A stretch of DNA of 64,000 bases, taken from a virus. This document shows, one piece after another, positions 1 through 64,000 of this stretch. The notes beneath the pieces were generated by a model. That model did no database searches and had not been told where the DNA came from. It saw only the letters and a list, made by a program, of their open reading frames with translations. The DNA is taken from IMG/VR virus record IMGVR_UViG_3300032220_001032, positions 1 through 64,000 of that record; one strand, given 5' to 3'. Within the stretch, counting starts at the first letter, position 1; each line of letters starts with the position of its first letter. Position numbers and translations under genes: made by a program.

Positions 1-131
1 CTAAACATTATGTGATTTCCAGAGCAACAATCTCTATCACCACATTTCATACAATTATCACAAACCCACTCTTTTTGATTACGACATTTGACGAAATCTT
101 CAAGAGTATAGTTTTGAAGAAGGTTAGTCAT
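1..131 (-). CDS. Cys-rich small protein, 3' end cut by window edge
   Basis: The frame opens with ATG at 131 and stays open to the left edge, so only the first 43 residues are seen. They begin MTNLLQNYTLEDFVKC. Residues 25-37 hold paired cysteines (CDNCMKCGDRDCC), which look like a small zinc-binding knuckle. The family is not recognised. Tiny Zn-finger-like proteins are common in T4-like cyanophage early regions. The 5' side is followed by the tRNA cluster. A role in nucleic-acid or protein binding is only inference. Confidence 0.55.
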   Translation of the reverse strand, partial: MTNLLQNYTLEDFVKCRNQKEWVCDNCMKCGDRDCCSGNHIMF

Positions 132-214
132 CAGGTGTCTGTGTGTATAAGAGTATTATAGGGCATCACAGGGATCTCTGGGTGCTCTGCTGTGCCAGTT
201 TGATTTGTGTCACA

Positions 215-285
215 TGGAGAATACCAGAGTCGAACTGGTGACTAATGCTTGCAAAGCACTCATTTTACCACTAAACTAATTCCCC
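215..285 (-). tRNA. tRNA-Ala (anticodon TGC)
   Basis: A 71-nt cloverleaf. The acceptor GGGGAAT pairs with ATTCTCC (one G-T), with discriminator A. The anticodon stem AGTGC/GCATT encloses loop TTTGCAA, giving anticodon TGC. The T-arm ACCAG-TTCGACT-CTGGT is complete. No CCA is encoded. It is the last member of the minus-strand tRNA run that starts near 1075. Confidence 0.93.
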
Positions 286-288
286 AAA

Positions 289-360
289 CTGGGATAGCAA
301 GACTCGAACTTGCAACCAGAGAGTTAACAGCTCCCTGCTCTGCCATTGAGCTATATCCCA
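289..360 (-). tRNA. tRNA-Asn (anticodon GTT)
   Basis: A 72-nt cloverleaf with perfect 7-bp acceptor TGGGATA/TATCCCA and discriminator G. The anticodon stem GGGAG/CTCTC encloses loop CTGTTAA, giving anticodon GTT. D- and T-arms are canonical. Only 3 nt separate it from tRNA-Ala, so the two are probably processed from one transcript. Confidence 0.93.
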
Positions 361-363
361 ATA

Positions 364-519
364 CTATTCTTCTTTAATAATATACTCAACTGTATTTGCT
401 ATGTCATTCATAGCATCACGCAAATGTTGTTGACTACCTGCGTGCATTTCAAGAGATGAGTCTGTTAGAGTCCATCTCCACAGTTTCATTTCTTCATTAT
501 ACCACAGATTGATTATCAT
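364..519 (-). CDS. Small hypothetical protein (51 aa)
   Basis: The ORF runs from ATG at 519 to TAG at 364. The protein starts MIINLWYNEEMKLWRWT and ends VEYIIKEE. It is acidic to mixed and Trp-rich at the N-terminus, with no signal or membrane segment. Its start lies inside the 3' end of the upstream ORF (497-667) in another frame, the overlapping style typical of this genome. No family is recognised and the function is unknown. Confidence 0.6.
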   Translation of the reverse strand: MIINLWYNEEMKLWRWTLTDSSLEMHAGSQQHLRDAMNDIANTVEYIIKEE

Positions 520-667
520 TCTTGAAATACTCCAGTTCTATCCATTTAAGAAGAGTATTGTAAGCATAAATTGATGCTTCAGTGCAATTATCTTCTTTGA
601 GTTTATAAATGTAATACTCAAGTGCTTCAATGACCATTTGACGGTCCATTTGTGAAATAAGAGACAT
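497..667 (-). CDS. Small hypothetical protein (56 aa), helical
   Basis: The ORF runs from ATG at 667 to TAA at 497. It starts MSLISQMDRQMVIEALEYY and ends KNDNQSVV. It is predicted mostly helical. A late-type promoter inside a perfect inverted repeat lies 18-38 nt upstream. Its 3' end overlaps the next ORF by 23 nt. No family is recognised. Confidence 0.6.
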   Translation of the reverse strand: MSLISQMDRQMVIEALEYYIYKLKEDNCTEASIYAYNTLLKWIELEYFKNDNQSVV

Positions 668-684
668 AACAATAATTCAATTGT

Positions 685-705
685 TTGGAGATATTTATTC
701 TCCAA
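685..705 (-). promoter_or_regulatory. NATAAATA late promoter inside a perfect inverted repeat
   Basis: TTGGAGA (685-691) and TCTCCAA (699-705) are perfect inverted arms around TATTTAT. On the minus strand this reads AATAAATA (692-699), matching the T4-type cyanophage late promoter NATAAATA, about 25 nt before the ATG at 667. The hairpin may instead be a processing site beside tRNA-Pro. Promoter function is inference. Confidence 0.5.
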
Positions 706-706
706 G

Positions 707-782
707 TCCGGATAACAGGATTTGAACCTGTATTATTCCTGCTCCCAAAGCAGGTGCCATGACCAAGTTAGGCGATATCCGG
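707..782 (-). tRNA. tRNA-Pro (anticodon TGG)
   Basis: A 76-nt cloverleaf with perfect acceptor CCGGATA/TATCCGG and discriminator A. The anticodon stem CCTGC/GCAGG encloses loop TTTGGGA, giving anticodon TGG. The D-loop contains the expected GG and the T-loop is TTCAAAT. Confidence 0.93.
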
Positions 783-786
783 AAGG

Positions 787-859
787 TGGGAAATCACAGA
801 TTCGAACTGTGGACTCTCTGAATGTAAATCAGATACTCTAACCACTGAGTTAATCTCCC
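787..859 (-). tRNA. tRNA-Val (anticodon TAC)
   Basis: A 73-nt cloverleaf with acceptor GGGAGAT/ATTTCCC (one G-T) and discriminator A. The anticodon stem TCTGA/TCAGA encloses loop TTTACAT, giving anticodon TAC. The T-loop is TTCGAAT. It lies 4 nt from tRNA-Pro. Confidence 0.93.
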
Positions 860-862
860 AAG

Positions 863-942
863 AGTGTTGTTATCGGACAACACACAAACCGGTGATACAA
901 TACTGAAGTAATTGCTAACTCCCCACAGGCATCAACAACACT
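863..942. other. Inverted-repeat spacer between tRNA-Val and tRNA-Ser
   Basis: AGTGTTGTT (863-871) is the exact reverse complement of AACAACACT (934-942). A shorter hairpin, GTGTTGT (864-870) with ACAACAC (877-883), competes with it. I could not fold a cloverleaf from it and found no ORF. It may be a processing or structural element, a decayed tRNA, or an uncharacterised RNA. Confidence 0.35.
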
Positions 943-990
943 TTCAGTAAGGTTAGCATCTTTCTATGCTATGTGCATAGAGATTACTAA

Positions 991-1075
991 CGGAAAGGAG
1001 AGGATTCGAACCTCCGGAGGCTTTCACCTCTTTTGTTTTCAAGACAAACGCCTTAAACCACTCGGCCACCTTTCC
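991..1075 (-). tRNA. tRNA-Ser (anticodon TGA)
   Basis: An 85-nt class II tRNA. The acceptor GGAAAGG/CCTTTCC is perfect, with discriminator G as expected for Ser. The anticodon stem TTTGT/ACAAA encloses loop CTTGAAA, giving anticodon TGA. A long variable arm is present and the T-loop is TTCGAAT. It is the first tRNA of the run downstream of the promoter near 1100. Confidence 0.93.
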
Positions 1076-1082
1076 ATTATGT

Positions 1083-1106
1083 TGGGGATTTCTCCCCATA
1101 TTTATT
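1083..1106 (-). promoter_or_regulatory. Late-type promoter and 5' hairpin for the tRNA cluster
   Basis: On the minus strand AATAAATA (1099-1106) fits NATAAATA. It is followed by the hairpin GGGGA-GAAA-TCCCC (1083-1096) just before tRNA-Ser. Transcription would start near 1092 and read through the tRNAs. The hairpin could protect or define the 5' end. The match is seen in the sequence; the activity is inference. Confidence 0.45.
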
Positions 1107-1335
1107 ACATCTGAATAGGAACAAGAACACTATTATTCTTGAGTTTGGCAATCAGTTTGCCAACACTCTCAGCAGTGCGAACTTGATCTTCCACAGTCTG
1201 AGGATTCTCACATGCAAAGACATAAGATTTATCAGGATTGCTATGGTAGGTCACACCAACTTGATTTTCATCATAGTCAAAAGAGACTTCAGAGATAGCA
1301 GAAGACTCAACATTGAGAATAACAGAAACAGACAT
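1105..1335 (-). CDS. KTSC-like domain small protein (76 aa)
   Basis: The start is placed at ATG 1335 ([18 protein letters not shown]). A longer frame to 1410 adds 25 residues that would overlap the promoter and shared repeat at 1346-1388. The fold pattern resembles the KTSC family: a short beta strand ([14 protein letters not shown]), an aromatic strand ([10 protein letters not shown]), then a helix with AESVGKLI. In other phages and bacteria KTSC domains often accompany nucleic-acid enzymes, but the function here is unknown. A sigma70-like promoter lies just upstream, so early expression is likely. Confidence 0.6.
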
Positions 1336-1345
1336 TTGCCTTTGA

Positions 1346-1388
1346 TTGATTACTTTGTAATGATAGCAGGTTTGGAGCAAAAAGTCAA
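1346..1388 (-). promoter_or_regulatory. Sigma70-like promoter with a 23-nt repeat shared with cobS
   Basis: Reading leftward, TTGACT (1388-1383), a 17-nt spacer, then an extended TGC-TATCAT -10 (1365-1360). Positions 1346-1368 are identical to 8527-8549 upstream of cobS, and the gap to the ATG is similar (10 and 9 nt). The repeat contains ATTAC-TTT-GTAAT, a small palindrome that could be an operator. Confidence 0.65.
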
Positions 1389-1402
1389 GGGGTGTGTGCC
1401 AC

Positions 1403-1555
1403 TTAGGCAAGTGTCACATTCTTCCAGTTATCTCTATAGATCAATAGTAAAACATTACTATTGACTGGATTGAATGTTGCATAATGCTCACAAACAAATA
1501 CAATTTTGCCTGTCATGTCTTTGTATGAAACAGACATTTTTTCTTCAAGAATCAT
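1403..1555 (-). CDS. Small hypothetical protein (50 aa)
   Basis: The ORF runs from ATG at 1555 to TAA at 1403. It starts MILEEKMSVSYKDMTGKIVF and ends RDNWKNVTLA. A second in-frame ATG lies at 1537. It is beta-rich in pattern (KIVFVCEHY, VLLLIYRDNW), suggesting a tiny beta-sheet domain. Its start overlaps the stop of the upstream ORF by ATGA, so the two are probably translationally coupled. No family is recognised. Confidence 0.6.
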   Translation of the reverse strand: MILEEKMSVSYKDMTGKIVFVCEHYATFNPVNSNVLLLIYRDNWKNVTLA

Positions 1556-1725
1556 ACTATGGGATCGCCTTTACCTTCTAGAGATTGAACAAGAAATGCA
1601 GTAAACATTTCCATTTTTTCTGGATGTACTGCTGCTGGATTTTCATTGATTGCATTTTTAAGTGCAACCAACTCATTCCATTCTGCTGTTGTTAGATCTT
1701 TTTTTGTGTTTCTGGAGAATGTCAT
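1552..1725 (-). CDS. Small hypothetical protein (57 aa)
   Basis: The ORF runs from ATG at 1725 to TGA at 1552. It starts MTFSRNTKKDLTTAEWNELV and ends LEGKGDPIV. It is charged and helical, with no Cys and no membrane segment. The ATGA overlap with 1403-1555 argues that both are real. It is probably part of the early small-gene operon. The function is unknown. Confidence 0.6.
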   Translation of the reverse strand: MTFSRNTKKDLTTAEWNELVALKNAINENPAAVHPEKMEMFTAFLVQSLEGKGDPIV

Positions 1726-1781
1726 GTGTGTCCTGTAATGTTAGCATACTCTAACATAACTATCTAGGTTTGCTTGATTTC

Positions 1782-2159
1782 TTAAGGTTCTTTTTGGTTT
1801 TGTGTAAAGTTTTCTAAAGCATCTAGATCATCTTTTAGATCTTTTTCTCTTTTTTCATCATGATAATAAGACCACAGAGCATTGTGGACTTCCATCAGAT
1901 GATCTACCCAGAATCCTGATGGATAGATTCCTAGAGCATCTTGCAGTCCTCTGTGTGATGTTCCTTCACTTTCTGCTTTACACATAATGTAGCAAATTGC
2001 TTGCACCATGTCTAGTTTATCAGACTCAGAAAGCATAAAATACTTTCCTACTGCACGTTGCTTTGCCTCTTCAGTTTCTTTTTGAAGTTGCTTACAAGCA
2101 TCAGAATCCCACCACTCTTGAAATGGATTTTTATTCTGAGAATGGTCCCCAGTTTCCAC
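1782..2159 (-). CDS. Hypothetical helical protein (125 aa)
   Basis: An acidic, Trp-containing, mostly helical protein (NPFQEWWDSDACKQLQKE near the N-terminus, ALWSYYHDEKREKDLK near the C-terminus). No catalytic motif, signal or membrane segment is visible. The start overlaps the 3' end of the next upstream gene (2131-2352) in another frame. Its place in a chain of overlapping small genes suggests early expression. The family is not recognised. Confidence 0.65.
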   Translation of the reverse strand: METGDHSQNKNPFQEWWDSDACKQLQKETEEAKQRAVGKYFMLSESDKLDMVQAICYIMCKAESEGTSHRGLQDALGIYPSGFWVDHLMEVHNALWSYYHDEKREKDLKDDLDALENFTQNQKEP

Positions 2160-2352
2160 TGCTTCCCTCCTGTCTATTTTCTAATTTATCTAAAAGATCA
2201 TCTGTGCTAATCACACCATCAATCCTATGAATTAGATCTGCAATCACAGATACTACCATAGGTCTTTCTGATCTTGCAGCATAAGATAGAGCATTTCTTA
2301 AACAAGATTCTGCTTCTCTTAAACTTTCCTCAACTGGTTGTGCCAATGCCAT
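2131..2352 (-). CDS. Small hypothetical protein (73 aa)
   Basis: Three consecutive ATGs occur (2358, 2355, 2352). The Shine-Dalgarno GGAGG directly abuts the first and is 6 nt from the third, so the third (MALAQPVEESLRE) is chosen. The protein is helical and acidic (LREAESCLRNALSYAARS, IADLIHRIDGVI). It overlaps the downstream gene by 22 nt and the upstream one by 23 nt, all in different frames. The function is unknown. Confidence 0.65.
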   Translation of the reverse strand: MALAQPVEESLREAESCLRNALSYAARSERPMVVSVIADLIHRIDGVISTDDLLDKLENRQEGSSGNWGPFSE

Positions 2353-2518
2353 CATCATCCTCCATAATCATGCAATCAATACAAGACTTTAATTCTAACA
2401 CATCATCATGAGAAAGTCCATCTAATGTGATGGCATGTTGATCTGTAAATGCTATAGTAAGTGAATACCCATCATCTTCATTGTATCCACCACAAGTTTG
2501 AATAGGATCAATTTTCAT
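2330..2518 (-). CDS. Small acidic hypothetical protein (62 aa)
   Basis: The ATG at 2518 (MKIDPIQTCGGYNEDDGYSL) overlaps the upstream stop as ATGA, typical of coupling here. An ATG two codons earlier (2524) is possible. It is acidic, with the pattern 'SLTIAFTDQHAITLDGLSHDD', then a helix with CIDCM near the end. There is no recognisable domain and the function is unknown. Confidence 0.6.
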   Translation of the reverse strand: MKIDPIQTCGGYNEDDGYSLTIAFTDQHAITLDGLSHDDVLELKSCIDCMIMEDDDGIGTTS

Positions 2519-2976
2519 CAACATTCATCCATTGCTAAATCTTTTGAAATCTTACGCAAAGACCAAGAATTATCCCCATTATCAATCCACTCAAGAACAT
2601 CACCTTCTTTCCAACCAGTGATCTCTATGAGTTCATCTGGGAAAGTAACAACACAATCTCCATTGTCACAATCTACAGGAACAACCCATGATTTCTTTTC
2701 TTTAGAATCTTCCATGAGTTTTCTATCCTGCTCATCTTGATATTCTCTTGCAGCAGGAATTACAACACTCCATGTTTTTTGAAACTCTCTATCAAAAGTC
2801 TCAGTATAAAAATTAACTAGATCAATTGCAGCATACAAAAGTTTTTCTGCACCATCATAATCACTATTTTCTAGACTAATAGTTGCAGCAAAAAGAACTT
2901 CTTTAACACCACTGAGTTTGGAACTATTCATGTCCAACTCATTCATTGCTTCCCAAACTTTTTGATAGTCAGACAT
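2518..2976 (-). CDS. AbrB/MazE-like swapped-hairpin protein with helical N-domain (152 aa)
   Basis: Residues 1-90 are helical (MSDYQKVWEAMNELDMNSSK). Residues ~98-145 resemble a SpoVT/AbrB (MazE-type) DNA-binding swapped hairpin: 'DCVVTFPDELIEITGW', then 'KEGDVLEWIDNGDNSWSLRK'. Such domains bind DNA as dimers in antitoxins and transition-state regulators. No toxin partner is seen beside it, so it may act as a regulator of host or phage transcription. The domain call is by eye. The ATGA-linked downstream gene is of unknown function. Confidence 0.6.
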   Translation of the reverse strand: MSDYQKVWEAMNELDMNSSKLSGVKEVLFAATISLENSDYDGAEKLLYAAIDLVNFYTETFDREFQKTWSVVIPAAREYQDEQDRKLMEDSKEKKSWVVPVDCDNGDCVVTFPDELIEITGWKEGDVLEWIDNGDNSWSLRKISKDLAMDEC

Positions 2977-3163
2977 CTTGAAATTCTTTTAGTTTTTCCT
3001 GTATTGACTCCACTATCATAGCAGTTAATTGCTCCTCTGTCATGGTGTTAAGGACAGTATAACGACTGTCACACTCATCCCAATAAATGGTCATTGATCC
3101 ATCATCTTCAAAAACAACTGTCAAAGAATCATCAGTCTCTTGGTTTTGGTTTGTTACACTCAT
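2969..3163 (-). CDS. Small acidic hypothetical protein (64 aa)
   Basis: It starts MSVTNQNQETDDSLTVVFED. A beta-strand pair (LTVVFEDDGSMTIYWDE) is followed by a C-terminal helix (EEQLTAMIVESIQEKLKE). It is very acidic. It overlaps the AbrB-like gene downstream by 8 nt and the Zn-finger gene upstream by 32 nt. The family is not recognised. Confidence 0.62.
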   Translation of the reverse strand: MSVTNQNQETDDSLTVVFEDDGSMTIYWDECDSRYTVLNTMTEEQLTAMIVESIQEKLKEFQDV

Positions 3164-3278
3164 TACAATAATAGGAATAACCTGATTTAAAATGTTTTAC
3201 TAGTTGATAGTGATTTATATCCAGTGGTTTTTCTTCACCACATTTAGAGCAAACTCTAGTTTGGATGGTAATTGCCAT
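3132..3278 (-). CDS. Small zinc-ribbon protein (48 aa)
   Basis: The start is set at ATG 3278 (MAITIQTRVCSKCGEEKPL). The upstream in-frame extension to 3449 is the antisense-frame shadow of the neighbouring gene. CxxC at residues 10-13 and a second CxxC (YYCNECNKPK) near residue 41 form a classic zinc ribbon. Such mini zinc ribbons are frequent in phage early regions and may bind nucleic acid or host polymerase. That role is inference. Confidence 0.65.
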   Translation of the reverse strand: MAITIQTRVCSKCGEEKPLDINHYQLVKHFKSGYSYYCNECNKPKPRD

Positions 3279-3480
3279 CCCACTCAGATTTTTCTTTTTT
3301 ACGTAAACTCTTAAGTTCTTTGTAAAGTTCCTTGATTTGCTGATAAGCATCTTCTGGCGAGATCTTATCTGCAATTTCAAGTCCTGCAATGAGTCCAACT
3401 TTATCCCCAAAACGAGCAAGTGCTCTTTCAAATTCAGTAAGTGATTCATACATTGTCAATACATCCAAATTGTTCAGCAA
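3256..3480 (-). CDS. Small hypothetical protein (74 aa), helical
   Basis: It starts MLNNLDVLTMYESLTEFERA, with a second ATG (MYESL) ten residues in. It is helical and charged (ERALARFGDKVGLIAGLEIA, IKELYKELKSLRKKEK). It overlaps both neighbours. The pattern suggests a small helical bundle or oligomerising protein. No family is recognised. Confidence 0.62.
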   Translation of the reverse strand: MLNNLDVLTMYESLTEFERALARFGDKVGLIAGLEIADKISPEDAYQQIKELYKELKSLRKKEKSEWDGNYHPN

Positions 3481-3667
3481 CTATATCTATACGACGATCA
3501 ATTGCTTCTAATGAGTTCATCAATTCATATAATGTATTCGTAGTCTCTATATTTTCCTCTTCTAACTTTTGAATTCTTTCTTCTAACTTTGCAACTACAT
3601 CAAGTATGCTGGGAGGTTGATTTATTCCCCATTTCTTATGAAACCAATAAGGATCTTGTTGTGTCAT
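3446..3667 (-). CDS. Small coiled-coil protein (73 aa)
   Basis: It starts MTQQDPYWFHKKWGINQPPS. Residues ~22-60 have a heptad-like pattern (VAKLEERIQKLEEENIETT), consistent with a short coiled coil. It ends EQFGCIDNV. It overlaps the next gene downstream by 35 nt. The role is unknown; oligomerisation is likely. Confidence 0.65.
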   Translation of the reverse strand: MTQQDPYWFHKKWGINQPPSILDVVAKLEERIQKLEEENIETTNTLYELMNSLEAIDRRIDIVAEQFGCIDNV

Positions 3668-3852
3668 ATTATACCAACCTCTTTAAGATAATTTCTATAC
3701 CTCATGTATCTTCCCAAATGAGGTTGACCAGGCACTTGCAAACTATAACAACACTCACAGTATGATAACCACTCATACCATGGAGTTGTTGGGTCCAGAG
3801 TTGGAAACTGGGAGTCGCTGATTATCGATGTAAATTTCAATTCCATTGTCAT
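3664..3852 (-). CDS. Small hypothetical protein (62 aa)
   Basis: It starts MTMELKFTSIISDSQFPTLD, with an alternative start at the second ATG (3846). It is rich in aromatics and Cys (WYEWLSYCECCYSLQVPGQP) and ends RYRNYLKEVGII. The CxCC group could bind a metal. It overlaps the membrane-protein gene 3773-4018 in another frame. The function is unknown. Confidence 0.5.
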   Translation of the reverse strand: MTMELKFTSIISDSQFPTLDPTTPWYEWLSYCECCYSLQVPGQPHLGRYMRYRNYLKEVGII

Positions 3853-4018
3853 TCCAGTGCCTAATTACTCCTGCGCAGATGAATAGATTGGTAATCAAAT
3901 ATGTACCAAAAATAATAGTTCTAACTATTGCTACTTGATCTGCTACTTGATCTCTTTTGTGTGCTTTTTCTCCTAGTGCCTTTGCCCATAATCTCCACAT
4001 TGTTTGTTGATACCTCAT
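3773..4018 (-). CDS. Small membrane protein (81 aa)
   Basis: The start is set at ATG 4018 (MRYQQTMWRLWAKALGEKAH). The longer frame to 4072 overlaps 3921-4154 further. A single membrane span lies at about residues 31-53 (VRTIIFGTYLITNLFICAGV), followed by a polar tail. I recall this basic-helix-plus-TM pattern from other cyanophages as a conserved hypothetical. The location is probably host membrane. The function is unknown. Confidence 0.65.
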   Translation of the reverse strand: MRYQQTMWRLWAKALGEKAHKRDQVADQVAIVRTIIFGTYLITNLFICAGVIRHWNDNGIEIYIDNQRLPVSNSGPNNSMV

Positions 4019-4154
4019 AATCTTTGGAGACAAGTTTATGCCTGTCAATGTACTTTTGAAAATGTGCTTCACACTGAAACCAACAAGTTTTTTTATCTTT
4101 TCCGTCTTTATGTACTAATTTAATTGGAAAGTTTTCATAAGGAAAATCAGTCAT
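3921..4154 (-). CDS. Small basic hypothetical protein (77 aa)
   Basis: It starts MTDFPYENFPIKLVHKDGKD. A core KTCWFQCEAHFQKYIDRHKL has a C-x(3)-C plus H pattern. The tail is Ser/Arg-rich (RRKSTQKRSSSRSSSNS). It overlaps the membrane protein gene by 98 nt in another frame. The basic tail suggests nucleic-acid binding. This is inference. Confidence 0.6.
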   Translation of the reverse strand: MTDFPYENFPIKLVHKDGKDKKTCWFQCEAHFQKYIDRHKLVSKDYEVSTNNVEIMGKGTRRKSTQKRSSSRSSSNS

Positions 4155-4258
4155 TAAAACATGTCCTCACGTTTTCCAACAATGTACCCAATGATTATAC
4201 CACACATAAATGCTACAAACAAGTATAGCATGTGTCCAATAAAATCAATAAAATCCAT
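4154..4258 (-). CDS. Tiny single-TM protein (34 aa)
   Basis: ATG at 4258 to TAA at 4154. The sequence starts MDFIDFIGHMLYLFVAFMCG and ends GKREDMF. One hydrophobic span (residues ~10-28) is followed by a positively charged tail. It overlaps each neighbour by a single base (TAATG type), strong evidence that it is translated. The function is unknown. Confidence 0.6.
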   Translation of the reverse strand: MDFIDFIGHMLYLFVAFMCGIIIGYIVGKREDMF

Positions 4259-4419
4259 TAAGTAGGTTGCTCCCTTCTTTGTGTGTATATTGAACCAAAT
4301 GTTTTTGATAAAATCTCTTCACAAACTTTTTGTTCACCACCTCTGAATGAGGCACCATGAACCTGATAATGTTTAATTGCAAAATAAATGATTCTGCATT
4401 CTTCTGGAGTGAAATTCAT
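4258..4419 (-). CDS. Small hypothetical protein (53 aa)
   Basis: ATG at 4419 to TAA at 4258. It starts MNFTPEECRIIYFAIKHYQV and ends YTQRREQPT. It is helical and mildly basic with two Cys. It has a one-base overlap with the downstream TM protein. No family is recognised. Confidence 0.6.
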   Translation of the reverse strand: MNFTPEECRIIYFAIKHYQVHGASFRGGEQKVCEEILSKTFGSIYTQRREQPT

Positions 4420-4433
4420 TGTAATTCTCTAGA

Positions 4434-4622
4434 TCAACTATCTATAGAATAATTCTCTTCAAAATCAAACCAACTGTCAAGAGAGTTCATAATCTCAGTC
4501 ACAATAGCATCAGCAGCAGCATCTACATCTGGATTAGGATTGTGTTTGTGAGCACGATTCCAACCAAATCTAACACCTTCTTCAAGTGCCATTTCTAACA
4601 CATTACGGAACTTTGGTTTCAT
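4434..4622 (-). CDS. Small hypothetical protein (62 aa)
   Basis: It starts MKPKFRNVLEMALEEGVRFG. GGAAG lies 3-4 nt before this ATG; a later ATG (MALEEG, 4592) has no ribosome site. It ends in an acidic aromatic tail (SLDSWFDFEENYSIDS). The pattern RFGWNRAHKH followed by helical DAAADAIVTEIM is one I associate with conserved cyanophage hypotheticals. The function is unknown. Confidence 0.62.
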   Translation of the reverse strand: MKPKFRNVLEMALEEGVRFGWNRAHKHNPNPDVDAAADAIVTEIMNSLDSWFDFEENYSIDS

Positions 4623-4827
4623 TATCTTCCATGATAAGTTTACGAATACCAGTCACAAAATAGGCATAATCACGTGTTTCTGTGACATTCTTAATTTCAC
4701 CACAAACATCACATTTACCCTCCCATACAGAAGAACAACCTACAGAATACACACCATACTTATCACCACAATCAAAACATGTTTGATAAGCATCTTTGAG
4801 TTTCTTAATAAGTTTTTTGTTGGACAT
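4603..4827 (-). CDS. Small zinc-finger-like protein (74 aa)
   Basis: It starts MSNKKLIKKLKDAYQTCFDC. Two CxxC pairs (CFDC at 17-20, CDVC at 39-42) flank a hydrophobic loop with an extra Cys, consistent with a zinc ribbon. The C-terminal helix FVTGIRKLIMEDNE follows. It overlaps the next gene by 20 nt. It probably binds metal; the partner is unknown. Confidence 0.62.
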   Translation of the reverse strand: MSNKKLIKKLKDAYQTCFDCGDKYGVYSVGCSSVWEGKCDVCGEIKNVTETRDYAYFVTGIRKLIMEDNETKVP

Positions 4828-4850
4828 GAGGAATCTATGAATACAATGTA

Positions 4851-5108
4851 TTATAGCACCTCATCCTCCTTCTGAGAGAGTTCCTGTGACAGTTCCTTAA
4901 CTGTCCTCATGTACTTTCTCATCATCCACCATCTACCTATAGGAGAGGAGAGAATGGCAGGATGAAATCTAATCATCCAGAACATTCTCTCCACATTTAA
5001 CTTAGTAGATTTTGTAAGTAATATAATATATTCAGAAACATTTTGATCTATTATCATCATTGTTACAATGATAACAAATGCAGTAAACAATGAGTAATAA
5101 TAGATCAT
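4851..5108 (-). CDS. Small membrane protein (85 aa)
   Basis: It starts MIYYYSLFTAFVIIVTMMII, an N-terminal span of about 18 residues. A positively charged aromatic segment (RWWMMRKYMRTVKEL) and an acidic tail follow. The N-terminus is probably in the membrane with the tail in the cytoplasm. It has an ATGA overlap with the upstream ORF. No family is recognised. Confidence 0.62.
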   Translation of the reverse strand: MIYYYSLFTAFVIIVTMMIIDQNVSEYIILLTKSTKLNVERMFWMIRFHPAILSSPIGRWWMMRKYMRTVKELSQELSQKEDEVL

Positions 5109-5269
5109 GGAGTCTTCCTCAAGAAATTGAGATAGTCCAGCAGTTGCTGTTTAACTATATCTAGTTCAATCTCACATCCTTCATTTTTTGCTCTAGTTCT
5201 AATCTCATGGTGTGCAGTATGTAAATCCTCCACCATGAGATCTATTGCTCTATTTTTTCTTAGATCCAT
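5105..5269 (-). CDS. Small helical hypothetical protein (54 aa)
   Basis: ATG at 5269 to TGA at 5105. It starts MDLRKNRAIDLMVEDLHTAH and ends LNFLRKTP. It is highly charged and probably one long helix or helical pair. Its ATGA junction with 4851-5108 supports translation. The function is unknown. Confidence 0.6.
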   Translation of the reverse strand: MDLRKNRAIDLMVEDLHTAHHEIRTRAKNEGCEIELDIVKQQLLDYLNFLRKTP

Positions 5270-5429
5270 CTTTAGTGATAGTAACTGGACAGGTAGGAAC
5301 TAATGCCTTTAATTCAGCAATTATTTCTTGTTTTTGTACACTAGAAAGCCCAACAACAGAGGTAACTCTATTAACAATAGAAATTGCTTGTGGGCAACTA
5401 ATTACTGTTGAAAGCACTAGAGGAATCAT
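5250..5429 (-). CDS. Small hypothetical protein (59 aa)
   Basis: ATG at 5429 to TAG at 5250. It starts MIPLVLSTVISCPQAISIVN and ends in KDGSKKK. The hydrophobic N-terminus with Cys at residue 12 resembles a short signal or lipoprotein-like leader, but no clear lipobox is present. The middle is helical (VQKQEIIAELKALVPTCP). It overlaps the downstream ORF by 20 nt. The function is unknown. Confidence 0.55.
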   Translation of the reverse strand: MIPLVLSTVISCPQAISIVNRVTSVVGLSSVQKQEIIAELKALVPTCPVTITKDGSKKK

Positions 5430-5455
5430 ACACCCTCCAAATCTAATTATATCTA

Positions 5456-6478
5456 TCAGATTTTAATCCAGTTATCATTTTCAAGTGTCCAATTAGTAAC
5501 ATCTGCAATTCTTTCTCTTACAGATTTAGAAGGTTCCCATCCTAGTTCTTTCATCTTAGAACCATCAAGAGCATACCTAAGATCATGCCCAGGTCTTGAA
5601 GAATGAAAATCTACAAGTTCATACTTAAGTTCTTTTCCTTGTGCCTCTGCAATAATCTGAGCAAGTTCAAGATTGTTAAGTTCTTCAGAACCTACAATGT
5701 TAAACTTAGGACACTTTGCACCACCATAGGTAGTTTCAATAAACTTCTTGCTTGCAAGGAAGAGAACAGCATCTGCCACATCTTCAGCATGAATGTAATG
5801 TCTTGATCCAGGAACAGTTTTAGTTGAGTCACTGTGAATTGTGACAGTTTCACCATCCCTAATCTTCTTAATACACATAGGAATATACTTCTCTGGGTGC
5901 TGACGTTCACCAAACACATTCATTGTGTGGGTAACATAAACAGGCAACCCATAGGTATTCTCATATGCTACAGCAAGTTCTTCGCCACCTGCTTTTGATG
6001 CACTGTAAGGATTGGTAGAATTATATCTATCATTCTCTTTGTATTTGATACCATCAGGAGCAGGACCAAATACTTCATCAGTGCTGAAATAAATGAATCT
6101 TTTCAGGTTTTCTTGTGTTCTAGAAAACTCAAGGATGTTGCAAGTGCCCACAACATTATCCATCACAAATTCCATAGGATACTCAATGCTCCTATCAACA
6201 TGAGAACCAGCAGCAAGGTGGAAGATAAAATCTACCCTACCAATTTGTGATTTGATTAGAGGATTAAGTTCTGCTTTCAGATCATGAAATACTACTTTCA
6301 CTCTTTTTCTTTCATCAGCAGAACATCCTGAGACTAGAAGATCATCCAATCTATTCAGGTTTCCACTGTAATCTAAACGATCAAGAGTTACAACCTCCCA
6401 ATCAGTTTCTTTAAGAATTTTACCAATCAAGTGGTGAGCAATAAATCCTGCACCACCAGTAATAAGCGCTCTTGTCAT
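5456..6478 (-). CDS. NAD-dependent epimerase/dehydratase (RmlB-type SDR)
   Basis: A 340-aa extended short-chain dehydrogenase. The Rossmann motif GGAGFIAHH is at 8-16, STDEVFG at 132-138, and the YxxxK catalytic pair is Y158/K162 (NPYSASKAGG). The family includes dTDP-glucose 4,6-dehydratase (RmlB), and the length and DEVFG motif fit that branch best. It would convert a sugar nucleotide to its 4-keto-6-deoxy form in the cytoplasm, feeding surface-sugar or LPS-type synthesis. Cyanophages are known to carry such sugar-nucleotide genes. The substrate is inference. It lies 4 nt from the upstream small gene. Confidence 0.85.
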   Translation of the reverse strand: MTRALITGGAGFIAHHLIGKILKETDWEVVTLDRLDYSGNLNRLDDLLVSGCSADERKRVKVVFHDLKAELNPLIKSQIGRVDFIFHLAAGSHVDRSIEYPMEFVMDNVVGTCNILEFSRTQENLKRFIYFSTDEVFGPAPDGIKYKENDRYNSTNPYSASKAGGEELAVAYENTYGLPVYVTHTMNVFGERQHPEKYIPMCIKKIRDGETVTIHSDSTKTVPGSRHYIHAEDVADAVLFLASKKFIETTYGGAKCPKFNIVGSEELNNLELAQIIAEAQGKELKYELVDFHSSRPGHDLRYALDGSKMKELGWEPSKSVRERIADVTNWTLENDNWIKI

Positions 6479-6481
6479 AAA

Positions 6482-6742
6482 TCAATCAAGGTAATAGTCT
6501 GTATTGTCTACCAATTCCCAATCTAGATCAAGATTCTCAAGGAATTGGATTAGTTCATGGTCATTGTCAGGAAGAACATCATCTTCCTCAAGAGTAAAAC
6601 ATGCCTCACATAAAGCAGGTCCATATTCAGGAGGATCTAGAAGAGTTGGTGCATGTGTTACCACTGCATCTTCAATTACAGCAGAAACATAAATGCTCCC
6701 ATCCTCATGAGGATTCACAGTATCAATGCTGATAATACTCAT
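6482..6742 (-). CDS. Small acidic hypothetical protein (86 aa)
   Basis: The start is chosen at ATG 6742 (MSIISIDTVNPHEDGSIYVS) because it overlaps the upstream stop as ATGA. The longer frame to 6859 adds a Cys/His-rich stretch that is the shadow of the upstream gene. It is strongly acidic with a C-terminal helix (LIQFLENLDLDWELVD). I recall this N-terminal pattern from other cyanophages as a conserved hypothetical. The function is unknown. Confidence 0.65.
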   Translation of the reverse strand: MSIISIDTVNPHEDGSIYVSAVIEDAVVTHAPTLLDPPEYGPALCEACFTLEEDDVLPDNDHELIQFLENLDLDWELVDNTDYYLD

Positions 6743-6900
6743 TTCTTTTTCATCTCCCTTTGAACAAACTTTTTGGCAGTTTCCATATTTAGATGGACAG
6801 AGATCTGCTGTCCCATGTGAATGGACATGAACTTTTTTCCAAATGGAATGATTGCCCACTCCATATTTTTACTGACCCATCCTAACTGTTCTTCTTCCAT
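6739..6900 (-). CDS. Small basic hypothetical protein (53 aa)
   Basis: ATG at 6900 to TGA at 6739. It starts MEEEQLGWVSKNMEWAIIPF and ends KKFVQREMKKK. An internal ATG at 6864 could be used if transcription begins at the promoter-like site at 6879-6907. It is ATGA-linked to the downstream gene. No family is recognised. Confidence 0.55.
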   Translation of the reverse strand: MEEEQLGWVSKNMEWAIIPFGKKFMSIHMGQQISVHLNMETAKKFVQREMKKK

Positions 6901-6907
6901 ATGTCAA
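6879..6907 (-). promoter_or_regulatory. Sigma70-like promoter (TTGACA-17-TAGGAT)
   Basis: Reading leftward, TTGACA (6907-6902), a 17-nt spacer, then TAGGAT (6884-6879). It overlaps the start of the ORF at 6739-6900, so the transcript would begin inside that ORF and serve 6482-6742 and the sugar dehydratase. It is seen by eye; the -10 has two mismatches to consensus. Confidence 0.45.
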
Positions 6908-6915
6908 GTAAATAA

Positions 6916-6989
6916 CGTTTCAGGAGGGACTTGAACCCCCGACCAACTGCTTAGAAGGCAGATGCTCTATCCGACTGAGCTACTGAAAC
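6916..6989 (-). tRNA. tRNA-Arg (anticodon TCT)
   Basis: A 74-nt cloverleaf with perfect acceptor GTTTCAG/CTGAAAC and discriminator G. The anticodon stem TCTGC/GCAGT has a T-T at the top; loop CTTCTAA gives anticodon TCT. The T-loop is TTCAAGT in a GC-rich arm. Confidence 0.92.
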
Positions 6990-6993
6990 AGGT

Positions 6994-7063
6994 AGAGAGT
7001 GGTTGGACTCGAACCAACTACTGTAAGCATTGTCTGCTTCCCTTACCCTTTGGGTTCACTCTC
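6994..7063 (-). tRNA. tRNA-like element, isotype undetermined
   Basis: The 3' half is canonical: T-arm GTTGG-TTCGAGT-CCAAC and acceptor GAGAGTG/CACTCTC. A D-arm CCC-loop-GGG with AAAGGGTAA can form. The middle gives only a 4-bp stem AAGC/GCTT around loop AGACAAT. That lacks U33, and position 8 is A. The nominal anticodon would be ACA (Cys), which is not credible. It may be a degenerate tRNA, a tRNA with an unusual fold, or a tRNA mimic. It lies 4 nt from tRNA-Arg. Confidence 0.5.
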
Positions 7064-7090
7064 TGTGGGGCAACCTTCCACCCCTACATA

Positions 7091-7231
7091 TTACCTTGAG
7101 TAATCATCAAAGTCAACATCAGGATGCAGAAATTCCAAGTAATCTTCGTAATCAACACCAAGATATTCTGCAAACTGCCTTAACTCTTCAGAATGCTCTT
7201 TGGTAATAAGTTCTTCTATGTTTTGGACCAT
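7091..7231 (-). CDS. Small acidic hypothetical protein (46 aa)
   Basis: ATG at 7231 to TAA at 7091. It starts MVQNIEELITKEHSEELRQF and ends DVDFDDYSR. GGAGG lies about 6 nt upstream of the ATG on the minus strand, a good ribosome site. It is strongly acidic, with a possible DNA-mimic-like charge pattern in the C-terminal half. The function is unknown. Confidence 0.62.
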   Translation of the reverse strand: MVQNIEELITKEHSEELRQFAEYLGVDYEDYLEFLHPDVDFDDYSR

Positions 7232-7241
7232 AGTAACCTCC

Positions 7242-7373
7242 TCAATAACCATATCTAGAGATCATCTGATCCATTCTATCCTCTCTGTATTCATCTTCTA
7301 TTTCTTCTGATTTATTCTCTTCTAGTTCCTCATAGATGGTATCACCATCTTTCTCTAGAAAAAGGGAAGTCAT
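7242..7373 (-). CDS. Small acidic hypothetical protein (43 aa)
   Basis: The start is placed at ATG 7373 (MTSLFLEKDGDTIYEELEEN). The longer frame to 7499 overlaps cobS in an antisense-like composition and is not credible. It is very acidic (EELEENKSEEIEDEYRED), ending MISRYGY. It could be a small charge-mimic or adaptor. The function is unknown. Confidence 0.5.
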   Translation of the reverse strand: MTSLFLEKDGDTIYEELEENKSEEIEDEYREDRMDQMISRYGY

Positions 7374-7419
7374 AGTAGATTCTACATGCAAGGGTTGTTT
7401 TATATATGTAGGAAAGGGA

Positions 7420-8517
7420 TTACTCCCCCTCCTGTTGCTGGAACTCAGCATCAATCTTGTCATACAACTCCACAAATGTGGACTTGGTTTCATCATCAAA
7501 GCGATTCAGACAGACTTTAAGTGCCTTGTCTTTCTTGCCAAAGATAGCATATGCTTTCATAATGTGAACAAGACGACGAGTGGAGATCACTTCATCAATA
7601 CCACCATCAGCAAAGGTTTTACGAATGATGTCAGACCAGTTACACAGATGTTTGATAAAATCTGTGTGCTCTCCAATCATAGGGATGTTAAGGGATTCTG
7701 CAACTTTTGTCAAGATCTTTGCCTCAACGGATACAGTAGGATATTCTTGCTCAAAGGTGATAGGGAACCTCTCCAAGAATGCTTCATTCAGCACGTTGGT
7801 GCCAATGAACCTACCATCATCAGAACCCTTACCCTTGGTGTTTGCAGTAGCAAACACAGTGAATCCTGCCTTAGGCATGATATGCTTACCAATCTTTTTC
7901 AGGAAGACACCTTTACCTTCCAGAACAGATTGCAGACACATAATTTTATTGGATGCAAGGTCAAGTTCATCCAAAAGGAGAACAGCACCACGCTCCATTG
8001 CCTCTACAACAGGACCATTGTGCCATACAGTTTCACCATTAACTAGACGAAAACCACCAATAAGATCATCCTCATCAGTTTCAATAGTGATGTTGACACG
8101 AATCAACTCACGACCCAGTTGAGCACATGCTTGCTCAACACCAAATGTTTTACCATTGCCACTGAGACCAGTGATAAAGGCAGGGTAAAAAAGACCAGAA
8201 GATACAACTTTCTTAATATCACTAAAGTTACCAAAGCTGACGAAGGTAGCATCTTTTTTGGGAATAAGATTTTGTTTCACAGCAGCAAGAGTTTGAACAG
8301 TATCAGTTCCTTCTGCAGCAGGAGCATTATAGGTTTGTTCAAGTTCTTTCACTGTTGCCTCCAGATTCCATTTGCCACGACCAACTTTATATTGTTGAAG
8401 ATACTTAGATGCAGTTGCATAACTAGTATTCATCTGTGTTGCAACAGACTTTACTGCATCAGCAGAAACTTCTGTGCCAAATTGTTCTTTGAGTAGTGAA
8501 ACAAGTTGTTCTTGCAT
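7420..8517 (-). CDS. cobS: CobS-type MoxR-family AAA+ ATPase
   Basis: 365 aa from ATG 8517. That start is favoured because the 23-nt promoter repeat ends 9 nt before it; in-frame ATGs at 8550 and 8607 lie in or beyond the repeat. Residues 1-85 form a helical N-domain. Walker A GLSGNGKT is at 117-124 and Walker B LLLDELD near 190. A sensor region FATANTKGKG and an arginine-finger-like LERFPITFEQEYP follow. In cyanophages this family is annotated CobS, the ATPase subunit of cobaltochelatase in B12 synthesis. No CobN is seen here. The adjacent cobT-like VWA gene suggests they act as a pair. It probably hydrolyses ATP to remodel a partner. Confidence 0.85.
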   Translation of the reverse strand: MQEQLVSLLKEQFGTEVSADAVKSVATQMNTSYATASKYLQQYKVGRGKWNLEATVKELEQTYNAPAAEGTDTVQTLAAVKQNLIPKKDATFVSFGNFSDIKKVVSSGLFYPAFITGLSGNGKTFGVEQACAQLGRELIRVNITIETDEDDLIGGFRLVNGETVWHNGPVVEAMERGAVLLLDELDLASNKIMCLQSVLEGKGVFLKKIGKHIMPKAGFTVFATANTKGKGSDDGRFIGTNVLNEAFLERFPITFEQEYPTVSVEAKILTKVAESLNIPMIGEHTDFIKHLCNWSDIIRKTFADGGIDEVISTRRLVHIMKAYAIFGKKDKALKVCLNRFDDETKSTFVELYDKIDAEFQQQEGE

Positions 8518-8526
8518 GGTCTTGGG

Positions 8527-8549
8527 TTGATTACTTTGTAATGATAGCA
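8527..8549 (-). promoter_or_regulatory. Promoter/operator repeat upstream of cobS
   Basis: Identical over 23 nt to 1346-1368. On the minus strand it carries TGC-TATCAT (extended -10) followed by ATTACAAAGTAAT, a short palindrome. No good -35 is visible here, so it would act as an extended -10 promoter or as a regulator site. Conservation between two unlinked genes suggests common control. Confidence 0.55.
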
Positions 8550-8599
8550 TGGATTCTGGAAAAGAGGAGGGTCTAGTGGACACCTCCTCAACTGTCACA

Positions 8600-10765
8600 T
8601 CAGGCAATCAGATCAACAAACGAAGAGAGCAGTTTCTTATTTGTTTTCTTTCTACCAAGCATCTTCACAAATGCAGATTTGATTTTAGCATTTGTTGCAC
8701 CTTCCTCTACATCAAAGGATTCATCCTGAGACAGAGAGTTAGTAGGAAGAACATTGAATTGATCAAATCCAGTACCAGTAAAGGTAATGAATTGTTCTTT
8801 CTTATACTTTGCTCTTACTTGGTCATAGGAACCACACTCTTTGCCATACCATTGATAGCAGTTATGGAAATCTTTACCAGGAACAACTCTGAAGTTGATA
8901 AAGTTTACAGTAGGAAACTTATCCTTCAGTGAAGTAAGAAGAACTTTGGCATACTGTGGGAAGTTAGCATACTCAAAGGAAGGATAGATTCTTCCAGTCT
9001 TCCTATCACGCAGAGTTGTTTTATAGTTTTTAGTGTAACCAATATAATCCTCACCATAATTACTTTTCTTGACCTTGGTGATTGCATTGACATAACCTTC
9101 ACCATCAGTCAGAAAGACAACATTGACTTTTTGAAGTTTATTCTCTCTCTGAAACTGAGGGATCAAAGAATGCAGAGCAATCATGGTATCACCAAGAGGA
9201 GAACCAGACAGTTCAAGATGACGAGGATAACCAAAGTTTCCCTTCTGAAATGCCCAGCAACATGCCCAGATATTCTTCATCTGCTCTTCCATTTCACGAG
9301 CATTGACTTTGCTGGTGAAGATATTTAGAAGTCTAAATGATTTTTCTGGAGCAAGTACAGCATCCTTCATCTCAATCACATTAGGATGATTGGGTTGAAT
9401 ATCAACATAAGCATTGCAATCCACACTGAAAGCATAGACTTCAAATGGAATATTGACTTTTCTACAGAACCAAATCAGGTTGAACAGTTGCTTACAAGTA
9501 TCCAGCATCCAATGTGCCATAGAACCTGACCAGTCAAGGATAAAGATCAGTCCATGATTCTTGCCATCAGGAATCACTGAAACCTTCCTGAACAGGTCCT
9601 CATTGTACTTGTAAGTGTGGAGTTTGGAAGTATCCAACACACCAGTTCTTGCAGTTGTAGAACGTGCATACTGATCTGCAGATTTCTTACACTCAAACTC
9701 TTTGACAAGGTAATTAACTTCCTTGACTGCAGAAGATTTGTACTGCTGGAATTCTTGAATCACAGCAGGATATTCTCCACGAACCCAAGTATTTGCATCT
9801 TTACTGTAATACTCAGATGCTTTCTCATGGATGTAGGAATTGGGAATGATTACATTCTCAAGATACACCTTAGGAAGTTCTACATAGGTAGTTTCCTGAG
9901 CATAAGTATTGGTAAGATTCTGAGACTTTTCATCAAAGGATTGTGAAGTTTTAGACTCAAGTTCATCAACATCACCATGCTCTCTAGATGCTTCATTGCC
10001 ACCACCATCAGGTGCTTCCTGTTGCATGGTAACATCAGATTCATCCTCAAAATCCTCACCAGAAGTAGAAGATGATTGAGATTCTTGTTCAATTTCAGTC
10101 TTATCACCATTCTCAGATTCACCTTGATTTTGTTCAGAATTCTGAGGAAGATCTACTTCTTCCCCACTTTCCCCCTGATTTTGAACAATTTCAGGCATTT
10201 CAGTGAGTTCCTTACGCTTGTACTTGACAAACTCAACAATCTCACGAGCAATATCAAGAACTTCTTTAAAAGTTTCCAGTTTGCTGATGCGAGTCAGAAA
10301 CTCATTCTCTTCATCAGAGAAAGCAATGTTATGAAATGCACCAATCTTGAAATACATGTTGATGCGATCAATGAATGAAAGATCATCCAGATTAGTATCC
10401 TGAGTAGAGAAGAAATCCTCAGCATTCAGTTCATTGTAACCATTGTAGAAAGTCTTAGAAAGACCAGGATATTTTTTCTTCATCAGACGCTCTACACGAA
10501 CATCTTCAATCACATTGATAAAATCCTTAGGAACATCAGGATAATCAATGGTCCAATCAATGTTGTCAGTGAACAGAGCATGACCAACCTCATGACCAAC
10601 AAGAAGGTCATAAACAGTTGCAGATGCTTTATCCCACATAGGCAGAGTCAGAACCCTGCGATCCACATCAAAACATGCTGTAGGCACTTTCTTGTGCTCA
10701 ATGATAAGATTCTCAGTTGCCAAGCATTTGGCAAGAGAACCTTTAACTTCAAGATTGACTGGCAT
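8600..10765 (-). CDS. CobT-like metallopeptidase/VWA-domain protein
   Basis: 721 aa from ATG 10765 (MPVNLEVKGSLAKCLATENL). The in-frame extension to 10948 crosses a terminator and a promoter, so it is rejected. HEVGH at 58-62 is a zinc-metallopeptidase-like HExxH motif. Residues ~195-290 are a long acidic low-complexity linker. DWSGS at 411-415 is a MIDAS metal site of a von Willebrand A domain that runs to the C-terminus. This matches the CobT/VWA partner of MoxR-type ATPases. It lies 82 nt upstream of cobS. It probably forms an ATPase-VWA complex. Whether the target is cobaltochelatase or a different protein is not shown. Confidence 0.8.
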   Translation of the reverse strand: MPVNLEVKGSLAKCLATENLIIEHKKVPTACFDVDRRVLTLPMWDKASATVYDLLVGHEVGHALFTDNIDWTIDYPDVPKDFINVIEDVRVERLMKKKYPGLSKTFYNGYNELNAEDFFSTQDTNLDDLSFIDRINMYFKIGAFHNIAFSDEENEFLTRISKLETFKEVLDIAREIVEFVKYKRKELTEMPEIVQNQGESGEEVDLPQNSEQNQGESENGDKTEIEQESQSSSTSGEDFEDESDVTMQQEAPDGGGNEASREHGDVDELESKTSQSFDEKSQNLTNTYAQETTYVELPKVYLENVIIPNSYIHEKASEYYSKDANTWVRGEYPAVIQEFQQYKSSAVKEVNYLVKEFECKKSADQYARSTTARTGVLDTSKLHTYKYNEDLFRKVSVIPDGKNHGLIFILDWSGSMAHWMLDTCKQLFNLIWFCRKVNIPFEVYAFSVDCNAYVDIQPNHPNVIEMKDAVLAPEKSFRLLNIFTSKVNAREMEEQMKNIWACCWAFQKGNFGYPRHLELSGSPLGDTMIALHSLIPQFQRENKLQKVNVVFLTDGEGYVNAITKVKKSNYGEDYIGYTKNYKTTLRDRKTGRIYPSFEYANFPQYAKVLLTSLKDKFPTVNFINFRVVPGKDFHNCYQWYGKECGSYDQVRAKYKKEQFITFTGTGFDQFNVLPTNSLSQDESFDVEEGATNAKIKSAFVKMLGRKKTNKKLLSSFVDLIA

Positions 10766-10789
10766 GTGTGATTTCTTTACTGTCCTTAC

Positions 10790-10798
10790 AGGATAGCA
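10790..10798 (-). promoter_or_regulatory. Extended -10 candidate upstream of cobT-like gene
   Basis: TGC-TATCCT on the minus strand, immediately downstream of the terminator T-run and about 25 nt before the ATG. It resembles the TGC-TATCAT element before cobS and the KTSC-like gene. No clear -35 is present. It would let the cobT-like gene be transcribed despite the terminator. Confidence 0.4.
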
Positions 10799-10799
10799 T

Positions 10800-10826
10800 A
10801 AAAAAGGAGGGGCACCACCCCCTCCT
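10800..10826 (-). terminator. Rho-independent terminator
   Basis: On the minus strand AGGAGGGG (10826-10819) pairs with CCCCTCCT (10812-10805) around a 6-nt loop, followed by six T. It is a textbook intrinsic terminator. It lies between the promoter at 10904-10932 and the cobT-like gene. Confidence 0.85.
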
Positions 10827-10897
10827 AGGACACTAATTAAACCGTCCACCACCAAAGACGGGTCTGGGGTCTCAAAGTCACAAAGAACCCTCAAGAC
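10800..10897 (-). ncRNA. Candidate small RNA or attenuated leader (~98 nt)
   Basis: A near-consensus promoter (10904-10932) would start transcription near 10897, and a strong terminator ends it at about 10800. Inside, CCGTC-loop-GACGG forms a second hairpin. No ORF with a ribosome site was found in the 98 nt. It is either a free small RNA or a leader that controls read-through into the cobT-like gene. Confidence 0.5.
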
Positions 10898-10903
10898 TTT
10901 TAC

Positions 10904-10932
10904 ACTATACCATGACCATATAGGGGTGTCAA
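10904..10932 (-). promoter_or_regulatory. Sigma70-like promoter (TTGACA-17-TATAGT)
   Basis: Reading leftward, TTGACA (10932-10927), exactly 17 nt, then TATAGT (10909-10904). It is among the best promoters in the window and drives the small-RNA/cobT-like region. Host RNA polymerase probably uses it early. Confidence 0.75.
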
Positions 10933-10976
10933 GTTGACAAGATCTCAAACCATGAGTAGGATCACTCTGTTAAGGT

Positions 10977-11672
10977 TCAAGATAATATATTAAAGAAAAA
11001 TACTTGAAATAATCTACTGTTTTCTGGAATATCTCCAAAGTATCCTGTTGCAGTATGAAATTGTTTTGCATTATAAATTACACATCTATTGTATACATTT
11101 TCAACATAATCAATCTCTTCCCAACACTTAGGATTTAAAATTTCATCTACTGGAATAAAGTCATAATATTGTTCATGAGTTTTTTTGCTTCTTTTATGTT
11201 TATAAAATGCAGTTCCACATCTAGATGGAGGATTTGGATGTAGATATACTACTGCAGCATAATCATTTCTTTTATCTGCATGTACCCAAGTTTTAGAATC
11301 TCTTGTACAATATTGGAAAGACCCATTTGAAATAGTATTATCATCACAAATAACTAAATCACTATTTTTTATTTTTAATTCATTAGTATCAAAATCATAT
11401 TCTAAAAAATCATAATCAGTTTGGTTTAAATTTATTGTTTGTTGAAAAATCCATCTTTTTGGATCTATTTTTAGATTAGTTTCTTTTTCTATTTTTTCTT
11501 TATTAATTAGTAAATTATTTAAAGGGCAGTTTGTTCTGTAACCAGGAAAAGCTCTTAATCCAAATTGTTTTTCTCTTCCTATTTCTGAATTTTTATTCAA
11601 AGAATCTATAGCAAGATCTCTAATATTATTTGGAGATTCATACCAATTATCAATAATATAATATTCACTCAT
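10977..11672 (-). CDS. 2OG-Fe(II)-oxygenase-like protein (DUF6445 type), copy 1
   Basis: 231 aa. The N-terminus MSEYYIIDNWYESPNNIRDL matches 'IDNWYxxPxxIRxLA', shared with three paralogues here (11669-12424, 52514-53095, 54928-55494). An HxD pair (WVHAD) is followed by 'VVYLHPNPP', a 'GTAFY' strand, then 'FHTATGYFG' and 'SRLFQVFFF'. This gives the H-x-D...H...R layout of the double-stranded beta-helix Fe(II) oxygenases. Activity and substrate are not shown. The ATGA overlap with the next upstream paralogue suggests tandem duplication. It is notably AT-rich. Confidence 0.7.
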   Translation of the reverse strand: MSEYYIIDNWYESPNNIRDLAIDSLNKNSEIGREKQFGLRAFPGYRTNCPLNNLLINKEKIEKETNLKIDPKRWIFQQTINLNQTDYDFLEYDFDTNELKIKNSDLVICDDNTISNGSFQYCTRDSKTWVHADKRNDYAAVVYLHPNPPSRCGTAFYKHKRSKKTHEQYYDFIPVDEILNPKCWEEIDYVENVYNRCVIYNAKQFHTATGYFGDIPENSRLFQVFFFNILS

Positions 11673-12424
11673 ATTTGAACTTGAAAAACAAAATTGGGAT
11701 CTATAAAATCGAAGAAAAATACTTGAGTCAATCTAGAGTTTTCTGCTGTTGTTCCAAAAAATTTAGATGCTGTATGAAAATACTTTCCTTCATAAATTAT
11801 GCATCTATTGTATACATTTTCAACATAATCAATTTCTTCCCAACTATCTTCATTTAAAGATTCTTCTGGAGAGAGAAATTCAAAATTAGACTCTTCTAAT
11901 GTACCATTATTTAATATCTCAGTTGAAATATAAGATTTTCCAGTTTTTTTTCTTTTATGGAAAGAAGTTCCTGTTCCTTTTGGAGGGTCTGGGTGTAAAT
12001 ATATTACTGCAGCCCATTCACTTCCTTGATCAGAATGAATCCAACTTGTAGTGCCTTCTGGAATATATTGAAAACTACAATTACTAGATCTAGAGTGGAA
12101 ATCTATATGTAAATTGTGTTCTTTTAATTTTGGTTTCATGGCAAGCATGTCCATTTCAAACAAACTTAAGTCTTCACAATCTACAGAAGACTTACATATC
12201 CATGAAGTTTCTTTGATTCTATTACTTAAATGTGCTTGAAATTTTTTTAAATTTAAAACTGCATTATCTACTGTAGTTTTACATCTAAATCCAGGATAAA
12301 ACCCAGGAAATCCTCCATTTTGATCAGAGTTTCCATTAGTAGATTCTATTTTAAATCTTTCTAAAGCTAAATTGCGAATTTCATCTGGATCATCATACCA
12401 GTTATCTATAATTTTATGAATCAT
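11669..12424 (-). CDS. 2OG-Fe(II)-oxygenase-like protein (DUF6445 type), copy 2
   Basis: 251 aa starting MIHKIIDNWYDDPDEIRNLA. H130 and D132 (SWIHSD) form the HxD pair. 'VIYLHPDPPKGTGTSFH' follows, then 'KYFHTASKFFG' supplies the distal His and 'SRLTQVFFFD' the Arg. It is 20 residues longer than copy 1, partly from an insert before the distal His. It sits next to tail-fibre genes, so modification of fibre or host-surface molecules is conceivable but unproven. Confidence 0.7.
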   Translation of the reverse strand: MIHKIIDNWYDDPDEIRNLALERFKIESTNGNSDQNGGFPGFYPGFRCKTTVDNAVLNLKKFQAHLSNRIKETSWICKSSVDCEDLSLFEMDMLAMKPKLKEHNLHIDFHSRSSNCSFQYIPEGTTSWIHSDQGSEWAAVIYLHPDPPKGTGTSFHKRKKTGKSYISTEILNNGTLEESNFEFLSPEESLNEDSWEEIDYVENVYNRCIIYEGKYFHTASKFFGTTAENSRLTQVFFFDFIDPNFVFQVQI

Positions 12425-12441
12425 AATAAAATAATAACAAA

Positions 12442-12837
12442 TTATTCTGGTTTTGGATTTTGTTCTTTAACTTCTTTGACTGAATTGAACCAAGTACCTT
12501 CCGATAAAGCAACACCTGCTTTTATGTCATCATAAAGCATAGCTAATTGTTGTTCTATTTTTGGATAATTAAGAAATCTATTTCTAGCATATTCTTCTGC
12601 TTCCCATTCTGCCATTAATTCTGCTAGTTTAGCATCAGTTTCTTCTACTGTTGGAGGAGGATTTGGATTTCCTTCAGACCAATACAAAGTATCCCAATCA
12701 TAATTGTCTCTTCCAGGAGCTCCGTTATTTCCTGTCGCAAGAGATATTGAAAATCCATGATTTGGTCTCAATGCAGCAATAGCATCAGGAATTTCTGGTC
12801 TTTTCTTAAAGGTTTCTCTTAATTTAGATATTGGCAT
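12442..12837 (-). CDS. XkdW/tail-fibre-assembly-like protein (131 aa)
   Basis: The ATG at 12837 (MPISKLRETFKKRPEIPDAI) is chosen; the upstream TTG is unlikely. The pattern 'AIAALRPNHGFSI', a Trp-rich middle, then 'EYARNRFLNYPKIEQQLAML' and a final 'NSVKEVKEQNPKP' matches the small XkdW-type proteins found beside phage tail fibres. They are presumed chaperones or adaptors for fibre attachment. A late promoter lies 21-28 nt upstream. The gene is downstream of the fibre set 12873-14610. Confidence 0.6.
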   Translation of the reverse strand: MPISKLRETFKKRPEIPDAIAALRPNHGFSISLATGNNGAPGRDNYDWDTLYWSEGNPNPPPTVEETDAKLAELMAEWEAEEYARNRFLNYPKIEQQLAMLYDDIKAGVALSEGTWFNSVKEVKEQNPKPE

Positions 12838-12857
12838 AATAATCAATCATTTTTCTT

Positions 12858-12865
12858 TATTTATG
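12858..12865 (-). promoter_or_regulatory. Late promoter (CATAAATA)
   Basis: It fits NATAAATA on the minus strand, 21 nt before the ATG of the XkdW-like gene, a spacing like the other late promoters here. Confidence 0.5.
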
Positions 12866-12872
12866 AAAAAAA

Positions 12873-13436
12873 TTAAGCATAAATTTCAAACAAATATGCA
12901 TAAGACATTGTGGTTTCATAGGACGCCTGTCCCCAAGAATCAAAAGTTCTGTTTACGAAATTGTTTTGGCCTCCATTGGGATTTCTTAATGCTAATCCAA
13001 TATCAACTTTACTTGTAGTGTTGGCAACAAAACTATAATTGATAACATTATTTGCTGGAGTGGAACTATTATTTCCATCATACCATCCTGGAGAAATGCC
13101 AGAATAATTAACATTCCCTATTGAATTATTGTATCCTTGCTCTCCTGCAGTAGTTATTAATCCCCAAGATCCACTTCCTACTTTTTTAAACACAGTAAAA
13201 AGAGTGTCATTATGTATTTCTCCAGAAAGATTCCACTCACACATAATTACATTTGTTGTTCTTTTTGGGGTTACTGTTAGAACTAAATCTGGAATTCTTG
13301 TTCCATCCCCAGTAGTGCATAAAATATTGTATTGTGCAAAGGAAGAAATATAATAAGAATCTACTATAGTTCCAGTGACACCAGCTAAACTTCTACCTGA
13401 TGTATTTTGAACTGTGTTTACATTTAAATATCCCAT
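12873..13436 (-). CDS. Tail fibre/adhesin-like protein, paralogue A (187 aa)
   Basis: It starts MGYLNVNTVQNTSGRSLAGV. It is beta-rich with 'CEWNLSGEIHNDTLFTVFKK', an Asn-Gly-rich middle, and 'NRTFDSWGQASYETTMSYAY' near the end. The same blocks ('SGE...', 'AGEQGYNNS', 'NRT..S.GQ..YE') occur in 13466-14062 and 14059-14610, so the three are paralogues. They are probably small trimeric fibre or receptor-binding knobs on the virion. The location in the late fibre cluster supports this. Confidence 0.6.
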   Translation of the reverse strand: MGYLNVNTVQNTSGRSLAGVTGTIVDSYYISSFAQYNILCTTGDGTRIPDLVLTVTPKRTTNVIMCEWNLSGEIHNDTLFTVFKKVGSGSWGLITTAGEQGYNNSIGNVNYSGISPGWYDGNNSSTPANNVINYSFVANTTSKVDIGLALRNPNGGQNNFVNRTFDSWGQASYETTMSYAYLFEIYA

Positions 13437-13465
13437 TTTAGTATCCTCTTAGGTAACACATATTA

Positions 13466-14062
13466 TCAATAAGTTCCATTATTAGATATTTCATAAATTA
13501 CTCCACAAGTTACTGCATTTTCATAGTTATTCTGTCCAGAACTGGCAACTGTTCTATTTAAATAGAAAGTACGATCACTTCCTCCAGTTTCAGTTGTTTG
13601 TAATGTATATTCAAGTCTCCCTGTCAATTGTGCTGGCCCAAAATATGTAAATACTCTAGTTCCTAAGGTAGAGTTTGCATCGCCATCATAAAATCCACCA
13701 ATGTTCCATGACCAATATCCACCAGTATTTCCACCACCTAATTGGTTTGGTCCAGTAGCTCCTTGCATTGGATTAATATGAGCACCATTTCTAAGAATAA
13801 ACCAACCAAGATCTCCTTCTGCTGGGGCTTCTCCTGAAATTTGCCATTGACACATGACCCAATGATCAGGTGATTCAACATTTTCAAGAACTAAAGCTGG
13901 CATGACTAGTTGAGATTCATTACCATACCATTCTCTATATGAATATGAAAAAGTGGTTATGCTATCGTTCCTAACATAATTACATTGAAGAATATTTCCT
14001 CTAAATGGAATGATAGTTTGTCCAGAGAGATTATTTACATAATCTGCGTTTACTGTACTCAT
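13466..14062 (-). CDS. Tail fibre/adhesin-like protein, paralogue B (198 aa)
   Basis: The start is at ATG 14062 (MSTVNADYVNNLSGQTIIPF), with GAGG 7 nt upstream; the longer frame to 14098 lacks support. It contains 'CQWQISGEAPAEGDLGWFIL' and 'NRTVASSGQNNYENAVTCGV', aligned with the same positions in paralogues A and C. It has an ATGA-type overlap with paralogue C. It is predicted to be an extracellular virion beta-structure. Confidence 0.6.
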   Translation of the reverse strand: MSTVNADYVNNLSGQTIIPFRGNILQCNYVRNDSITTFSYSYREWYGNESQLVMPALVLENVESPDHWVMCQWQISGEAPAEGDLGWFILRNGAHINPMQGATGPNQLGGGNTGGYWSWNIGGFYDGDANSTLGTRVFTYFGPAQLTGRLEYTLQTTETGGSDRTFYLNRTVASSGQNNYENAVTCGVIYEISNNGTY

Positions 14063-14610
14063 TGTGCTACCTCTATGATTTGTCCTGTAGAAAAACAATT
14101 CTCATAATTAGTTTGTCCAACTGCCCCTATAGTTCTGTTTTGATACCAAGTTCTATTTCCCCCATTAGAACCAAGGAAATACACAGAATAATATCTAGAA
14201 GTTGTGCTTCCTGCTATTTGACTGTAAAGTATGCAGTATTTGTTTCCTGTTGAGTTTTGATCTTGGTCAAAGAATCCTGCAGAATATCCAGACCAGTTAT
14301 TGGTCCCTGCATTAGAATTATACCCTGTTTCGCCTGCAGTTGTTATAAGAGATCCATCTCTATGAATTCTAAAAATTGTATCATGATCATTTACCTCTCC
14401 AAATAATTGAAATTTAATAATCAATCTACTATTTGAAAACTTTGGAGCTATGGTTAATCTTAATCCAGATATTTCTGTCCATCCACTACTAGAAATTGTA
14501 GTAATGGTATCCATCCTAGCATTAACAACCTGAACAACAGCTTGGGGAGATTTGTAAAGTACAGACCCCGACCTTTCATTTACGATCTTATCAGTAATTA
14601 AAGTGCTCAT
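14059..14610 (-). CDS. Tail fibre/adhesin-like protein, paralogue C (183 aa)
   Basis: It starts MSTLITDKIVNERSGSVLYK. Shared blocks are 'IKFQLFGEVNDHDTIFRIHR', 'AGETGYNSNAGTNNWSGYSA' and 'NRTIGAVGQTNYENCFSTGQ'. It is the first of the three in transcription order and directly follows a late promoter at 14649-14656. Tandem duplication followed by divergence would provide alternative receptor tips. This is inference. Confidence 0.6.
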   Translation of the reverse strand: MSTLITDKIVNERSGSVLYKSPQAVVQVVNARMDTITTISSSGWTEISGLRLTIAPKFSNSRLIIKFQLFGEVNDHDTIFRIHRDGSLITTAGETGYNSNAGTNNWSGYSAGFFDQDQNSTGNKYCILYSQIAGSTTSRYYSVYFLGSNGGNRTWYQNRTIGAVGQTNYENCFSTGQIIEVAQ

Positions 14611-14648
14611 AAATCTAAGTAACTACAATACTTTACTTTTACTTCCTT

Positions 14649-14656
14649 TATTTATA
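14649..14656 (-). promoter_or_regulatory. Late promoter (TATAAATA)
   Basis: A perfect T4 late consensus on the minus strand, 39 nt before the ATG of paralogue C. It lies between the fibre-accessory gene 14658-14984 and the three adhesin paralogues. Confidence 0.6.
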
Positions 14657-14657
14657 A

Positions 14658-14984
14658 TTAATTATCAGATGCAGTCCCTTTAACTATCACTGATCCCTCT
14701 ATTGCTTTAACTGTTGTTGACCCAGTATCATACAACACATCATAATAATATCTGCCAATTGGGATTGTTGATGTAACTGTGCTGGCTACTGATAAATTCA
14801 CCACGCCATTTCCAGAGTAAACAACTGTTATTGGATATGATGTATCTGATCCATAATGTTTTTTTATTTTAGAGGTTAAAGTGTATCCAGTTAAATTTAA
14901 TGGAGATCCATTTTGTTTTACTGTTACATTAAGAGAAAAATCTGTTCCTCTGTCTATATTAAAATTTACATAAGATAAAGACAT
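14658..14984 (-). CDS. Ig-like/BppU-N-like virion protein (108 aa)
   Basis: It starts MSLSYVNFNIDRGTDFSLNV. The pattern 'DFSLNVTVKQNGSPLNLTGY', alternating strands, then 'GRYYYDVLYDTG' and 'EGSVIVKG' resembles the beta-sandwich N-terminal domain of baseplate/fibre proteins such as BppU. It lies between the collagen-like fibre and the adhesins, so it is probably a fibre adaptor or spacer. It has no signal peptide and assembles in the cytoplasm. Confidence 0.55.
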   Translation of the reverse strand: MSLSYVNFNIDRGTDFSLNVTVKQNGSPLNLTGYTLTSKIKKHYGSDTSYPITVVYSGNGVVNLSVASTVTSTIPIGRYYYDVLYDTGSTTVKAIEGSVIVKGTASDN

Positions 14985-14996
14985 ATTTCTTGTTCC

Positions 14997-17708
14997 TTAT
15001 AGAATGTTCCAAATGCCACCAGAACTGACAGTAACAGTGATTCCATTATTAATTGTTACAGGTCCTATACTTGCCTCATTATAAGTTGTTCCAACTGTGT
15101 AATTTGCTGCAATTGTTTTTATATTTCTATAAAATGGAACTGTTGTTAATGTTACACTTCCAGCACAAGTTAATGGTCCATCAAATGCTAGTTCTCCAGT
15201 TCCTGGGTTAAAAGTAAATGCTGTTGCACTTGTTCTAACTCTTGGTACTGTGTCTACTCCAGAACCACTGACAAACATGGGATAATATGTCCCATTAGCA
15301 GTTGTATTTGTAGCATTAATTTGATTAGATGGTCCAGGTGCACCTTGGAATCCTTGGAATCCTTGAGGTCCTTGTGGTCCAATTGCACCAAATGTCCCTT
15401 GAGATCCATTAACACCCTGAACACCTTGGAACCCTTGTGCACCTTGAACCCCTTGAGTTCCTTGTGATCCTTGTGGTCCTCTTGGTCCCTGTGGTCCAAT
15501 TGGACCATCAGTTCCTTGTCCACCTGAAGCACCAGGAGATCCTTGTGAACCTTGTGGTCCAACTGGTCCTTGAGGTCCTTGGAAACCTTGAACACCCTGA
15601 GGTCCTCTTTCCCCTTGTGGTCCAATTGGTCCCTGTGGTCCTTGCAAACCTTGAGGTCCTTGAGCTCCTTGTGGTCCAATTTCTCCTTGAGGTCCATAAG
15701 GTCCTTGTGGTCCTTGGAATCCTTGAGCACCTTGAGGTCCTGCATTTCCTTGAGGTCCAAATCCTTGTGGACCTTGAGCTCCTGTTACCCCAGTATCCCC
15801 TTGATTTCCTTGTGGACCTACAGAACCCTGTGGTCCAATAAATCCTTGAGGTCCCTGTACACCTTGAGGTCCTCTGGCACCAGTGGTTCCTTGAGCACCT
15901 TGTGGTCCTATATTTCCTTGTGGTCCTATATCTCCTTGGAATCCTTGAGGTCCTTGTGGTCCTCTAAATCCTTGTGGTCCTTGTCCTCCTTGTGGTCCAG
16001 TTACATATCCAGCATCAACATAAGATGTTCCATTACAAACATATAAATGTCCATCTGCAGTGACAATATAAGCATCTCCAACTGTAGTTCCATTACAAGT
16101 TGGAAGTGCTCCAACAGTTGCATATGCACCCAGAATTTGAATGGCAGTTCCAGGTGCACCTTGTGGACCTTGGAATCCTTGAGGTCCTTGTGGTCCAATT
16201 GGTCCCTGTGGACCTTGAGCACCTTGTGGTCCAGTTCCTTGTGGTCCTTGAGTTCCTTGTGGTCCTCTAATTCCCTGTGGTCCTTGTGGTCCTGGGTTTC
16301 CTTGTGGTCCTTGTGGACCTTGTACACCTTGAGGTCCTCTAGAACCTTGAGGTCCTAATACGCCTTGAGCACCTTGTGGCCCTTGGAATCCTTGAGGTCC
16401 TATATCCCCCTGAATACCTTGAGGTCCTCTAGACCCTTGTGGACCTAATCCTTGAGCACCTTGTGGTCCAAGTAATCCTTGTGGTCCTCTGTTTCCAACT
16501 TCCCCAGGAAGTCCTTGTGGTCCAGTAAGTCCTTGAGATCCTTGAGGTCCTCTAAATCCTTGAGGACCTTGTGGACCTTGGAATCCTTGGAATCCTTGAT
16601 TTCCTTGTGGTCCTTGGAATCCTTGAGCTCCTTGTGGACCTTGGAATCCTTGTGGACCTTGTGGACCAATAAATCCTTGTGGTCCTTGGAATCCTTGTGG
16701 TCCTTGTACACCCTGTGGTCCTTGTGGTCCTCTAAATCCTTGAGGTCCTAATTCTCCTTGTGGTCCCTGTACACCCTGTGGTCCTCTATTTCCTTGAGGT
16801 CCAAATCCTTGGGGTCCTTGTACACCTTGAGGTCCTTGTACACCTTGAGGTCCTCTTTCTCCTTGAGGTCCAATTGCACCTTGAACCCCTTGGAATCCTT
16901 GGAAACCTTGTGGTCCTCTAGATCCTTGTGGACCTTGGAATCCTTGTGGTCCCTGTGGTCCAATTGGTCCTTGTGGTCCTTGAGATCCTTGTGGTCCTCT
17001 AAATCCTTGAGCACCTTGAGGTCCTTGGAATCCTTGAGGTCCTTGTGGTCCTAATCCTCCAGCAACATTTGTCCAAGTAAATCCTGCTCCTGGACCTAAT
17101 GATGTTAAAACTTTTGGATATGTTCCTACATCCCCTTCATAGTTAGCAATATCTCCACCAATTCTGGTTGTTGTTACACCAATATCTACTCCAACTCTTG
17201 GTGTTGTGCTGCCAATACCTAGTCTATTAGTGCCTGGAATGAAAACTAAAGAATTTGGTTTAATATCAAAGGCAGTTACAACACCTGGAGCTCTTTGACT
17301 TGTAAATCCAATATAGTAAGCATTTGAATCTGATGGTTCATTTGCAGAAATTGATGCTGTAATAATTACAGTAGCAATTCCAACTCCACCAGGGACAACT
17401 GGCATTACAGTCACGCCAGTTCCAACAAAATTTAACTGAGTAATAGATCCTGCAGTTCCAATTATATTTCCTTCATCTCTAACTGTAATTCCTCTATCAA
17501 TAACTCCTGGAGGAAGTTGTTGCCAATATCTTTTTCCTGGGTCAGTATCTACAGCTACAAGAATGTACTGTTGACCAATTGGAGGATTATCACCAGGGGG
17601 ATCCCCTAAATTAGGTTCAGCTTGATTTAACCCAAGATATTGGTATCTATCAGCTGTTAATCTGGATTGGGGGGTCTTTATTACCCTGCGACTGACGTAC
17701 TTTGCCAT
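14997..17708 (-). CDS. Collagen-like tail fibre protein (903 aa)
   Basis: Residues ~1-220 are a globular N-domain (virion attachment). About 220 onward consists of long runs of Gly-X-Y triplets, mostly GPQ, GFQ, GAQ and GVQ. A short non-collagen insert in the middle contains '[20 protein letters not shown]', a module often seen in phage collagen-like fibres. The C-terminal ~100 residues form a non-collagen head. The triple helix should trimerise the fibre. Unlike animal collagen, Y is mostly Gln, so stability must come from Gln/charged contacts. The repetitive DNA creates many spurious ORFs on both strands. Late expression is from the 22607 promoter operon. Confidence 0.85.
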
Positions 17709-18091
17709 TATTGATTAAGAGTTTCCAGAATGCTTACAGTATACTTAAGATGATTTGGAACTGATGTAGAAATTCCACTCATTACAATTGCATCATTTTT
17801 TAATGCTGTTCTTTCCAAAACCAATCTACCTTCAAGAAGAACAAGAGCATCATTTTGAGGAACTAATCCGCCTTTAATTAATTCATTATAATCTGTACTA
17901 ACTCCTGCTTGGCTTCTATTTGTTCTTTTGTGTGTAAATGTTACTGTCCCAATTCCAGAACCAGTATTTGCAACTTGAGCATAAAGAACAATGCTGGTAT
18001 AACCAGTTCTAGTATTGTAGATTACTGTATTTTCAGTAGTGCTGACTATGCCAGTTACTGTTTTGTATGTATTTAGTGGTTGTTGTGCCAT
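17708..18091 (-). CDS. Small virion structural protein (127 aa)
   Basis: It starts [20 protein letters not shown]. It is beta-rich ('[20 protein letters not shown]'), with '[20 protein letters not shown]'. Its stop is shared with the start of the fibre gene by one base and it lies 7 nt from the giant gene upstream, so it is in the same operon. It is probably a fibre/baseplate connector or cap. The family is not recognised beyond cyanophage structural proteins. Confidence 0.55.
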
Positions 18092-18098
18092 CTAGTTT

Positions 18099-21000
18099 TT
18101 AACCTCCTCCTAAGGCAATGATGAGTGGAGTTACTTCAGACTGAAGACTCTTACTGAATGCTGTTCCACTGATAGTACCAGTGTTTTGATTGATTGTAAT
18201 ACCTTCACTAATTCTAAAGTTACCTCCTTGATCTGTGCTGGTGAAAGGAACTCTTCCTCCAGCAGTTGCAACAATTTGATTTTCATCAATTGGAACTGCA
18301 GCCTTAGAGGGAATTGCATTAACAATATCTGTGCCTGTTCCTATATATTCAAATGTAATACCAGAAGCAATAATCTTGCTTGCCTGGAAGAAGTTTACTG
18401 AAGCTCCTGCAGAAACAGGGTATGTAATAAACTGATCAAAAGTAACAGTTGTGATTCCAGTTGGATCAACTGGAGTTGCTGCAACCACATTAAAATATAA
18501 TTTCTCCATGATTGCAGTTGCAGTAGCTGTTGTTCCAACCCCAACACCAATAACTGGAGGAGGAGCAATAGTAACTGTTGGTGCAGTAACTCCATATCCA
18601 GTTCCAGAAACTAGAATGGAAATATTGCCAATGGTTCCATCTGGATTTACATCATCTTCAAAAATTGTCAGTTCAGCTGGAATTGCATCATCTCCAAGCT
18701 CAGGTAAACCAATTTGAACTTCAACTGGAGCACCAACTTCATATCCAAATCCAGGATTATCAATTCTGAGTGAACTTACAAAGTAGTATTGAGTATCAAT
18801 AAATGATACTTGACCATCATAAGGTCTTTGTCCTCTTGGCAATTGTTTCTCTGGGATTTGATTAGTTCCAATGCCAATTACACTTGTAATAATTCCTGCA
18901 CTTGTTCTGATTGTATTTTGAATTCCTAATCCCCATCCATTTTTGTCTAAATCTTTATATTGTGGGATGCTGCTAATTCCACTCTGATATGACTTAGGTA
19001 GATTTAAATTTTGAATAACATAAGTTGAAATTCCAGCAAGATACTTAATTGATTCAACCTCTCCTGTAGCAACATATCCAGTTGTAAATCCAGTTGGAAT
19101 TGGATTTGAATCTCCAAGATATGTGACTCTATAATCAACAGCATCTCTATATGCTAATGCTGTGTCTATAGCATTGATATTACTTTGCTGAATTAAATCT
19201 AAAGCAAATGTTTCAACTATAATTTTAGTATCTCTCTTACACTTGTCCCTACCATTTACAATTCCGCCATAATCAAAGATTGTTCCCAGTCCTGCATATG
19301 GACCATCAGTACTAGTTACAAATCCAACAACTTCATTTGCTAAGAAATCTGCATTTGCTCTTAAAAGATCAATAGCATTGTCATATGCTTGTGTTCTTCC
19401 TGCTCCAACATTAAGAACAAGAGTATCAATATTATCTCCTTCTGGAGTGACAGTTACAATACCAACATACTGAAGTGGAGTTGTTCCATTTGCCCACAAA
19501 CCATAGTTACCAAAAGAAGCATTACTGTTGTTCATGTCACAGACACCACCAGTGTCATTGTAAACAGCAATGTCACAGCAGATTGTGAATAAGGAAACTA
19601 ACTGAGCATATCCAAAGTTAGTGATAGAAACACCAATACCATTTTGATTGTACTGAGTATAAGCATCAAGAACCATAGACTTAAATCCACCTGCTCTTGC
19701 CCCATCAATTCTCATTCCAATACTGTCTGGAACAAAGTTTGTGCAGTTCTGTACATATGGAGATTGCCAATTTTGCTCAGTTCCATCTGCATATCCCAAT
19801 CCTCTTGTTGGGAATGACACCATTGCATTTGGATTTGCTTGCCCAACAAAAGATTGCTGTGCAATATAGCAACCTCTTCTCACATGATATAAGTCAGTTA
19901 ATGCTCTTGTTGAAACTAGAGTTCTTCTCAGATCTTCTCCAACAACTGCAACTCTTTCTGGAACTTGAATTGGACCATCTTCTACATATAGTCCTGCAAA
20001 TACCTTAACAGTATCTCCTGGTTGAGCAACTGAACATGCTTTTTTAATGGTTAAGAAAGCTCCACCTGGAGTGTCTCCAATATTACTATCATTGCCATAC
20101 TTAGCAACAAACCACTCATTTCCTACTTTTGCTCCTGGTGGTTGCCAAGTTAATTCTCCATAAGGGCTATTAATTTTTGGAGCACTTGCTGAACCAGTTC
20201 CAATAATTGTGGTTACAATCCCAACACAAGAGTGAATTGCTGAATATACATTTGCACAAGCATTTGGATTAGTATTGCTATCACCATCTGGAAGAAGTTC
20301 AGTGTCAAATAGTTGTGCTACACTAGTAATTCCAGTAATAGTTCTAGATGCTGGTAATGTATCAGAACCAATAGCATTTGTAATGATTAAGAAGAATGTT
20401 GAAATTGCAGATGCTTGATCTGCGCAATCTCCAGAGATATAAACTCCAGGAAGTCCAGATTGATCTCCAATTACAGTGTTATCAATATATTGAGTTAATG
20501 CTGTATACCCACCAAGAGTAATAGTTTGATTACGCATGGCTTGAATTGCCATGTCTCTTGCTTGATTGAATGCAAATATAGATTCTGTCTCTTCTCCAGC
20601 AAGATAAGCATTGTCTATATAAATTTTTGCTGCATCATATACTTCATTATTTCCACCAAACTCTAAGTTAAAGCAAATTGCTTCAAGAACTGCAATAATA
20701 TCATCAACACATTCTTGATTTCCACCAGGAACAGAAAATCCAGAGAAGTTGGCAAGCATTCTACCAACTGCTACCTCTGCAATAAGAACTTTATTTGCAC
20801 GAATTAATCTTGCAGCATCAGCATAAAGTCCATTTACAGGAGGAGTTTGATAAGACTTTGGAAGTCTTGAATTATTGATTACATATCTTGCAAGAGTAGA
20901 AATGCTACTAAATCCAACTAAAGTTGCTCGCTTAACATATCCAGTGGTAAATCCAGTTGGGATTGTAGCAGAATCATCAAGATACTTTAATGTTGCTCCT

Positions 21001-22580
21001 TGATAGTAGGATAATCCAGCTCCAACTGATTTAGAATTTCCTCCCTTTGAGATGTCAAAAGCAATGGCATCAATAATATATCCAATATCTCTCCTGCACT
21101 TTGCTCTACCAGTTGCAACTCCAACAGTTCCATAATCAAAATATGGACCATAATATCCAAAAGGACCATCAGTGCTTGTGATGAATCCTACAATCTCATT
21201 TGCAATAAATTCTTTGTTTCTGACAAGAAGATTTGCAGCATCTAAAAATCTTCCTGGAATATTATACTTGGATGCTAGTACAGAATATGCAAATCCTACA
21301 TTATTGTCTTTATCTACTACCTCTCCTCTAATTCTAATATCACCATCTACATCTAAGGTTCTTGTTGGAACATCAGTTCCAATAGAAACCAAAGGTTGGA
21401 TTAACTTCTTAAAGTCTGTTCCTATAGTTCCATATACTGCTTCACTAGTAAAGAACTCAGAAGCAGTTAAAACTGTTCCTGCAATTCCAACATCAAGTTG
21501 TCCAGTTGTTGTAACTCCAAGAACTTTTAAATTTCCTATTGTGGAAGTAGTAACAGTTTCTGTTGCAATGGTTGCAATTCCTACTGTTGCTATTCCTGTT
21601 ACTGATTGGGTTACACTTGCAAAACCAACATAAATTTGATTGCCAGTTGCAATACCAATAAAAGCATCTGTAATTGAAGCAAATCCAACTGTTGCGAATC
21701 CTACATACAGATCAGTTACAGAAGCAACTCCAACTGTTGCAATGCCTATTATAGTTTGAGTAATAGTAGCAAATCCAATATTTGCTGTTCCTATTCCTGC
21801 TACTGCTATTGTAGATTCTACAACAGTTGAGAATCCTACAAGTTCATCTGTAATTGAAGCAAATCCAACTGTAGCAGTGGTTATTGTTGCAGTGCTAATG
21901 CCAGCAGTTATAATTGTAGAAAGTCCTACTCTTTCCTGAACAATATTTGCATAGGTAATAGTAGATATTCCTATGGTGGCATTAGTTATAGATGCAACTC
22001 CTATAGTACCTATAGAAACATTTGCATTTAATAAAGTTGCTCTTTCTACAGTAGAAACACCTACAATTTGATCAGTAATTGTAGCAAATCCAATCGTAGA
22101 TATTCCAACAGTTTCTACTGCAATTAAAGCATTTCCTACAGTAGCAACCCCCACAATTGTGGCAGTTGTCATTGATGTAAATCCAGATATCCTTGCATTT
22201 TGAAGGACATCTAGATTGTATTTTGGAATTGTAGATCCAATACCTACAGATCCAAGTCCAGTTATTACTACAGACTCTGAACCAACTATATTAACTTTAA
22301 ATTTATTGTTAGGACCTGGAGCATCATCAATACCAAGTCCATCAGTTATGTATGCAGTTCCATCTACATCCAATTCAAAATTGGGTGCAGTTACATTGAC
22401 TCCTAACTTATCCCCTACTCTTAAATCTGTTTCAATATATGCATCACCAACAACATCCAGATTATAATCAGCTGATGTTTTACCTATAGAAACTCTTCTT
22501 GTTACAGCATCAGCAAATAATGCTTGAGTTCCTACACCAAGACCAGTTCTGACTACAAAATAGTTCTCTTGTGATGGCAT
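18099..22580 (-). CDS. Giant beta-helical virion structural protein (1493 aa)
   Basis: Residues ~1-135 are beta-rich with 'VVGDAYIETDLRVGDKLGVN'. From about 135 to 350 it is built of near-periodic units such as 'VGFASITDAFIGIATG', a long parallel beta-helix stalk. A middle region follows, then a pectate-lyase-like beta-helix near residue ~820 ('AKYGNDSNIGDTPGGAFLTI') and 'RIDGARAGGFKSMVLDAYTQ'. That last block also occurs in 22620-27968. It is probably a baseplate-attached fibre or spike stem. A TATAAATA late promoter lies 27-34 nt upstream. Confidence 0.75.
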   Translation of the reverse strand: MPSQENYFVVRTGLGVGTQALFADAVTRRVSIGKTSADYNLDVVGDAYIETDLRVGDKLGVNVTAPNFELDVDGTAYITDGLGIDDAPGPNNKFKVNIVGSESVVITGLGSVGIGSTIPKYNLDVLQNARISGFTSMTTATIVGVATVGNALIAVETVGISTIGFATITDQIVGVSTVERATLLNANVSIGTIGVASITNATIGISTITYANIVQERVGLSTIITAGISTATITTATVGFASITDELVGFSTVVESTIAVAGIGTANIGFATITQTIIGIATVGVASVTDLYVGFATVGFASITDAFIGIATGNQIYVGFASVTQSVTGIATVGIATIATETVTTSTIGNLKVLGVTTTGQLDVGIAGTVLTASEFFTSEAVYGTIGTDFKKLIQPLVSIGTDVPTRTLDVDGDIRIRGEVVDKDNNVGFAYSVLASKYNIPGRFLDAANLLVRNKEFIANEIVGFITSTDGPFGYYGPYFDYGTVGVATGRAKCRRDIGYIIDAIAFDISKGGNSKSVGAGLSYYQGATLKYLDDSATIPTGFTTGYVKRATLVGFSSISTLARYVINNSRLPKSYQTPPVNGLYADAARLIRANKVLIAEVAVGRMLANFSGFSVPGGNQECVDDIIAVLEAICFNLEFGGNNEVYDAAKIYIDNAYLAGEETESIFAFNQARDMAIQAMRNQTITLGGYTALTQYIDNTVIGDQSGLPGVYISGDCADQASAISTFFLIITNAIGSDTLPASRTITGITSVAQLFDTELLPDGDSNTNPNACANVYSAIHSCVGIVTTIIGTGSASAPKINSPYGELTWQPPGAKVGNEWFVAKYGNDSNIGDTPGGAFLTIKKACSVAQPGDTVKVFAGLYVEDGPIQVPERVAVVGEDLRRTLVSTRALTDLYHVRRGCYIAQQSFVGQANPNAMVSFPTRGLGYADGTEQNWQSPYVQNCTNFVPDSIGMRIDGARAGGFKSMVLDAYTQYNQNGIGVSITNFGYAQLVSLFTICCDIAVYNDTGGVCDMNNSNASFGNYGLWANGTTPLQYVGIVTVTPEGDNIDTLVLNVGAGRTQAYDNAIDLLRANADFLANEVVGFVTSTDGPYAGLGTIFDYGGIVNGRDKCKRDTKIIVETFALDLIQQSNINAIDTALAYRDAVDYRVTYLGDSNPIPTGFTTGYVATGEVESIKYLAGISTYVIQNLNLPKSYQSGISSIPQYKDLDKNGWGLGIQNTIRTSAGIITSVIGIGTNQIPEKQLPRGQRPYDGQVSFIDTQYYFVSSLRIDNPGFGYEVGAPVEVQIGLPELGDDAIPAELTIFEDDVNPDGTIGNISILVSGTGYGVTAPTVTIAPPPVIGVGVGTTATATAIMEKLYFNVVAATPVDPTGITTVTFDQFITYPVSAGASVNFFQASKIIASGITFEYIGTGTDIVNAIPSKAAVPIDENQIVATAGGRVPFTSTDQGGNFRISEGITINQNTGTISGTAFSKSLQSEVTPLIIALGGG

Positions 22581-22606
22581 CGGGTTCCACTATCCCCCTT
22601 TTGATT

Positions 22607-22614
22607 TATTTATA
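22607..22614 (-). promoter_or_regulatory. Late promoter (TATAAATA)
   Basis: A perfect late consensus, 27 nt before the ATG of the 1493-aa gene. It drives the fibre operon 22580 to 14658. Confidence 0.65.
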
Positions 22615-22619
22615 AGAAA

Positions 22620-25600
22620 TTAAAATGTTCTCTGAATAAAGGCTAATGCATAGTATGGAGGGAGATTTTGATCAGTTCCAGAAGATCCCACTGTTGAAGC
22701 AGATGGTTCTGTGTATACTGGAGATGCTGAAGATGAACTAAAGGAAACACCAGTTACAGCATTAGCTCCCCCACTACTTCTTCCTTGTTGAGATGTGCTA
22801 ACACTACCACTAGTTAAGAATGTTCCAGTCACACTACCACCACTTATAGTGTGTGAGTGAGAAACTACTATGGCATCCTTGGTTCCACCTGTTTTAGTGC
22901 TGGAACCAGTAACAGTAGTTGTAGCAGTGGTAACACCAACAACTGCATCAACAGAAGCACCAATGATAAATCTGTTTCTCAAATCTGGAGTTCCATTTGA
23001 ACCATTACATAATGACCATCCAGTTGGAATACTTGCAATGGTTCCAGACCACATAATGATTCCACCAAGTGGAATGGTTCCATATCCATTAATTGTAGAT
23101 GGAGCAGTAACTGTTACAATTCCTGCAATTTTAACATTTCCACTTACACCTAGATGATCAGTTACATTAACTGTTCCTCCAGCAGAATTTAAATATAAAT
23201 TATCTGCTGCAGTATCTATTGTGGTGGCAGAGGTTAATCCAACTGTAACATTATCAATCTTAGCATCATTTCCAACAATTAAATCATCTCCTATTGAAAC
23301 ACCACCAACAACAACTACTGTTGCAAGTGAAGTATTCACTGCAGGTTGATTATTCTGGAAAGTTGTGATTCCAACAAAAGCAGAATCTGATTCTACAGTA
23401 AGATCCCCAAGTGTTACATTAGCTGTTGATGCATCTATAAGATCATTTACTGTAAGGTTATTAACCTCTAAAGAATCAACAGTTGCTTCTTCTCCCTCAT
23501 TTTCAATTGGTGCACCAACCTCAGTTTGATTACCTGTTACTGCATCAAACTTAGTTTTTCCAATGTAGAATTCTCCATTACTATTCATCCCAGTATATAC
23601 AACAACCCCACCTTGACTGACAAGAGACTGAGATGTTAAAACTTCACTTTCTGTTAATATTCTATCTTGATTGGTTGGCATACCAGTTGAATAGTTTCCT
23701 GGTCCAAATCCAACATATTCAAATGTATGTCCAGAAGCTCTAATAATAGAATTTCTTCTTGTTTCTATAGGAACTGATGTAATTCTCCTAATTGCAGTGC
23801 CATTAGAGTGTTGTTGAACTTTTGTTCCAAAAATTCCTCTTCTTACATAAATTTCACCTCCAGAAACTTTTGTCACCAACATTATTTCTGATCCAATTTG
23901 TATTACATCTCCCTTTTGAAGTCCATACAAGTTTGAAACTAAGAAATTTATTGATGTTGTTGTTATTGTTTGAAGAGTTTTTGATTTAAATCCACTATAA
24001 AGAGCAAAGTGTCTAGAGGCAAGATTTTCATTTTCTTTATCTGTATCTTTTGAAATAGGAGAAAATCCATAAGAATAAACTCTAGTTGCAGATCCAGCAT
24101 CTCCTTTAACTGTAAATGAAGTTATTCCCAATACATTATTAACTGTACAAATTCCAATGGATCCCCCAGTAAGAATTTGATCATCAAAAATTACTTTTGT
24201 GCCAACCTCAAAATGATGTGGTTGTTGTGTGGTAATTGTAGTATTGTTTGTAACTGGACTATATACTGATCCATCAGATGAAGTAGTAAGTTGATATGCA
24301 GGACCACCCCAAGTAATTACACCTTGTTCTGGAGATTCTGGAACACAAGAGTTGTTATAGCAAGTTATTGTGTTGCTGGTAAAACTCTTAATAATGAAAG
24401 TTCCATTATTGCCTTCATTGCCACATCCTAAAATTTGAACAGTATCTGCATCTGTTGCACTAGTATTTGTTGATGCAACAATAAAAGTTGCAGAAGTAGA
24501 AGATCCAGGTATGCCTCTTGCAGTAACAGTGTTTCCAACGACATATCCAGAACCAAAATTAGAAATTATTACATCAGTAACTACATTTCCACTAACAGTA
24601 ACTGTGCAGGTAGCATCAGCACCTGCTCCTCCACATAAAGGAATGTCATAGTAAGTTCCATTGACATAACCTGATCCAGCATTGCTGATAGTTAGTCTGG
24701 AAATTCCACCAAATCCATGATTTGTTGCTGTTGTAATTGTACAAATTCCAACTCCACCAATAGTAGTGTCTTGGTATGTGGTTATTCCAGTAATTGATTT
24801 TGCAACATTTAAATCTTTTAATAAAGATGCTATGGTTTCTTTTGTTGTGCTTTTTTTATTATCATTTAACTCAGTTGTTCCAATATTTTTTCTAGACGCC
24901 TTTGTTATTGCTGCATCTGGATCAGAATTAGGATTATCAGAATCTAAAGATGGATATAATCTTTCAATATTTTGGGAAAACTTGTATGAATCTACATTAA
25001 ATGGAGAAACATTTGGAACATTTTTAAATGCATTGATTGTAGCATGATAGATTCCATCAGTGACTCCCTCTTGATATTGAGAAATTTTTACTACATCATA
25101 AATTTGATAGTCGTTTGATAATTCTGTTTGAGTAAAGTATGGCAAATTGCTTCTATTTGCATCATAAATGGTGTATGGAGGAATTCTATAGTTAGATGTT
25201 TGAGCACAATCTCTAACTGTTAACCAAGATTGTGCAGTAGAAATTCCAACACTAATTGTTCCAGGGTCTCTTGTAATTGTGTAAGTAAATCTAAGTTCAT
25301 TTACTACAGAAGCTACAGTAAATTCTCCATTAAATCCAGATCCTGTTCCCAACCCTACTGGGTTTGGTTCTGCAGAACTCTTTAAATTATAGATTTTTAT
25401 AGGATCTCCAACTTTTAAGTTGTGAGGTTTGCTTGTAATTATGGTTGCTGTTCCTGTATCATACCAAGCATCTATAATTGCTCCCTTGTTTCTGGTAAAA
25501 GATAGTTCATTTGAAGTACCAGAAACTAAATCAGCAGTTTCTGATTGGAAAGTCAAAGAAGAAAGAGAATTTGATGGTCTTTGAATAATAAATCCAGAAG

Positions 25601-27968
25601 TAATATCAGATGCAGATTGTGCTTCTTTTGGTATGACTATTCTTACTCTGTAAGTCTTGTCTTTTGGTGGTCTACTATCAAGTTTTCTCTTGACATATGA
25701 TCCTGGGGCACTAACAAGAGCTAGAGCATTAAAGAATCCTGTAGTGTAAGTTGCTCCAAATCCTACAGTGGTTACTCCAACATACCAGTTTTGATTTGTA
25801 GAATCCCACTGAATTGGGTGTCCAATGTCTCCAGGTTCTTTTTGTGATACTCTACTTACAAAAGATAAATTAGAAAATCCAAGTCCAACTTGATTTTTTA
25901 TGTCTACGATATTAGTGTCACTAGTAGCATCTGCTATATTTTCATATAATTTAATTCCAGTATCTCCAGATAATCTTATGTTATATAATTTATTTGATTC
26001 AATACCATCTGGAAGAACTCCATTTTTAGAAACAATTCTTCCGGATATCCCTGTTGAAATTCCAGAAATATCTGTTCCAGTTGATCCCAAACCAACCAAA
26101 GTAATAATATTAGTTACAGTATCAATTGCTTGAATATTATATTCAACTCCAAAAGTATTAGCAATAGGAGCAGAATATTCTATATTAGCAGCTTTAAAAT
26201 TAATAAATTCACTCTTTGCTGCACCAACAACAAATCCTCTTACATTTGATCTGGGGGGATTTAATAGATCAGTATAGTCTTTAAAGTAAATTTTAGTATT
26301 TTGATTGGATGGTCCTAGAGCTATAGTTTTAGGAGCATCTATTTTTTCATACCTAATTTGATTAACTTTATCATTAATTTCTTTTGGTTGAATTATATGA
26401 GTTATATAAGCATGATTATCTTTTGCTAAAACATCTTTTTTGTATCCACTTGAAAATAAAGATATTTGTCCAAAATTACTGTTTGAGTTTGTAATTGATT
26501 GGTCTCCACCAGTATCAGTAATAAATTGCTTTGCATATCCAATAGCAAAAATTGAGACGCACTGAATAAATGCATTATTTGATGCTTTTATATGGCAAGT
26601 TTCCCAAGAAGGTCTATATCTTGCTCTTGAGGATTGATGTAAAAACTTATCTACACCAAAGTTAGTTTGAAACTTATAAGATCCTGATACCTCATCATAT
26701 TCAGCAAATGCTCTATCATCTTTTTGTAGAGAAATCCCAGTAAACTGGGCAGTAACCATAGACTTAAATCCCTTTGCCTTAGATCCATCTGCATGAATTC
26801 CATTCATACCATATACAGACTTCAAACTCAAGTTGAAGAAATATGGAGAAGCAGATGAAACTGTATCTGAAATTACCTTGACAGTAGCTCCAGTAACACT
26901 TGGGTTTAGTGTTTGACTAGGAACTCCTGATACTAAATATGTAAATTCAGTTGTACTTGTAACTTGAGCAACTATAAAATTGCCATTATATTCTAATTCT
27001 GAAACTGGACCTTCATCTTGAGCAAGACCAGAAACTATAATTGGAGTAAATGGAGATAGATTGTGGGGAGATGCTGTTTGAACAGTAATTACATTAGTCC
27101 CACTTACACCATTTCCAGAAATCGCAGATGTGATAATAATAGAACCAGATCCTAGTTCTCCAACTATTCTGTTTTCATCTACGTTTGGTTGGAAATTAGC
27201 ATATCCATCTAAAATAGATCTATTGGATTGTGCCCCATATCCAAGGCTTAATTTATAATAATAATTGTCTAGATCTGTGTGGGTTGTATCTACATCATTA
27301 TAAAAAATATTGTTAGTATCATCTGCATATTCAAATGCAGTCAATTTGTGGTGAGAATATGTTGGAGTTACAGAGTTTGCAGTATAGTTGCTATAACACT
27401 TTCCTAATGGATCTCCATCAAAAATTGTAAATCCATAAATGTAACAAGCACCTGTTACTTTAAATATGGCAGATGGATCTATATTATCATCTACAGGATC
27501 TGGTACAAATTTTGGTCTGATTTTAGTTTTTCTAAGATCAGAAGCAACAATTGAAGTTCCCTTTGGGACAATAACTCCTCCACTAGCGCTATTATAAATG
27601 TAAAGTTGGTTTGCTGGATCAGTTAAATCAAAATTGCTAGAAATATTAAATTCTGATATTGTTCTTACTGCACCATTAACATCTCTGATAACATTAGATT
27701 CATCTATCCAATATCCAGGTCTATTATCAATAAAGTGAGTTCCTGGTGAAATTAAAATGGTTGTCTGATCAAACAAATCGTTGTTTGTTCCTGGAATATA
27801 TGCAAATCTTGCAGCTTCAAGTAGCGCCCTTTGAATAGTTTTAAATGGTCTTAATCTTGAATTACCTCTATTTTCAATAGAATCAGATGCATCTAATTCA
27901 TTTGGATCAACATAAAGAGTATTACCATTCAAATTTTTCAAAAAGTTCTCTAGTCTCGCTAAAGGCAT
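22620..27968 (-). CDS. Giant baseplate/short-tail-fibre-like protein with tail collar domain (1782 aa)
   Basis: The ATG at 27968 (MPLARLENFLKNLNGNTLYV) is chosen: AGGA lies 8 nt upstream, and the longer frame to 28010 starts upstream of the late promoter. The N-terminal ~500 residues contain a pectate-lyase-like beta-helix ('NSRLRPFKTIQRALLEAARF', 'HADGSKAKGFKSMVTAQF'), homologous to a part of 18099-22580. The C-terminal ~170 residues carry a phage tail collar domain ('GGIIMWSGTIASIPTGWSLC', 'VVSHSHTISGG', 'LPPYYALAFI'), as in T4 gp12. It is probably a gp10/gp12-type baseplate fibre combined in one chain. Confidence 0.75.
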   Translation of the reverse strand: MPLARLENFLKNLNGNTLYVDPNELDASDSIENRGNSRLRPFKTIQRALLEAARFAYIPGTNNDLFDQTTILISPGTHFIDNRPGYWIDESNVIRDVNGAVRTISEFNISSNFDLTDPANQLYIYNSASGGVIVPKGTSIVASDLRKTKIRPKFVPDPVDDNIDPSAIFKVTGACYIYGFTIFDGDPLGKCYSNYTANSVTPTYSHHKLTAFEYADDTNNIFYNDVDTTHTDLDNYYYKLSLGYGAQSNRSILDGYANFQPNVDENRIVGELGSGSIIITSAISGNGVSGTNVITVQTASPHNLSPFTPIIVSGLAQDEGPVSELEYNGNFIVAQVTSTTEFTYLVSGVPSQTLNPSVTGATVKVISDTVSSASPYFFNLSLKSVYGMNGIHADGSKAKGFKSMVTAQFTGISLQKDDRAFAEYDEVSGSYKFQTNFGVDKFLHQSSRARYRPSWETCHIKASNNAFIQCVSIFAIGYAKQFITDTGGDQSITNSNSNFGQISLFSSGYKKDVLAKDNHAYITHIIQPKEINDKVNQIRYEKIDAPKTIALGPSNQNTKIYFKDYTDLLNPPRSNVRGFVVGAAKSEFINFKAANIEYSAPIANTFGVEYNIQAIDTVTNIITLVGLGSTGTDISGISTGISGRIVSKNGVLPDGIESNKLYNIRLSGDTGIKLYENIADATSDTNIVDIKNQVGLGFSNLSFVSRVSQKEPGDIGHPIQWDSTNQNWYVGVTTVGFGATYTTGFFNALALVSAPGSYVKRKLDSRPPKDKTYRVRIVIPKEAQSASDITSGFIIQRPSNSLSSLTFQSETADLVSGTSNELSFTRNKGAIIDAWYDTGTATIITSKPHNLKVGDPIKIYNLKSSAEPNPVGLGTGSGFNGEFTVASVVNELRFTYTITRDPGTISVGISTAQSWLTVRDCAQTSNYRIPPYTIYDANRSNLPYFTQTELSNDYQIYDVVKISQYQEGVTDGIYHATINAFKNVPNVSPFNVDSYKFSQNIERLYPSLDSDNPNSDPDAAITKASRKNIGTTELNDNKKSTTKETIASLLKDLNVAKSITGITTYQDTTIGGVGICTITTATNHGFGGISRLTISNAGSGYVNGTYYDIPLCGGAGADATCTVTVSGNVVTDVIISNFGSGYVVGNTVTARGIPGSSTSATFIVASTNTSATDADTVQILGCGNEGNNGTFIIKSFTSNTITCYNNSCVPESPEQGVITWGGPAYQLTTSSDGSVYSPVTNNTTITTQQPHHFEVGTKVIFDDQILTGGSIGICTVNNVLGITSFTVKGDAGSATRVYSYGFSPISKDTDKENENLASRHFALYSGFKSKTLQTITTTSINFLVSNLYGLQKGDVIQIGSEIMLVTKVSGGEIYVRRGIFGTKVQQHSNGTAIRRITSVPIETRRNSIIRASGHTFEYVGFGPGNYSTGMPTNQDRILTESEVLTSQSLVSQGGVVVYTGMNSNGEFYIGKTKFDAVTGNQTEVGAPIENEGEEATVDSLEVNNLTVNDLIDASTANVTLGDLTVESDSAFVGITTFQNNQPAVNTSLATVVVVGGVSIGDDLIVGNDAKIDNVTVGLTSATTIDTAADNLYLNSAGGTVNVTDHLGVSGNVKIAGIVTVTAPSTINGYGTIPLGGIIMWSGTIASIPTGWSLCNGSNGTPDLRNRFIIGASVDAVVGVTTATTTVTGSSTKTGGTKDAIVVSHSHTISGGSVTGTFLTSGSVSTSQQGRSSGGANAVTGVSFSSSSASPVYTEPSASTVGSSGTDQNLPPYYALAFIQRTF

Positions 27969-28000
27969 TGTGAGTATCCTTGCGTATTTTTCTTCTGACT

Positions 28001-28016
28001 TATTTATCAATAAATA
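28001..28016. promoter_or_regulatory. Divergent late promoters, back to back
   Basis: Minus: GATAAATA (28001-28008). Plus: AATAAATA (28009-28016). The two abut exactly and form a near-palindrome. The minus one serves the 1782-aa gene (ATG 27968), the plus one the 257-aa gene (ATG 28040), each about 23-33 nt away. Confidence 0.6.
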
Positions 28017-28039
28017 CCATTACCAATCTTTTGTAATTT

Positions 28040-28813
28040 ATGGCAATTAGTACAAATACTGAGGCTTTGATATCTCTGTATCAACAAAAAATAACTTCAG
28101 ATACAGAACAAATTGAACAAGTTACATACACTGAAAATGGATTTACCACTCAGTTAGCAGATGGTACTAATTTTAAATTATATGGCATTCAAGAAACTTT
28201 AGATCTCTATAGTTATCCTATTGAAAAACTAGACACTAGAATAGTAGAACTAAACACTCAAATAGTTGGACTTCAAAATACTATTCTAAATGTAGGTCAA
28301 ACTGCAAATAGTTGTGGATGTGGTGGAGCAACAGGATTTACTACAACAGGAACTCCATTTTTTATTGGCATTAACACCACAACAGTAACTGCAGATACTC
28401 TTCCATACAGAGGATATGCATATACATCTCCAAATCCATTTGCTGCAACTAGTGGAACTTTAAATTTATCAAATGTTGGAATTGGAACAGAAGATCTAAC
28501 TGGATCTACATCACTAGGAGTTTATTATGGAAATGTTGGAACTGCTAGAACCACACTACCAGTTTGTCCTGGGGTAACTAACTGCACTGGATATGCCACT
28601 TCTATTACAAATCTAACAAGTCAAATAACCACATTACAATCTACAAGAAATGATTTGATTGCAAAAGTAAATTATTTAAAGAAAGAAAGGATAAGATTTG
28701 AAATTAGGAAATATGGATTTGAGAGACAAAAAGAAGAACTTAATGCTGAATTAAGTGTTAGTAACACAATCATAAGTTTTCTTCAAGATCCTGCAAATGA
28801 AGAATGGTTGTAA
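28040..28813 (+). CDS. Coiled-coil virion structural protein (257 aa)
   Basis: It starts MAISTNTEALISLYQQKITS. N-terminal heptads (KLDTRIVELNTQIVGLQNTI) and C-terminal ones (LTSQITTLQSTRNDLIAKV) flank a Thr/Gly-rich middle with CGCGG. The layout suggests a rod with a beta insert, perhaps a fibre or whisker. It is the only plus-strand gene in this part and has its own late promoter. The family is not recognised. Confidence 0.65.
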   Translation: MAISTNTEALISLYQQKITSDTEQIEQVTYTENGFTTQLADGTNFKLYGIQETLDLYSYPIEKLDTRIVELNTQIVGLQNTILNVGQTANSCGCGGATGFTTTGTPFFIGINTTTVTADTLPYRGYAYTSPNPFAATSGTLNLSNVGIGTEDLTGSTSLGVYYGNVGTARTTLPVCPGVTNCTGYATSITNLTSQITTLQSTRNDLIAKVNYLKKERIRFEIRKYGFERQKEELNAELSVSNTIISFLQDPANEEWL

Positions 28814-28883
28814 AAACCCTACAGAAAATTTTTACCCAGAATTTTTTTTGCCCCTTTTTTGGAATTAAAGGTCAATTTTGAAA

Positions 28884-28968
28884 TAGGAGTGGGGAGACTT
28901 GAACTCCCACGAGCATAATGCTCAACAGATTTTAAGTCTGGTGTGTCTACCGATTCCACCACACTCCC
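28884..28968 (-). tRNA. tRNA-Leu (anticodon TAA)
   Basis: An 85-nt class II tRNA with acceptor GGGAGTG/CACTCCT (one G-T) and discriminator A. The anticodon stem CCAGA/TCTGT encloses loop CTTAAAA, giving anticodon TAA. A long variable arm (GAGCATTATGCTC) is present and the T-loop is TTCAAGT. It is isolated from the other tRNAs and has its own promoter upstream. Confidence 0.93.
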
Positions 28969-28990
28969 ATAAGAGGACTTACCCAGCCTC

Positions 28991-29024
28991 AGAGAATTTG
29001 CAGCATCCACTAATCAAATTCTCT
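28991..29024 (-). other. 10-bp perfect hairpin in the tRNA-Leu leader
   Basis: AGAGAATTTG (28991-29000) and CAAATTCTCT (29015-29024) are perfect inverted arms with a 14-nt loop. It sits in the ~90-nt leader between the promoter and tRNA-Leu. No terminator T-run follows. It may guide processing or be a small RNA. A second GC-rich inverted repeat (AGGCAC/GTGCCT) lies nearby. Confidence 0.5.
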
Positions 29025-29064
29025 TCACAGGCACGGTGCCTCTGCACTTCCTTCACACTTGAGT

Positions 29065-29093
29065 AATATAACAGAAAACAATTGAGATGTCAA
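29065..29093 (-). promoter_or_regulatory. Sigma70-like promoter (TTGACA-17-TATATT)
   Basis: Reading leftward, TTGACA (29093-29088), 17 nt, TATATT (29070-29065). It lies just past the stop of the oxygenase gene at 29100. The target is the leader and tRNA-Leu. Confidence 0.72.
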
Positions 29094-29099
29094 GTCTAT

Positions 29100-29699
29100 T
29101 CAATTCAAGTTGATTCTTTTTCCTTCCTGTCTCTCAGTTATATTAAAATTTAAAACAGCTCTTGAGTTATTCTTAGGTATCCCTGCAGCATGATAGTATC
29201 TTCCATCAAAAATTACAGCTCTGCCTTTTTTAGGAGAAACTCTTTCTACGATTTCTTCCTCAGAAATATCTTTTGTAATATCCTGAGCAAGTTGCTCACA
29301 CATATGGGATGAAATTAAAGTATCTCCATCAGAATCATTTACATAGTATAAAAATACCATATGCGGATGCTGAAAATCCACATGAAACTTATCAACTTTA
29401 AAATTAGATGTTCCTGGAAGTTGTAAAAATGCTCTCCCTGCAAAAAGTTGTTTTATTTCTACATTTGCTTTATCTGCTATTTCATAAACCAAAGGATAAA
29501 AATAATTTAACCATAAATGGTCTGTTGCAATTGGAGAATTCAACCTAATTAAAGAGTGAAAAAACCCACAATTATTAGATTCATTCATACTGGTCATCTT
29601 GGCATTATATTGCCATGTAAATTCAGAAGAATGTAAAAGTCTATCTTCTATAGAATTTTGATATAATTTTCCAATTACATTGTCTATTACTTGAATCAT
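29100..29699 (-). CDS. 2OG-Fe(II) oxygenase superfamily protein (199 aa)
   Basis: A double-stranded beta-helix layout: H106-x-D108 (KFHVDFQHPH), 'VFLYYVNDSDGDTLI', H170 (GRYYHAAG) and R180 (NNSRAVLNFNI). These are the iron and 2-oxoglutarate ligands of the family. It differs from the DUF6445 paralogues and resembles the 2OG oxygenases widely found in cyanophages. The substrate is unknown; phage versions are suspected to act on proteins or on 2OG-linked metabolism. ATGA overlap with the upstream Zn-finger gene. Confidence 0.78.
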   Translation of the reverse strand: MIQVIDNVIGKLYQNSIEDRLLHSSEFTWQYNAKMTSMNESNNCGFFHSLIRLNSPIATDHLWLNYFYPLVYEIADKANVEIKQLFAGRAFLQLPGTSNFKVDKFHVDFQHPHMVFLYYVNDSDGDTLISSHMCEQLAQDITKDISEEEIVERVSPKKGRAVIFDGRYYHAAGIPKNNSRAVLNFNITERQEGKRINLN

Positions 29700-29869
29700 G
29701 CTTCCTCATAAAAAAATTCACCTTTGAGTTCTGCTATTTTTGCAGTAGCAAAACACTCAACACAGGTCCAGAAAGTTTCCCCACTCACCATGTTTTCTCC
29801 ACAAAAATGGGAGGCGCAATCCTCAAGAATGCCATTGAGTTCTGCCAGTTGGTCACGATTGATTTGCAT
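29696..29869 (-). CDS. Small Cys-rich protein (57 aa)
   Basis: ATG at 29869 to TGA at 29696. It starts MQINRDQLAELNGILEDCAS. Cysteines at 18, 23, 36 and 39 (CASHFC, CVEC) and a His could form a zinc site. It ends KGEFFYEEA. It is ATGA-coupled to the 2OG oxygenase. The function is unknown. Confidence 0.6.
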   Translation of the reverse strand: MQINRDQLAELNGILEDCASHFCGENMVSGETFWTCVECFATAKIAELKGEFFYEEA

Positions 29870-29904
29870 GATGGGTACTTCTTGCTTACCCTACCATCAT
29901 AGCA

Positions 29905-30603
29905 TCATGAGCAGCACTCTGCCAACTTAGTGGACAGTTCCTGAACTGTCTGTTTCAGTTCTTCAATTTGAGTTTGTTGTTCTTTAACTGCCTCAACTAA
30001 AACTGCAGTTAAATTTTTATAGTGAACTAACTTTGTCCCTTCTGAATCTTCAGTTACAAGTTGTGGTATGACTGATTCTACTTCTTGAGCTATTAATCCA
30101 ATTTCATGTATTTCAATAATATCAGTTCTATCATACTCAACTCCTCTTAGTTTTAAAACTTTCTCTAAACTATTCTCAAGAGGTTTGATGTTGATTTTGT
30201 TTTTAATATCAGAGGTCAGTTGAACTGGAACTCCACCTTGAGTTACTGTACCAACAATATCTAAGTTGCCAAAAAATTTACCAAGAGGAGATGATGCATT
30301 CCAAGCAGGAGTCCCTTCAAATTTTTTAATAATAGCATCTGCTTTAACTCCAAGGTCTCCTTTTAATCCAAAAGAAGTACTAGCACCAAACTTTAAGTGA
30401 GATCCAAAGGCATTAGATACTCCAAATGCATTGTGTGCGCCAATTTGATTGGTTAATCCATTAAGATTGTTAATGCCTGTAGTTTGTAGTGCAAATGGTT
30501 TTGTTGGATCTAAACTTTGCCAGACATCTACAGTAGCAAGAGCAGGAACTAGTGCAGTTCCTGCCTGAATTCCTTCTGTTTCAATAGAGTTTATATATGC
30601 CAT
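29905..30603 (-). CDS. Virion protein with S74-type intramolecular chaperone (232 aa)
   Basis: The N-terminal ~140 residues are beta-rich (SLDPTKPFALQTTGINNLNG). 'SDIKNKINIKPLENSLEKVL' followed by 'YDRTDIIEIHEIGLIAQEVE' is a peptidase S74 domain, with a trailing coiled coil (EQQTQIEELKQTVQELSTKL). S74 domains trimerise beta-helical fibres and then cut themselves off at a Ser-Asp (here SD at about 139). The last two residues are Cys. Role: maturation of a spike or fibre. It lies next to the hub operon, so it may trimerise a baseplate spike. Confidence 0.75.
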   Translation of the reverse strand: MAYINSIETEGIQAGTALVPALATVDVWQSLDPTKPFALQTTGINNLNGLTNQIGAHNAFGVSNAFGSHLKFGASTSFGLKGDLGVKADAIIKKFEGTPAWNASSPLGKFFGNLDIVGTVTQGGVPVQLTSDIKNKINIKPLENSLEKVLKLRGVEYDRTDIIEIHEIGLIAQEVESVIPQLVTEDSEGTKLVHYKNLTAVLVEAVKEQQTQIEELKQTVQELSTKLAECCS

Positions 30604-31178
30604 TATGATCCTCCAAATACCATTGTTTCTATAAGTTTATCTACAAACTCTCCCAAATTAGTTGGGATTAATGCTGATTTTGGTTCTATAATTGTAACTC
30701 CACCAGTGCCTTTCATATAAATTGGACCCTTTGATGCAAGGACTAATTTATTTCTAGCACCAATTGAAATGTTAGCAGCATTCAATCTAATGCTATCTGC
30801 TGCTTCAATAATAATATTTTGTGCAGATCTAAACACAAATGCTTCATCTGCTGCTGAAGATTCAAATCTTATTTCTCTTGCTGCTAAAGTTAAAACTCCA
30901 TTTCCAGCATCAACTCTTAAATTTTTTCCTGCAGAATAAATGTTGAGACCTTCTACTGCATTACTTGTAATGTTATCTGCCTTATCACATGGAAAAGATT
31001 GTATTTCAAATCCACCATCCTTAAAGAGTTTTACATGTCCTCCAGCAGCAGAATGTAATTCTACTTGTCTTACTCTTTCTGTTTTTACATCTTCACCAAT
31101 AAAAAGAGTTCCAGATTGAGGATCACTAACTACAAGTCCAGGTGTTTGTTCTTCTCCTGGTTTTTTGGGAGTTGTCAT
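30603..31178 (-). CDS. gp5-C-like beta-helix baseplate spike protein (191 aa)
   Basis: It starts MTTPKKPGEEQTPGLVVSDP. Repeated short strands ('IIIEAADSIRLNAANISIGA', 'RNKLVLASKGPIYMKGTGGV') build a trimeric beta-helix like the C-terminal needle of T4 gp5 or VgrG. It overlaps the OB-fold hub gene downstream of it in genome order by 4 nt. Together the two would make the central spike that in T4 is one gp5 chain. It lacks any lysozyme domain. Confidence 0.65.
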   Translation of the reverse strand: MTTPKKPGEEQTPGLVVSDPQSGTLFIGEDVKTERVRQVELHSAAGGHVKLFKDGGFEIQSFPCDKADNITSNAVEGLNIYSAGKNLRVDAGNGVLTLAAREIRFESSAADEAFVFRSAQNIIIEAADSIRLNAANISIGARNKLVLASKGPIYMKGTGGVTIIEPKSALIPTNLGEFVDKLIETMVFGGS

Positions 31179-33184
31179 TGTTTATCAGCACAAAGAATTA
31201 CTTTCTGAACTGGTCTTCTATCTTCTGGAAGTTCTCCCACTCTTACAAACTTAAGAATAGGAATCAAGATAGCACCAGATCCATTTGAGGTATTTATTGC
31301 CAACTTAGGAACAGTTCTGATGATTCCACCATTGACAATCTTGGTGTCAATTATTCTTCCATCAGGATCTACAACTGGATATATTTCAACTCCAGTATCA
31401 CAATAGATGTTGTAAATTAGATCATCCTCTCTATATCCAACACCAGTGTTGACTATTACAACATCAGAAATATATGCAGTGTATTCAAATCCATCCTCGC
31501 CAACTGGGTTTGTTGTACATGGATCTCCTTCTGGACCAATATAATCATACCCATTACCAGTCATGTAAACACTATCTACTTGACCATTTTTGATAATAAC
31601 ATTACCTCTTGCTCCTCCTCCAGTATTACATGCATCTTCAAAGTAAACATAAGGAGAAGTTGTATAATTAGATCCAGGATCTAAAATATTGACACCCATC
31701 ACCTGTCCAAGAACATCCACAACTGTTGCTCCAGATCCACCACTTCCACCAACTCCACCAAAGAAAGTAACCTTTGGTAAACCACAGTTTAGAGTTGTTC
31801 CATCACACTCAAAGTATGCAGCAAATTCTTCCTTAGTTACTCCAAGAGCAGAAAGAACATCATCACTTGGGGCACCTCCACTATTTTGACCCAACCAACT
31901 TGAAAATTGTTTAGTGCCATCTGAGAATAGATTTCTTACCCCCTGTGCTGGTGAGTAACTTAAAATCTTTTGGAAATTAACTGATCCTTTTGGAACATAT
32001 CCTTTATTCATTTCATAATCAAATTCATTTTTACATTTAGCATCTTCACAAGTAAAGAATGATAGAATAGTTTTTGCATAATTAACTGCTTTTGAAACAT
32101 ACCCAGAAATTTGTCCTACAGTTTCTCCTATTACTGAGGTTAACTCTTTAATAGCTGGTCCAATTGCATTTGAAATTTCATTTGTGATTGTTTGCATCAT
32201 GCTTCCAATCATAGATTCAACTGCACAAAGTGGCATTGAAACCACCTTACCTATCATTTGACCAAGAAAATCAAAAACAAATCCAGTTATTTTTTTTAAA
32301 AGATTGTCAAACAAACACCAGATGCCATCTACAATTTTATCTGTTGCTAATTTCTTGGCAAGAATAACATCTTTAGGAAGCAGTTTTTCTATGACATTCT
32401 TGAGACCTTGATATATTTGTTCAATAATATAATCTCTTGCTATCTTTGTAAAATCTTTGAGTCCATCAGATATAGCAGTTCCAACATCTTGAATTAAACT
32501 TGGAATATTTTGAATATAATTTAATGTTGGATTAACATAAATGTTGATGTAATTTTGTACAGTATTAAGATAGTAAATAAATTTTCTAAGTGCCTTTGCA
32601 ATTTTAGATACAGTATCTGTTCCAGTCTTACATGTTGGAACTGTTGTTACTACGGGAGCAGTTCCTTGTTTGTTTGCTGCTTGTTTTTGACTTTCTTTTC
32701 CATCAGGTGTTGATCCATTTACCTGTGGAACTCCTGAGTCTTTTGGTTTTGTTCCATCAGCAGGTTTGTTTGATGGATTAGTAATATCAATTCCTGGTTT
32801 AAAGGGTTTAAACCCATTTGTTCCTAGATCAAATGTATTTGGGTGTTCAATGGAAGATCCAGAAAATAATGCTCCAATAATGACTGGTTGTTGTCCATCA
32901 TCTCCATCCATAAAGAATCCAACAACAGTCTCAGATCCTCTTGGATTGAAACTAATTCCAGCACCACCTTCACCAGCACCAAAGTTTAGAGGAACTAAAA
33001 CATGTGCCCAAGGAAGGTCCTCATCCTTTACTACTGAGGATGAATCTGGGTGATGACCAATGATTCTAACCTTTGCCCTATATCCATTTTCAGTATTCTT
33101 ATACTTGGTTACAATGCCAACAAACCATCTGAAGGCATCTCTACCAATAAAATTAGGATTAATTAGGGATTGTTCTATCAGCAT
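31175..33184 (-). CDS. Baseplate hub protein, gp5-like with OB-fold (669 aa)
   Basis: The N-terminal ~120 residues form a gp5-type OB fold ('RWFVGIVTKYKNTENGYRAK', 'DLPWAHVLVPLNFGAG', 'GSETVVGFFMDGDDGQQPVI'). A Pro/Lys-rich linker and a long helical middle (~200-380) follow, then a Gly-rich beta C-terminus. No T4-type lysozyme residues are seen, so the digestion function is elsewhere (see 36625-38625). In the virion it would sit at the hub beneath the gp27-like ring. It has a one-base junction with cp12. Confidence 0.75.
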   Translation of the reverse strand: MLIEQSLINPNFIGRDAFRWFVGIVTKYKNTENGYRAKVRIIGHHPDSSSVVKDEDLPWAHVLVPLNFGAGEGGAGISFNPRGSETVVGFFMDGDDGQQPVIIGALFSGSSIEHPNTFDLGTNGFKPFKPGIDITNPSNKPADGTKPKDSGVPQVNGSTPDGKESQKQAANKQGTAPVVTTVPTCKTGTDTVSKIAKALRKFIYYLNTVQNYINIYVNPTLNYIQNIPSLIQDVGTAISDGLKDFTKIARDYIIEQIYQGLKNVIEKLLPKDVILAKKLATDKIVDGIWCLFDNLLKKITGFVFDFLGQMIGKVVSMPLCAVESMIGSMMQTITNEISNAIGPAIKELTSVIGETVGQISGYVSKAVNYAKTILSFFTCEDAKCKNEFDYEMNKGYVPKGSVNFQKILSYSPAQGVRNLFSDGTKQFSSWLGQNSGGAPSDDVLSALGVTKEEFAAYFECDGTTLNCGLPKVTFFGGVGGSGGSGATVVDVLGQVMGVNILDPGSNYTTSPYVYFEDACNTGGGARGNVIIKNGQVDSVYMTGNGYDYIGPEGDPCTTNPVGEDGFEYTAYISDVVIVNTGVGYREDDLIYNIYCDTGVEIYPVVDPDGRIIDTKIVNGGIIRTVPKLAINTSNGSGAILIPILKFVRVGELPEDRRPVQKVILCADKQ

Positions 33185-33402
33185 CAGTCTTCGTATACCC
33201 TACATTCTAATGCATTGGGATTTAAATCACAATACAATTCAAGTGGCGTTGGATCATGATCATCCTCTGGATGATTTGCTGCATAAGATTCCAGAGATTC
33301 TAACTCTTCCTCTACATGCCTTCTTCTTTGAGCAGAAATCATTGGATCATTGAGTTCTGCTTTATCTTTTTGTATATGATCTGTAATGTTTTTGTGAGTC
33401 AT
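33184..33402 (-). CDS. cp12: CP12, Calvin-cycle regulator
   Basis: 72 aa. The N-terminus is helical (THKNITDHIQKDKAELNDPM). The C-terminus 'PLELYCDLNPNALECRVYED' carries the signature of CP12: a Cys pair and the C-terminal CRVYED that inserts in the active site of GAPDH. The N-terminal Cys pair of plant CP12 is missing, as in some cyanobacterial forms. CP12 locks GAPDH and phosphoribulokinase, slowing CO2 fixation and sparing NADPH for dNTP synthesis. It is known from cyanophages. It is embedded between hub genes with overlaps on both sides, so it is transcribed with virion genes. Confidence 0.85.
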   Translation of the reverse strand: MTHKNITDHIQKDKAELNDPMISAQRRRHVEEELESLESYAANHPEDDHDPTPLELYCDLNPNALECRVYED

Positions 33403-34673
33403 TTTGCTACTCCATAAGAGTCTCTTACTAGTTCTAATCCAGTAAGTCCTTTGCTATCTGCAAACACATGCTTTAATTTACTTATAATATATTTACCAGA
33501 TTTACTTTTATCCTTTAACCCTTTATTTTCATCTTCTTTTGTTATCTGACCAAATTCAACAGATATAACATCACCAACAGTCAAAGTTAAATTTAAGGGC
33601 ACAGTTATATTTAACGTCTGACTGAATAATAAATTGTATCTTGTCACACTTTGAGCTTGATACTCCATTCTTTTATCTGGTGCTTCTAATTTCCCAGACT
33701 TATCCATCTGCCCATTATCAAGCATCTTTACCATCAATCTTGATGGACTGTCTTGCAATCCATTTGGAATTTCTGGGGGATCATCATCTCCAGAATGATT
33801 CATTTGATTATAACTTTCTGAAAGTTTATAAACATTTGCATAGAATTTTCTAGTGTTAGTATCAAAAAAATAATTGACACTGGAATACATTCCAATTCTT
33901 AAGTTGTCCAACACATTTACATTTTTAGAAAAAACTGGAGGAGCAGTAATTTTAAAGTTGACTCTAGGATCTGATGGAGAAGTGACAGTTTCTTTATAAA
34001 AATATGTTTCTTTTGATGGTCTGTTTTTATCAAACAAAGAATCTACACTCTTAAAATTATATCCCTCTTGGTTTTCAAAAAATAAAAATCCTGCTGTTCC
34101 CTGAGTTGTTCCAGATTTTCCTCTTTCTACCTGAGGTATTCCTTTAGGACATATCCATGTTAAAACAGTAAATGGTTTTCTAGCATTGCCCATAAAAGAA
34201 TACTTATTGGTAGTCTTTTCAATGTTAGTGCTTTTATATCTTTTAGTTCCTAATTCATCTTTAAGAATCTTTTCCACTGTTGTATCTAAATTTGCATCAT
34301 ATCTTCTAAAGACTCTAGCAGTTTCATTAGTAAAAACTTCTCCAGGAATTAAATCTACAGTAAAAAATTCTTTGGTAGATTCTGTTGTTGAATTTGATAT
34401 GTTGGAGATGTAATAAGTATTATCATTTTCATCTAATTTAAATTTTGCTTTTGTTGCATCTTGCTCAACAATAAATCTTACTCTTTCTCCTCCTCTCAGT
34501 TTTAATTTAGATAGTATTCCTCCAGTATTAATAATTGCTAAACTAACATAAGTGACTGGTGATAATATATTTTCTAAGTAAGTAGCAACAGAAACTGATG
34601 CAGTTAAATCTTGAAACCCATCCTTAGTTTCTACAGAAAATTCTAATATTTTGTAATTGAAATATGATTTCAT
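33399..34673 (-). CDS. Baseplate hub protein, probably gp27-like (424 aa)
   Basis: It starts MKSYFNYKILEFSVETKDGF. Early 'LSPVTYVSLAIINTGGILSK' and 'FTVDLIPGEVFTNETARVFR' fit the two-domain gp27/hub pattern, and the C-terminus has 'TLTVGDVISVEFGQITKEDE' and 'SGKYIISKLKHVFADSKG', as in hub proteins. It would form the ring that receives the OB-fold spike. The assignment rests on motif feel and place, not on a strong signature. ATGA overlap with cp12. Confidence 0.6.
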   Translation of the reverse strand: MKSYFNYKILEFSVETKDGFQDLTASVSVATYLENILSPVTYVSLAIINTGGILSKLKLRGGERVRFIVEQDATKAKFKLDENDNTYYISNISNSTTESTKEFFTVDLIPGEVFTNETARVFRRYDANLDTTVEKILKDELGTKRYKSTNIEKTTNKYSFMGNARKPFTVLTWICPKGIPQVERGKSGTTQGTAGFLFFENQEGYNFKSVDSLFDKNRPSKETYFYKETVTSPSDPRVNFKITAPPVFSKNVNVLDNLRIGMYSSVNYFFDTNTRKFYANVYKLSESYNQMNHSGDDDPPEIPNGLQDSPSRLMVKMLDNGQMDKSGKLEAPDKRMEYQAQSVTRYNLLFSQTLNITVPLNLTLTVGDVISVEFGQITKEDENKGLKDKSKSGKYIISKLKHVFADSKGLTGLELVRDSYGVAK

Positions 34674-36625
34674 TAACCTAATGCACTGTAGTATAACATT
34701 TTTAATATACTTTGATCTGCATCATTACTTTGAGTATTTAGAGACCCTGATCCAGTTGATATGTATTTAATTTGTGGAGGAATCACAGGCATTGGAACTT
34801 CTATTACTTCAGGTGGAAGATTTTCTAATGTTGTTCTATAAATTTTTGATTTTGAAATAATTTGATTAACAATATCTGGTGAAACATTCTGTAAAGGATC
34901 TCCTCCAGATGCAGTGTGATAATTATCAATTGGTATGATTGCCTCTTTTCCATGCACCATTAGGAGTTGTCCAGTTTTAGCAGCATCTACAACCATTCCA
35001 GCATTAGCACCAGAAGAAGAATGTTCCCTGGCTCTCTCAACACTTAGTGGAGATGTTATTCTATTCTTTACTCCAGATAAAATTGGAGCAGGATCTTTTG
35101 CAGAATTGCCTTGATATACTTCAAAGTGAAGATGAGTGTTGCCCCCATCAGGATATAATGTTGCTATTTGTTGTCCTCCATAAACAATTTGCCCAACACT
35201 TACACTGGGAACTACATGGACATATCTTGTGTAGAGTCCACCACCATGGTCAATATCAACTGATCCTCTATATCCAGCATGAACTGCTTTGACAACTTTT
35301 CCAGTTTTAAAAGCAGAAACAGGTGCGTTTAATGGACCACTCCAATGAGTCATATCTAAACCAGCATGAGGTCTACTTCCACCATCTCTAGATGCTCCAA
35401 ATTTTTGGTTTTCTCCAATGCGTCCTTGAGTTCCAACATCTCCACCAGGAAGTGGGAAAAATGTTTCTCCACTTATGGGTCCATCATAAGCTCCTCCTGG
35501 TGGTGCTGATGGTGGAGGTCCAGTTGGAGTTTCATTATATGGATTACTTGGATCTAAAGTGCCAGTAAATGATCTAGAAAACTTCTGAAATTTCTCTACT
35601 ACTTTTCCATAACCAACAAGAGTTTTAGCAAAAGTTAAATTCCCAGATTGAGATGCAAGTGCTTTTTGCTCCCTTTCATTTTTATCCAATTTATCTTCTT
35701 TCTTTTTATTTTTTTCTTCCTCAGCAGCACTCATTCCAGACAAATCACGAACTAAATTAGTAGCATCAAGTGCAAAGGAAGCTATAGATAGAAGTCCTGC
35801 AACAGGAAGACCTATACCAGTTGCAGCACTGGCAGCTGCTGCTGCATCTAATGTTGCTGCTGTTCCAGAAAGTGCTGCTCCAAATTGATCCCCAGACTGT
35901 GCTCTATATGCTGCATCAGCAGCACCAACAACTGCACCAACTCCAGGAATAAGAGCAGCACCAAATCTTCCAAATGCTTTTGCTACCTTTCCTCCTTTTC
36001 CAACATTACTTACTACTTCTGTTCCCTGTTGAGTTCTTTTAAGAGCATCCTTTCCAAACCTATTCTTAAATGCTTTATCTCCATACCTACTCAAATATCT
36101 TTCTTGAGTTGGGGAAGATACCCTTCTACCAGTAACATCAAATCCTCTTCTCGGTTTTGGTCCCTTATTAAACATTGCATTTCCAGCCATCCCCAACAAT
36201 CCAGGACCCAATAGTGCTGCAGCAGCAATCATTCCAGGACCAAGAGCCCCTCCCATATCCCCATCAAACATTTTTCCTAATGATTTAAATGCTGCAAGAG
36301 CTCCTAATGAACTTAAAAGATCTCCTGAATTTGTAAAAAAGGATCCTTTAAATTTAGGTATCTCAAATTTTGGTGGTTTTCTTTTTAGTTTTTTAGTTGA
36401 TTTATTATCTTGTTCTTTTTGAATACTATCTAATCTTTTTTTATATCTGTTTAAAATAGAGAGTTGAGTTTTTCTTTGATATATTCCTTTCTCAAAAGTT
36501 CTTCTTAAGATACGAGAAGATTTATTAGTTTGTGATGTTAATTTGGCAAGACTATTGATCTTAGTTACTTTTGCAACTACCTGAGGTTGTGCTTTTGGTT
36601 TTGCTAATAACTTTGTAGTATCCAT
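34673..36625 (-). CDS. Virion protein with M23 (LytM) peptidase domain (650 aa)
   Basis: Residues ~1-80 are basic and helical. Ala/Gly-rich, membrane-like segments lie at ~105-150 and 215-290. Residues ~405-510 form an M23 peptidase fold: H420-x(3)-D424 ('RPHAGLDM') and H498-L-H500 ('THLHFEV'), with 'VDIDHGGGLYTRYVHVVPSV' between. This is the zinc site of LytM endopeptidases, which cut peptide cross-links in peptidoglycan. It is probably carried by the virion to open the cell wall. Overlaps of one base on each side show operon structure. Confidence 0.75.
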   Translation of the reverse strand: MDTTKLLAKPKAQPQVVAKVTKINSLAKLTSQTNKSSRILRRTFEKGIYQRKTQLSILNRYKKRLDSIQKEQDNKSTKKLKRKPPKFEIPKFKGSFFTNSGDLLSSLGALAAFKSLGKMFDGDMGGALGPGMIAAAALLGPGLLGMAGNAMFNKGPKPRRGFDVTGRRVSSPTQERYLSRYGDKAFKNRFGKDALKRTQQGTEVVSNVGKGGKVAKAFGRFGAALIPGVGAVVGAADAAYRAQSGDQFGAALSGTAATLDAAAAASAATGIGLPVAGLLSIASFALDATNLVRDLSGMSAAEEEKNKKKEDKLDKNEREQKALASQSGNLTFAKTLVGYGKVVEKFQKFSRSFTGTLDPSNPYNETPTGPPPSAPPGGAYDGPISGETFFPLPGGDVGTQGRIGENQKFGASRDGGSRPHAGLDMTHWSGPLNAPVSAFKTGKVVKAVHAGYRGSVDIDHGGGLYTRYVHVVPSVSVGQIVYGGQQIATLYPDGGNTHLHFEVYQGNSAKDPAPILSGVKNRITSPLSVERAREHSSSGANAGMVVDAAKTGQLLMVHGKEAIIPIDNYHTASGGDPLQNVSPDIVNQIISKSKIYRTTLENLPPEVIEVPMPVIPPQIKYISTGSGSLNTQSNDADQSILKMLYYSALG

Positions 36626-38625
36626 TATGTGTTGACTATGTTAAGTTGTGCCTGAGTTAGTTTAGAATAAATATCAGATCCACTCATATCAACACTTGCC
36701 AATCCATCAGTGCCACTAATTGCAGCAGAACCAAGATCATTACCTCCTGCTGATTGTGGTTTTAATGAAACCAAAACTCCTCTTCCATTTGAAGGTGCGG
36801 CACTGACTTGATTTGGATCTCTTCTGGGTGGGGCTGGTTGTGCTGGTGGTTGAGACCTATTCATTCCTTGATAAATGCCAAGAACTTTTCTCATCCAAGG
36901 TCCACCACCACCTTCTCGATTATACCCAGCATCTCTCATTTTTCTGACAGACTCTTCTGGTGTAGATCCATAATATCTTTTCCATAAATTAACATGTGCA
37001 GCAACACCTTCTTCTAAATTATTATAAACTGCAAATCCATTAACTGATCCCCTTGTTCCACTACCAGTTTGACCAAATGGATTTGTTCTTCCAGATTGGT
37101 TATATTTACTTTTTGTAAGATTGGGATTCATCCATCCACTTTCTAGCATAGCAATTGATGCTGTCATGTGAGGATCTGGAGATCCTGCTTTAACTGCTGC
37201 ATCATATACCATTTGATATGCCTGTTGTTGATCTGCTGCAACAGGACCAATTGGTTGTACTCCTTGAGTGCTAACATCAGGAGCTCCTCCAGATCCTGAT
37301 TGCCCTCCTCCCATTCCATTATTCCCCCTACTGGGTTTCATTAACAATAACTCTAAAGCAGAATCAAATTTTTTGTTCAATTCTTCAAACCTTTTCAAGT
37401 CTTGTTGAGTAATTACTCCTATTCCCTGATCAGTTAATCCTTTTTGTTCTGCTGTTAATTGTTCTAGTCTTGTTTGCTCTTGTGGTTGAGTATCAGAAAT
37501 TTCTTCTTCCTGAGAGGAAGCAAATGAACTGCCCAAAGCCAAGGCACCAGTTCCTAAAGATAATGCTGCCCCAAACTTTCCAATTCCACCCATTCCTCCA
37601 CCACGCATTCTTGGAGATCCTACTCTCCCTCCACCAAATCCACCACCAAAAGATCTTCTTCCAAATCCTTTTAATAAAGATTTAAAAATTGCACCCACTA
37701 ACATAGATGCTATCTGTGGAATAAAAGTTATCCCTATTCCCAATAAAGATTGAAATGCCTTTGCATAATCTCCATTAATTAATGCATCTATTAATTTAAA
37801 TCCTGCCAATGCTCTTAATGAACCGCCAAGACCAGAGAAGAAACTTCCAACAAAGGGTTTAATAATTTCACCAACATTCTTTTTCTTATCTCCAAGATCT
37901 TTTTTTACAAATTTTCTTCCTCTATTTGCTATTCTTTTTTTATACTCTTCAGTTTCTTTTTGATTTGTTTCTTTTGTTGCTTTATAATCTTCTATGATTA
38001 CTTCTCTAATTGCATCTAAGTTATCATTAATTTGAACAAGATCTAAAGTCACTCTTCCCAAAGAAGAGATCATTGTTTTTGTTGGTTCAATTCCACCTTC
38101 CTCAGATTGTTCTGGAGCAATTTTTTGATCTACTCCTACAGGAACAGCCCTCTTTGGAACTATTCCTGTCATCTTGGTTGTCTTTAATGATATTTTTTTT
38201 CCTGGTCTAAATGTAGACGTCTTTGAAATAAATGCCTGAGCCTTTTCTTTTTTTTCTTTTGCTTTCTTTACTGCATCATCAATTCTTCTTCTTGCTGCAG
38301 CATCTTCAATCTTATCATCAACTTCATCTCTGAATGGAGTTTCCAAATATTCTTCTACTAACCACCTTTGATATGCTTCATAATTTTCATAAAACTTAGC
38401 GCCACCACCACCATGATTAAATCCTGGATATCCTCTTGAATCTTTTTTAATATTTGCTATTAATCTATCAGCATCTGCTTCAGATAGATTAACTATAGAT
38501 GAATACTGAGTACCATCAGGCATCCTCCTGCCAGTTAATTTGGCTTTAAGATGCATGTAGGCTCTTTCTCCAGTTTTACCTGAATACCATTCTACTACGC
38601 CTGATGGTGGATCTGTTGTCTTCAT
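36625..38625 (-). CDS. Virion protein with glucosaminidase/lysozyme-like domain (666 aa)
   Basis: The N-terminus (~1-170) is charged. A Gly-rich linker is seen near 300-350. A domain near 465-590 ('HMTASIAMLESGWMNPNLTK', then 'GRTNPFGQTGSGTRG', 'VNLWKRYYG') resembles the glucosaminidase/FlgJ-type family; the Glu in MLESGW is the likely catalytic acid. It would cut glycan strands and so complements the M23 peptidase of the neighbour. The C-terminal 80 residues are linker-like. Both are presumably parts of the tail tip. Confidence 0.7.
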   Translation of the reverse strand: MKTTDPPSGVVEWYSGKTGERAYMHLKAKLTGRRMPDGTQYSSIVNLSEADADRLIANIKKDSRGYPGFNHGGGGAKFYENYEAYQRWLVEEYLETPFRDEVDDKIEDAAARRRIDDAVKKAKEKKEKAQAFISKTSTFRPGKKISLKTTKMTGIVPKRAVPVGVDQKIAPEQSEEGGIEPTKTMISSLGRVTLDLVQINDNLDAIREVIIEDYKATKETNQKETEEYKKRIANRGRKFVKKDLGDKKKNVGEIIKPFVGSFFSGLGGSLRALAGFKLIDALINGDYAKAFQSLLGIGITFIPQIASMLVGAIFKSLLKGFGRRSFGGGFGGGRVGSPRMRGGGMGGIGKFGAALSLGTGALALGSSFASSQEEEISDTQPQEQTRLEQLTAEQKGLTDQGIGVITQQDLKRFEELNKKFDSALELLLMKPSRGNNGMGGGQSGSGGAPDVSTQGVQPIGPVAADQQQAYQMVYDAAVKAGSPDPHMTASIAMLESGWMNPNLTKSKYNQSGRTNPFGQTGSGTRGSVNGFAVYNNLEEGVAAHVNLWKRYYGSTPEESVRKMRDAGYNREGGGGPWMRKVLGIYQGMNRSQPPAQPAPPRRDPNQVSAAPSNGRGVLVSLKPQSAGGNDLGSAAISGTDGLASVDMSGSDIYSKLTQAQLNIVNT

Positions 38626-38804
38626 CTATTTGCCTTGGCTGATTTTTCTTCCTCTTCTTTGATATAATTTTCTAATAGAGAAAGGTAAATTTCTCTTTCC
38701 CAAGGAATCATATTTTCAATCTCTGTCAAAGAGTATTTATGATGCTGCATCAAGGCAAAATTAATTCTATAATATGCTTCTAAGTCTTCATGACCAAGGA
38801 TCAA
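38622..38804 (-). CDS. Small baseplate hub assembly protein, gp51-like candidate (60 aa)
   Basis: It starts MILGHEDLEAYYRINFALMQ. It is a helical acidic protein with 'YSLTEIENMIPWEREIYLSL' and a Lys/Glu tail. In T4-like phages gp51 and gp26 are hub assembly factors. Here the gp26-like gene abuts it (4-nt overlap), which supports the assignment, but sequence alone is not decisive. Confidence 0.5.
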   Translation of the reverse strand: MILGHEDLEAYYRINFALMQHHKYSLTEIENMIPWEREIYLSLLENYIKEEEEKSAKANR

Positions 38805-39529
38805 CCGAAAAAACTTGAGAGTCCCTCCAATACAACCTCATTATCTTTTCCAGTGTTGGGATTTTTTACAGTCAAAACATGAGTCAACTTTGGCATAGTG
38901 TCAAAAAACTTTTCGATCTCTTTAAATTGAATTCCATCAAAAGTTTCTAACCATTCTACAAGTTCTTTCTTAGTTACATCACTAGCAGACCATGATTCAT
39001 CTTTAGTGTAAACCATATCAACACATGATGCAACAATTTCAAAAGACTTATTGATAGTCTCTTTGCTATCAGTAGTATTAAAGTTAAAGTTATTATCAAT
39101 AAATTCCTGAAGAGATGGGTACTTCATTTTAACCATAATAGAATCATCTACTTTGATTTCTGAAGAATGCTCTTTAGGGAATTTAACTTCAATGTCTCTA
39201 ATATCAATAGTGCATTCTACCTGAGTTTCTCCATCATCAGGACAAGTTACTATGAGTTCCACTGCCTCACCAACAGATTTTGCTCTGATGTTGAGGAAAA
39301 GATATTCAATATCAAAACTTGGGAGAGTGTCTATTTTAATTCCTCTTGTAAGAACACACTCCTTTAGAACATCTTTTACTGCTCTAGTGATCTCATCTGG
39401 GTTTCCACTTTCCATAGCAAGAATAAGAATCTTTTCTTCTTTAACTAGGAAAGGTCTATATGAAATTTTCTTTTTATTTGAAGGTAAAATCAACTCATAA
39501 GTTGGAGTTGCAATCTTTGGTAATGGCAT
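38801..39529 (-). CDS. gp26: Baseplate hub assembly protein, gp26-like (242 aa)
   Basis: It starts MPLPKIATPTYELILPSNKK. 'KISYRPFLVKEEKILILAME' near residue 20-40 is the hallmark of the T4 gp26 baseplate family, followed by 'VELIVTCPDDGETQVECTID' and a C-terminal 'TVKNPNTGKDNEVVLEGLSS'. In T4, gp26 acts in building the central hub and may not stay in the virion. It is the first gene of this run after a short gap. Confidence 0.75.
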   Translation of the reverse strand: MPLPKIATPTYELILPSNKKKISYRPFLVKEEKILILAMESGNPDEITRAVKDVLKECVLTRGIKIDTLPSFDIEYLFLNIRAKSVGEAVELIVTCPDDGETQVECTIDIRDIEVKFPKEHSSEIKVDDSIMVKMKYPSLQEFIDNNFNFNTTDSKETINKSFEIVASCVDMVYTKDESWSASDVTKKELVEWLETFDGIQFKEIEKFFDTMPKLTHVLTVKNPNTGKDNEVVLEGLSSFFG

Positions 39530-39557
39530 AATAACCTATAAAGTTCAGTACGATTAT

Positions 39558-40418
39558 TTAGTTGATAGGTGATGGTGGTCCTATTAATTCTGGAGTGACT
39601 GGAACTTCCCCTTGCTGTCTAATTCTGTTTTGAGATCTTAATCTCATTTCTCTAAGATCATTTACTTGATCTTGTAAGCTTTCAAGTTTTGGATACCCAT
39701 TAGGAAACTCTGCTCCAGGTAATATACTACCTGCTACTGGACTATCACCTTGATCTCCAGAGGTAGATCCAGTTGGTTCATATACATTCTCCTCTCCATA
39801 CTTAGTCTCAAAGAAGTATACATCATAATTAAAGGTTACTGTTGTTCTTAGTAAAGAAGCTCCTTCATATGAAACTGGAATAGAAATTAAATTACTTGGA
39901 AATGCATTTCTTAAAGTGTACTTTACTATATTAGATGGTCTGAGATCTGACAATCTTGGGTCATTTATTCTTTGATTTCTAGGTCTCAAATCTCTTTCCC
40001 ATTTTGTTATAGTCACTGATCCTTCATATTGATCTGGATATTTATGAGTTACATATGAATCAGCAGAATTCCCTCTATTGTTAGATATAGAATTCATCCA
40101 TGCTTCAAAATATCTAATCACACTGTAATCTTTATCAATATAAAAACTTACATCTACTGGAGGATAAACTCTTCTGGTTGGATATTGCTCTGTTCTTCCT
40201 TGTCTGTCTCCATAAACCTCTCCTAAATCATAAGAAGTTCCTGGAAGAACAGCTTCATATGCCATAAAATGTATGTCCTGCCAATTCACAGCAGGTCCTT
40301 TATTAAATGTTACAGGAGCATTAATATAAACATCAAAAGTATTAGATAGAGCTGGTTTAAATTTTTTGATTAATTCAGTGGTGCTGTAATGATATCTTGT
40401 ATATGCTGATGCTGCCAT
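39558..40418 (-). CDS. Tail tube initiator-like protein, gp54/gp19 type (286 aa)
   Basis: It starts MAASAYTRYHYSTTELIKKF. The core 'VLPGTSYDLGEVYGDRQGRT', 'YPTRRVYPPVDVSFYIDKDY' and 'YFEAWMNSI' fits the tail-tube fold shared by T4 gp19, gp48 and gp54. With a gp48 gene close by on the plus strand, this is most likely gp54, the initiator that sits on the baseplate, rather than the tube itself. The C-terminal 80 residues are a Gly/Pro/Glu-rich tail. Confidence 0.65.
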   Translation of the reverse strand: MAASAYTRYHYSTTELIKKFKPALSNTFDVYINAPVTFNKGPAVNWQDIHFMAYEAVLPGTSYDLGEVYGDRQGRTEQYPTRRVYPPVDVSFYIDKDYSVIRYFEAWMNSISNNRGNSADSYVTHKYPDQYEGSVTITKWERDLRPRNQRINDPRLSDLRPSNIVKYTLRNAFPSNLISIPVSYEGASLLRTTVTFNYDVYFFETKYGEENVYEPTGSTSGDQGDSPVAGSILPGAEFPNGYPKLESLQDQVNDLREMRLRSQNRIRQQGEVPVTPELIGPPSPIN

Positions 40419-40449
40419 CTAAATAACTAGAGTGTCCTATATTATATGT

Positions 40450-40884
40450 ATGAGCTATAAAGGGAGATTTAAACCTTCCTTCCCAGAAAAATATATTGGA
40501 GATCATCAAAATATAATTTATAGATCTCTTTGGGAATTAAAGTTTATGAACTATTGTGATAAGAATGAAAATATTTTAAAGTGGTCTAGCGAAGAAATTT
40601 GGATACCTTACTTATCTCCACTTGATAATAGAATTCACAAATATTTTCCAGACTTTTATATTAAGTATAAAGATACCAAAGGAACATTAAAGGAAAGTTT
40701 GATTGAAGTCAAACCAAAAAGGCAAGTCAATGGTCCTAATATTGGTAAGAGAGTTACTAAAAAGCAACTTGTTGAAATGAAAGAGTATGCCAAAAATCAG
40801 GCAAAGTGGAAAGCAGCAAAAGAATTTTGTGCTGATAGAAGATGGGATTTCCAAATATTAACGGAGGATAATCTTGGCATATAA
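40450..40884 (+). CDS. gp4: Head completion protein gp4
   Basis: 144 aa from ATG 40450 (MSYKGRFKPSFPEKYIGDHQ). A GTG in frame at 40432 is less likely. 'NIIYRSLWELKFMNYCDKNE', 'YFPDFYIKYKDTKGTLKESL' and 'IEVKPKRQV' show the restriction-endonuclease-like core (D, E-x-K) known for T4 gp4. gp4 finishes the packaged head before tail joining. It overlaps the next gene by 11 nt. Confidence 0.82.
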   Translation: MSYKGRFKPSFPEKYIGDHQNIIYRSLWELKFMNYCDKNENILKWSSEEIWIPYLSPLDNRIHKYFPDFYIKYKDTKGTLKESLIEVKPKRQVNGPNIGKRVTKKQLVEMKEYAKNQAKWKAAKEFCADRRWDFQILTEDNLGI

Positions 40885-41434
40885 AACTATCTTTGAACAA
40901 GTAGAAGAAAATAAAGGAACTAAAACTCCTACTAGAGAATGGTATAGAACTGCTGTCTTTGCTGCAAAGACCATACAATATGAAGATGATCCTGGAAAGT
41001 TAATCAGAGAAGAGCAATCTGATGAACCTGACAATAGATTGAAAAGAGATAAAAATGTAATGAGGGTTTATCCCAGATTGTTTAGTCTCATGCTTTATTC
41101 TTATAAGGCAAAGTATAGGGAAGAGTTGCCTTACTATGACAAGTATCCGCTAGCATTTGTTCTGGATGTAAATCCAAAATCATTCTTTGCTATAAATCTA
41201 CATTACTATACACCATCACAAAGAATAGGAATAGTTCAAAGTTTAGCAGAAAATAAGATTCCAAGATTTGAAAAAGGAGCACATAAATATTTACTATCAG
41301 AGGTAAAAACTCCATACTTACATCTTGCAGAACAAGAATGGGAAACCATATGCATGTTACCACTAGAAGAATTTGTTATGGACTTGGGTGGAGTAGAGAT
41401 ACCAATTCCATCAAATAAAGTGTGGGGAAGATAA
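40874..41434 (+). CDS. Conserved T4-like phage protein, possibly gp2 (186 aa)
   Basis: The TTG start at 40874 is decided by a strong GGAGG 6 nt upstream (40863-40867); the next ATG is 62 codons on. It contains 'EWYRTAVFAAKTIQYEDDPG', 'LMLYSYKAKYREELPYYDKY' and 'LLSEVKTPYLHLAEQEWETI'. Between gp4 and gp48, the DNA end protector gp2 is a plausible identity, but I cannot confirm it. It is soluble and mixed alpha/beta. Confidence 0.5.
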   Translation: MAYKTIFEQVEENKGTKTPTREWYRTAVFAAKTIQYEDDPGKLIREEQSDEPDNRLKRDKNVMRVYPRLFSLMLYSYKAKYREELPYYDKYPLAFVLDVNPKSFFAINLHYYTPSQRIGIVQSLAENKIPRFEKGAHKYLLSEVKTPYLHLAEQEWETICMLPLEEFVMDLGGVEIPIPSNKVWGR

Positions 41435-43114
41435 ATGGCAGTAACACCACCACCAGCAGGATGGACTCAAAGATCAACCAATCCACAAGAATATGAAGCA
41501 ATATTAGATCTTGGAAATTTTAACAAGTACGAAGTAAATGTCAATGTTCAAACTGGACAGAGGCAAATTTATACAATAGATCCAATTCTTAGAGTAAGAT
41601 CATTTGTTGGAACAATTAATGCAGATGGGACTACAGTAAGACAAGAAGCCTGGAATGGGATTGCAGCATTACCTAATGGACAAACAAGATTAAAGGAAAT
41701 AATAGATGCTAGTAGAACTGCAGCAAATAAAATTGTAGGATCTGTTGGAACAGAAGCACAAAAAAGAAGTCTTGCAGAACAAAAAGAATTTGCAAAATTA
41801 AAAAGTCAATTGCCTCCAACTGGTCCTGGTTCAGTAGCAACTGGACAAACAAATCAAGATCAAACAGGTCCAAATTCTGGACCAGCATCTGGAATAGGAA
41901 CTGGAGGAGGAGCACCAGTTACAACTACCTTTAGAAATAATGAGAATTTTAATAAGTCCGATGAAGGATATCCTGCTCTTTTAAAATATCCATTAACCAT
42001 TGATAATGGACAAGATTTTATGGTCATATCGATGTTTAACTATAAAGTAGCAGATGTTTTTTCTCAAGGAACAAATATTGATTTTAGTACAATTTTAAGG
42101 GGTGGTTCATTTTCTAATGGAGCAAAGGATCTTAAAGGATCAGTTAGACTGCCAATCCCATCAAATTTATCAGAAGCAAATCAAACTGGATGGGGAGACG
42201 ATAGTCTCAGTAACTTAACTGCAGGATTAATGGGAGCAGCAACAGGAGCTGTAAAAGCATTATCTGGTGGAGATCTTCTTGGTGCAACTGGAAGAACTGT
42301 TGAAGCTGGAACTGATATTTTTAAAGGACAATCTGCTGCTAAATCCCAAATAGAACAACAACTAACTCTTAAAGCAGCAGCAGAAGCAGTTAAAAAATTA
42401 GGAATTAATGTTAATCCTGAAGCATATAGAGCAAGAGTTACTGGAACAGTTATTAATCCAAATCTTGAATTGTTATTTAATGGACCAAAACTAAGGAGTT
42501 TTAATTTTACATTTAAAATGACTCCAAGAAGTGGAGATGAAGCTTATCAAATAAGACAAATAATAAAATTCTTTAAAAAAGGAATGGCTCCAAAAAGAGC
42601 TACTGCTGCAGAAGATGCTTTCTTTTTAGGAGCACCTAATGTTTTTAGAATATCTTTCATGCATATGGGAAAACCATCAAAGTCTTTACCTACATTAAAA
42701 ACTTGTGCTCTCATTAACTTTAATGTGAACTATACTGCAGATGGTTTTTATTCTTCCTTTGGAGATGGACAACCAATATCTCTTCAGATTGACATGTCAT
42801 TTGCAGAACTAACCCCAATCTATAATGATCATTATAATTTTGAAGAAGATAAAGTTGGGTTTAGTGGGGATCTAGATGGATTAGAATCTCAAAGATTCCA
42901 ACTTCAACCAGAAACCACAACACCAAATTCAAATCAAGGTCCTGCTCAACCATCAAGGGGAGGAACTTCAGGAGTAGTTGCCCCTGCAGTTCCAGTCACT
43001 GGAGGAAGAAACCCAACTGCAATACCAGGAGATCCTGGATACAGACCACCATCACCAGGGGGAGGATTATTAGAGGGTACTGGGTCTCAATTTGATAGAA
43101 GAGGAGGATTTTAA
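41435..43114 (+). CDS. gp48: Baseplate tail tube cap gp48
   Basis: 559 aa. The N-terminal region is variable. From ~190 'FMVISMFNYKVADVFSQGTN' and 'SVRLPIPSNLSEANQTGWG', a helical Ala-rich insert, then 'NPNLELLFNGPKLRSFNFTF' and 'KMTPRSGDEAYQIRQIIKFF' define the gp48 tube-cap family. The C-terminal 90 residues are Pro/Gly-rich. It caps the baseplate so that the tube can polymerise. It abuts the preceding gene with no gap. Confidence 0.82.
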   Translation: MAVTPPPAGWTQRSTNPQEYEAILDLGNFNKYEVNVNVQTGQRQIYTIDPILRVRSFVGTINADGTTVRQEAWNGIAALPNGQTRLKEIIDASRTAANKIVGSVGTEAQKRSLAEQKEFAKLKSQLPPTGPGSVATGQTNQDQTGPNSGPASGIGTGGGAPVTTTFRNNENFNKSDEGYPALLKYPLTIDNGQDFMVISMFNYKVADVFSQGTNIDFSTILRGGSFSNGAKDLKGSVRLPIPSNLSEANQTGWGDDSLSNLTAGLMGAATGAVKALSGGDLLGATGRTVEAGTDIFKGQSAAKSQIEQQLTLKAAAEAVKKLGINVNPEAYRARVTGTVINPNLELLFNGPKLRSFNFTFKMTPRSGDEAYQIRQIIKFFKKGMAPKRATAAEDAFFLGAPNVFRISFMHMGKPSKSLPTLKTCALINFNVNYTADGFYSSFGDGQPISLQIDMSFAELTPIYNDHYNFEEDKVGFSGDLDGLESQRFQLQPETTTPNSNQGPAQPSRGGTSGVVAPAVPVTGGRNPTAIPGDPGYRPPSPGGGLLEGTGSQFDRRGGF

Positions 43115-43116
43115 TA

Positions 43117-43887
43117 ATGTCATACTTTAGAAACTTTTCAGACTTCTTATATCAGTCTCCACTATCATCTAGAACTTCTTCTTATGATTCAGTAAGAGCA
43201 AAGAATTTATTTCGCAGAGCAAAAGTTAGAGATGATATATTTCAAGCAGCAGTAGCATTTGATAAGTATAAAATCATAGGAGAAGAAAGACCAGATCAAG
43301 TTGCAAATAAACTTTATGGAAGTCCTCAATATGATTGGGTAGTATTAATCTCAAATAACATTATTAATCTCAGAGAAGAATGGCCACTGTCAGACTCTGA
43401 GTTTAATAATTACATAGCAACAAAATATACTGCAGCAGAACTTGGTCAAGTACATCACTATGAAACAACTGCAGTGTTTGACTCCAGAGGAAAACTAATT
43501 ACTCCTGGTGGTAAAATTGTGGATGGAAACTTTAGTGTTACTTACTTTGATTATGATGTTCAAGACCAAGAAATTATTGGAGTCCCATATACCTTTGATT
43601 CAACTACAGCAAGATTTGATTCTACTCTTGTAAGATTTGATATGAGTCAACAAGTTTTACAGAAACAAGGAAAAGCATTTACAGTAAATCCAGTAAAATC
43701 TGTAAGTGTATATGAATATGAAATCAAAAAGAACGAAGATAAGAGAACAATTTATGTCTTAAAGCCTAGATTCTTACAGACAATTATTGATGACATGGAA
43801 GAAATTATGAAGTATGGATTCTCATCTCAGTATGTAGATAGGAATACAAAAAAGGGAGATGAACTTAGAGTCATCTCCCCCAGATAA
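43117..43887 (+). CDS. gp53: Baseplate wedge subunit gp53
   Basis: 256 aa. 'YKIIGEERPDQVANKLYGSP' and 'QYDWVVLISNNIINLREEWP' followed by 'FNNYIATKY' match the gp53 core ('PEELANAIYGNPQLYWVLLM' in T4). gp53 binds wedges to the hub. It is last in the plus-strand run and meets gp32 tail to tail with no spacer or visible terminator. Confidence 0.82.
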   Translation: MSYFRNFSDFLYQSPLSSRTSSYDSVRAKNLFRRAKVRDDIFQAAVAFDKYKIIGEERPDQVANKLYGSPQYDWVVLISNNIINLREEWPLSDSEFNNYIATKYTAAELGQVHHYETTAVFDSRGKLITPGGKIVDGNFSVTYFDYDVQDQEIIGVPYTFDSTTARFDSTLVRFDMSQQVLQKQGKAFTVNPVKSVSVYEYEIKKNEDKRTIYVLKPRFLQTIIDDMEEIMKYGFSSQYVDRNTKKGDELRVISPR

Positions 43888-44808
43888 TCATTCCTCTGCC
43901 AGTCTCTGGAAGTAACTCAGAGCATCATCTTCCTCCTCATCAGAAGAAGATGAAGGACTTTGATAACGAGTTCCACCAGACTTCCCCTGCAGAACCTCTC
44001 CATCAGTAGGAACTGGACCACGCTCATCATCCTCATCATCAAAGGATTCATCAACCTTAGGAGCAGACTTCTGACCAAGAACAGTCTTGAGTCTAGCATC
44101 CAGTTGCTCATAGGACTTGAAGTTGTCTGCCTTTACAAAGTCCTGGAGTGAATATGCTTTCTTCCAGATACCTTCCAGAACATCATCATCAAAGTCACCA
44201 AGAGTAGAAGTGGATTCAAACTCAGACTTATCATAGTTCCAGTAACCATCCTTCTTGGTAATCTTCACTTTGAAGTTAGCACCATTCCAGAAGTCAAATG
44301 GATCAATGGGAGTCTCATCATCAAACTCTGGTTGCATTGCAGCAGAGATCTTGTCAAAGATCTTTTTACCATACTTAAAGAGAAATACCTTACCCTCATT
44401 CTCAGGGTGTGCTTTATCACTCACAACATAGATGTTGGAGTAATAAGAGAGTTTGCGCTTTCTCTGACGCACAATCTCTTGATTTGCTTTGCTTCCAGTG
44501 TTCCACAGTTCACGATTTGCTTCACACACTGGACATTGTTGACCAACAGTAGTCAGGCAATTGTCAATAAACCATCCACCAGTTCCCTGGAAAGCATGGT
44601 TATAGACCTTTGCCCAAGGGAGTTCTTCACCCTCAGGAGCAGGAAGGAAACGAATAACTGCAAAACCATTACCTGCTTTGTCTACTTCAGGTTTCCACAG
44701 ACGATCATCTGTGTTACCACTTGAAGTATTCATCTTCTCTACTTCTTGTACCAGTTTAGAAGTCAGAGAACCAAGCTTAGATTGCTTTTTAAGATCGGCA
44801 AAGCCCAT
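43888..44808 (-). CDS. gp32: Single-stranded DNA-binding protein gp32
   Basis: 306 aa, T4 gp32 length. The LAST-like basic N-terminus (KKQSKLGSLTSKLVQEVEKM) gives cooperativity. The zinc knuckle uses H71, C84, C92 and C95 ('CPVC'), as in T4. An OB core and a very acidic C-terminal tail (SSSDEEEDDALSYFQRLAEE) recruit replication partners. It coats ssDNA at forks and in recombination. It is driven by a near-perfect sigma70-type promoter upstream. Confidence 0.93.
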   Translation of the reverse strand: MGFADLKKQSKLGSLTSKLVQEVEKMNTSSGNTDDRLWKPEVDKAGNGFAVIRFLPAPEGEELPWAKVYNHAFQGTGGWFIDNCLTTVGQQCPVCEANRELWNTGSKANQEIVRQRKRKLSYYSNIYVVSDKAHPENEGKVFLFKYGKKIFDKISAAMQPEFDDETPIDPFDFWNGANFKVKITKKDGYWNYDKSEFESTSTLGDFDDDVLEGIWKKAYSLQDFVKADNFKSYEQLDARLKTVLGQKSAPKVDESFDDEDDERGPVPTDGEVLQGKSGGTRYQSPSSSSDEEEDDALSYFQRLAEE

Positions 44809-44857
44809 TTAGATTACCTCGGATTAATTGGATTGATCGGATTAGGATCATGATTTG

Positions 44858-44886
44858 ATTGTAGCACAGGCAAGGATGCCTGTCAA
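44858..44886 (-). promoter_or_regulatory. Sigma70-like promoter for gp32 (TTGACA-17-TACAAT)
   Basis: Reading leftward, TTGACA (44886-44881), 17 nt, TACAAT (44863-44858). Next to it, AATAAATA (44890-44897) on the minus strand fits a late promoter, so gp32 may be read both early and late. Confidence 0.75.
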
Positions 44887-44892
44887 TGCTAT

Positions 44893-45228
44893 TTATTTTC
44901 CTCTGTTGGCAGTTCTCCTGAGACCATCAATGGTCTTCCTCATAGAATCAAAAACATGGGATACATTTGGATTAGGACCAAACCCAAGAATCTTTGCAGA
45001 CTCCACCATTTGTTCCTTCATTTTAATTGCATCTGGATCATCAGACAAACTCAATCTAGTATAAAGAATTTTTTGTTTCTCTAGTAGTTCATCAAGGAGA
45101 TCAATGTGAGCTAACTTTTGCTCTGAGTCCATTATAAAGAAAGATGGAATTTCTTTTACAACCTTTCTCTGAATCTCTGCAATTTCGTCCATGTCTTTCT
45201 GGACCATCTCTGAATTAAAAAATGACAT
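44893..45228 (-). CDS. Hypothetical protein between gp32 and gp59 (111 aa)
   Basis: It starts MSFFNSEMVQKDMDEIAEIQ. It is long, helical and charged (KVVKEIPSFFIMDSEQKLAH, KQKILYTRLSLSDDPDAIKM). Being at gp32-gp59-gp33, a replication/transcription cluster, it is probably a small fork or late-transcription factor. No motif is recognised. It is separated from gp59 by 1 nt. Confidence 0.6.
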   Translation of the reverse strand: MSFFNSEMVQKDMDEIAEIQRKVVKEIPSFFIMDSEQKLAHIDLLDELLEKQKILYTRLSLSDDPDAIKMKEQMVESAKILGFGPNPNVSHVFDSMRKTIDGLRRTANRGK

Positions 45229-45229
45229 A

Positions 45230-45823
45230 TCAATCTCCTATAACAGTGTTCTTTAATATTTGTCTGTATTTGAACACATCAATATTTAGAAATGGTGTGT
45301 ACTTCTTGATCTTTAAGGATACAGATTCCCAAATAGGATCCAAAAGTTTCTTATCAAAATCATTCCTGATCAGGAAAATTTTATCATAAATCACTAGGGT
45401 TTCAGGGCTAATTTTCCCTATCAGGAATTTTTTCAAGACAGGAGGATGTCCCTTAGAACAATCAAATGCTTTATCCAATTTGTATTCAGAAAAAAATTCT
45501 TCTGTCTCTTGAGTAAAGAGATACAATAAACTCTGCTGTCTTTTTACCCATTCCTTATAATTAGTCTCACCCTCTCTGATGACACTTCCAATCCACAAAC
45601 TATTTGGATCATCTGCTCCTACAAAATTAGCGATGTAGAAATTTTTAATTTCCTCATCGCTCTTTTGTCTGCTTAGTTTTTCAAACCAATACTTGTCTTT
45701 TCTTTTGTTGAATGATTCTACTGATGCTCTAGATTTACCTGCATATTTGTGATAGTCATAATTAGATTTGCTGAAATGATTTTTCAAAGCAAGGTATTGT
45801 TTATAAGCATCAAAGGGAGTCAT
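45230..45823 (-). CDS. gp59: Helicase loader gp59
   Basis: 197 aa. 'TPFDAYKQYLALKNHF', 'NKRKDKYWFEKLSRQKSDEE' and 'NFYIANFVGADDPNSLWIGS' match the T4 gp59 pattern (RRDKYFFQKLSEK, FISNLVANQDAWIG), and a C-terminal 'KIKKYTPFLNIDVFKYRQIL' fits too. gp59 binds gp32-coated forks and loads gp41 helicase. ATGA overlap with gp33. Confidence 0.85.
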   Translation of the reverse strand: MTPFDAYKQYLALKNHFSKSNYDYHKYAGKSRASVESFNKRKDKYWFEKLSRQKSDEEIKNFYIANFVGADDPNSLWIGSVIREGETNYKEWVKRQQSLLYLFTQETEEFFSEYKLDKAFDCSKGHPPVLKKFLIGKISPETLVIYDKIFLIRNDFDKKLLDPIWESVSLKIKKYTPFLNIDVFKYRQILKNTVIGD

Positions 45824-46077
45824 ATCAAAAGTTTTGCTCTAGAAGTTCTTTTCAAAAAGTTTAAATTAATAGCATCACATTTAATTTTTTCCTTCAATGG
45901 TTTGCTGATTAATTTGCCAACAGAATCAACTTCAATATTGTTCTGATCACAGTAATGAATTATAGCATCAATATAATTCATATCTTTATTAACCTTAACA
46001 AGTTCTTCTATGATCTGAGAGAACTTTGCTTGGCATAAGAATTTTGATTCTAATGCTGATTTTAATTTACTTTCCAT
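45820..46077 (-). CDS. gp33: Late transcription accessory factor gp33
   Basis: 85 aa. 'SQIIEELVKVNKDMNYIDAI' followed by 'CDQNNIEVDSVGKLISKPLK' and 'EKIKCDAINLNFLKRTS' corresponds to T4 gp33, which bridges RNA polymerase to the sliding clamp for late transcription. The C-terminal AKLLI is a clamp-binding-like hydrophobic tail. It works with gp55, which is outside this window, on NATAAATA promoters. Confidence 0.8.
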   Translation of the reverse strand: MESKLKSALESKFLCQAKFSQIIEELVKVNKDMNYIDAIIHYCDQNNIEVDSVGKLISKPLKEKIKCDAINLNFLKRTSRAKLLI

Positions 46078-46747
46078 ATTCCTTTAGTTTTGTTTCTATA
46101 AAATCCTTAATATAGTTTGAAAGAAGTTTGATGTATTTCATTTTATCATACTCCTCATAGACTACACAATCACCATCTTCACATGCCATTAGAATGACAA
46201 GTTTTTTAACAGGAATATTAGTCAGCTCATAGAACATGCAAGCATATGCTGCTGCTTGAACAAAGTAATGTTCAATCCATTCTCTGGGTTTTGCTTTCTT
46301 TGAGGTTTTAAAGTCAATGATTGCTAGCTCACCATTATATTCAGCAATGCAATCTACTGTACCTGCTATGCCTAATTGCTTACTGTATAATGAAGACTCA
46401 AGTGCATAGATATTATTTATCTTGTTTAGTTCAGGATTAATTATCCTAAACAAGTGTTTAGAAATAAGAGACTTTTCAGGAAGTTCTGGAATGTTAAGAA
46501 GATAATTTTCAACCATGCTGTGCAAATCTGTGCCTCTGCTGGTTGCTTGTTTGTTAATTTTGTTTGCTTCCTCTTCTCCTACTCTCTTTCTCCAGTCCTC
46601 AAAAATATGTCTATTGTGATGACTAGTTACAGATGTGATGGAGACAAGCTTTAGAAGTTCATCTCCATTAGGGACTTTATAGTATCTTACACCATCAATA
46701 GTCTCCCTCTGTAATTGAGGGAGACTAATATTCACATGATTAAACAT
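46067..46747 (-). CDS. PD-(D/E)XK nuclease (RecB/Cas4-like exonuclease)
   Basis: 226 aa from ATG 46747. An in-frame TTG one codon earlier is less likely because the ATG makes ATGA with the phoH stop. 'SRGTDLHSMVENYL' (RGTxxH) precedes D132 (GTVDCIAEY), D145/K147 (AIIDFKTSKK) and QxxxY ('VQAAAYACMF'). These are the metal and DNA ligands of RecB-like nucleases. It probably trims DNA ends in recombination or recycles host DNA. Confidence 0.8.
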   Translation of the reverse strand: MFNHVNISLPQLQRETIDGVRYYKVPNGDELLKLVSITSVTSHHNRHIFEDWRKRVGEEEANKINKQATSRGTDLHSMVENYLLNIPELPEKSLISKHLFRIINPELNKINNIYALESSLYSKQLGIAGTVDCIAEYNGELAIIDFKTSKKAKPREWIEHYFVQAAAYACMFYELTNIPVKKLVILMACEDGDCVVYEEYDKMKYIKLLSNYIKDFIETKLKEYGK

Positions 46748-47505
46748 CAAAAACCAGCTGCCATTTTATTAACAATATAAGATTTTACAAGACCAGATCT
46801 TACAATGTCCTCAACTCCAAACTCAATGGTTTCAAACTCAGGCATTCTCTGAATAATTTTCATGAAGTCCATGATACCATTGCGTTCATTTGTTTTTGTG
46901 AGGTCTGATTGTGTGGCATCACCACAGAACATGATTCTTGAATTGTCCCCAACCCTTGTAATTATACTATCAAGTTCATGGAAGTTCAAGTTTTGACACT
47001 CATCAACAATAATGATGGAGTTGTCTAGAGTAGTTCCTCTAATAAAGGAGGTGCTCCAGAAAGTAACTGTTTCCTGAGACTTTAGATTGCCATAGAGCAT
47101 TTCAAACTCTGCATCAGTTGGCATCTCAAACATGTACTTAACCATGTTCTTGTATGGGATCTGATACAGAGCAGACTTATCATCATGATCCCCAGGAAGG
47201 AAACCAATTTCTCTAGTGGCAACAAGAGATCTAACAACCACAATCTTTTGATATGGAGTAATCTCACTTAGAACATCTTTGAGTGCAAGATAAAGTGCAC
47301 AAAATGTTTTACCAGTTCCTGCACATCCATATACAAACAGATGTTTATCTGAGTTGTATGCTTCAAAAAGTTTACTTTGATTCTCTGTTACAGGAGTAAT
47401 ATCTAAGAGAAGATCACTATTAATTGGTTTTCTTCTCTTCATTTGTTTTGCAGTCATGCCAATTCCAATTGGCTGCAAATCATTGCCTCTTCTTTTTCTT
47501 GCCAT
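46747..47505 (-). CDS. phoH: PhoH-like ATPase
   Basis: 252 aa. Walker A GCAGTGKT is at 60-67, Walker B 'SIIIVDECQN' follows, and the C-terminus has 'IMFCGDATQSDL'. This is the P-loop ATPase/helicase-like PhoH family, a standard marine phage gene. In E. coli it is part of the phosphate regulon; the phage role is unproven, and RNA remodelling has been suggested. No pho box was recognised upstream. ATGA overlap with the downstream nuclease. Confidence 0.93.
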   Translation of the reverse strand: MARKRRGNDLQPIGIGMTAKQMKRRKPINSDLLLDITPVTENQSKLFEAYNSDKHLFVYGCAGTGKTFCALYLALKDVLSEITPYQKIVVVRSLVATREIGFLPGDHDDKSALYQIPYKNMVKYMFEMPTDAEFEMLYGNLKSQETVTFWSTSFIRGTTLDNSIIIVDECQNLNFHELDSIITRVGDNSRIMFCGDATQSDLTKTNERNGIMDFMKIIQRMPEFETIEFGVEDIVRSGLVKSYIVNKMAAGF

Positions 47506-47747
47506 TAGATTTTCTTTACACGTGAACCAGGAGCTTTACTTGCCTTAGCAAGTACATCATTCCAACCAGGATTTTTAGAGACCAATTTATTTCTCCAGTC
47601 TCCTACTTCTCCTGGACTTGCACAACCTTCAGACCAATCCCTTCTCCATTCTGGATTGTCTTTATACCATTGAGTAATATCATGAACACTCATTTCTACT
47701 ACTCTTTTTTCTCCTGTCTCAACATGAACAATAGGATAAATCGCCAT
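47505..47747 (-). CDS. Conserved small hypothetical protein (80 aa)
   Basis: It starts MAIYPIVHVETGEKRVVEMS. The pattern 'VHDITQWYKDNPEWRRDWSE', then 'GCASPGEVGDWRNKLVSKNP' and 'GWNDVLAKA' recurs near phoH in T4-like cyanophages as far as I recall. It resembles the start of an FmdB-like zinc ribbon without its Cys pairs. It has a one-base join to phoH. A late-type AATAAATA lies about 23-30 nt upstream. The function is unknown. Confidence 0.65.
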   Translation of the reverse strand: MAIYPIVHVETGEKRVVEMSVHDITQWYKDNPEWRRDWSEGCASPGEVGDWRNKLVSKNPGWNDVLAKASKAPGSRVKKI

Positions 47748-47769
47748 AGATTATATCAGAATGTAAAGA

Positions 47770-47777
47770 TATTTATT
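47770..47777 (-). promoter_or_regulatory. Late promoter candidate (AATAAATA)
   Basis: It fits NATAAATA on the minus strand, 23 nt before the ATG of the 80-aa gene that heads the phoH/nuclease/gp33/gp59 run. It overlaps the 3' end of thyX. It could be a chance match in AT-rich DNA. Confidence 0.35.
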
Positions 47778-48462
47778 CAATAGTAATGGATGGTGCATCC
47801 ACACACTCAGGACAGTTTTCAGGTTCCCATCCAAGTGCTTCTGCAACAGAAGGGAACTGACAAATAAAGACACATCTAGCTGCCTCTGCAATGTCCATAT
47901 GCTCTTTCTGTGTGCCATGAGCAGATCTAAGATTGATATAATGAATCCAAGATCTACAAGAACCAGTCATATAAATTCTGGTAGGTGTTGCCAAAGGAAG
48001 AACAAACCTTGCACATTCCTTTGCAACTCCTGCCTCAAGCATTCTCTTGTAGAGATTGTTAGAATGTTTAAACAGTTCAGCAATTTCTGTTTGAAACTTG
48101 AGCTTCACATAGTCACCAAGATCATCAGTAGAATTTTGACGATTCTTGGTATCTTGTTTGCGAAGATCTGGAATAGGAATATTCTCAGTGATTAGATTTG
48201 TGTCTGCATACCTCTGTGAAAATTCTTGAAATGTGAAGCTTCTATGTCGAAGCACTTGTGCTGCAATGCCACGAGTAGTTTCAATCTCAAGAGTCATAGT
48301 AGACTGTTCAAAAACAGACCAATGATTATGCTTAATACAATAAGCAAGCAACTTGGCATAGTTTTCATTGTCTTGATTCGCAGGATTGCTAACTCTAGCA
48401 ATGTATGCCATTGTTTTTTCTGCATCTGGAGTGACTGAAATTAGTTTAACTTTCGAACTCAT
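47773..48462 (-). CDS. thyX: Flavin-dependent thymidylate synthase
   Basis: 229 aa, the normal ThyX length. The signature RHRxxxxxExSxRY occurs as RHRSFTFQEFSQRY at 72-85. It makes dTMP from dUMP using FAD, NADPH and methylene-THF, with no need for ThyA. It supplies thymidine for an AT-rich genome. It is in an operon with two small genes upstream, fed by the promoter at 48781-48809. Confidence 0.95.
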   Translation of the reverse strand: MSSKVKLISVTPDAEKTMAYIARVSNPANQDNENYAKLLAYCIKHNHWSVFEQSTMTLEIETTRGIAAQVLRHRSFTFQEFSQRYADTNLITENIPIPDLRKQDTKNRQNSTDDLGDYVKLKFQTEIAELFKHSNNLYKRMLEAGVAKECARFVLPLATPTRIYMTGSCRSWIHYINLRSAHGTQKEHMDIAEAARCVFICQFPSVAEALGWEPENCPECVDAPSITIE

Positions 48463-48607
48463 CTTGTTCTCCTTTCATATGTTTTAGTAGAAGTGCTTTT
48501 TGAGCAAGTTTTTTTGCTTTCCTCATGTATCTGAGTTCCTTCTCATCATACAACCAAGGTTGTTTTAAAGCAACCTTAGAGAGTCTTATGGCGTCTTGAA
48601 ACTTCAT
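48446..48607 (-). CDS. Small basic hypothetical protein (53 aa)
   Basis: ATG at 48607 to TAA at 48446. It starts MKFQDAIRLSKVALKQPWLY. It is rich in Lys/Arg ('RYMRKAKKLAQKALLLKHMK') and helical. It overlaps thyX by 17 nt and the upstream gene by one base. It probably binds nucleic acid or a phage enzyme. No family is recognised. Confidence 0.6.
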   Translation of the reverse strand: MKFQDAIRLSKVALKQPWLYDEKELRYMRKAKKLAQKALLLKHMKGEQDEFES

Positions 48608-48759
48608 CAAAACACCTCATCATAATCTTCAGTATAAGGAGTAACCATTGCTCCTTCTTCTGTTGAGATTTGCATAGGAGGTCCTTCTACTTCATGCTTT
48701 AAAGATTGAACTAGAAGTTCCATGTTTCTAACAATCATTCTAACTTTTTCTGTGTCCAT
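48607..48759 (-). CDS. Small acidic hypothetical protein (50 aa)
   Basis: ATG at 48759 to TGA at 48607. It starts MDTEKVRMIVRNMELLVQSL and ends EDYDEVF. The N-terminal helix and acidic tail match a conserved small cyanophage protein beside thyX that I recall. It is the first gene of the operon after the promoter at 48781-48809. Confidence 0.62.
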   Translation of the reverse strand: MDTEKVRMIVRNMELLVQSLKHEVEGPPMQISTEEGAMVTPYTEDYDEVF

Positions 48760-48780
48760 GAGAACTAGTATTCTCAAGAA

Positions 48781-48809
48781 ATTATAGACAAAAAAAGGGG
48801 GGAAGTCAA
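48781..48809 (-). promoter_or_regulatory. Sigma70-like promoter with -35 in a terminator loop
   Basis: Reading leftward, TTGACT (48809-48804), 17 nt, TATAAT (48786-48781). The -35 lies in the loop of the terminator 48790-48818 and the spacer includes its 3' arm and T-run. It feeds the thyX operon. Confidence 0.7.
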
Positions 48810-48818
48810 TCCCCCCTT
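48790..48818 (-). terminator. Rho-independent terminator
   Basis: On the minus strand AAGGGGGG (48818-48811) and CCCCCC (48802-48797) form a GC stem around ATTGACTT, followed by seven T. It ends the DUF4278/27-aa-ORF transcript. Confidence 0.82.
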
Positions 48819-48822
48819 GAAA

Positions 48823-48906
48823 TTATTTCATTGCCATTGCAAGTTGTGCTTGCTGCAATCTTTGTTGCTTTTCAATTTGTTTTCTAATTACTTCTAACCA
48901 GTTCAT
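48823..48906 (-). CDS. Tiny ORF with strong ribosome site (27 aa)
   Basis: ATG at 48906 to TAA at 48823. The peptide starts MNWLEVIRKQIEKQQRLQQA and ends QLAMAMK, a single amphipathic helix. AGGAGG lies 7 nt upstream, and the ATG overlaps the stop of the DUF4278 gene (ATGA). Both argue for translation. It sits directly before the terminator. The function is unknown. Confidence 0.6.
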   Translation of the reverse strand: MNWLEVIRKQIEKQQRLQQAQLAMAMK

Positions 48907-49061
48907 TGTGCTACCTCCTGATTTTTACAAGAACGATAGGCAACACCACGATAGGTGTTAGCAGGATGTGCTGGTGCATGTGTCTGTGAATACCACTTAC
49001 GATACTCTTCTTTAGGTACATCAGTATTATACTGACAACCTCTATAGGTTGCTTGTGACAT
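48903..49061 (-). CDS. DUF4278-like small protein (52 aa)
   Basis: ATG at 49061 to TGA at 48903, with AAGGAG about 7 nt upstream. It contains two copies of the TYRG motif: 'ATYRGCQYNTD' near the start and 'NTYRGVAYR' near the end. That motif is the mark of DUF4278, a short domain common in cyanobacteria and their phages. The 72-aa frame over the same DNA (48911-49129) is a shadow. The function is unknown. Confidence 0.65.
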   Translation of the reverse strand: MSQATYRGCQYNTDVPKEEYRKWYSQTHAPAHPANTYRGVAYRSCKNQEVAQ

Positions 49062-49115
49062 GGATTTGCTCCTTTACTATTGTAAAAGTGCGTTCCTTCG
49101 GTATCCCTACTTCCG

Positions 49116-49137
49116 TTTGCTATTTGCAAATAGCAAA
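49116..49137. repeat. Perfect 22-bp palindrome
   Basis: TTTGCTATTTG (49116-49126) joined to CAAATAGCAAA (49127-49137) with no spacer. It lies in the 124-nt gap between two minus-strand genes, about 55 nt upstream of the DUF4278 gene. Candidates are an operator for a dimeric regulator, a cruciform or a hairpin in the leader. Outer CGTTC/GAACG (49091-49095, 49139-49143) adds another pair. Confidence 0.6.
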
Positions 49138-49185
49138 TGAACGTGTTTTATCTATAAGAATAATTTTGTAAAATTTGATACAGTT

Positions 49186-49512
49186 TTAATCTCTTTGTCT
49201 CCAATCATCTGGTTTTTCTCTACCATCAGTAAAGAAGTCTACAATTTCATCTACATTATTAAATCTACTGACACCAAATCTTTCGTTTCCTGTACCACCA
49301 ATGTCAAGTTGATTTAAAAAATCGTCCATATCTCCCTCCCTCATATCAGGATTTTCTGCCTTTCTTCTTGCTTGTCTGAGAATTGTAGCAGCAGTCCTAT
49401 TTACTTTGGACAACTTCTCTGCCCATATCATATCCTCTAAACTTACTTCTTCATGGTTTGAAATTTTTTCACAGATTGATTCTAAGCGAAGACGATATTG
49501 AGTAGAGAGCAT
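49186..49512 (-). CDS. Conserved hypothetical protein (108 aa)
   Basis: The start is placed at ATG 49512 (MLSTQYRLRLESICEKISNH), with GGAG about 7 nt upstream. An in-frame ATG at 49542 with AAAGG is the alternative. 'LEDMIWAEKLSKVNRTAATI' and 'EGDMDDFLNQLDIGGTG' form a helical pattern I recall next to speD in cyanophages. It ends in an acidic, Trp-containing tail. The function is unknown. Confidence 0.62.
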   Translation of the reverse strand: MLSTQYRLRLESICEKISNHEEVSLEDMIWAEKLSKVNRTAATILRQARRKAENPDMREGDMDDFLNQLDIGGTGNERFGVSRFNNVDEIVDFFTDGREKPDDWRQRD

Positions 49513-49542
49513 ATGTAGTCTCCATATAGGGTTATTTAGCAT

Positions 49543-49869
49543 TTACCTTTCAATGTAACTCAAGGTGTGGCTTTGGGCATAGAGTTGTTGGATGATAATA
49601 TCACATCCAATTTTGGGGTTACAATCCCCACAAGTGTAAACATCCACAGCTGCTTTACCTTCTTCAGGCCAAGTATGAATACTGATATGACTTTCAGACA
49701 GCAAACAGATTACAGTAACTCCTTGAGGTTCGAACTTTTTTGAGATAGTCTGAACCACAGTGGCACCACTAGCAGATGCTGCATTTTCAAGCAAATCTAT
49801 AAGACAATTTTCATCATCAAGTAAAACAAAAGAGCAACCATACAAATTCAATAAGTAATGTTTGCCCAT
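49543..49869 (-). CDS. speD: S-adenosylmethionine decarboxylase
   Basis: 108 aa, a prokaryotic class 1b-like short form. 'LLSESHISIHTWPEEGKAAV' holds the self-cleavage site (E59-S60, giving the pyruvoyl group) and H61. It makes decarboxylated SAM for spermidine synthesis, which may help condense phage DNA. It is a known cyanophage auxiliary gene. It overlaps the upstream gene by one base. Confidence 0.93.
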   Translation of the reverse strand: MGKHYLLNLYGCSFVLLDDENCLIDLLENAASASGATVVQTISKKFEPQGVTVICLLSESHISIHTWPEEGKAAVDVYTCGDCNPKIGCDIIIQQLYAQSHTLSYIER

Positions 49870-50120
49870 TATTTTTTCTTTCCTTTTGGATTGGATTGAT
49901 ATGTTTTTGGATTTACTGTTCCATCAGTCCATTTTATTTTTTGAATGGACCCTTTCCCAAAAGTATCATAGTAATTATCAAAAACTTCAACAAAAGAATT
50001 TGCTTGAACTATGTCATACTTTTTAATTTCATTTTGTAAGTAAGTAACTAAGTAAGAATTTCTGGGAAGTGTTTTGTCTTTAGACAAAGAAGAGTCACAA
50101 TCTTTATGAATGATCTTCAT
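49869..50120 (-). CDS. Small basic hypothetical protein (83 aa)
   Basis: The start is decided by GGAGG 7 nt before ATG 50120 (MKIIHKDCDSSLSKDKTLPR); the TTG five codons upstream contains that ribosome site and is rejected. It is mixed alpha/beta ('NSYLVTYLQNEIKKYDIVQA'), with a basic C-terminus (QSNPKGKKK). It has a one-base overlap with speD. The function is unknown. Confidence 0.62.
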   Translation of the reverse strand: MKIIHKDCDSSLSKDKTLPRNSYLVTYLQNEIKKYDIVQANSFVEVFDNYYDTFGKGSIQKIKWTDGTVNPKTYQSNPKGKKK

Positions 50121-50138
50121 TTTTTCACCTCCCAAAAA

Positions 50139-50576
50139 TCATGAAGAAAATACTATTTCAGGAAATGCATCTTGCACTACTGCTTTAGTAATTTTAAATC
50201 TTTTGTGAATTTGTTTATCTTTCATTAGACAAACCAATTCTGCTTCAGAAGCATGTAGTCCTTCTAGAAGCTGGATGAACATGACTTCTTTTCTCATTTT
50301 GGTGGTGTTTGTAACACCCTTCACAAAATGATTAAACTTTTGCCATTCATGCAAAAGTTTAGTGTGCTCTGTATCTACAGGAGCATCATTAGGGGTATAT
50401 GGAACTTCACCATCAGGAAGATCTGATTGTACTCTATCCTCAAAGTTCCAAATTAAAACTGCTCTAAGAGCAGGACTATCATAGTGTCTCAGTATTTCTA
50501 TCTTTTCGTCTCTTGTCTTAGCATTAGAAACTCTTTGAATAACTTCAGACACCAATTGATTTGGTGGCAATTTCAT
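50139..50576 (-). CDS. Conserved phage protein, DUF6433-like (145 aa)
   Basis: It starts MKLPPNQLVSEVIQRVSNAK. 'PALRAVLIWNFEDRVQSDLP', 'GEVPYTPNDAPVDTEHTKL' and 'EVMFIQLLEGLHASEAELVC' match a family common in T4-like phages (DUF6433, by recall). It is soluble and helical. The wide conservation points to a core, perhaps replication or transcription, role that is not defined. Confidence 0.68.
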   Translation of the reverse strand: MKLPPNQLVSEVIQRVSNAKTRDEKIEILRHYDSPALRAVLIWNFEDRVQSDLPDGEVPYTPNDAPVDTEHTKLLHEWQKFNHFVKGVTNTTKMRKEVMFIQLLEGLHASEAELVCLMKDKQIHKRFKITKAVVQDAFPEIVFSS

Positions 50577-50593
50577 AAGTAAACTCCATTTAA

Positions 50594-50809
50594 TTAATCT
50601 TCAGGTTCTTCATCCTCCATATCACCTTCAAATCTAAAGGCAATAATTTCGTCAGGAATAACATTTCCATCTTCATCATACATTTCAGGATGTAATCTAG
50701 CAATTTGTTGAGACCAAGTGTGTTCTCTATAAACCCACCCAACTAATCCTCCAACAACTAATGACATGAGGAAAAACATCACAGAAAAAACTAGGGTAAC
50801 TGCTATCAT
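50594..50809 (-). CDS. Small single-TM protein (71 aa)
   Basis: MIAVTLVFSVMFFLMSLVVG begins a span of about 24 residues, followed by an aromatic-basic stretch (WVYREHTWSQQIARLHPEMY) and a very acidic tail (GDMEDEEPED). The tail probably faces the cytoplasm. It might be an accessory lysis or superinfection protein; there is no proof. A late promoter and structured leader lie upstream. Confidence 0.62.
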   Translation of the reverse strand: MIAVTLVFSVMFFLMSLVVGGLVGWVYREHTWSQQIARLHPEMYDEDGNVIPDEIIAFRFEGDMEDEEPED

Positions 50810-50820
50810 TGACCTACTCC

Positions 50821-51003
50821 TTATTTTTGAGGGTTCCTTATGTTTAAGGAAAAGTTAAAGGAGATGGTTACTTCCCTTTTAAAGAAGGAAACCATCTTCT
50901 CAAAATGAAATGAAAATGTTTTCTTTTCTGGTTTCCTCCTTCTTAAAATAAGTTCAACTCCCCTGTTAATTTCAGGGGCATCTGCATTATTTATAGGTGT
51001 CAT
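50821..51003 (-). CDS. Uncertain small basic ORF in a hairpin-rich region (60 aa)
   Basis: ATG at 51003 forms ATGA with the glutaredoxin stop, which favours translation. It starts MTPINNADAPEINRGVELIL and has a basic RRRK stretch. Against it: the DNA carries a TATAAATA late promoter (50988-50995) and three hairpins, and the second half is low-complexity. It may be a dual-purpose region. Confidence 0.4.
   Translation of the reverse strand: MTPINNADAPEINRGVELILRRRKPEKKTFSFHFEKMVSFFKREVTISFNFSLNIRNPQK
50834..50978 (-). promoter_or_regulatory. Three hairpins downstream of a late promoter
   Basis: (a) CCCCTG/CAGGGG at 50960-50978 with a 7-nt loop, right where a transcript from 50988-50995 would begin. 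(b) AGATGGTT/AACCATCT at 50862-50897 with further TTCC/GGAA pairing inside. (c) TTCCTTA/TAAGGAA at 50834-50851 with a 4-nt loop. They lie ahead of the TM-protein gene at 50809. They look like a structured 5' leader. Confidence 0.5.
50988..50995 (-). promoter_or_regulatory. Late promoter (TATAAATA)
   Basis: A perfect T4 late consensus on the minus strand, inside codons 3-5 of the uncertain ORF. It would give a ~170-nt leader before the TM-protein gene. Confidence 0.5.
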
Positions 51004-51251
51004 CAAAGAAGAGAATTTTCTGAAAGGTATCTTACTGTATCAGAACACCCACCAAGATGCTGTTCTCCCATGATTACTTGAGGGAAAGTTGATCCCTCAC
51101 CAAACTCAGCATAAAACTCTTCTCTACTAAAATCTGTACCCAATTCATAACAGGTAACTGGATATCCTTTTTTGACGCTTAGATCAGAAAGGACTACTTT
51201 AATTTTGTCACAATAAGGACAACCTTTTTTACTGTAAACTGTAAAAGTCAT
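51003..51251 (-). CDS. Glutaredoxin
   Basis: 82 aa. 'TFTVYSKKGCPYCDKIKVVL' gives the CPYC active site at 11-14; 'TFPQVIMGEQHLGGCSDTVR' gives the TVP-like cis-Pro (here FPQ) and GGC/SD glutathione contacts. It reduces disulphides, and in T4-like phages it can feed electrons to ribonucleotide reductase. It is 4 nt from the glycosyltransferase gene. Confidence 0.9.
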   Translation of the reverse strand: MTFTVYSKKGCPYCDKIKVVLSDLSVKKGYPVTCYELGTDFSREEFYAEFGEGSTFPQVIMGEQHLGGCSDTVRYLSENSLL

Positions 51252-51255
51252 ATGT

Positions 51256-52512
51256 TTAAATTCTAACTGGATGTGGTCTACGTTTATCTGATTTTATAGC
51301 ACATAACCAAGCAGTTGTCACTGCTATGTTATCTTCCCACCAATTAGTTTCCATTCTAAATTCCTGGAATCTAATTGAAGTGTTCCTAATAAATTGTGCT
51401 TTATCTGCTCTAGTATAATACCAAAAACTATTTTGATTCCAAAAACTTACATGGGTTGGATCTTGCCAAGCACCCCTACCATCAGTAGAAGGAACTTCAA
51501 TAAATGCCCAACCACCATCACAAAGAACTCTATAGATCTCACTCATGGATTTGATAGGATCCTTTAGATGTTCAAGAACATGACTAGCATTGATAACTCC
51601 CACACTATTGTCTGGAAGGGGAATGCCATCATTAAGATCACAAATAATATCAGCATTACATTGATCAATTGTTACATATCCTGGTCTTGGATACAATCCA
51701 CCACCAATATCAACCTTCATCAAACCTTTAAGATCTGCATCTCTTTCAGCAAGTGCTTGTCCATACTGATGGAACAACTCAAATGTTTTAATTTGAATGT
51801 CATCAATTCTTTGAGTCTGAGTATTGTTGTTATCAGGAAGCCATCTATAGTAATAAAGAATTTTATCTATAAAATGAAACTTAGTATTTAAATAAGATCT
51901 AATGACCAAATCATGATCATCACATATATTTAAATCTGGATTATGACCTCCAAGTTGATGATAGAAACTTGTTCTCCAAGCTCTAACATGATCTGGGGCA
52001 TACCAAATAATACCAATACTATGACTGGTAGCAGGAAACATATCAATCTTCATGAACTGTTCCCCCCTAAACTCCACCCATTTATGAGTCCATCCATTTG
52101 CAGGATTCCAGGGAATTTTGTAATCATCTCCCCTCATATCATAGAGAAGATCTTCACTGTAAGCAAACCCAACTTCAGGATCTTGAAATGCTTTATTAAG
52201 TTCTTCAAGACAATCTAAAGACAGAAGATCATCATGATCTACCTCAACAAGAACATCACCTTTTCCTAAAAAGAAAGCTTTGTTTTTAATAAATCCTACA
52301 TTTGGATTTGTAATTCCAGTATGTATTCTAACTCTAGAATCATCTTTGATTTCCTGAGGGATGTGATGGATTCTACAATCGCCATTCAAATACAGAACCC
52401 ATTCCCAATTTTGATATGTTTGATCTCTAATGGTTTCATAGAGTTCATAAAGGTATGGCATGTTTTTAGAGCTATGCTCTGGAGTAATGATACTAAATTT
52501 GTGATCAATCAT
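51256..52512 (-). CDS. Glycosyltransferase 2 fused to SAM methyltransferase (418 aa)
   Basis: The ATG at 52512 is used; the in-frame TTG at 52521 is less likely. Residues ~1-260: a GT-A fold ('FSIITPEHSSKNMPYLYELY', 'DVLVEVDHDDLLSLDCLEEL') with a DHDD metal motif. Residues ~265-400: a class I methyltransferase ('VDIGGGLYPRPGYVTIDQCN', 'INASHVLEHLKDPIKSMSEI', 'LCDGGWAFIEVPS'). Both domains look whole. It would add and then methylate a sugar, or act on neighbouring groups, in a surface polymer. It heads the 3' end of the GT/oxygenase cluster. Confidence 0.8.
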   Translation of the reverse strand: MIDHKFSIITPEHSSKNMPYLYELYETIRDQTYQNWEWVLYLNGDCRIHHIPQEIKDDSRVRIHTGITNPNVGFIKNKAFFLGKGDVLVEVDHDDLLSLDCLEELNKAFQDPEVGFAYSEDLLYDMRGDDYKIPWNPANGWTHKWVEFRGEQFMKIDMFPATSHSIGIIWYAPDHVRAWRTSFYHQLGGHNPDLNICDDHDLVIRSYLNTKFHFIDKILYYYRWLPDNNNTQTQRIDDIQIKTFELFHQYGQALAERDADLKGLMKVDIGGGLYPRPGYVTIDQCNADIICDLNDGIPLPDNSVGVINASHVLEHLKDPIKSMSEIYRVLCDGGWAFIEVPSTDGRGAWQDPTHVSFWNQNSFWYYTRADKAQFIRNTSIRFQEFRMETNWWEDNIAVTTAWLCAIKSDKRRPHPVRI

Positions 52513-52513
52513 A

Positions 52514-53095
52514 TCAATCAAAAAAGAAAATGTGAAATAGTCTTGAGTCTTCTATAGTTGTTCCAAAATATTCTGTGGCAGCATGAATTGATTTGGCATC
52601 AAACAATACTAATCTATTAAAAATATTTCCAACAGTATCAACTAATCTAAATTTAGTTTTATCATAAAATCCTCCAGAAAATGCTTGTTCTGAATTTGGA
52701 TCTGACTCATGCCTTACTCCACTTTCATGAGCATAAAAGGATGTGCCACATTGATATGGAGCGTCAGGTGTTAAGTATACCATGCCAGCCCAAGTTTGTC
52801 CATCCCAGTGGTACACTAAAGAATCTTGTGGAGTACAATATTGAAATCTACCACACATTCCATGGCTTTCCCACTCAGTTATTTTTCTACCCATAATATC
52901 TTCTATTGATCTTTTTGTTCCAGGAACAAAATGTTGATCAATAGTTCTTCTACCTTTATACCATTCAGATTGGTCTTCATATTGTTGCTGTAAAGCATAC
53001 TGTCTTACTGCATAAGGATCCGAATAAAAATTATCAACAATCCATATTTTTTTATTATAAAGTTGATTTATTGTACTAGTTGGTACGAATTTCAT
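52514..53095 (-). CDS. 2OG-Fe(II)-oxygenase-like protein (DUF6445 type), copy 3
   Basis: 193 aa. 'IWIVDNFYSDPYAVRQYALQ' is the family N-terminus. HxD is HWD ('VYHWDGQTWAGMVYLTPDAP'), then 'CGTSFYAHE', distal His 'KSIHAATEYFG' and Arg 'DSRLFHIFFFD'. It overlaps the GT gene 53076-54230 by 20 nt. It is interleaved with glycosyltransferases, which points to glycan or glycoprotein substrates, but this is inference. Confidence 0.72.
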   Translation of the reverse strand: MKFVPTSTINQLYNKKIWIVDNFYSDPYAVRQYALQQQYEDQSEWYKGRRTIDQHFVPGTKRSIEDIMGRKITEWESHGMCGRFQYCTPQDSLVYHWDGQTWAGMVYLTPDAPYQCGTSFYAHESGVRHESDPNSEQAFSGGFYDKTKFRLVDTVGNIFNRLVLFDAKSIHAATEYFGTTIEDSRLFHIFFFD

Positions 53096-54230
53096 TGTTA
53101 TATTTTTGTAGTTGTTGCTCTGCTATTCCCCTTAAAGTCTCTAAGTACTCACCACTATCATAGTAACAATTATTATCAATTAAAAACATAAACTCTGGAA
53201 ATGGATTTTTTCTTTCTTCACTCATAAGATAATTAATCATTCCTATTGCTGTGGTAGCATCTCCTTGCTCTAAGCAAATTTCAATTAATCTGACTATATG
53301 TTCATTCCTTTTTGGACAAAACTTTCCAGATCTATTAAAGAATTCAATAGAGTCTTCTAAGTTTCCCAACTCTTTAAATAAAATTCCACAGCAATACATA
53401 GCAAAGTATGAAAGTTCATCTAATTTTACTGGAGTTGAAGTTTGTTTATATCCATCATGATGATGACAAACATATTCATAAAAATAATAAATTGCTCTTC
53501 TAGCAAATTCATCTTGCTGGGAATTTCCTAAAGGAAACTCTTTACAATAATGAGCATCAAAATAACTTTTTCCAATGTACCAAAAATGATAATTATCCTT
53601 TAAGATAGAATTTTCTCTTATCATCTGCTCTTCTAATTTTAGAGCATCACTTACATACTTAGTTGGAGACTGATAACTTTCTCCATCCCTTGTCCCAATA
53701 TGTCTAAAAGATAAAGGCAAATTTACTCTTTGAAAATCCTCTCCAATTCCATCCATTTCAAGAGAAATTGTTTCATGAATTATATCATGATTGAACTTCC
53801 AGGGCAATTTTGCATTCCAAATCCAAGCACGATAATAAGTAAGTCCAGGAGAAATAGAGGGGACATGAAAACTTTGAATAGAAGTATCATTAAATATTGA
53901 CCAATCAAAATTTTCATCCACCTCCATATATTCATCACAATCCATCTTCATAATCCAATCACATCCATGATTTATGCTCAAACATTTTTGAAGAAGATGA
54001 TCTCTATTCCATCCAAAACTAACCCAACCTTCTTTAACTTCATAAATGAATCCAGGAACTTTATGTTCATTAAAAAATTCTCTTACTATTTCTGGTGTTC
54101 CATCAGTTGATCCATTGTCCTGAAACACCCAATAATCAATATACCTATAGCAAGATTCCAACATCCTTCGAATGTTTTTTGCTTCATTCTTGAACATTGT
54201 GATCATTACAATTTTAGTAGTTTTATTCAT
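53076..54230 (-). CDS. Family 2 glycosyltransferase with helical C-domain (384 aa)
   Basis: 'IVMITMFKNEAKNIRRMLES' and 'YWVFQDNGSTDGTPEIVREF' show the GT2 nucleotide-binding start; 'WIMKMDCDEYMEVD' is the DxD-type motif near residue 93-106. The last ~150 residues look TPR-like ('YCCGILFKELGNLEDSIEFF'). These are features of sugar transferases acting on proteins or surface glycans. ATGA overlap with the downstream-numbered 2OG gene. Confidence 0.8.
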   Translation of the reverse strand: MNKTTKIVMITMFKNEAKNIRRMLESCYRYIDYWVFQDNGSTDGTPEIVREFFNEHKVPGFIYEVKEGWVSFGWNRDHLLQKCLSINHGCDWIMKMDCDEYMEVDENFDWSIFNDTSIQSFHVPSISPGLTYYRAWIWNAKLPWKFNHDIIHETISLEMDGIGEDFQRVNLPLSFRHIGTRDGESYQSPTKYVSDALKLEEQMIRENSILKDNYHFWYIGKSYFDAHYCKEFPLGNSQQDEFARRAIYYFYEYVCHHHDGYKQTSTPVKLDELSYFAMYCCGILFKELGNLEDSIEFFNRSGKFCPKRNEHIVRLIEICLEQGDATTAIGMINYLMSEERKNPFPEFMFLIDNNCYYDSGEYLETLRGIAEQQLQKYNNEIRTN

Positions 54231-54928
54231 AAAGATCTTTTTTTAATTAGTTCTAAAATTTCTGGATTATATTTTTGATCATTGTAAGGAGAATATAAAG
54301 CTCTAGTTCTTGTTTCAATATTTTTTGGGGGATCTGTTAGATAATAAAATGCTATACTCTTCCTATAAACACCTTCTGGACAAGTTAATGGTTCTGGAAA
54401 TCCATGCCATGAGTTTTGAGTTGTATCAAATATCACAGCCCTATTAAAAGCATTTTCAATAGCAACTCTTTTATCCTTTGCCCTATTAACTCTTGTGTCA
54501 TGAGTCCAAAGTTCTAATGCACCTCCCCATTCTGGATTCCAATCCTCAGACAAATATAAAATTAAATTTAATTTTCTTTGTAGTTTTAATTTTGGATGAA
54601 TTGAATAATCCAAATGAACATTTAATTTACCACCAGTTCCATGAATATGCCACCCAGCTCCATGAAGACCTATATCTGGATAAAGTTTTTCAATGCCAGT
54701 AAGACTCTTTAATTTACCTACAAAATCAGCAGAAGCCAAGTACATAAAAAATTCATAAGTTTTTGAAGGGAATTCCCACCAATCATTACAAGTTTTTTTA
54801 TTTTCTAGTGGATTATTATAACAATACCACTTTGGATAATTGTAGTCCATAAATTCACTAGACAATTGCCTAGCAACATCTATAGGAGCAAAGTTATCAA
54901 TAACCCAATAATCAAAAGGTTCTTTCAT
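54227..54928 (-). CDS. 2OG-Fe(II) oxygenase, prolyl-hydroxylase-like (233 aa)
   Basis: H105-x-D107 ('NVHLDYSIHP'), 'KLNLILYLSEDWNPEWGGAL' (the WGG-L-x-W strand of the P4H-like family), H175 ('NSWHGFPEPL') and R189 are the complete iron and 2OG ligands. This differs from the DUF6445 copies. The closest family feel is the prolyl 4-hydroxylase/EGL-nine type that acts on proteins or small molecules. The phage substrate is unknown. Confidence 0.8.
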   Translation of the reverse strand: MKEPFDYWVIDNFAPIDVARQLSSEFMDYNYPKWYCYNNPLENKKTCNDWWEFPSKTYEFFMYLASADFVGKLKSLTGIEKLYPDIGLHGAGWHIHGTGGKLNVHLDYSIHPKLKLQRKLNLILYLSEDWNPEWGGALELWTHDTRVNRAKDKRVAIENAFNRAVIFDTTQNSWHGFPEPLTCPEGVYRKSIAFYYLTDPPKNIETRTRALYSPYNDQKYNPEILELIKKRSL

Positions 54929-55494
54929 TAGTATCTTGTATTAAAGAAAAATGTTTGAAAAAGTCTTCCAGTATTCATATCAGATCCAAAATAATCAACA
55001 GAGGCATGATAAAGATTACCAGGATATAAAATAAGTCTATTATAAACATTACCTATTCTATCAACAACTTCCCATTTTGTATAATCATACGCATCTTCTC
55101 CATGATCAGCAGGTCCAGAAGATTTTCTTTCTCCAGATGCTTTATGTCTATACAATGCAGTTCCCCCACTTAAAGGAGGATCTGGAGTCAAATAACAAAC
55201 TCCAGCCCACATATTATTGTAATCAGAATGAATCCATGTCCTATCAATAGATGTACATAATTGAAATGCTCCTGTATAACTATTACCCTCAGCATCAACT
55301 AACCAATCAGTTACTCCCCCTGCAGCATGAGAGACTAAAGCATTAATAACTTCCTTAAGACTATCACTGAGAAATGATTTAGTTCTAAGACCAGGATAAT
55401 TTCCTCTTACCGAAAACTCTTGAGATAAGGCAAATGCTCTTACATCATCTGGATTATCATAAAAATCATCAGCAATAATAAGATTAACTCTCAT
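54928..55494 (-). CDS. 2OG-Fe(II)-oxygenase-like protein (DUF6445 type), copy 4
   Basis: The ATG at 55494 (MRVNLIIADDFYDNPDDVRA) is used; the frame to 55539 is inside the upstream gene. 'RTWIHSDYNNMWAGVCYLTP' has HxD, then 'GGTALYRHKASGE', distal His 'NLYHASVDYFGS' and Arg 'GRLFQTFFFNTRY'. It is the fourth DUF6445-like copy in the window. Confidence 0.72.
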   Translation of the reverse strand: MRVNLIIADDFYDNPDDVRAFALSQEFSVRGNYPGLRTKSFLSDSLKEVINALVSHAAGGVTDWLVDAEGNSYTGAFQLCTSIDRTWIHSDYNNMWAGVCYLTPDPPLSGGTALYRHKASGERKSSGPADHGEDAYDYTKWEVVDRIGNVYNRLILYPGNLYHASVDYFGSDMNTGRLFQTFFFNTRY

Positions 55495-56242
55495 TCCAAT
55501 AAGCTCCAGTTCTAGAACAATACTTAATATTTGGATCAATCATATGAAATCTATCCCATCCAGGTTCATTTTCTGCAACTCTTTTGCCATGAAAATATTC
55601 CCCAATATGATTGACCATCATACCACCCTCTGAGGTTTTTAATAGTCCAGCTCCAATACCATATTTTCCTGCTAAGTATTGAGCAATTACAGACTCTGAT
55701 GGGTTATATCCAGTTTCCTCTAATATTGGTTCCTTTGCAATCCATGCTGGATATAAAGACATTAGCATCCAGAAATATGGAGTTGCTTTTTCATACCTAT
55801 AATTTTTAAAAATTACATCATCTTCCTTTGCCCCAATATCTTCAACCTCATGAGTATACCAATTGTTTCTTTTCAATTGAATTTGAGATAATGTATTGTC
55901 TTGCTGAAGAAGTTCAATTAAATCCAATACTTTTAATGGGTACATTACTTCAACATCATCTTCGTGATGGAAGATATAATCATAATCTCTTTCTTTAACT
56001 AAATCAAAAAGTTCTTGCCAAGTTTTTGTAATGCCTTTATTTTCTTCATGAAAAATAATTTCATTATATCCATTAGAAATAACAAACTCTGCTAGTGAGT
56101 CATTATCTCTTCCTGTTGGATAGTCATCAATAAACAAATGATGAACATCCAATCCACTGAAGTCTAACTTTTTATTTGCCTCAAATGTTTTCTTAAGGAA
56201 CTCTACTCTGTTGGTAGAGAAAACTACATGAAGTAACTTCAT
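55484..56242 (-). CDS. Glycosyltransferase-like protein (252 aa)
   Basis: 'LLHVVFSTNRVEFLKKTFEA' and 'VHHLFIDDYPTGRDNDSLAE' then 'YDYIFHHEDDVEVMYPLKVL' carry the HEDD (DxD-type) motif of GT-A enzymes. The C-terminus has 'MMVNHIGEYFHGKRVAENEP'. It resembles small GT-A proteins of cyanophages and is the first gene of the cluster. It overlaps copy 4 by 11 nt. Confidence 0.72.
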   Translation of the reverse strand: MKLLHVVFSTNRVEFLKKTFEANKKLDFSGLDVHHLFIDDYPTGRDNDSLAEFVISNGYNEIIFHEENKGITKTWQELFDLVKERDYDYIFHHEDDVEVMYPLKVLDLIELLQQDNTLSQIQLKRNNWYTHEVEDIGAKEDDVIFKNYRYEKATPYFWMLMSLYPAWIAKEPILEETGYNPSESVIAQYLAGKYGIGAGLLKTSEGGMMVNHIGEYFHGKRVAENEPGWDRFHMIDPNIKYCSRTGAYWNES

Positions 56243-56415
56243 TATGATTCCATACTATCTGTATTATGTATCTTGATATGATTATGCTTCTTTGCACAGA
56301 CACCTCGTGCATATGCTCTAGTAAGACTGTTTACATTTGAACAAGGTTTTCCCCCTTCACCACAGAAAGGACACTGTGAATCTGGAGGATCATCTGGATA
56401 CTTAAACTTACTCAT
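56242..56415 (-). CDS. Small zinc-finger protein (57 aa)
   Basis: ATG at 56415 to TAA at 56242. It starts MSKFKYPDDPPDSQCPFCGE. CPFC at 15-18 plus C25 and a later Cys ('GVCAKKHNH') with His could form a zinc site. It overlaps the GT gene by one base and 56412-56663 by ATGA. The function is unknown. Confidence 0.62.
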   Translation of the reverse strand: MSKFKYPDDPPDSQCPFCGEGGKPCSNVNSLTRAYARGVCAKKHNHIKIHNTDSMES

Positions 56416-56663
56416 ACTAACACAGGTTCTCCTTGACCTTGTGGGATGTATAAGTCTTGTGCAGGAGGAAGTCCTTGTTGTCCTGGGAGTTGTTTATCTG
56501 TAGTAGACTTAACATCAATAACTTGATCCATAATAAATCTATGCCTACTATAGGATCTACTTGTAGATTCAAAAGATACCATCATTATAGCATCATTAAT
56601 ATCTGCACAGTGGCAAATAACTTTACCAGTCCTATTGTCTGTCACTATCCAATACTCGTTCAT
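56412..56663 (-). CDS. Small hypothetical protein (83 aa)
   Basis: The start is placed at ATG 56663 (MNEYWIVTDNRTGKVICHCA) because AAGG is 9 nt upstream; the ATG at 56669 is too close to it. It is beta-rich at first, then 'YSRHRFIMDQVIDVKSTTDK' and a Pro/Gln-rich tail. The family is not recognised. Confidence 0.58.
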   Translation of the reverse strand: MNEYWIVTDNRTGKVICHCADINDAIMMVSFESTSRSYSRHRFIMDQVIDVKSTTDKQLPGQQGLPPAQDLYIPQGQGEPVLV

Positions 56664-56772
56664 TATCATAATCCTTTTTGTCAGTATAATCTTTTTTTGG
56701 ATTCCTGTAAAGTCCAGGCCAGGTATCTCTTATAATTTCTGCTAGTTTATATGGAGTTTCTGAAGTAATCAT
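56632..56772 (-). CDS. Small hypothetical protein (46 aa)
   Basis: ATG at 56772 to TAG at 56632. It starts MITSETPYKLAEIIRDTWPG, then is Lys/Asp-rich. It overlaps the next gene by 32 nt. It directly follows the psbA terminator, so transcription would need its own start. It is real only with moderate confidence. Confidence 0.45.
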   Translation of the reverse strand: MITSETPYKLAEIIRDTWPGLYRNPKKDYTDKKDYDNERVLDSDRQ

Positions 56773-56779
56773 ATCGACT

Positions 56780-56802
56780 AAAAAGGGGGTGTTTCCACCC
56801 CC
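56780..56802 (-). terminator. Rho-independent terminator of psbA
   Basis: GGGGGTG (56802-56796 on minus) pairs with CACCCCC (56791-56785) around a GAAA tetraloop, followed by five T. It lies 25 nt after the psbA stop. GAAA tetraloops are very stable. Confidence 0.88.
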
Positions 56803-56827
56803 AAATTGAGTAGGTTTATATTATCTA

Positions 56828-57910
56828 TCAACCAATTGCAGGTGCAGTGAGAGCAACAGGAGTTGCTTCAATAGCAGCAAGGTCTAGTGGGAAGTTGTGT
56901 GCATTTCTTTCATGCATAACTTCAAAACCAAGGTTAGCACGATTGAGGATATCTGCCCAAGTAGGAATAACACGATTCTGACTATCAATCAATGATTGAT
57001 TAAAGTTAAAACCATTGAGGTTGAATGCCATGGTGCTAACACCAAGAGCAGCGAACCAGATACCTACAACAGGCCAAGCAGCGAGGAAGAAGTGAAGCGA
57101 ACGGGAATTGTTGAAGGAGGCATACTGGAAGATAAGACGACCAAAGTATCCATGAGCAGCAACAATATTATAAGTCTCTTCTTCTTGACCAAACTTGTAA
57201 CCATAGTTTTGTGATTCATTTTCAGTAGTCTCACGAACTAGAGAAGAGGTGACAAGAGATCCATGCATAGCAGAGAAAAGAGAACCACCGAAGACACCAG
57301 CAACTCCCAGCATGTGGAAAGGATGCATAAGAATGTTGTGTTCTGCCTGGAAAACAAGCATGTAGTTGAAAGTTCCTGAAATCCCCAAAGGCATCGCATC
57401 AGAGAAGGATCCCTGACCGAAGGGATAGACCAGAAAAACTGCGCTAGCAGCAGCAACGGGTGCTGAGTAGGCAACACAAATCCAAGGACGCATACCAAGT
57501 CTGTAAGAAAGTTCCCATTCACGACCCATGTATGCATAGATTCCAATCAGAAAGTGGAATACAACCAGTTGAAATGGTCCACCATTATATAGCCACTCAT
57601 CAAGAGAAGCAGCTTCCCAGATGGGATAAAAGTGCAAGCCAATGGCGTTGCTTGAAGGAACTACAGCACCTGAAATGATGTTGTTTCCCCACATAAGTGA
57701 ACCAGAAACAGGTTCACGAATGCCATCGATGTCCACAGGAGGAGCACCAATGAATGCAATGATGAAACAAGTTGTTGCAGCTAGCAAACAAGGAATCATC
57801 AGTACACCAAACCAACCAACATAAAGGCGGTTGTCCGTTGAAGTAACCCACTGGCAAAACTGTTCCCAGGGATTAATAGTAGATTGTCTTTGAGCAATTG
57901 TAGCAGTCAT
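56828..57910 (-). CDS. psbA: Photosystem II D1 protein
   Basis: 360 aa, uninterrupted. Numbering is +1 relative to plant D1. TyrZ is Y162, and manganese ligands D171, E190, H333, E334, H338, D343 and the Ala345 processing site (PLDLA^AIEAT) are present. H199, H216 and H273 (chlorophyll/iron ligands) are present too. E131 (classical E130) is the high-light D1 form. Phage D1 replaces damaged host D1 so that photosynthesis supports phage growth. It stands alone between its own promoters and terminator. There is no intron. Confidence 0.97.
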
Positions 57911-57964
57911 TTTACTTTAAAAAGAAATAAGTACGAGTATAGGGATTACTCCTTTACTGATTTC

Positions 57965-58030
57965 CTTCACTACCCTCAAGTGAAGGTAAGATGAGGGATG
58001 CTTTACTTCTCTTGATCCCGGTTTGAGAAG
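57965..58030 (-). promoter_or_regulatory. Structured psbA 5' leader (two hairpins)
   Basis: CTTCAC/GTGAAG (57965-57985) and CTTCTC/GAGAAG (58006-58030) can form in the ~160-nt leader. No strong Shine-Dalgarno is seen just before the psbA ATG. The hairpins may set RNA stability or translation. Confidence 0.5.
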
Positions 58031-58072
58031 AACAAATATTAAGGATCTGTTACATTCCTTAACTTGTTGTTA

Positions 58073-58106
58073 TATTTATCATACCACATGTAACAATGCA
58101 TGTCAA
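58073..58106 (-). promoter_or_regulatory. Overlapping early and late promoters of psbA
   Basis: Reading leftward, TTGACA (58106-58101), 17 nt, TATGAT (58083-58078), a near-perfect sigma70 promoter. GATAAATA (58073-58080) overlaps it and fits the late consensus. psbA could thus be transcribed throughout infection. Confidence 0.75.
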
Positions 58107-58140
58107 GCATCTAAATATAGGAGTAGAATAAGTACTTCTA

Positions 58141-58242
58141 ATGGGAAAGCCCAAGAATAAAAAGGGAAAGTCTGCTAATGCTAAGCAGAACTCTGGAAAT
58201 GCTACTGCAAAAAAAGCAAAGAATGGTGGAAAGAAAAAATGA
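58141..58242 (+). CDS. Tiny highly basic protein (33 aa)
   Basis: ATG at 58141 to TGA at 58242. It starts MGKPKNKKGKSANAKQNSGN and ends KNGGKKK; roughly a third of residues are Lys. It is low-complexity and histone-tail-like. GGAG is 17 nt upstream, farther than ideal. It might bind DNA or RNA, or be a chance frame. It has moderate support from its neighbour 6 nt on. Confidence 0.42.
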   Translation: MGKPKNKKGKSANAKQNSGNATAKKAKNGGKKK

Positions 58243-58248
58243 GGTATT

Positions 58249-58443
58249 ATGCCAAGAGAATGGAACACTCCAATTCGTGAACCTTGGAATCCTGTAATTA
58301 AAAAATGTCTTGATGCAGTAGATGAACACATCAAGACATATGTGAAAACAGGAGATGACTGGCACTTATCACAAGCAGAAATATTAAGAAAGTATGTAAA
58401 AGATTTGAAAGTTTGGATTCATAAAGAAGAGGGAAGGGAATAA
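58249..58443 (+). CDS. Small hypothetical protein (64 aa)
   Basis: It starts MPREWNTPIREPWNPVIKKC, with GAGG about 4 nt upstream. It is helical and Trp-rich ('TGDDWHLSQAEILRKYVKDL'). It lies between the basic peptide and the late promoter at 58439. I associate it with conserved cyanophage hypotheticals. The function is unknown. Confidence 0.62.
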   Translation: MPREWNTPIREPWNPVIKKCLDAVDEHIKTYVKTGDDWHLSQAEILRKYVKDLKVWIHKEEGRE

Positions 58444-58446
58444 ATA
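58439..58446 (+). promoter_or_regulatory. Late promoter (AATAAATA)
   Basis: It fits NATAAATA on the plus strand, 24 nt before the ATG of the exported-prot gene 58470. It overlaps the stop of the preceding gene. Confidence 0.5.
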
Positions 58447-58469
58447 GTTAGGAAACATTATACAGAACA

Positions 58470-58919
58470 ATGAAGAAAGTACTATTAATTCTTTCATCAT
58501 TATTCTTAGTTAATCCTTTAAGTGCTGCTGAAATTACATCAAGAATAACTGACTCTGTACAACTTAAGGTTGATGCTGCAGCTTCACAAGCAATCAGAGT
58601 TGGAGGTCAGTACTCCGTCTCAGGAACAAATATTCAATCTTCTACATTTGGTGGTGTAGGTGGTGCTGGAACTTATAGCATTAATACTGCTGGTCAAGCA
58701 TTTACATTTTCAGAAAGTATAATTGATGCAGATACCACTCCTGCATCTGTATCAACTGGAGCAATTGCACCTTATGGAAATATTACCTCTACTGCTGCTG
58801 GTTCTGCTGGAAGCCTTGCTGGTTCTCTGTCAGGGACTGGGGTTCCTACAGTAACTGCTGGTGGTGCTGGAACCAGTGCAACTGCACAACGTAGTATTGA
58901 ACTGAGCGTATTTAAATGA
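58470..58919 (+). CDS. Exported Gly/Ala/Ser/Thr-rich protein (149 aa)
   Basis: MKKVLLILSSLFLVNPLSAA is a classical Sec signal peptide, with cleavage after SAA. The mature part is low-complexity and beta-like ('GGQYSVSGTNIQSSTFGGVG'). It would be exported through the host inner membrane. It is followed by an ATGA-linked second exported gene. The role is unknown; cell-envelope change or lysis helper are possibilities. Confidence 0.65.
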   Translation: MKKVLLILSSLFLVNPLSAAEITSRITDSVQLKVDAAASQAIRVGGQYSVSGTNIQSSTFGGVGGAGTYSINTAGQAFTFSESIIDADTTPASVSTGAIAPYGNITSTAAGSAGSLAGSLSGTGVPTVTAGGAGTSATAQRSIELSVFK

Positions 58920-59278
58920 AACATATAACTCCCGTCTTGCTGCTTGCAGCGGGATTTATATCTCCCTGTTATGCAGAGCAAGTTGTTCCTAACTTCACCA
59001 GAGGAACCATCACAGCAACCACAGAATCAACTACAAGAATTGTAGAATCAATTCGTCAGATTGAATATACAACTGGCACATCTTATACTGTAACTGGAAC
59101 AAACATTAACATTCCTGGCACTCCAGCCCCTGGAGCAAATTACACCATCCAAACCCAAGGTGCTCCATTCCAGTTCAGTGAAACTTACCTTGGACCTGGA
59201 GTGGCAAAAGAAACATGGATAGATCGAACTACAGAATCAACCTCTGTTACAAACTCGGTGTCTGTCTTTACTCAATGA
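58916..59278 (+). CDS. Exported small protein (120 aa)
   Basis: MKHITPVLLLAAGFISPCYA is a Sec signal peptide, with cleavage after CYA. The mature part is Thr-rich beta ('TGTSYTVTGTNINIPGTPAP', 'PFQFSETYLGPGVAKETWID') and shares the 'VSGTNI/VTGTNI' and 'FTFSE/FQFSE' blocks with 58470-58919, so the two are diverged paralogues. The function is unknown. Confidence 0.65.
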   Translation: MKHITPVLLLAAGFISPCYAEQVVPNFTRGTITATTESTTRIVESIRQIEYTTGTSYTVTGTNINIPGTPAPGANYTIQTQGAPFQFSETYLGPGVAKETWIDRTTESTSVTNSVSVFTQ

Positions 59279-59760
59279 TGTTGCCAGCAATGGCACAGCA
59301 AGCACCATCAAATACAAACATAGCAGGACCTTCTGCATCTGCAACTGGAAATGTAACAAACCAGGCAGTTCAGGTGTTGCAAGGTCCTTATGCTGTAAAC
59401 ACTTATGGTAATGGAGTTTCTTGTCAAGGTCCAACATTAAGTGTTGCTCCATTTGTTTTAGCTACTGGAAATGGAAATGATGATCCAGAAAGTTTTAAAT
59501 CATATAGTGGAAATGCTGGAATTAGTATGGGGTTTAATTTTCCCTTAGATGGATCATTACAGGAACTTTGTAAAGAAAGAGCAAGAACAGAAATTGCTAG
59601 ACAAAATGCAGAAGCAGCAAAAGCAAGACTTGATTTTGAATTAGTAAGATTGTTAAAGTGTGGTGAAGCGATTAAGGGTGGAATATCTTTTCATCCAGAT
59701 TCTCCCTATGCAAAAGTTTGTGCTGATGTAGTAGTGAGATACCCACAAGCTTCTAAATAA
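59215..59760 (+). CDS. Exported protein with overlapping signal peptide (181 aa)
   Basis: From ATG 59215, residues 10-27 'LCYKLGVCLYSMMLPAMA' then QQ form a signal peptide ending AMA. It is read in a different frame over the last 64 nt of the upstream gene. An alternative ATG at 59275 (overlapping TGA) would leave only a very short leader. The mature part is Gly/Asn-rich, then a helical 'KERARTEIARQNAEAAKARL' and ends 'VVVRYPQASK'. The function is unknown. Confidence 0.6.
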   Translation: MDRSNYRINLCYKLGVCLYSMMLPAMAQQAPSNTNIAGPSASATGNVTNQAVQVLQGPYAVNTYGNGVSCQGPTLSVAPFVLATGNGNDDPESFKSYSGNAGISMGFNFPLDGSLQELCKERARTEIARQNAEAAKARLDFELVRLLKCGEAIKGGISFHPDSPYAKVCADVVVRYPQASK

Positions 59761-59769
59761 AAATAAAAA

Positions 59770-59937
59770 ATGTACATTGTAAAAAGAATTGCTTTTATGA
59801 ATGAAGTTTTGTATTTTGAAGAAGATACAAAATGGACTCCAGATAAATCAAAAGCAAAAGAATTTGAAACAAAAAAAGAGGCAATCAAATCTTCAGATGC
59901 CACTGGATTATATGAATTAATTTTAGAAAAAGTATAA
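59770..59937 (+). CDS. Small hypothetical protein (55 aa)
   Basis: ATG at 59770 to TAA at 59937. It starts MYIVKRIAFMNEVLYFEEDT and ends LYELILEKV. It is charged, with a beta start and helical middle. The stop overlaps the next ATG by one base. It is soluble. The function is unknown. Confidence 0.6.
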   Translation: MYIVKRIAFMNEVLYFEEDTKWTPDKSKAKEFETKKEAIKSSDATGLYELILEKV

Positions 59938-60050
59938 TGTTTAAATTAGTAGAATTTCTGGCAAATAGTCCTGTTTGGTTGGGACTTTGTGGATTTGGTG
60001 TTATTGTTCTGCCAATCATAGGAATACAATACATACACAGAAACAAATGA
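59937..60050 (+). CDS. Tiny single-TM protein (37 aa)
   Basis: It starts MFKLVEFLANSPVWLGLCGF; the span GLCGFGVIVLPIIGIQY is membrane-like, ending HRNK. It overlaps both neighbours by 1 and 4 nt. It might be a small holin-like or accessory membrane peptide, but nothing proves it. Confidence 0.6.
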   Translation: MFKLVEFLANSPVWLGLCGFGVIVLPIIGIQYIHRNK

Positions 60051-60202
60051 TACATAACTTTCCTTGGGGAGTTTTTACAATTTTATCTTGTGGATTAACA
60101 TTTACTGCATATGTAATCTACTACATATTAAAGTTAGCTAATGAGGAAATGAAAGATGAAGCAATTAAGTCTGATTCTGTCAATCACAAGTCTGACAATT
60201 AG
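60047..60202 (+). CDS. Tiny single-TM protein (51 aa)
   Basis: The ATG at 60047 (MIHNFPWGVFTILSCGLTFT) is chosen because it makes ATGA with the previous stop; the longer frame from 59975 is a shadow. The TM span covers residues ~8-30. The C-terminal half is charged (KLANEEMKDEAIKSDSVNHK). The function is unknown. Confidence 0.6.
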   Translation: MIHNFPWGVFTILSCGLTFTAYVIYYILKLANEEMKDEAIKSDSVNHKSDN

Positions 60203-60368
60203 TGGGGCACTTTGTTATGGTGCTTATGTGACATACAAAAAAGCAGAAGCAATTCTTAATAACCCAGAACAGTTTGTTGGTAAGGTTGTAGAAAACCAAG
60301 TCAATAAAGCATTTGAAAAACTACCTATTCCTAAACTAAATACAGAGAAGTTTAAATTACCATTCTAA
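60156..60368 (+). CDS. Small membrane-anchored protein (70 aa)
   Basis: MKQLSLILSITSLTISGALC is a signal-anchor or lipoprotein-like leader; 'SGALC' resembles a lipobox with Cys20. The rest is helical and basic ('YVTYKKAEAILNNPEQFVGK'). It overlaps the next gene by one base and the previous by 47 nt. It could be a membrane-tethered partner of the nuclease. This is inference. Confidence 0.58.
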   Translation: MKQLSLILSITSLTISGALCYGAYVTYKKAEAILNNPEQFVGKVVENQVNKAFEKLPIPKLNTEKFKLPF

Positions 60369-60787
60369 TGGCTGACAAAGATCCTTATATCTATAGAATA
60401 CGCTCAGTTCACAAGGTAGTAGATGGTGACACTATTGATGCTGACATTGACTTGGGTTTTGATATCTCCCTTACTAAGCGAATTCGTCTTGCTGGTGTCG
60501 ATACCCCAGAGAGTAGAACAACTGATCTCAAAGAAAAAGCACTTGGTCTTGAAGTTAAAGAGTGGCTTAAAAAAAATCTTGAAGGTAAAAAAGAAATATT
60601 AGTTAAAACAGAACTTCCAGATAGCACAGAAAAGTATGGCAGAATTCTTGGAAGGTTATTTGCTGATGGTGTATGTCTTAATGATCGTATGATTGCTGAG
60701 GGATATGCTTGGGAATATGATGGTGGAACAAAGAAAAAAGACTTTGATCTACTAAAAGCAAGGAGAGATGAAAACAGTCATAGTTGA
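60368..60787 (+). CDS. Thermonuclease family (SNase-like) protein (139 aa)
   Basis: 'VVDGDTIDADIDLGFDISLT' gives the metal-binding DGDT; 'RIRLAGVDTPESR' supplies the catalytic Arg and Glu, and 'KYGRILGRLFADG' the second Arg. This matches staphylococcal nuclease. There is no signal peptide of its own. It would cut DNA or RNA with Ca2+. In a phage it might scavenge host nucleic acid. It follows several small membrane proteins. Confidence 0.85.
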   Translation: MADKDPYIYRIRSVHKVVDGDTIDADIDLGFDISLTKRIRLAGVDTPESRTTDLKEKALGLEVKEWLKKNLEGKKEILVKTELPDSTEKYGRILGRLFADGVCLNDRMIAEGYAWEYDGGTKKKDFDLLKARRDENSHS

Positions 60788-60935
60788 ACTATTAATTCTC
60801 ATGAGACTCCTAACTCATGATGGAATAATGTTAGACAAAAGAAGACCTCTCCCCAAAAGACAACCACCAGAAGTGATTAGATTTATCAGAAGACCAGCAA
60901 AAAAGGGAAGAAAAATATTTTATTATTTTGAGTGA
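60768..60935 (+). CDS. Small basic protein (55 aa)
   Basis: ATG at 60768 with AGGAG just upstream, TGA at 60935. It starts MKTVIVELLILMRLLTHDGI; the rest is rich in Arg/Lys/Pro (LDKRRPLPKRQPPEVIRFIR). It overlaps the nuclease by 20 nt and meets the minus-strand gene tail to tail by 13 nt. The function is unknown. Confidence 0.55.
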   Translation: MKTVIVELLILMRLLTHDGIMLDKRRPLPKRQPPEVIRFIRRPAKKGRKIFYYFE

Positions 60936-61678
60936 AACTTCTTGTATTGTTCTTTCTTTTCTTTCTTCTGTTCTTTCTTGAGTAACTTATTGACTTTCTT
61001 GAGAGACTGACTTTTTTCAAAAGCAAAGAATATCTGAAGTTCATAAGGGGTAAGATCCTTGCTAAGAAGTTTCTTACCCCTTACAAATAGTTGTTCTACT
61101 ATAGGTTTCATTCTCTTTACCATCCATTCCACCAAAGATTTGCCAATAAGAGCCGCAGCAACAGAAGCAGTAGCAGTGGTGCCAGCAAGTATAACCTGTT
61201 CTTTTGGAGGAATTGGAACTTGTCCAATGATAGGCACTTCAATGACTGGAACTCCTAGGTTATTAGTTTGTGTATCTTGATTGGGAACAACCAGATTATC
61301 CTGGGGGGGTTGAATAAGTTGGGGAAGTTGAGGGGTAGGGGTATCTGGAAGTCCTCTGGGTTTTTCTTCTTTCCCTTCTTGTTCTTTTTGCTTTTCTGCC
61401 TTTACTGCCGCATCAAATTCTTCCTGTGTTGGAACATTAATCACAGGATATTTTATAGAAGGGTCTGGTGCTTGAAATATAGGAAGTGCCAGACCCCTTG
61501 TTATAGGGAACTCAAACTTCTGAGCGGGTAGTTGCTCTACTGTAGTCTGGGGAATCCCCTGGATCACAGTTGGGGCAACCTGCTGTTGAGGTATCTGAGA
61601 CTGCAATATCTGCTGGAGGTTCTGGTTCTGGAGTGGGCTCAACTGCTGTGACTGCAGGTTCGGGATCTCGTTTGGCAT
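60923..61678 (-). CDS. Gln/Pro-rich structural-like protein (251 aa)
   Basis: It starts MPNEIPNLQSQQLSPLQNQN. The N-terminal ~70 residues are Gln/Pro-rich, 'IGQVPIPPKEQVILAGTTAT' leads into a membrane-like Ala-rich helix, and the C-terminus is Lys-rich (KKVNKLLKKEQKKEKKEQYK). Its first ~165 nt overlap the 3' end of the upstream gene in another frame. It is probably a virion or membrane protein. No family is recognised. Confidence 0.6.
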   Translation of the reverse strand: MPNEIPNLQSQQLSPLQNQNLQQILQSQIPQQQVAPTVIQGIPQTTVEQLPAQKFEFPITRGLALPIFQAPDPSIKYPVINVPTQEEFDAAVKAEKQKEQEGKEEKPRGLPDTPTPQLPQLIQPPQDNLVVPNQDTQTNNLGVPVIEVPIIGQVPIPPKEQVILAGTTATASVAAALIGKSLVEWMVKRMKPIVEQLFVRGKKLLSKDLTPYELQIFFAFEKSQSLKKVNKLLKKEQKKEKKEQYKKFHSK

Positions 61679-61877
61679 CCTCTGGTCCTTCTTTCTTCAT
61701 GGTATTAATGCCAAAAGTTGCTGCAGATGCAGTAAACACTGTAGCAATAAAAGTTGGGTCCATCTTTGAAAGCATACCAGCATAGCTAGCTGTTAACAAA
61801 GCAGCACTCCAACTCAAAATGGCAATACGAATAACTTGTCCCATAGCTCTTTCTTTTTTATTTAATGAATCAGCCAT
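61512..61877 (-). CDS. Two-TM small protein, holin-like layout (121 aa)
   Basis: It starts MADSLNKKERAMGQVIRIAI. Two spans (VIRIAILSWSAALLTASYAG and DPTFIATVFTASAATFGINT) are followed by a charged Pro/Glu-rich tail with CPNC. The two-TM plus charged tail layout is holin-like, but no family is recognised and the tail is long. Its last 167 nt double as the start of the downstream gene. Confidence 0.55.
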   Translation of the reverse strand: MADSLNKKERAMGQVIRIAILSWSAALLTASYAGMLSKMDPTFIATVFTASAATFGINTMKKEGPEDAKRDPEPAVTAVEPTPEPEPPADIAVSDTSTAGCPNCDPGDSPDYSRATTRSEV

Positions 61878-61935
61878 TGAATTTAAAATAATGGTGGACT
61901 CACTTGAAAAATAATTACTCTTGGCTATTTAGGAT

Positions 61936-64000
61936 TTAGAACCTAAATTTAACCTTTCCTGCAATTGAGTTGGTTGTAACACCATCACTTAAACCATGAG
62001 ATCCCTCAATAAATAACACTTCTTTATAATCTACTGATGCTGTAACTCCATAAGAACTATCAGTACCATAAGCACCTTCTACACTAACACCAAAGAGATT
62101 GTTTTTCTTGCCTCCAAACCTGGTTTCAAGTTTGAGACCCGCTTCACCAACGTGTGTAGTTTGATTAAACTCACCAACACTTCTTGCAGACTGAATAGAA
62201 CCAGTTTCATTGTAAGCATTTCGTCTTACATTTTGAACAGTATATCCAATAAATGGATGTAACCATTTTGCAAGATGTAAATAAAGACGATTACTTACCC
62301 ACCACTCAGTTCCAGATGTTTCGCCAGCATTATTAAAGACACCTTCTACTGTTCTGTTGTACTTATAGTTGCTGTTTGCAATTGCAGCATTTGTATTCAG
62401 AGTGAGTGTATTACCTCTCAATTCACTGAATACACCAAAGTGATCTTTAGTCTGTTGTGTACTTGAGTCAACACCATTAAGGTTTATGTTGACTCTATTA
62501 TACTGGAAACCAACAGTCCAACCTTTGGTTGCATCAAACTCAAATCCACCACCGAAGATCTTGGAATCAGCAGTATATCCATCAGCATTATAGGACTGAA
62601 CGAATCTGTTGTTCTCAAATACTCTTAATCTTTGCTTACCTGCGGTTGGTTCGTGATTCAGAAGTCCATTGATACCATCATTGATTCCATCAAGAACTTC
62701 TAACTGATCTACACGACCAAAGTAGTAATCATAAGAATCAGATACCGCAACAGATTCAGATGATGTATAAGTATATGTTGGTGTTCCGTCGATTACGGTT
62801 GTTGTACCATCAGCATAAACAGTTGTGGTGACTGGAGTTGTAGTTGTAGTCGTAACCATTGGAGTGGTTACAGTTGTCACCATTTGCTTTTTGATTTGTT
62901 GTTTCCCACTAGATTCACTTGCTTCAAAATTATATGCTTTAGTTGTAACTGCTGGAAGTGTTTGTGATGCAGCAATTGCAGAAGAAACAGAAGGAGCAAT
63001 TGTTGATGTATAGTTCAGAACTGTTCCAGTTACTTGTGAACTTGATGTTCCGTTAGATGTGGATGTGGTTACAACTGGAGTTCCATTTGATGTGGTTGTA
63101 GAACCATCAGAATATGTGGTGGTTGTAACTGGAGTTGTAGTTGTGGTAGTTGTTGTAACTGGAGTTGTGGTTTCTACGGTATCAGTATAGTTCTGAACTA
63201 CGCCATATCCATTACCATCAAGATTGCTTACATTATAAGTAACCTGAGCTGTTACTACAACATTTGAAGTTGATGTGGATGTTGTAACTTGGTCAGATGT
63301 TGATGTCCCAGTTACTGTTGGGGTAGATGGTGTTGAGTTGTTTGGAGCATTTGGATTATTTGGAGTAACAGCACCAAATGTTTGTCCGTTTTTGAGAGTA
63401 GTTCCTGGTTGACTATCAACTAAAAGAACTGGTGATAGTGCAGTATCCCCAAGATTAAATACTGCAAAACCCAATAGATAAGTACCAGTTACATCAACTT
63501 GATAGGTTGATGATTGCCATCCAGTAGAACCATAAGTTCCCGTAGAATAATCTCCTGTTCCTGGATTAGTGAATCCCAAAAGTGCATAGTTACCAGTATA
63601 GTTATTAACTATTACATTTGGTGTAGAACCAGATCCCTGATAGACAAGAGATGTGATGGAACCATCATTGAAAGGAACATAATCAGTTCCAATATAGTTC
63701 CAAGACATTGTATAAATCGTTCCAGCATCAAGATTTACACTTTGAGTTATCCAAGCAGCATTAGTTGGATTAGGATTACCGAGTCCTGATGCTTGTTGAT
63801 CTTGCTGAAGTTTTGTTTTGATTGCTTGATTTTGAGTTTGTGTAAGTCCTAATGCAGATGTTGCTGCATCAAATGTTACATTACCCATTGGTTGCAACGC
63901 AGCACCATAAGAACCATATGGAGAGAATGTCCAAGTTGTTGGAGTTACTGCGGGTGCATAATATGGATTTGGGGATCCATCTTGTTTAGTTGGACTTCCT
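61936..64000 (-). CDS. Large surface protein with C-terminal beta-barrel, 5' end off window
   Basis: The frame is open to the right edge ('GSPNPYYAPAVTPTTWTFSP' upstream of ATG 63888), so the N-terminus is missing; 688 residues are seen. A beta-sandwich domain ('DAGTIYTMSWNYIGTDYVPF') is followed by a Thr/Ser-rich linker with 'TTTTTTPVTTTTYSDGS' blocks in two clusters. The last ~250 residues alternate strands ('TVGFQYNRVNINLNGVDSST') and end in 'KVKFRF' with a terminal Phe, as in outer-membrane beta-barrels and autotransporters. It is probably a virion or host-envelope protein. It is very unusual for a phage. Confidence 0.65.
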   Translation of the reverse strand, partial: GSPTKQDGSPNPYYAPAVTPTTWTFSPYGSYGAALQPMGNVTFDAATSALGLTQTQNQAIKTKLQQDQQASGLGNPNPTNAAWITQSVNLDAGTIYTMSWNYIGTDYVPFNDGSITSLVYQGSGSTPNVIVNNYTGNYALLGFTNPGTGDYSTGTYGSTGWQSSTYQVDVTGTYLLGFAVFNLGDTALSPVLLVDSQPGTTLKNGQTFGAVTPNNPNAPNNSTPSTPTVTGTSTSDQVTTSTSTSNVVVTAQVTYNVSNLDGNGYGVVQNYTDTVETTTPVTTTTTTTTPVTTTTYSDGSTTTSNGTPVVTTSTSNGTSSSQVTGTVLNYTSTIAPSVSSAIAASQTLPAVTTKAYNFEASESSGKQQIKKQMVTTVTTPMVTTTTTTPVTTTVYADGTTTVIDGTPTYTYTSSESVAVSDSYDYYFGRVDQLEVLDGINDGINGLLNHEPTAGKQRLRVFENNRFVQSYNADGYTADSKIFGGGFEFDATKGWTVGFQYNRVNINLNGVDSSTQQTKDHFGVFSELRGNTLTLNTNAAIANSNYKYNRTVEGVFNNAGETSGTEWWVSNRLYLHLAKWLHPFIGYTVQNVRRNAYNETGSIQSARSVGEFNQTTHVGEAGLKLETRFGGKKNNLFGVSVEGAYGTDSSYGVTASVDYKEVLFIEGSHGLSDGVTTNSIAGKVKFRF

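Follow-up and report, generated by a model that had tools for sequence, protein, structure and literature searches.

The minus-strand gene whose stop codon lies at 61936-61938 of the analysed DNA encodes a classical type Va autotransporter, carried here by a cyanomyovirus. The window, which is the whole stretch of DNA that was analysed, covers 64,000 bases of an IMG/VR virus record (IMGVR_UViG_3300032220_001032) that is 65,162 bases long. It has a psbA gene at 56828-57910 and its region is syntenic with the Synechococcus phages DSL-LC02 and DSL-LC03 (Kyanoviridae), so the record is taken to be a freshwater-type cyanomyovirus. The architecture of the protein and established autotransporter biology make it very likely that its N-terminal head would be displayed late on the surface of the infected cell, and the best reading, to which we give a probability of about 0.5, is that this is an adhesin-type head displayed for adhesion or aggregation. 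The protein is not categorically new, because the secretion type is known and viral autotransporter annotations are already in databases; what is new is the lytic-phage setting, the fixed locus beside the endolysin, the swapping of heads and the cousins in curli operons, of which no description exists in the literature searched.

The open reading frame runs on beyond base 64000, so that 61936..64000 holds residues 79-765 and the stop codon, and the last 1,162 bases of the record (L002) supply the missing 5’ end with an ATG at record position 64233. The complete frame is intact and has 765 amino acids. The first-pass annotation had proposed a phage-encoded autotransporter-like surface protein and had named a signal peptide in the missing N-terminus and a barrel model as ways to check it. 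The recovered N-terminus, MSYATRALAVASALLMGAPTATFA/DTISG, is a typical Sec signal peptide (residues 1-24), as judged from the n, h and c regions and an AxA-like site in the sequence, and it is conserved among relatives with an intact 5’ end. It is followed by the head, M1 (residues 26-300 approximately; in-window part 63334..64000, minus strand), which is exchangeable with other heads, M2 or M3, in relatives, and by a Thr-rich stalk (residues 301-500 approximately; 62734..63333, minus strand), which is built of repeated TTTTTTPVTTTxYxDGTTT units. The beta-rich head and the Thr-rich linkers described earlier are present in the protein. The autotransporter beta-domain (residues 501-765; 61939..62733, minus strand) has a helix (residues 510-525; 62659..62706, minus strand; helix 40-55 of the modelled fragment), in the position that the pore helix takes in classical autotransporters, just ahead of 12 strands that end in KVKFRF at Phe765.

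Pfam, AlphaFold and Foldseek agree on the class of this domain. When the C-terminal 264 residues are queried alone, they match PF03797 at E=3.1e-13 with 50.5 bits, against a curated cut-off of 26, and 17 of 21 homologous barrels match the same model, the best of them at 1e-17. The full-length protein has no Pfam match at E<=1, presumably an effect of the Thr-rich stalk on the score, and none among the PHROGs. The AlphaFold2 model built from 39 aligned barrels shows a single helix and then 12 strands, with a mean pLDDT of 74.5 (72-94 in most core blocks) and a pTM of 0.69, while the model of the full-length protein (pLDDT 37) is too poor for use. In Foldseek, every one of the top 18 PDB matches of the barrel model is an autotransporter domain, with NalP first (E=4e-10, TM 0.67-0.72), and the final Phe is invariant across 21 aligned barrels. 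A PDB sequence search with the barrel profile finds EstA alone, and weakly (E=0.12); the same search with the head finds no match. The signal peptide, the PF03797 match and the barrel model therefore all bear out the autotransporter-like surface protein first proposed.

The protein shares with classical type Va autotransporters, such as NalP, EstA, EspP, BrkA and AIDA-I, the signal peptide, the N-terminal passenger, the helix and the 12-strand barrel ending in Phe, as well as the PF03797 domain and the best fold matches in the PDB. It differs from them in being encoded by lytic T4-like cyanophages in a fixed slot beside the endolysin, in carrying compact heads on a low-complexity stalk, where the classical proteins have a long beta-helix, and in having a barrel for which no close bacterial relative was found. 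It is not of the trimeric YadA type (Vc), since the YadA anchor has no Pfam match in it and the 12 strands lie in one chain.

What is conserved and traded in this family is the head, while the anchor varies. Among 61 complete open reading frames, all on one barrel family, 28 carry M2, 24 carry M1 and 9 carry M3 heads, which have no detectable similarity to each other. The barrel tree calls for at least 14 head changes where 2 would be sufficient, a sign that variety of heads is under selection; the figure of 14 could be too high if the barrel itself has recombined, but this would again be an exchange of modules. In a second barrel type, B, a Pro-Thr-Glu repeat replaces the Thr-rich stalk and the head is M1 in all the examples seen. 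M1 is also found on a barrel with its own PF03797 match (locus L073, E=3.6e-19), on Phe-ending C-termini that do not match PF03797 (L074-L078) and on a non-barrel, membrane-type anchor in a phage contig that also encodes a C-family DNA polymerase (L051:9929-12065). There it is joined to an actinobacterial-looking Thr-rich stalk and to hydrophobic segments at the C-terminus, and a frameshift splits the gene. These differing C-termini indicate that the head is kept, rather than one particular barrel. Bacterial relatives of M1, present in seven MAGs, are secreted, and several have C-terminal sorting or membrane segments. M1 scores 27.9 bits (E=1.6e-6) against NF038132, below the NCBIfam cut-off of 90 bits, and is at most a distant relative of that family. 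The phage record that carries one of the M1-head proteins (L075) also encodes, at L151:13348-14715, a secreted protein that looks by eye like an alphaproteobacterial porin and has no PHROG match.

Curli are adhesive surface amyloids, and homologs of the cyanophage autotransporter lie inside curli operons of other phages. Locus L072, whose record includes a T4-type gp32 gene, shows the order csgF, M1 autotransporter, csgG, curlin-repeat gene and FecR gene (Pfam), and its barrel is homologous to the cyanophage barrel over the whole length (hhalign probability 99.4, E=3.4e-21). Locus L073 has csgF, csgG, a curlin-repeat gene, a FecR gene and a PA14/curlin-like gene, followed by an M1 autotransporter. 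A scan with the CsgG of these phages gives 22 viral loci. In nearly all of them there are also csgF, a curlin-like gene and FecR, and a CHASE2-cyclase gene is present in most. The cyanophage-type barrel is present in 7 of the 22 (hmmsearch E 1e-26 to 1e-43), a few of which may be near-duplicates, and stands between csgF and csgG in six and after FecR otherwise, an order that recurs across several records. The autotransporters of these seven loci carry M3 heads, 52-55% identical to cyanophage M3, with the exception of the M1 head of L072, and one such locus belongs to a record of 343 kb that has a T4-type major capsid gene. The operons look complete at L072:7372-14107, L073:2789-10520 and L177-L198, sometimes with a second PA14/curlin-like gene; directly upstream of the operon in L073 lie genes for a heme oxygenase and a ferredoxin-dependent bilin reductase (L073:509-1727).

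CsgG (PF03783) has no match in the window's record or in eight related cyanophage records, which are possibly incomplete, so curli are linked to the present phage by homology and not by co-occurrence. In GenBank this CsgG is found only in pelagimyophages, the Melnitz group and one Salmonella phage fragment, and the autotransporter is absent from all of these, Melnitz included. The pelagimyophage and Melnitz curli operons, which were described without CsgA or CsgB (PMC7029224, PMC9004378), share with the present protein the theme of surface adhesion and the occurrence of its homologs inside other csgF-csgG operons of phages. They differ from the loci found here, which have curlin-repeat genes and autotransporters, while the window's phage differs from both in having no CsgG match. 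The authors of the Melnitz study saw no clumping with their CsgGF-bearing phage (PMC9004378), which weighs against adhesion, although this autotransporter is missing from that phage.

The mechanism that fits best would begin late in infection, with synthesis of the autotransporter from a T4-type late promoter. Export would be by Sec. The host Bam machinery would then place the 12-strand barrel in the outer membrane, with stalk and head passing out to the cell surface, steps which we infer from established autotransporter biology. The head would act as an exchangeable binding module, related to bacterial secreted surface proteins. The infected cell, and after lysis its envelope debris, would become sticky and be tethered to neighbouring cells or matrix, which would keep new hosts near the burst. 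Adhesion as the function is suggested by gene association, and adhesion or aggregation is favoured because of the association with curli, the kinship of M1 with secreted proteins and the exchange of heads across anchors. A wider and more tentative proposal, plausible rather than probable, is that T4-like and other lytic phages have in common a mobile family of outer-membrane autotransporters that swap heads and make the surface of the dying cell an adhesive trap (“sibling capture”). In freshwater cyanophages the autotransporter would act by itself next to the endolysin, and elsewhere it would be part of complete phage curli operons. Such a role would show that lytic phages invest in the outside of a cell that is soon destroyed. 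The literature has yet to settle what curli genes do for phages that carry them, partly since no curlin subunit had been recognised (PMC7029224, PMC9004378). The loci described here bring curlin-repeat subunits and a surface autotransporter together in one operon, and in freshwater cyanophages the autotransporter is retained by itself, with swapped heads and at a fixed late locus, which makes the curli question testable with one gene.

The same display could serve instead to block superinfection or to mask debris, which is the main rival, possible but on the unlikely side. The head would cover or occupy the phage receptor, or bait competing phages, and would thereby keep further virions from adsorbing to infected cells and to lysis debris; the variety of heads would track the variety of receptors or competitors. 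Surface display and repeated head swapping fit such an arms race, and late expression beside the endolysin fits protection of the progeny from receptor-bearing debris. There are precedents, since T5 Llp masks the FhuA receptor and Llp, Lom and Cor are likewise phage-made outer-membrane or surface proteins that alter the infected cell, but these are either small lipoproteins or barrels of 8 strands, and none translocates a multidomain head. Against masking, M1 and M3 are common to very different-looking phages (cyanophages, curli phages and that of L051, with its actinobacterial-type stalk) at 50-58% identity, which is odd for a domain aimed at one receptor, and the location in curli operons points to adhesion.

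The genomic slot of the gene brings in a further alternative, a factor in lysis. Among unique barrel-bearing open reading frames with enough flanking sequence, the next gene upstream, on the same strand, is that of the endolysin in 51 of 52 loci, and the next one downstream encodes a DUF6450 (PF20048) protein in 66 of 67; the locus with neither neighbour is the curli phage L072, and cyanophage loci have no exception. In the window, the DUF6450 gene (61512..61877, minus strand) encodes a small protein with one moderately hydrophobic segment, and a phrog_9426 gene (60923..61678, minus strand) is a further downstream neighbour. ATAAATA, the core of T4-type late promoters, lies 140 nt upstream of the autotransporter gene in the window’s record, where 11 of the 20 sites with this motif are just upstream of genes (2.0 by random placement). 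The motif occurs within 230 nt in the leaders of 46 of 59 relatives, compared with 3.4 in shuffles, and part of this conservation may be coding, since in the window’s record it overlaps the endolysin stop codon. Late expression of the autotransporter is suggested by these signals.

In a lysis role, the barrel or the stalk would weaken or rupture the outer membrane after the endolysin has acted, as a spanin-like third step, and the position between endolysin and DUF6450, the late-promoter core and the role in lysis proposed by Buchholz et al. for phage CsgGF pores (PMC9004378) agree with it. Such a role is unlikely. Marine cyanomyoviruses keep DUF6450 with no endolysin or autotransporter annotated beside it (three looked at), and in curli phages the autotransporter gene is not beside the endolysin. 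Lysis would not need a head that is elaborate and swapped, and the same head is membrane-anchored in L051; rupture of the outer membrane is less likely because this elaborate head is what evolution keeps and trades.

Where the leader of a cyanophage autotransporter gene can be read, a strong hairpin nearly always precedes the gene and ends within a few bases of the ATG. In this record it lies at about 64239-64330 on the minus strand, just outside the window, and such hairpins occur in the leaders of about 40 related loci. Their energies run from -22 to -43 kcal/mol, and by sequence they form two classes. Among the 24 sequences of class A, double changes occur in 6 of 29 pairs and 98% of alignment cells pair, and none of 500 shuffles reaches any of these measures. 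The 3’ arm of class A holds a Shine-Dalgarno-like AGAGGA in most sequences, and the hairpin probably controls translation, or transcription into the gene.

That the protein is a virion component, as a fibre or a head decoration, and not an envelope protein is highly improbable: its modular heads and stalks resemble the modularity of tail fibres and the late-promoter core also favours this reading, but the signal peptide of those relatives whose 5’ end is intact, PF03797, the 12-strand fold and the invariant final Phe speak against it.

Relatives are concentrated in viruses. In a tblastn search of 50,697 GenBank phages they occur only in DSL-LC02 and DSL-LC03, with barrels 57-58% identical. The IMG/VR scan gives 48 loci with the full protein as query and, with the barrel profile, 276 candidate stretches that encode relatives, so the observation is not due to chance, although IMG/VR records may be fragments or misassembled. 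Close barrel relatives are absent from 84,980 prokaryote genomes and, in a search without a positive control, barrel relatives are absent from 386 cyanobacterial genomes. PF03797 proteins as such are present in 27 of 194 cyanobacterial genomes, and hosts of this phylum are evidently able to place such barrels. These 27 genomes are what could favour a host-derived surface gene carried as passenger DNA without phage function, the least probable explanation of all in view of the 276 viral stretches against no close bacterial relative, the fixed locus, the intact frames and the covarying leader hairpin. Among 399 genomes of the phylum of a Hydrogenophilus MAG, weak and partial barrel matches in long open reading frames of 14 genomes are read as ordinary bacterial autotransporters.

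The uncultured Caudovirales autotransporter entries A0A6J5R861, A0A6J5L9T3 and A0A6J5KUW0 are viral and have the same barrel fold, and phage DSL-LC03 has a direct relative in WJZ47857, with 58% identity over the barrel. All are known only as database annotations, and their heads, locus and link to curli are not analysed in the literature searched, which likewise yielded no published analysis of phage-encoded autotransporters of this type; the main text of the DSL-LC paper makes no mention of WJZ47857. In DSL-LC02, a 171-amino-acid protein with a barrel-like look is encoded directly downstream of the autotransporter (L004:12911-13423), and it is not homologous to the barrel.

Three small secreted proteins are encoded on the plus strand at 58470-59760 (from 58440 if their ATAAATA element is included). 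They match phrog_564, phrog_650/DUF6322 and phrog_848/1755, and the first two share a YSVSGTNI/YTVTGTNI motif. The first-pass annotation had joined them with the autotransporter in an envelope-remodelling set. The genes are real and their products have hydrophobic N-termini, but the grouping does not hold: they lie on the opposite strand, have an ATAAATA element of their own 24 nt upstream and belong to a core cyanophage block, so they are not to be counted in the autotransporter system. They have no blast match among the genes of the curli loci, homologs of the third occur in 461 cyanophage records, nearly all of which lack the autotransporter, and antiparallel genes stand at the position of the trio in two of the three marine cyanomyoviruses looked at. 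By position, the real partners of the autotransporter are the endolysin and DUF6450 and, in other phages, the curli genes.
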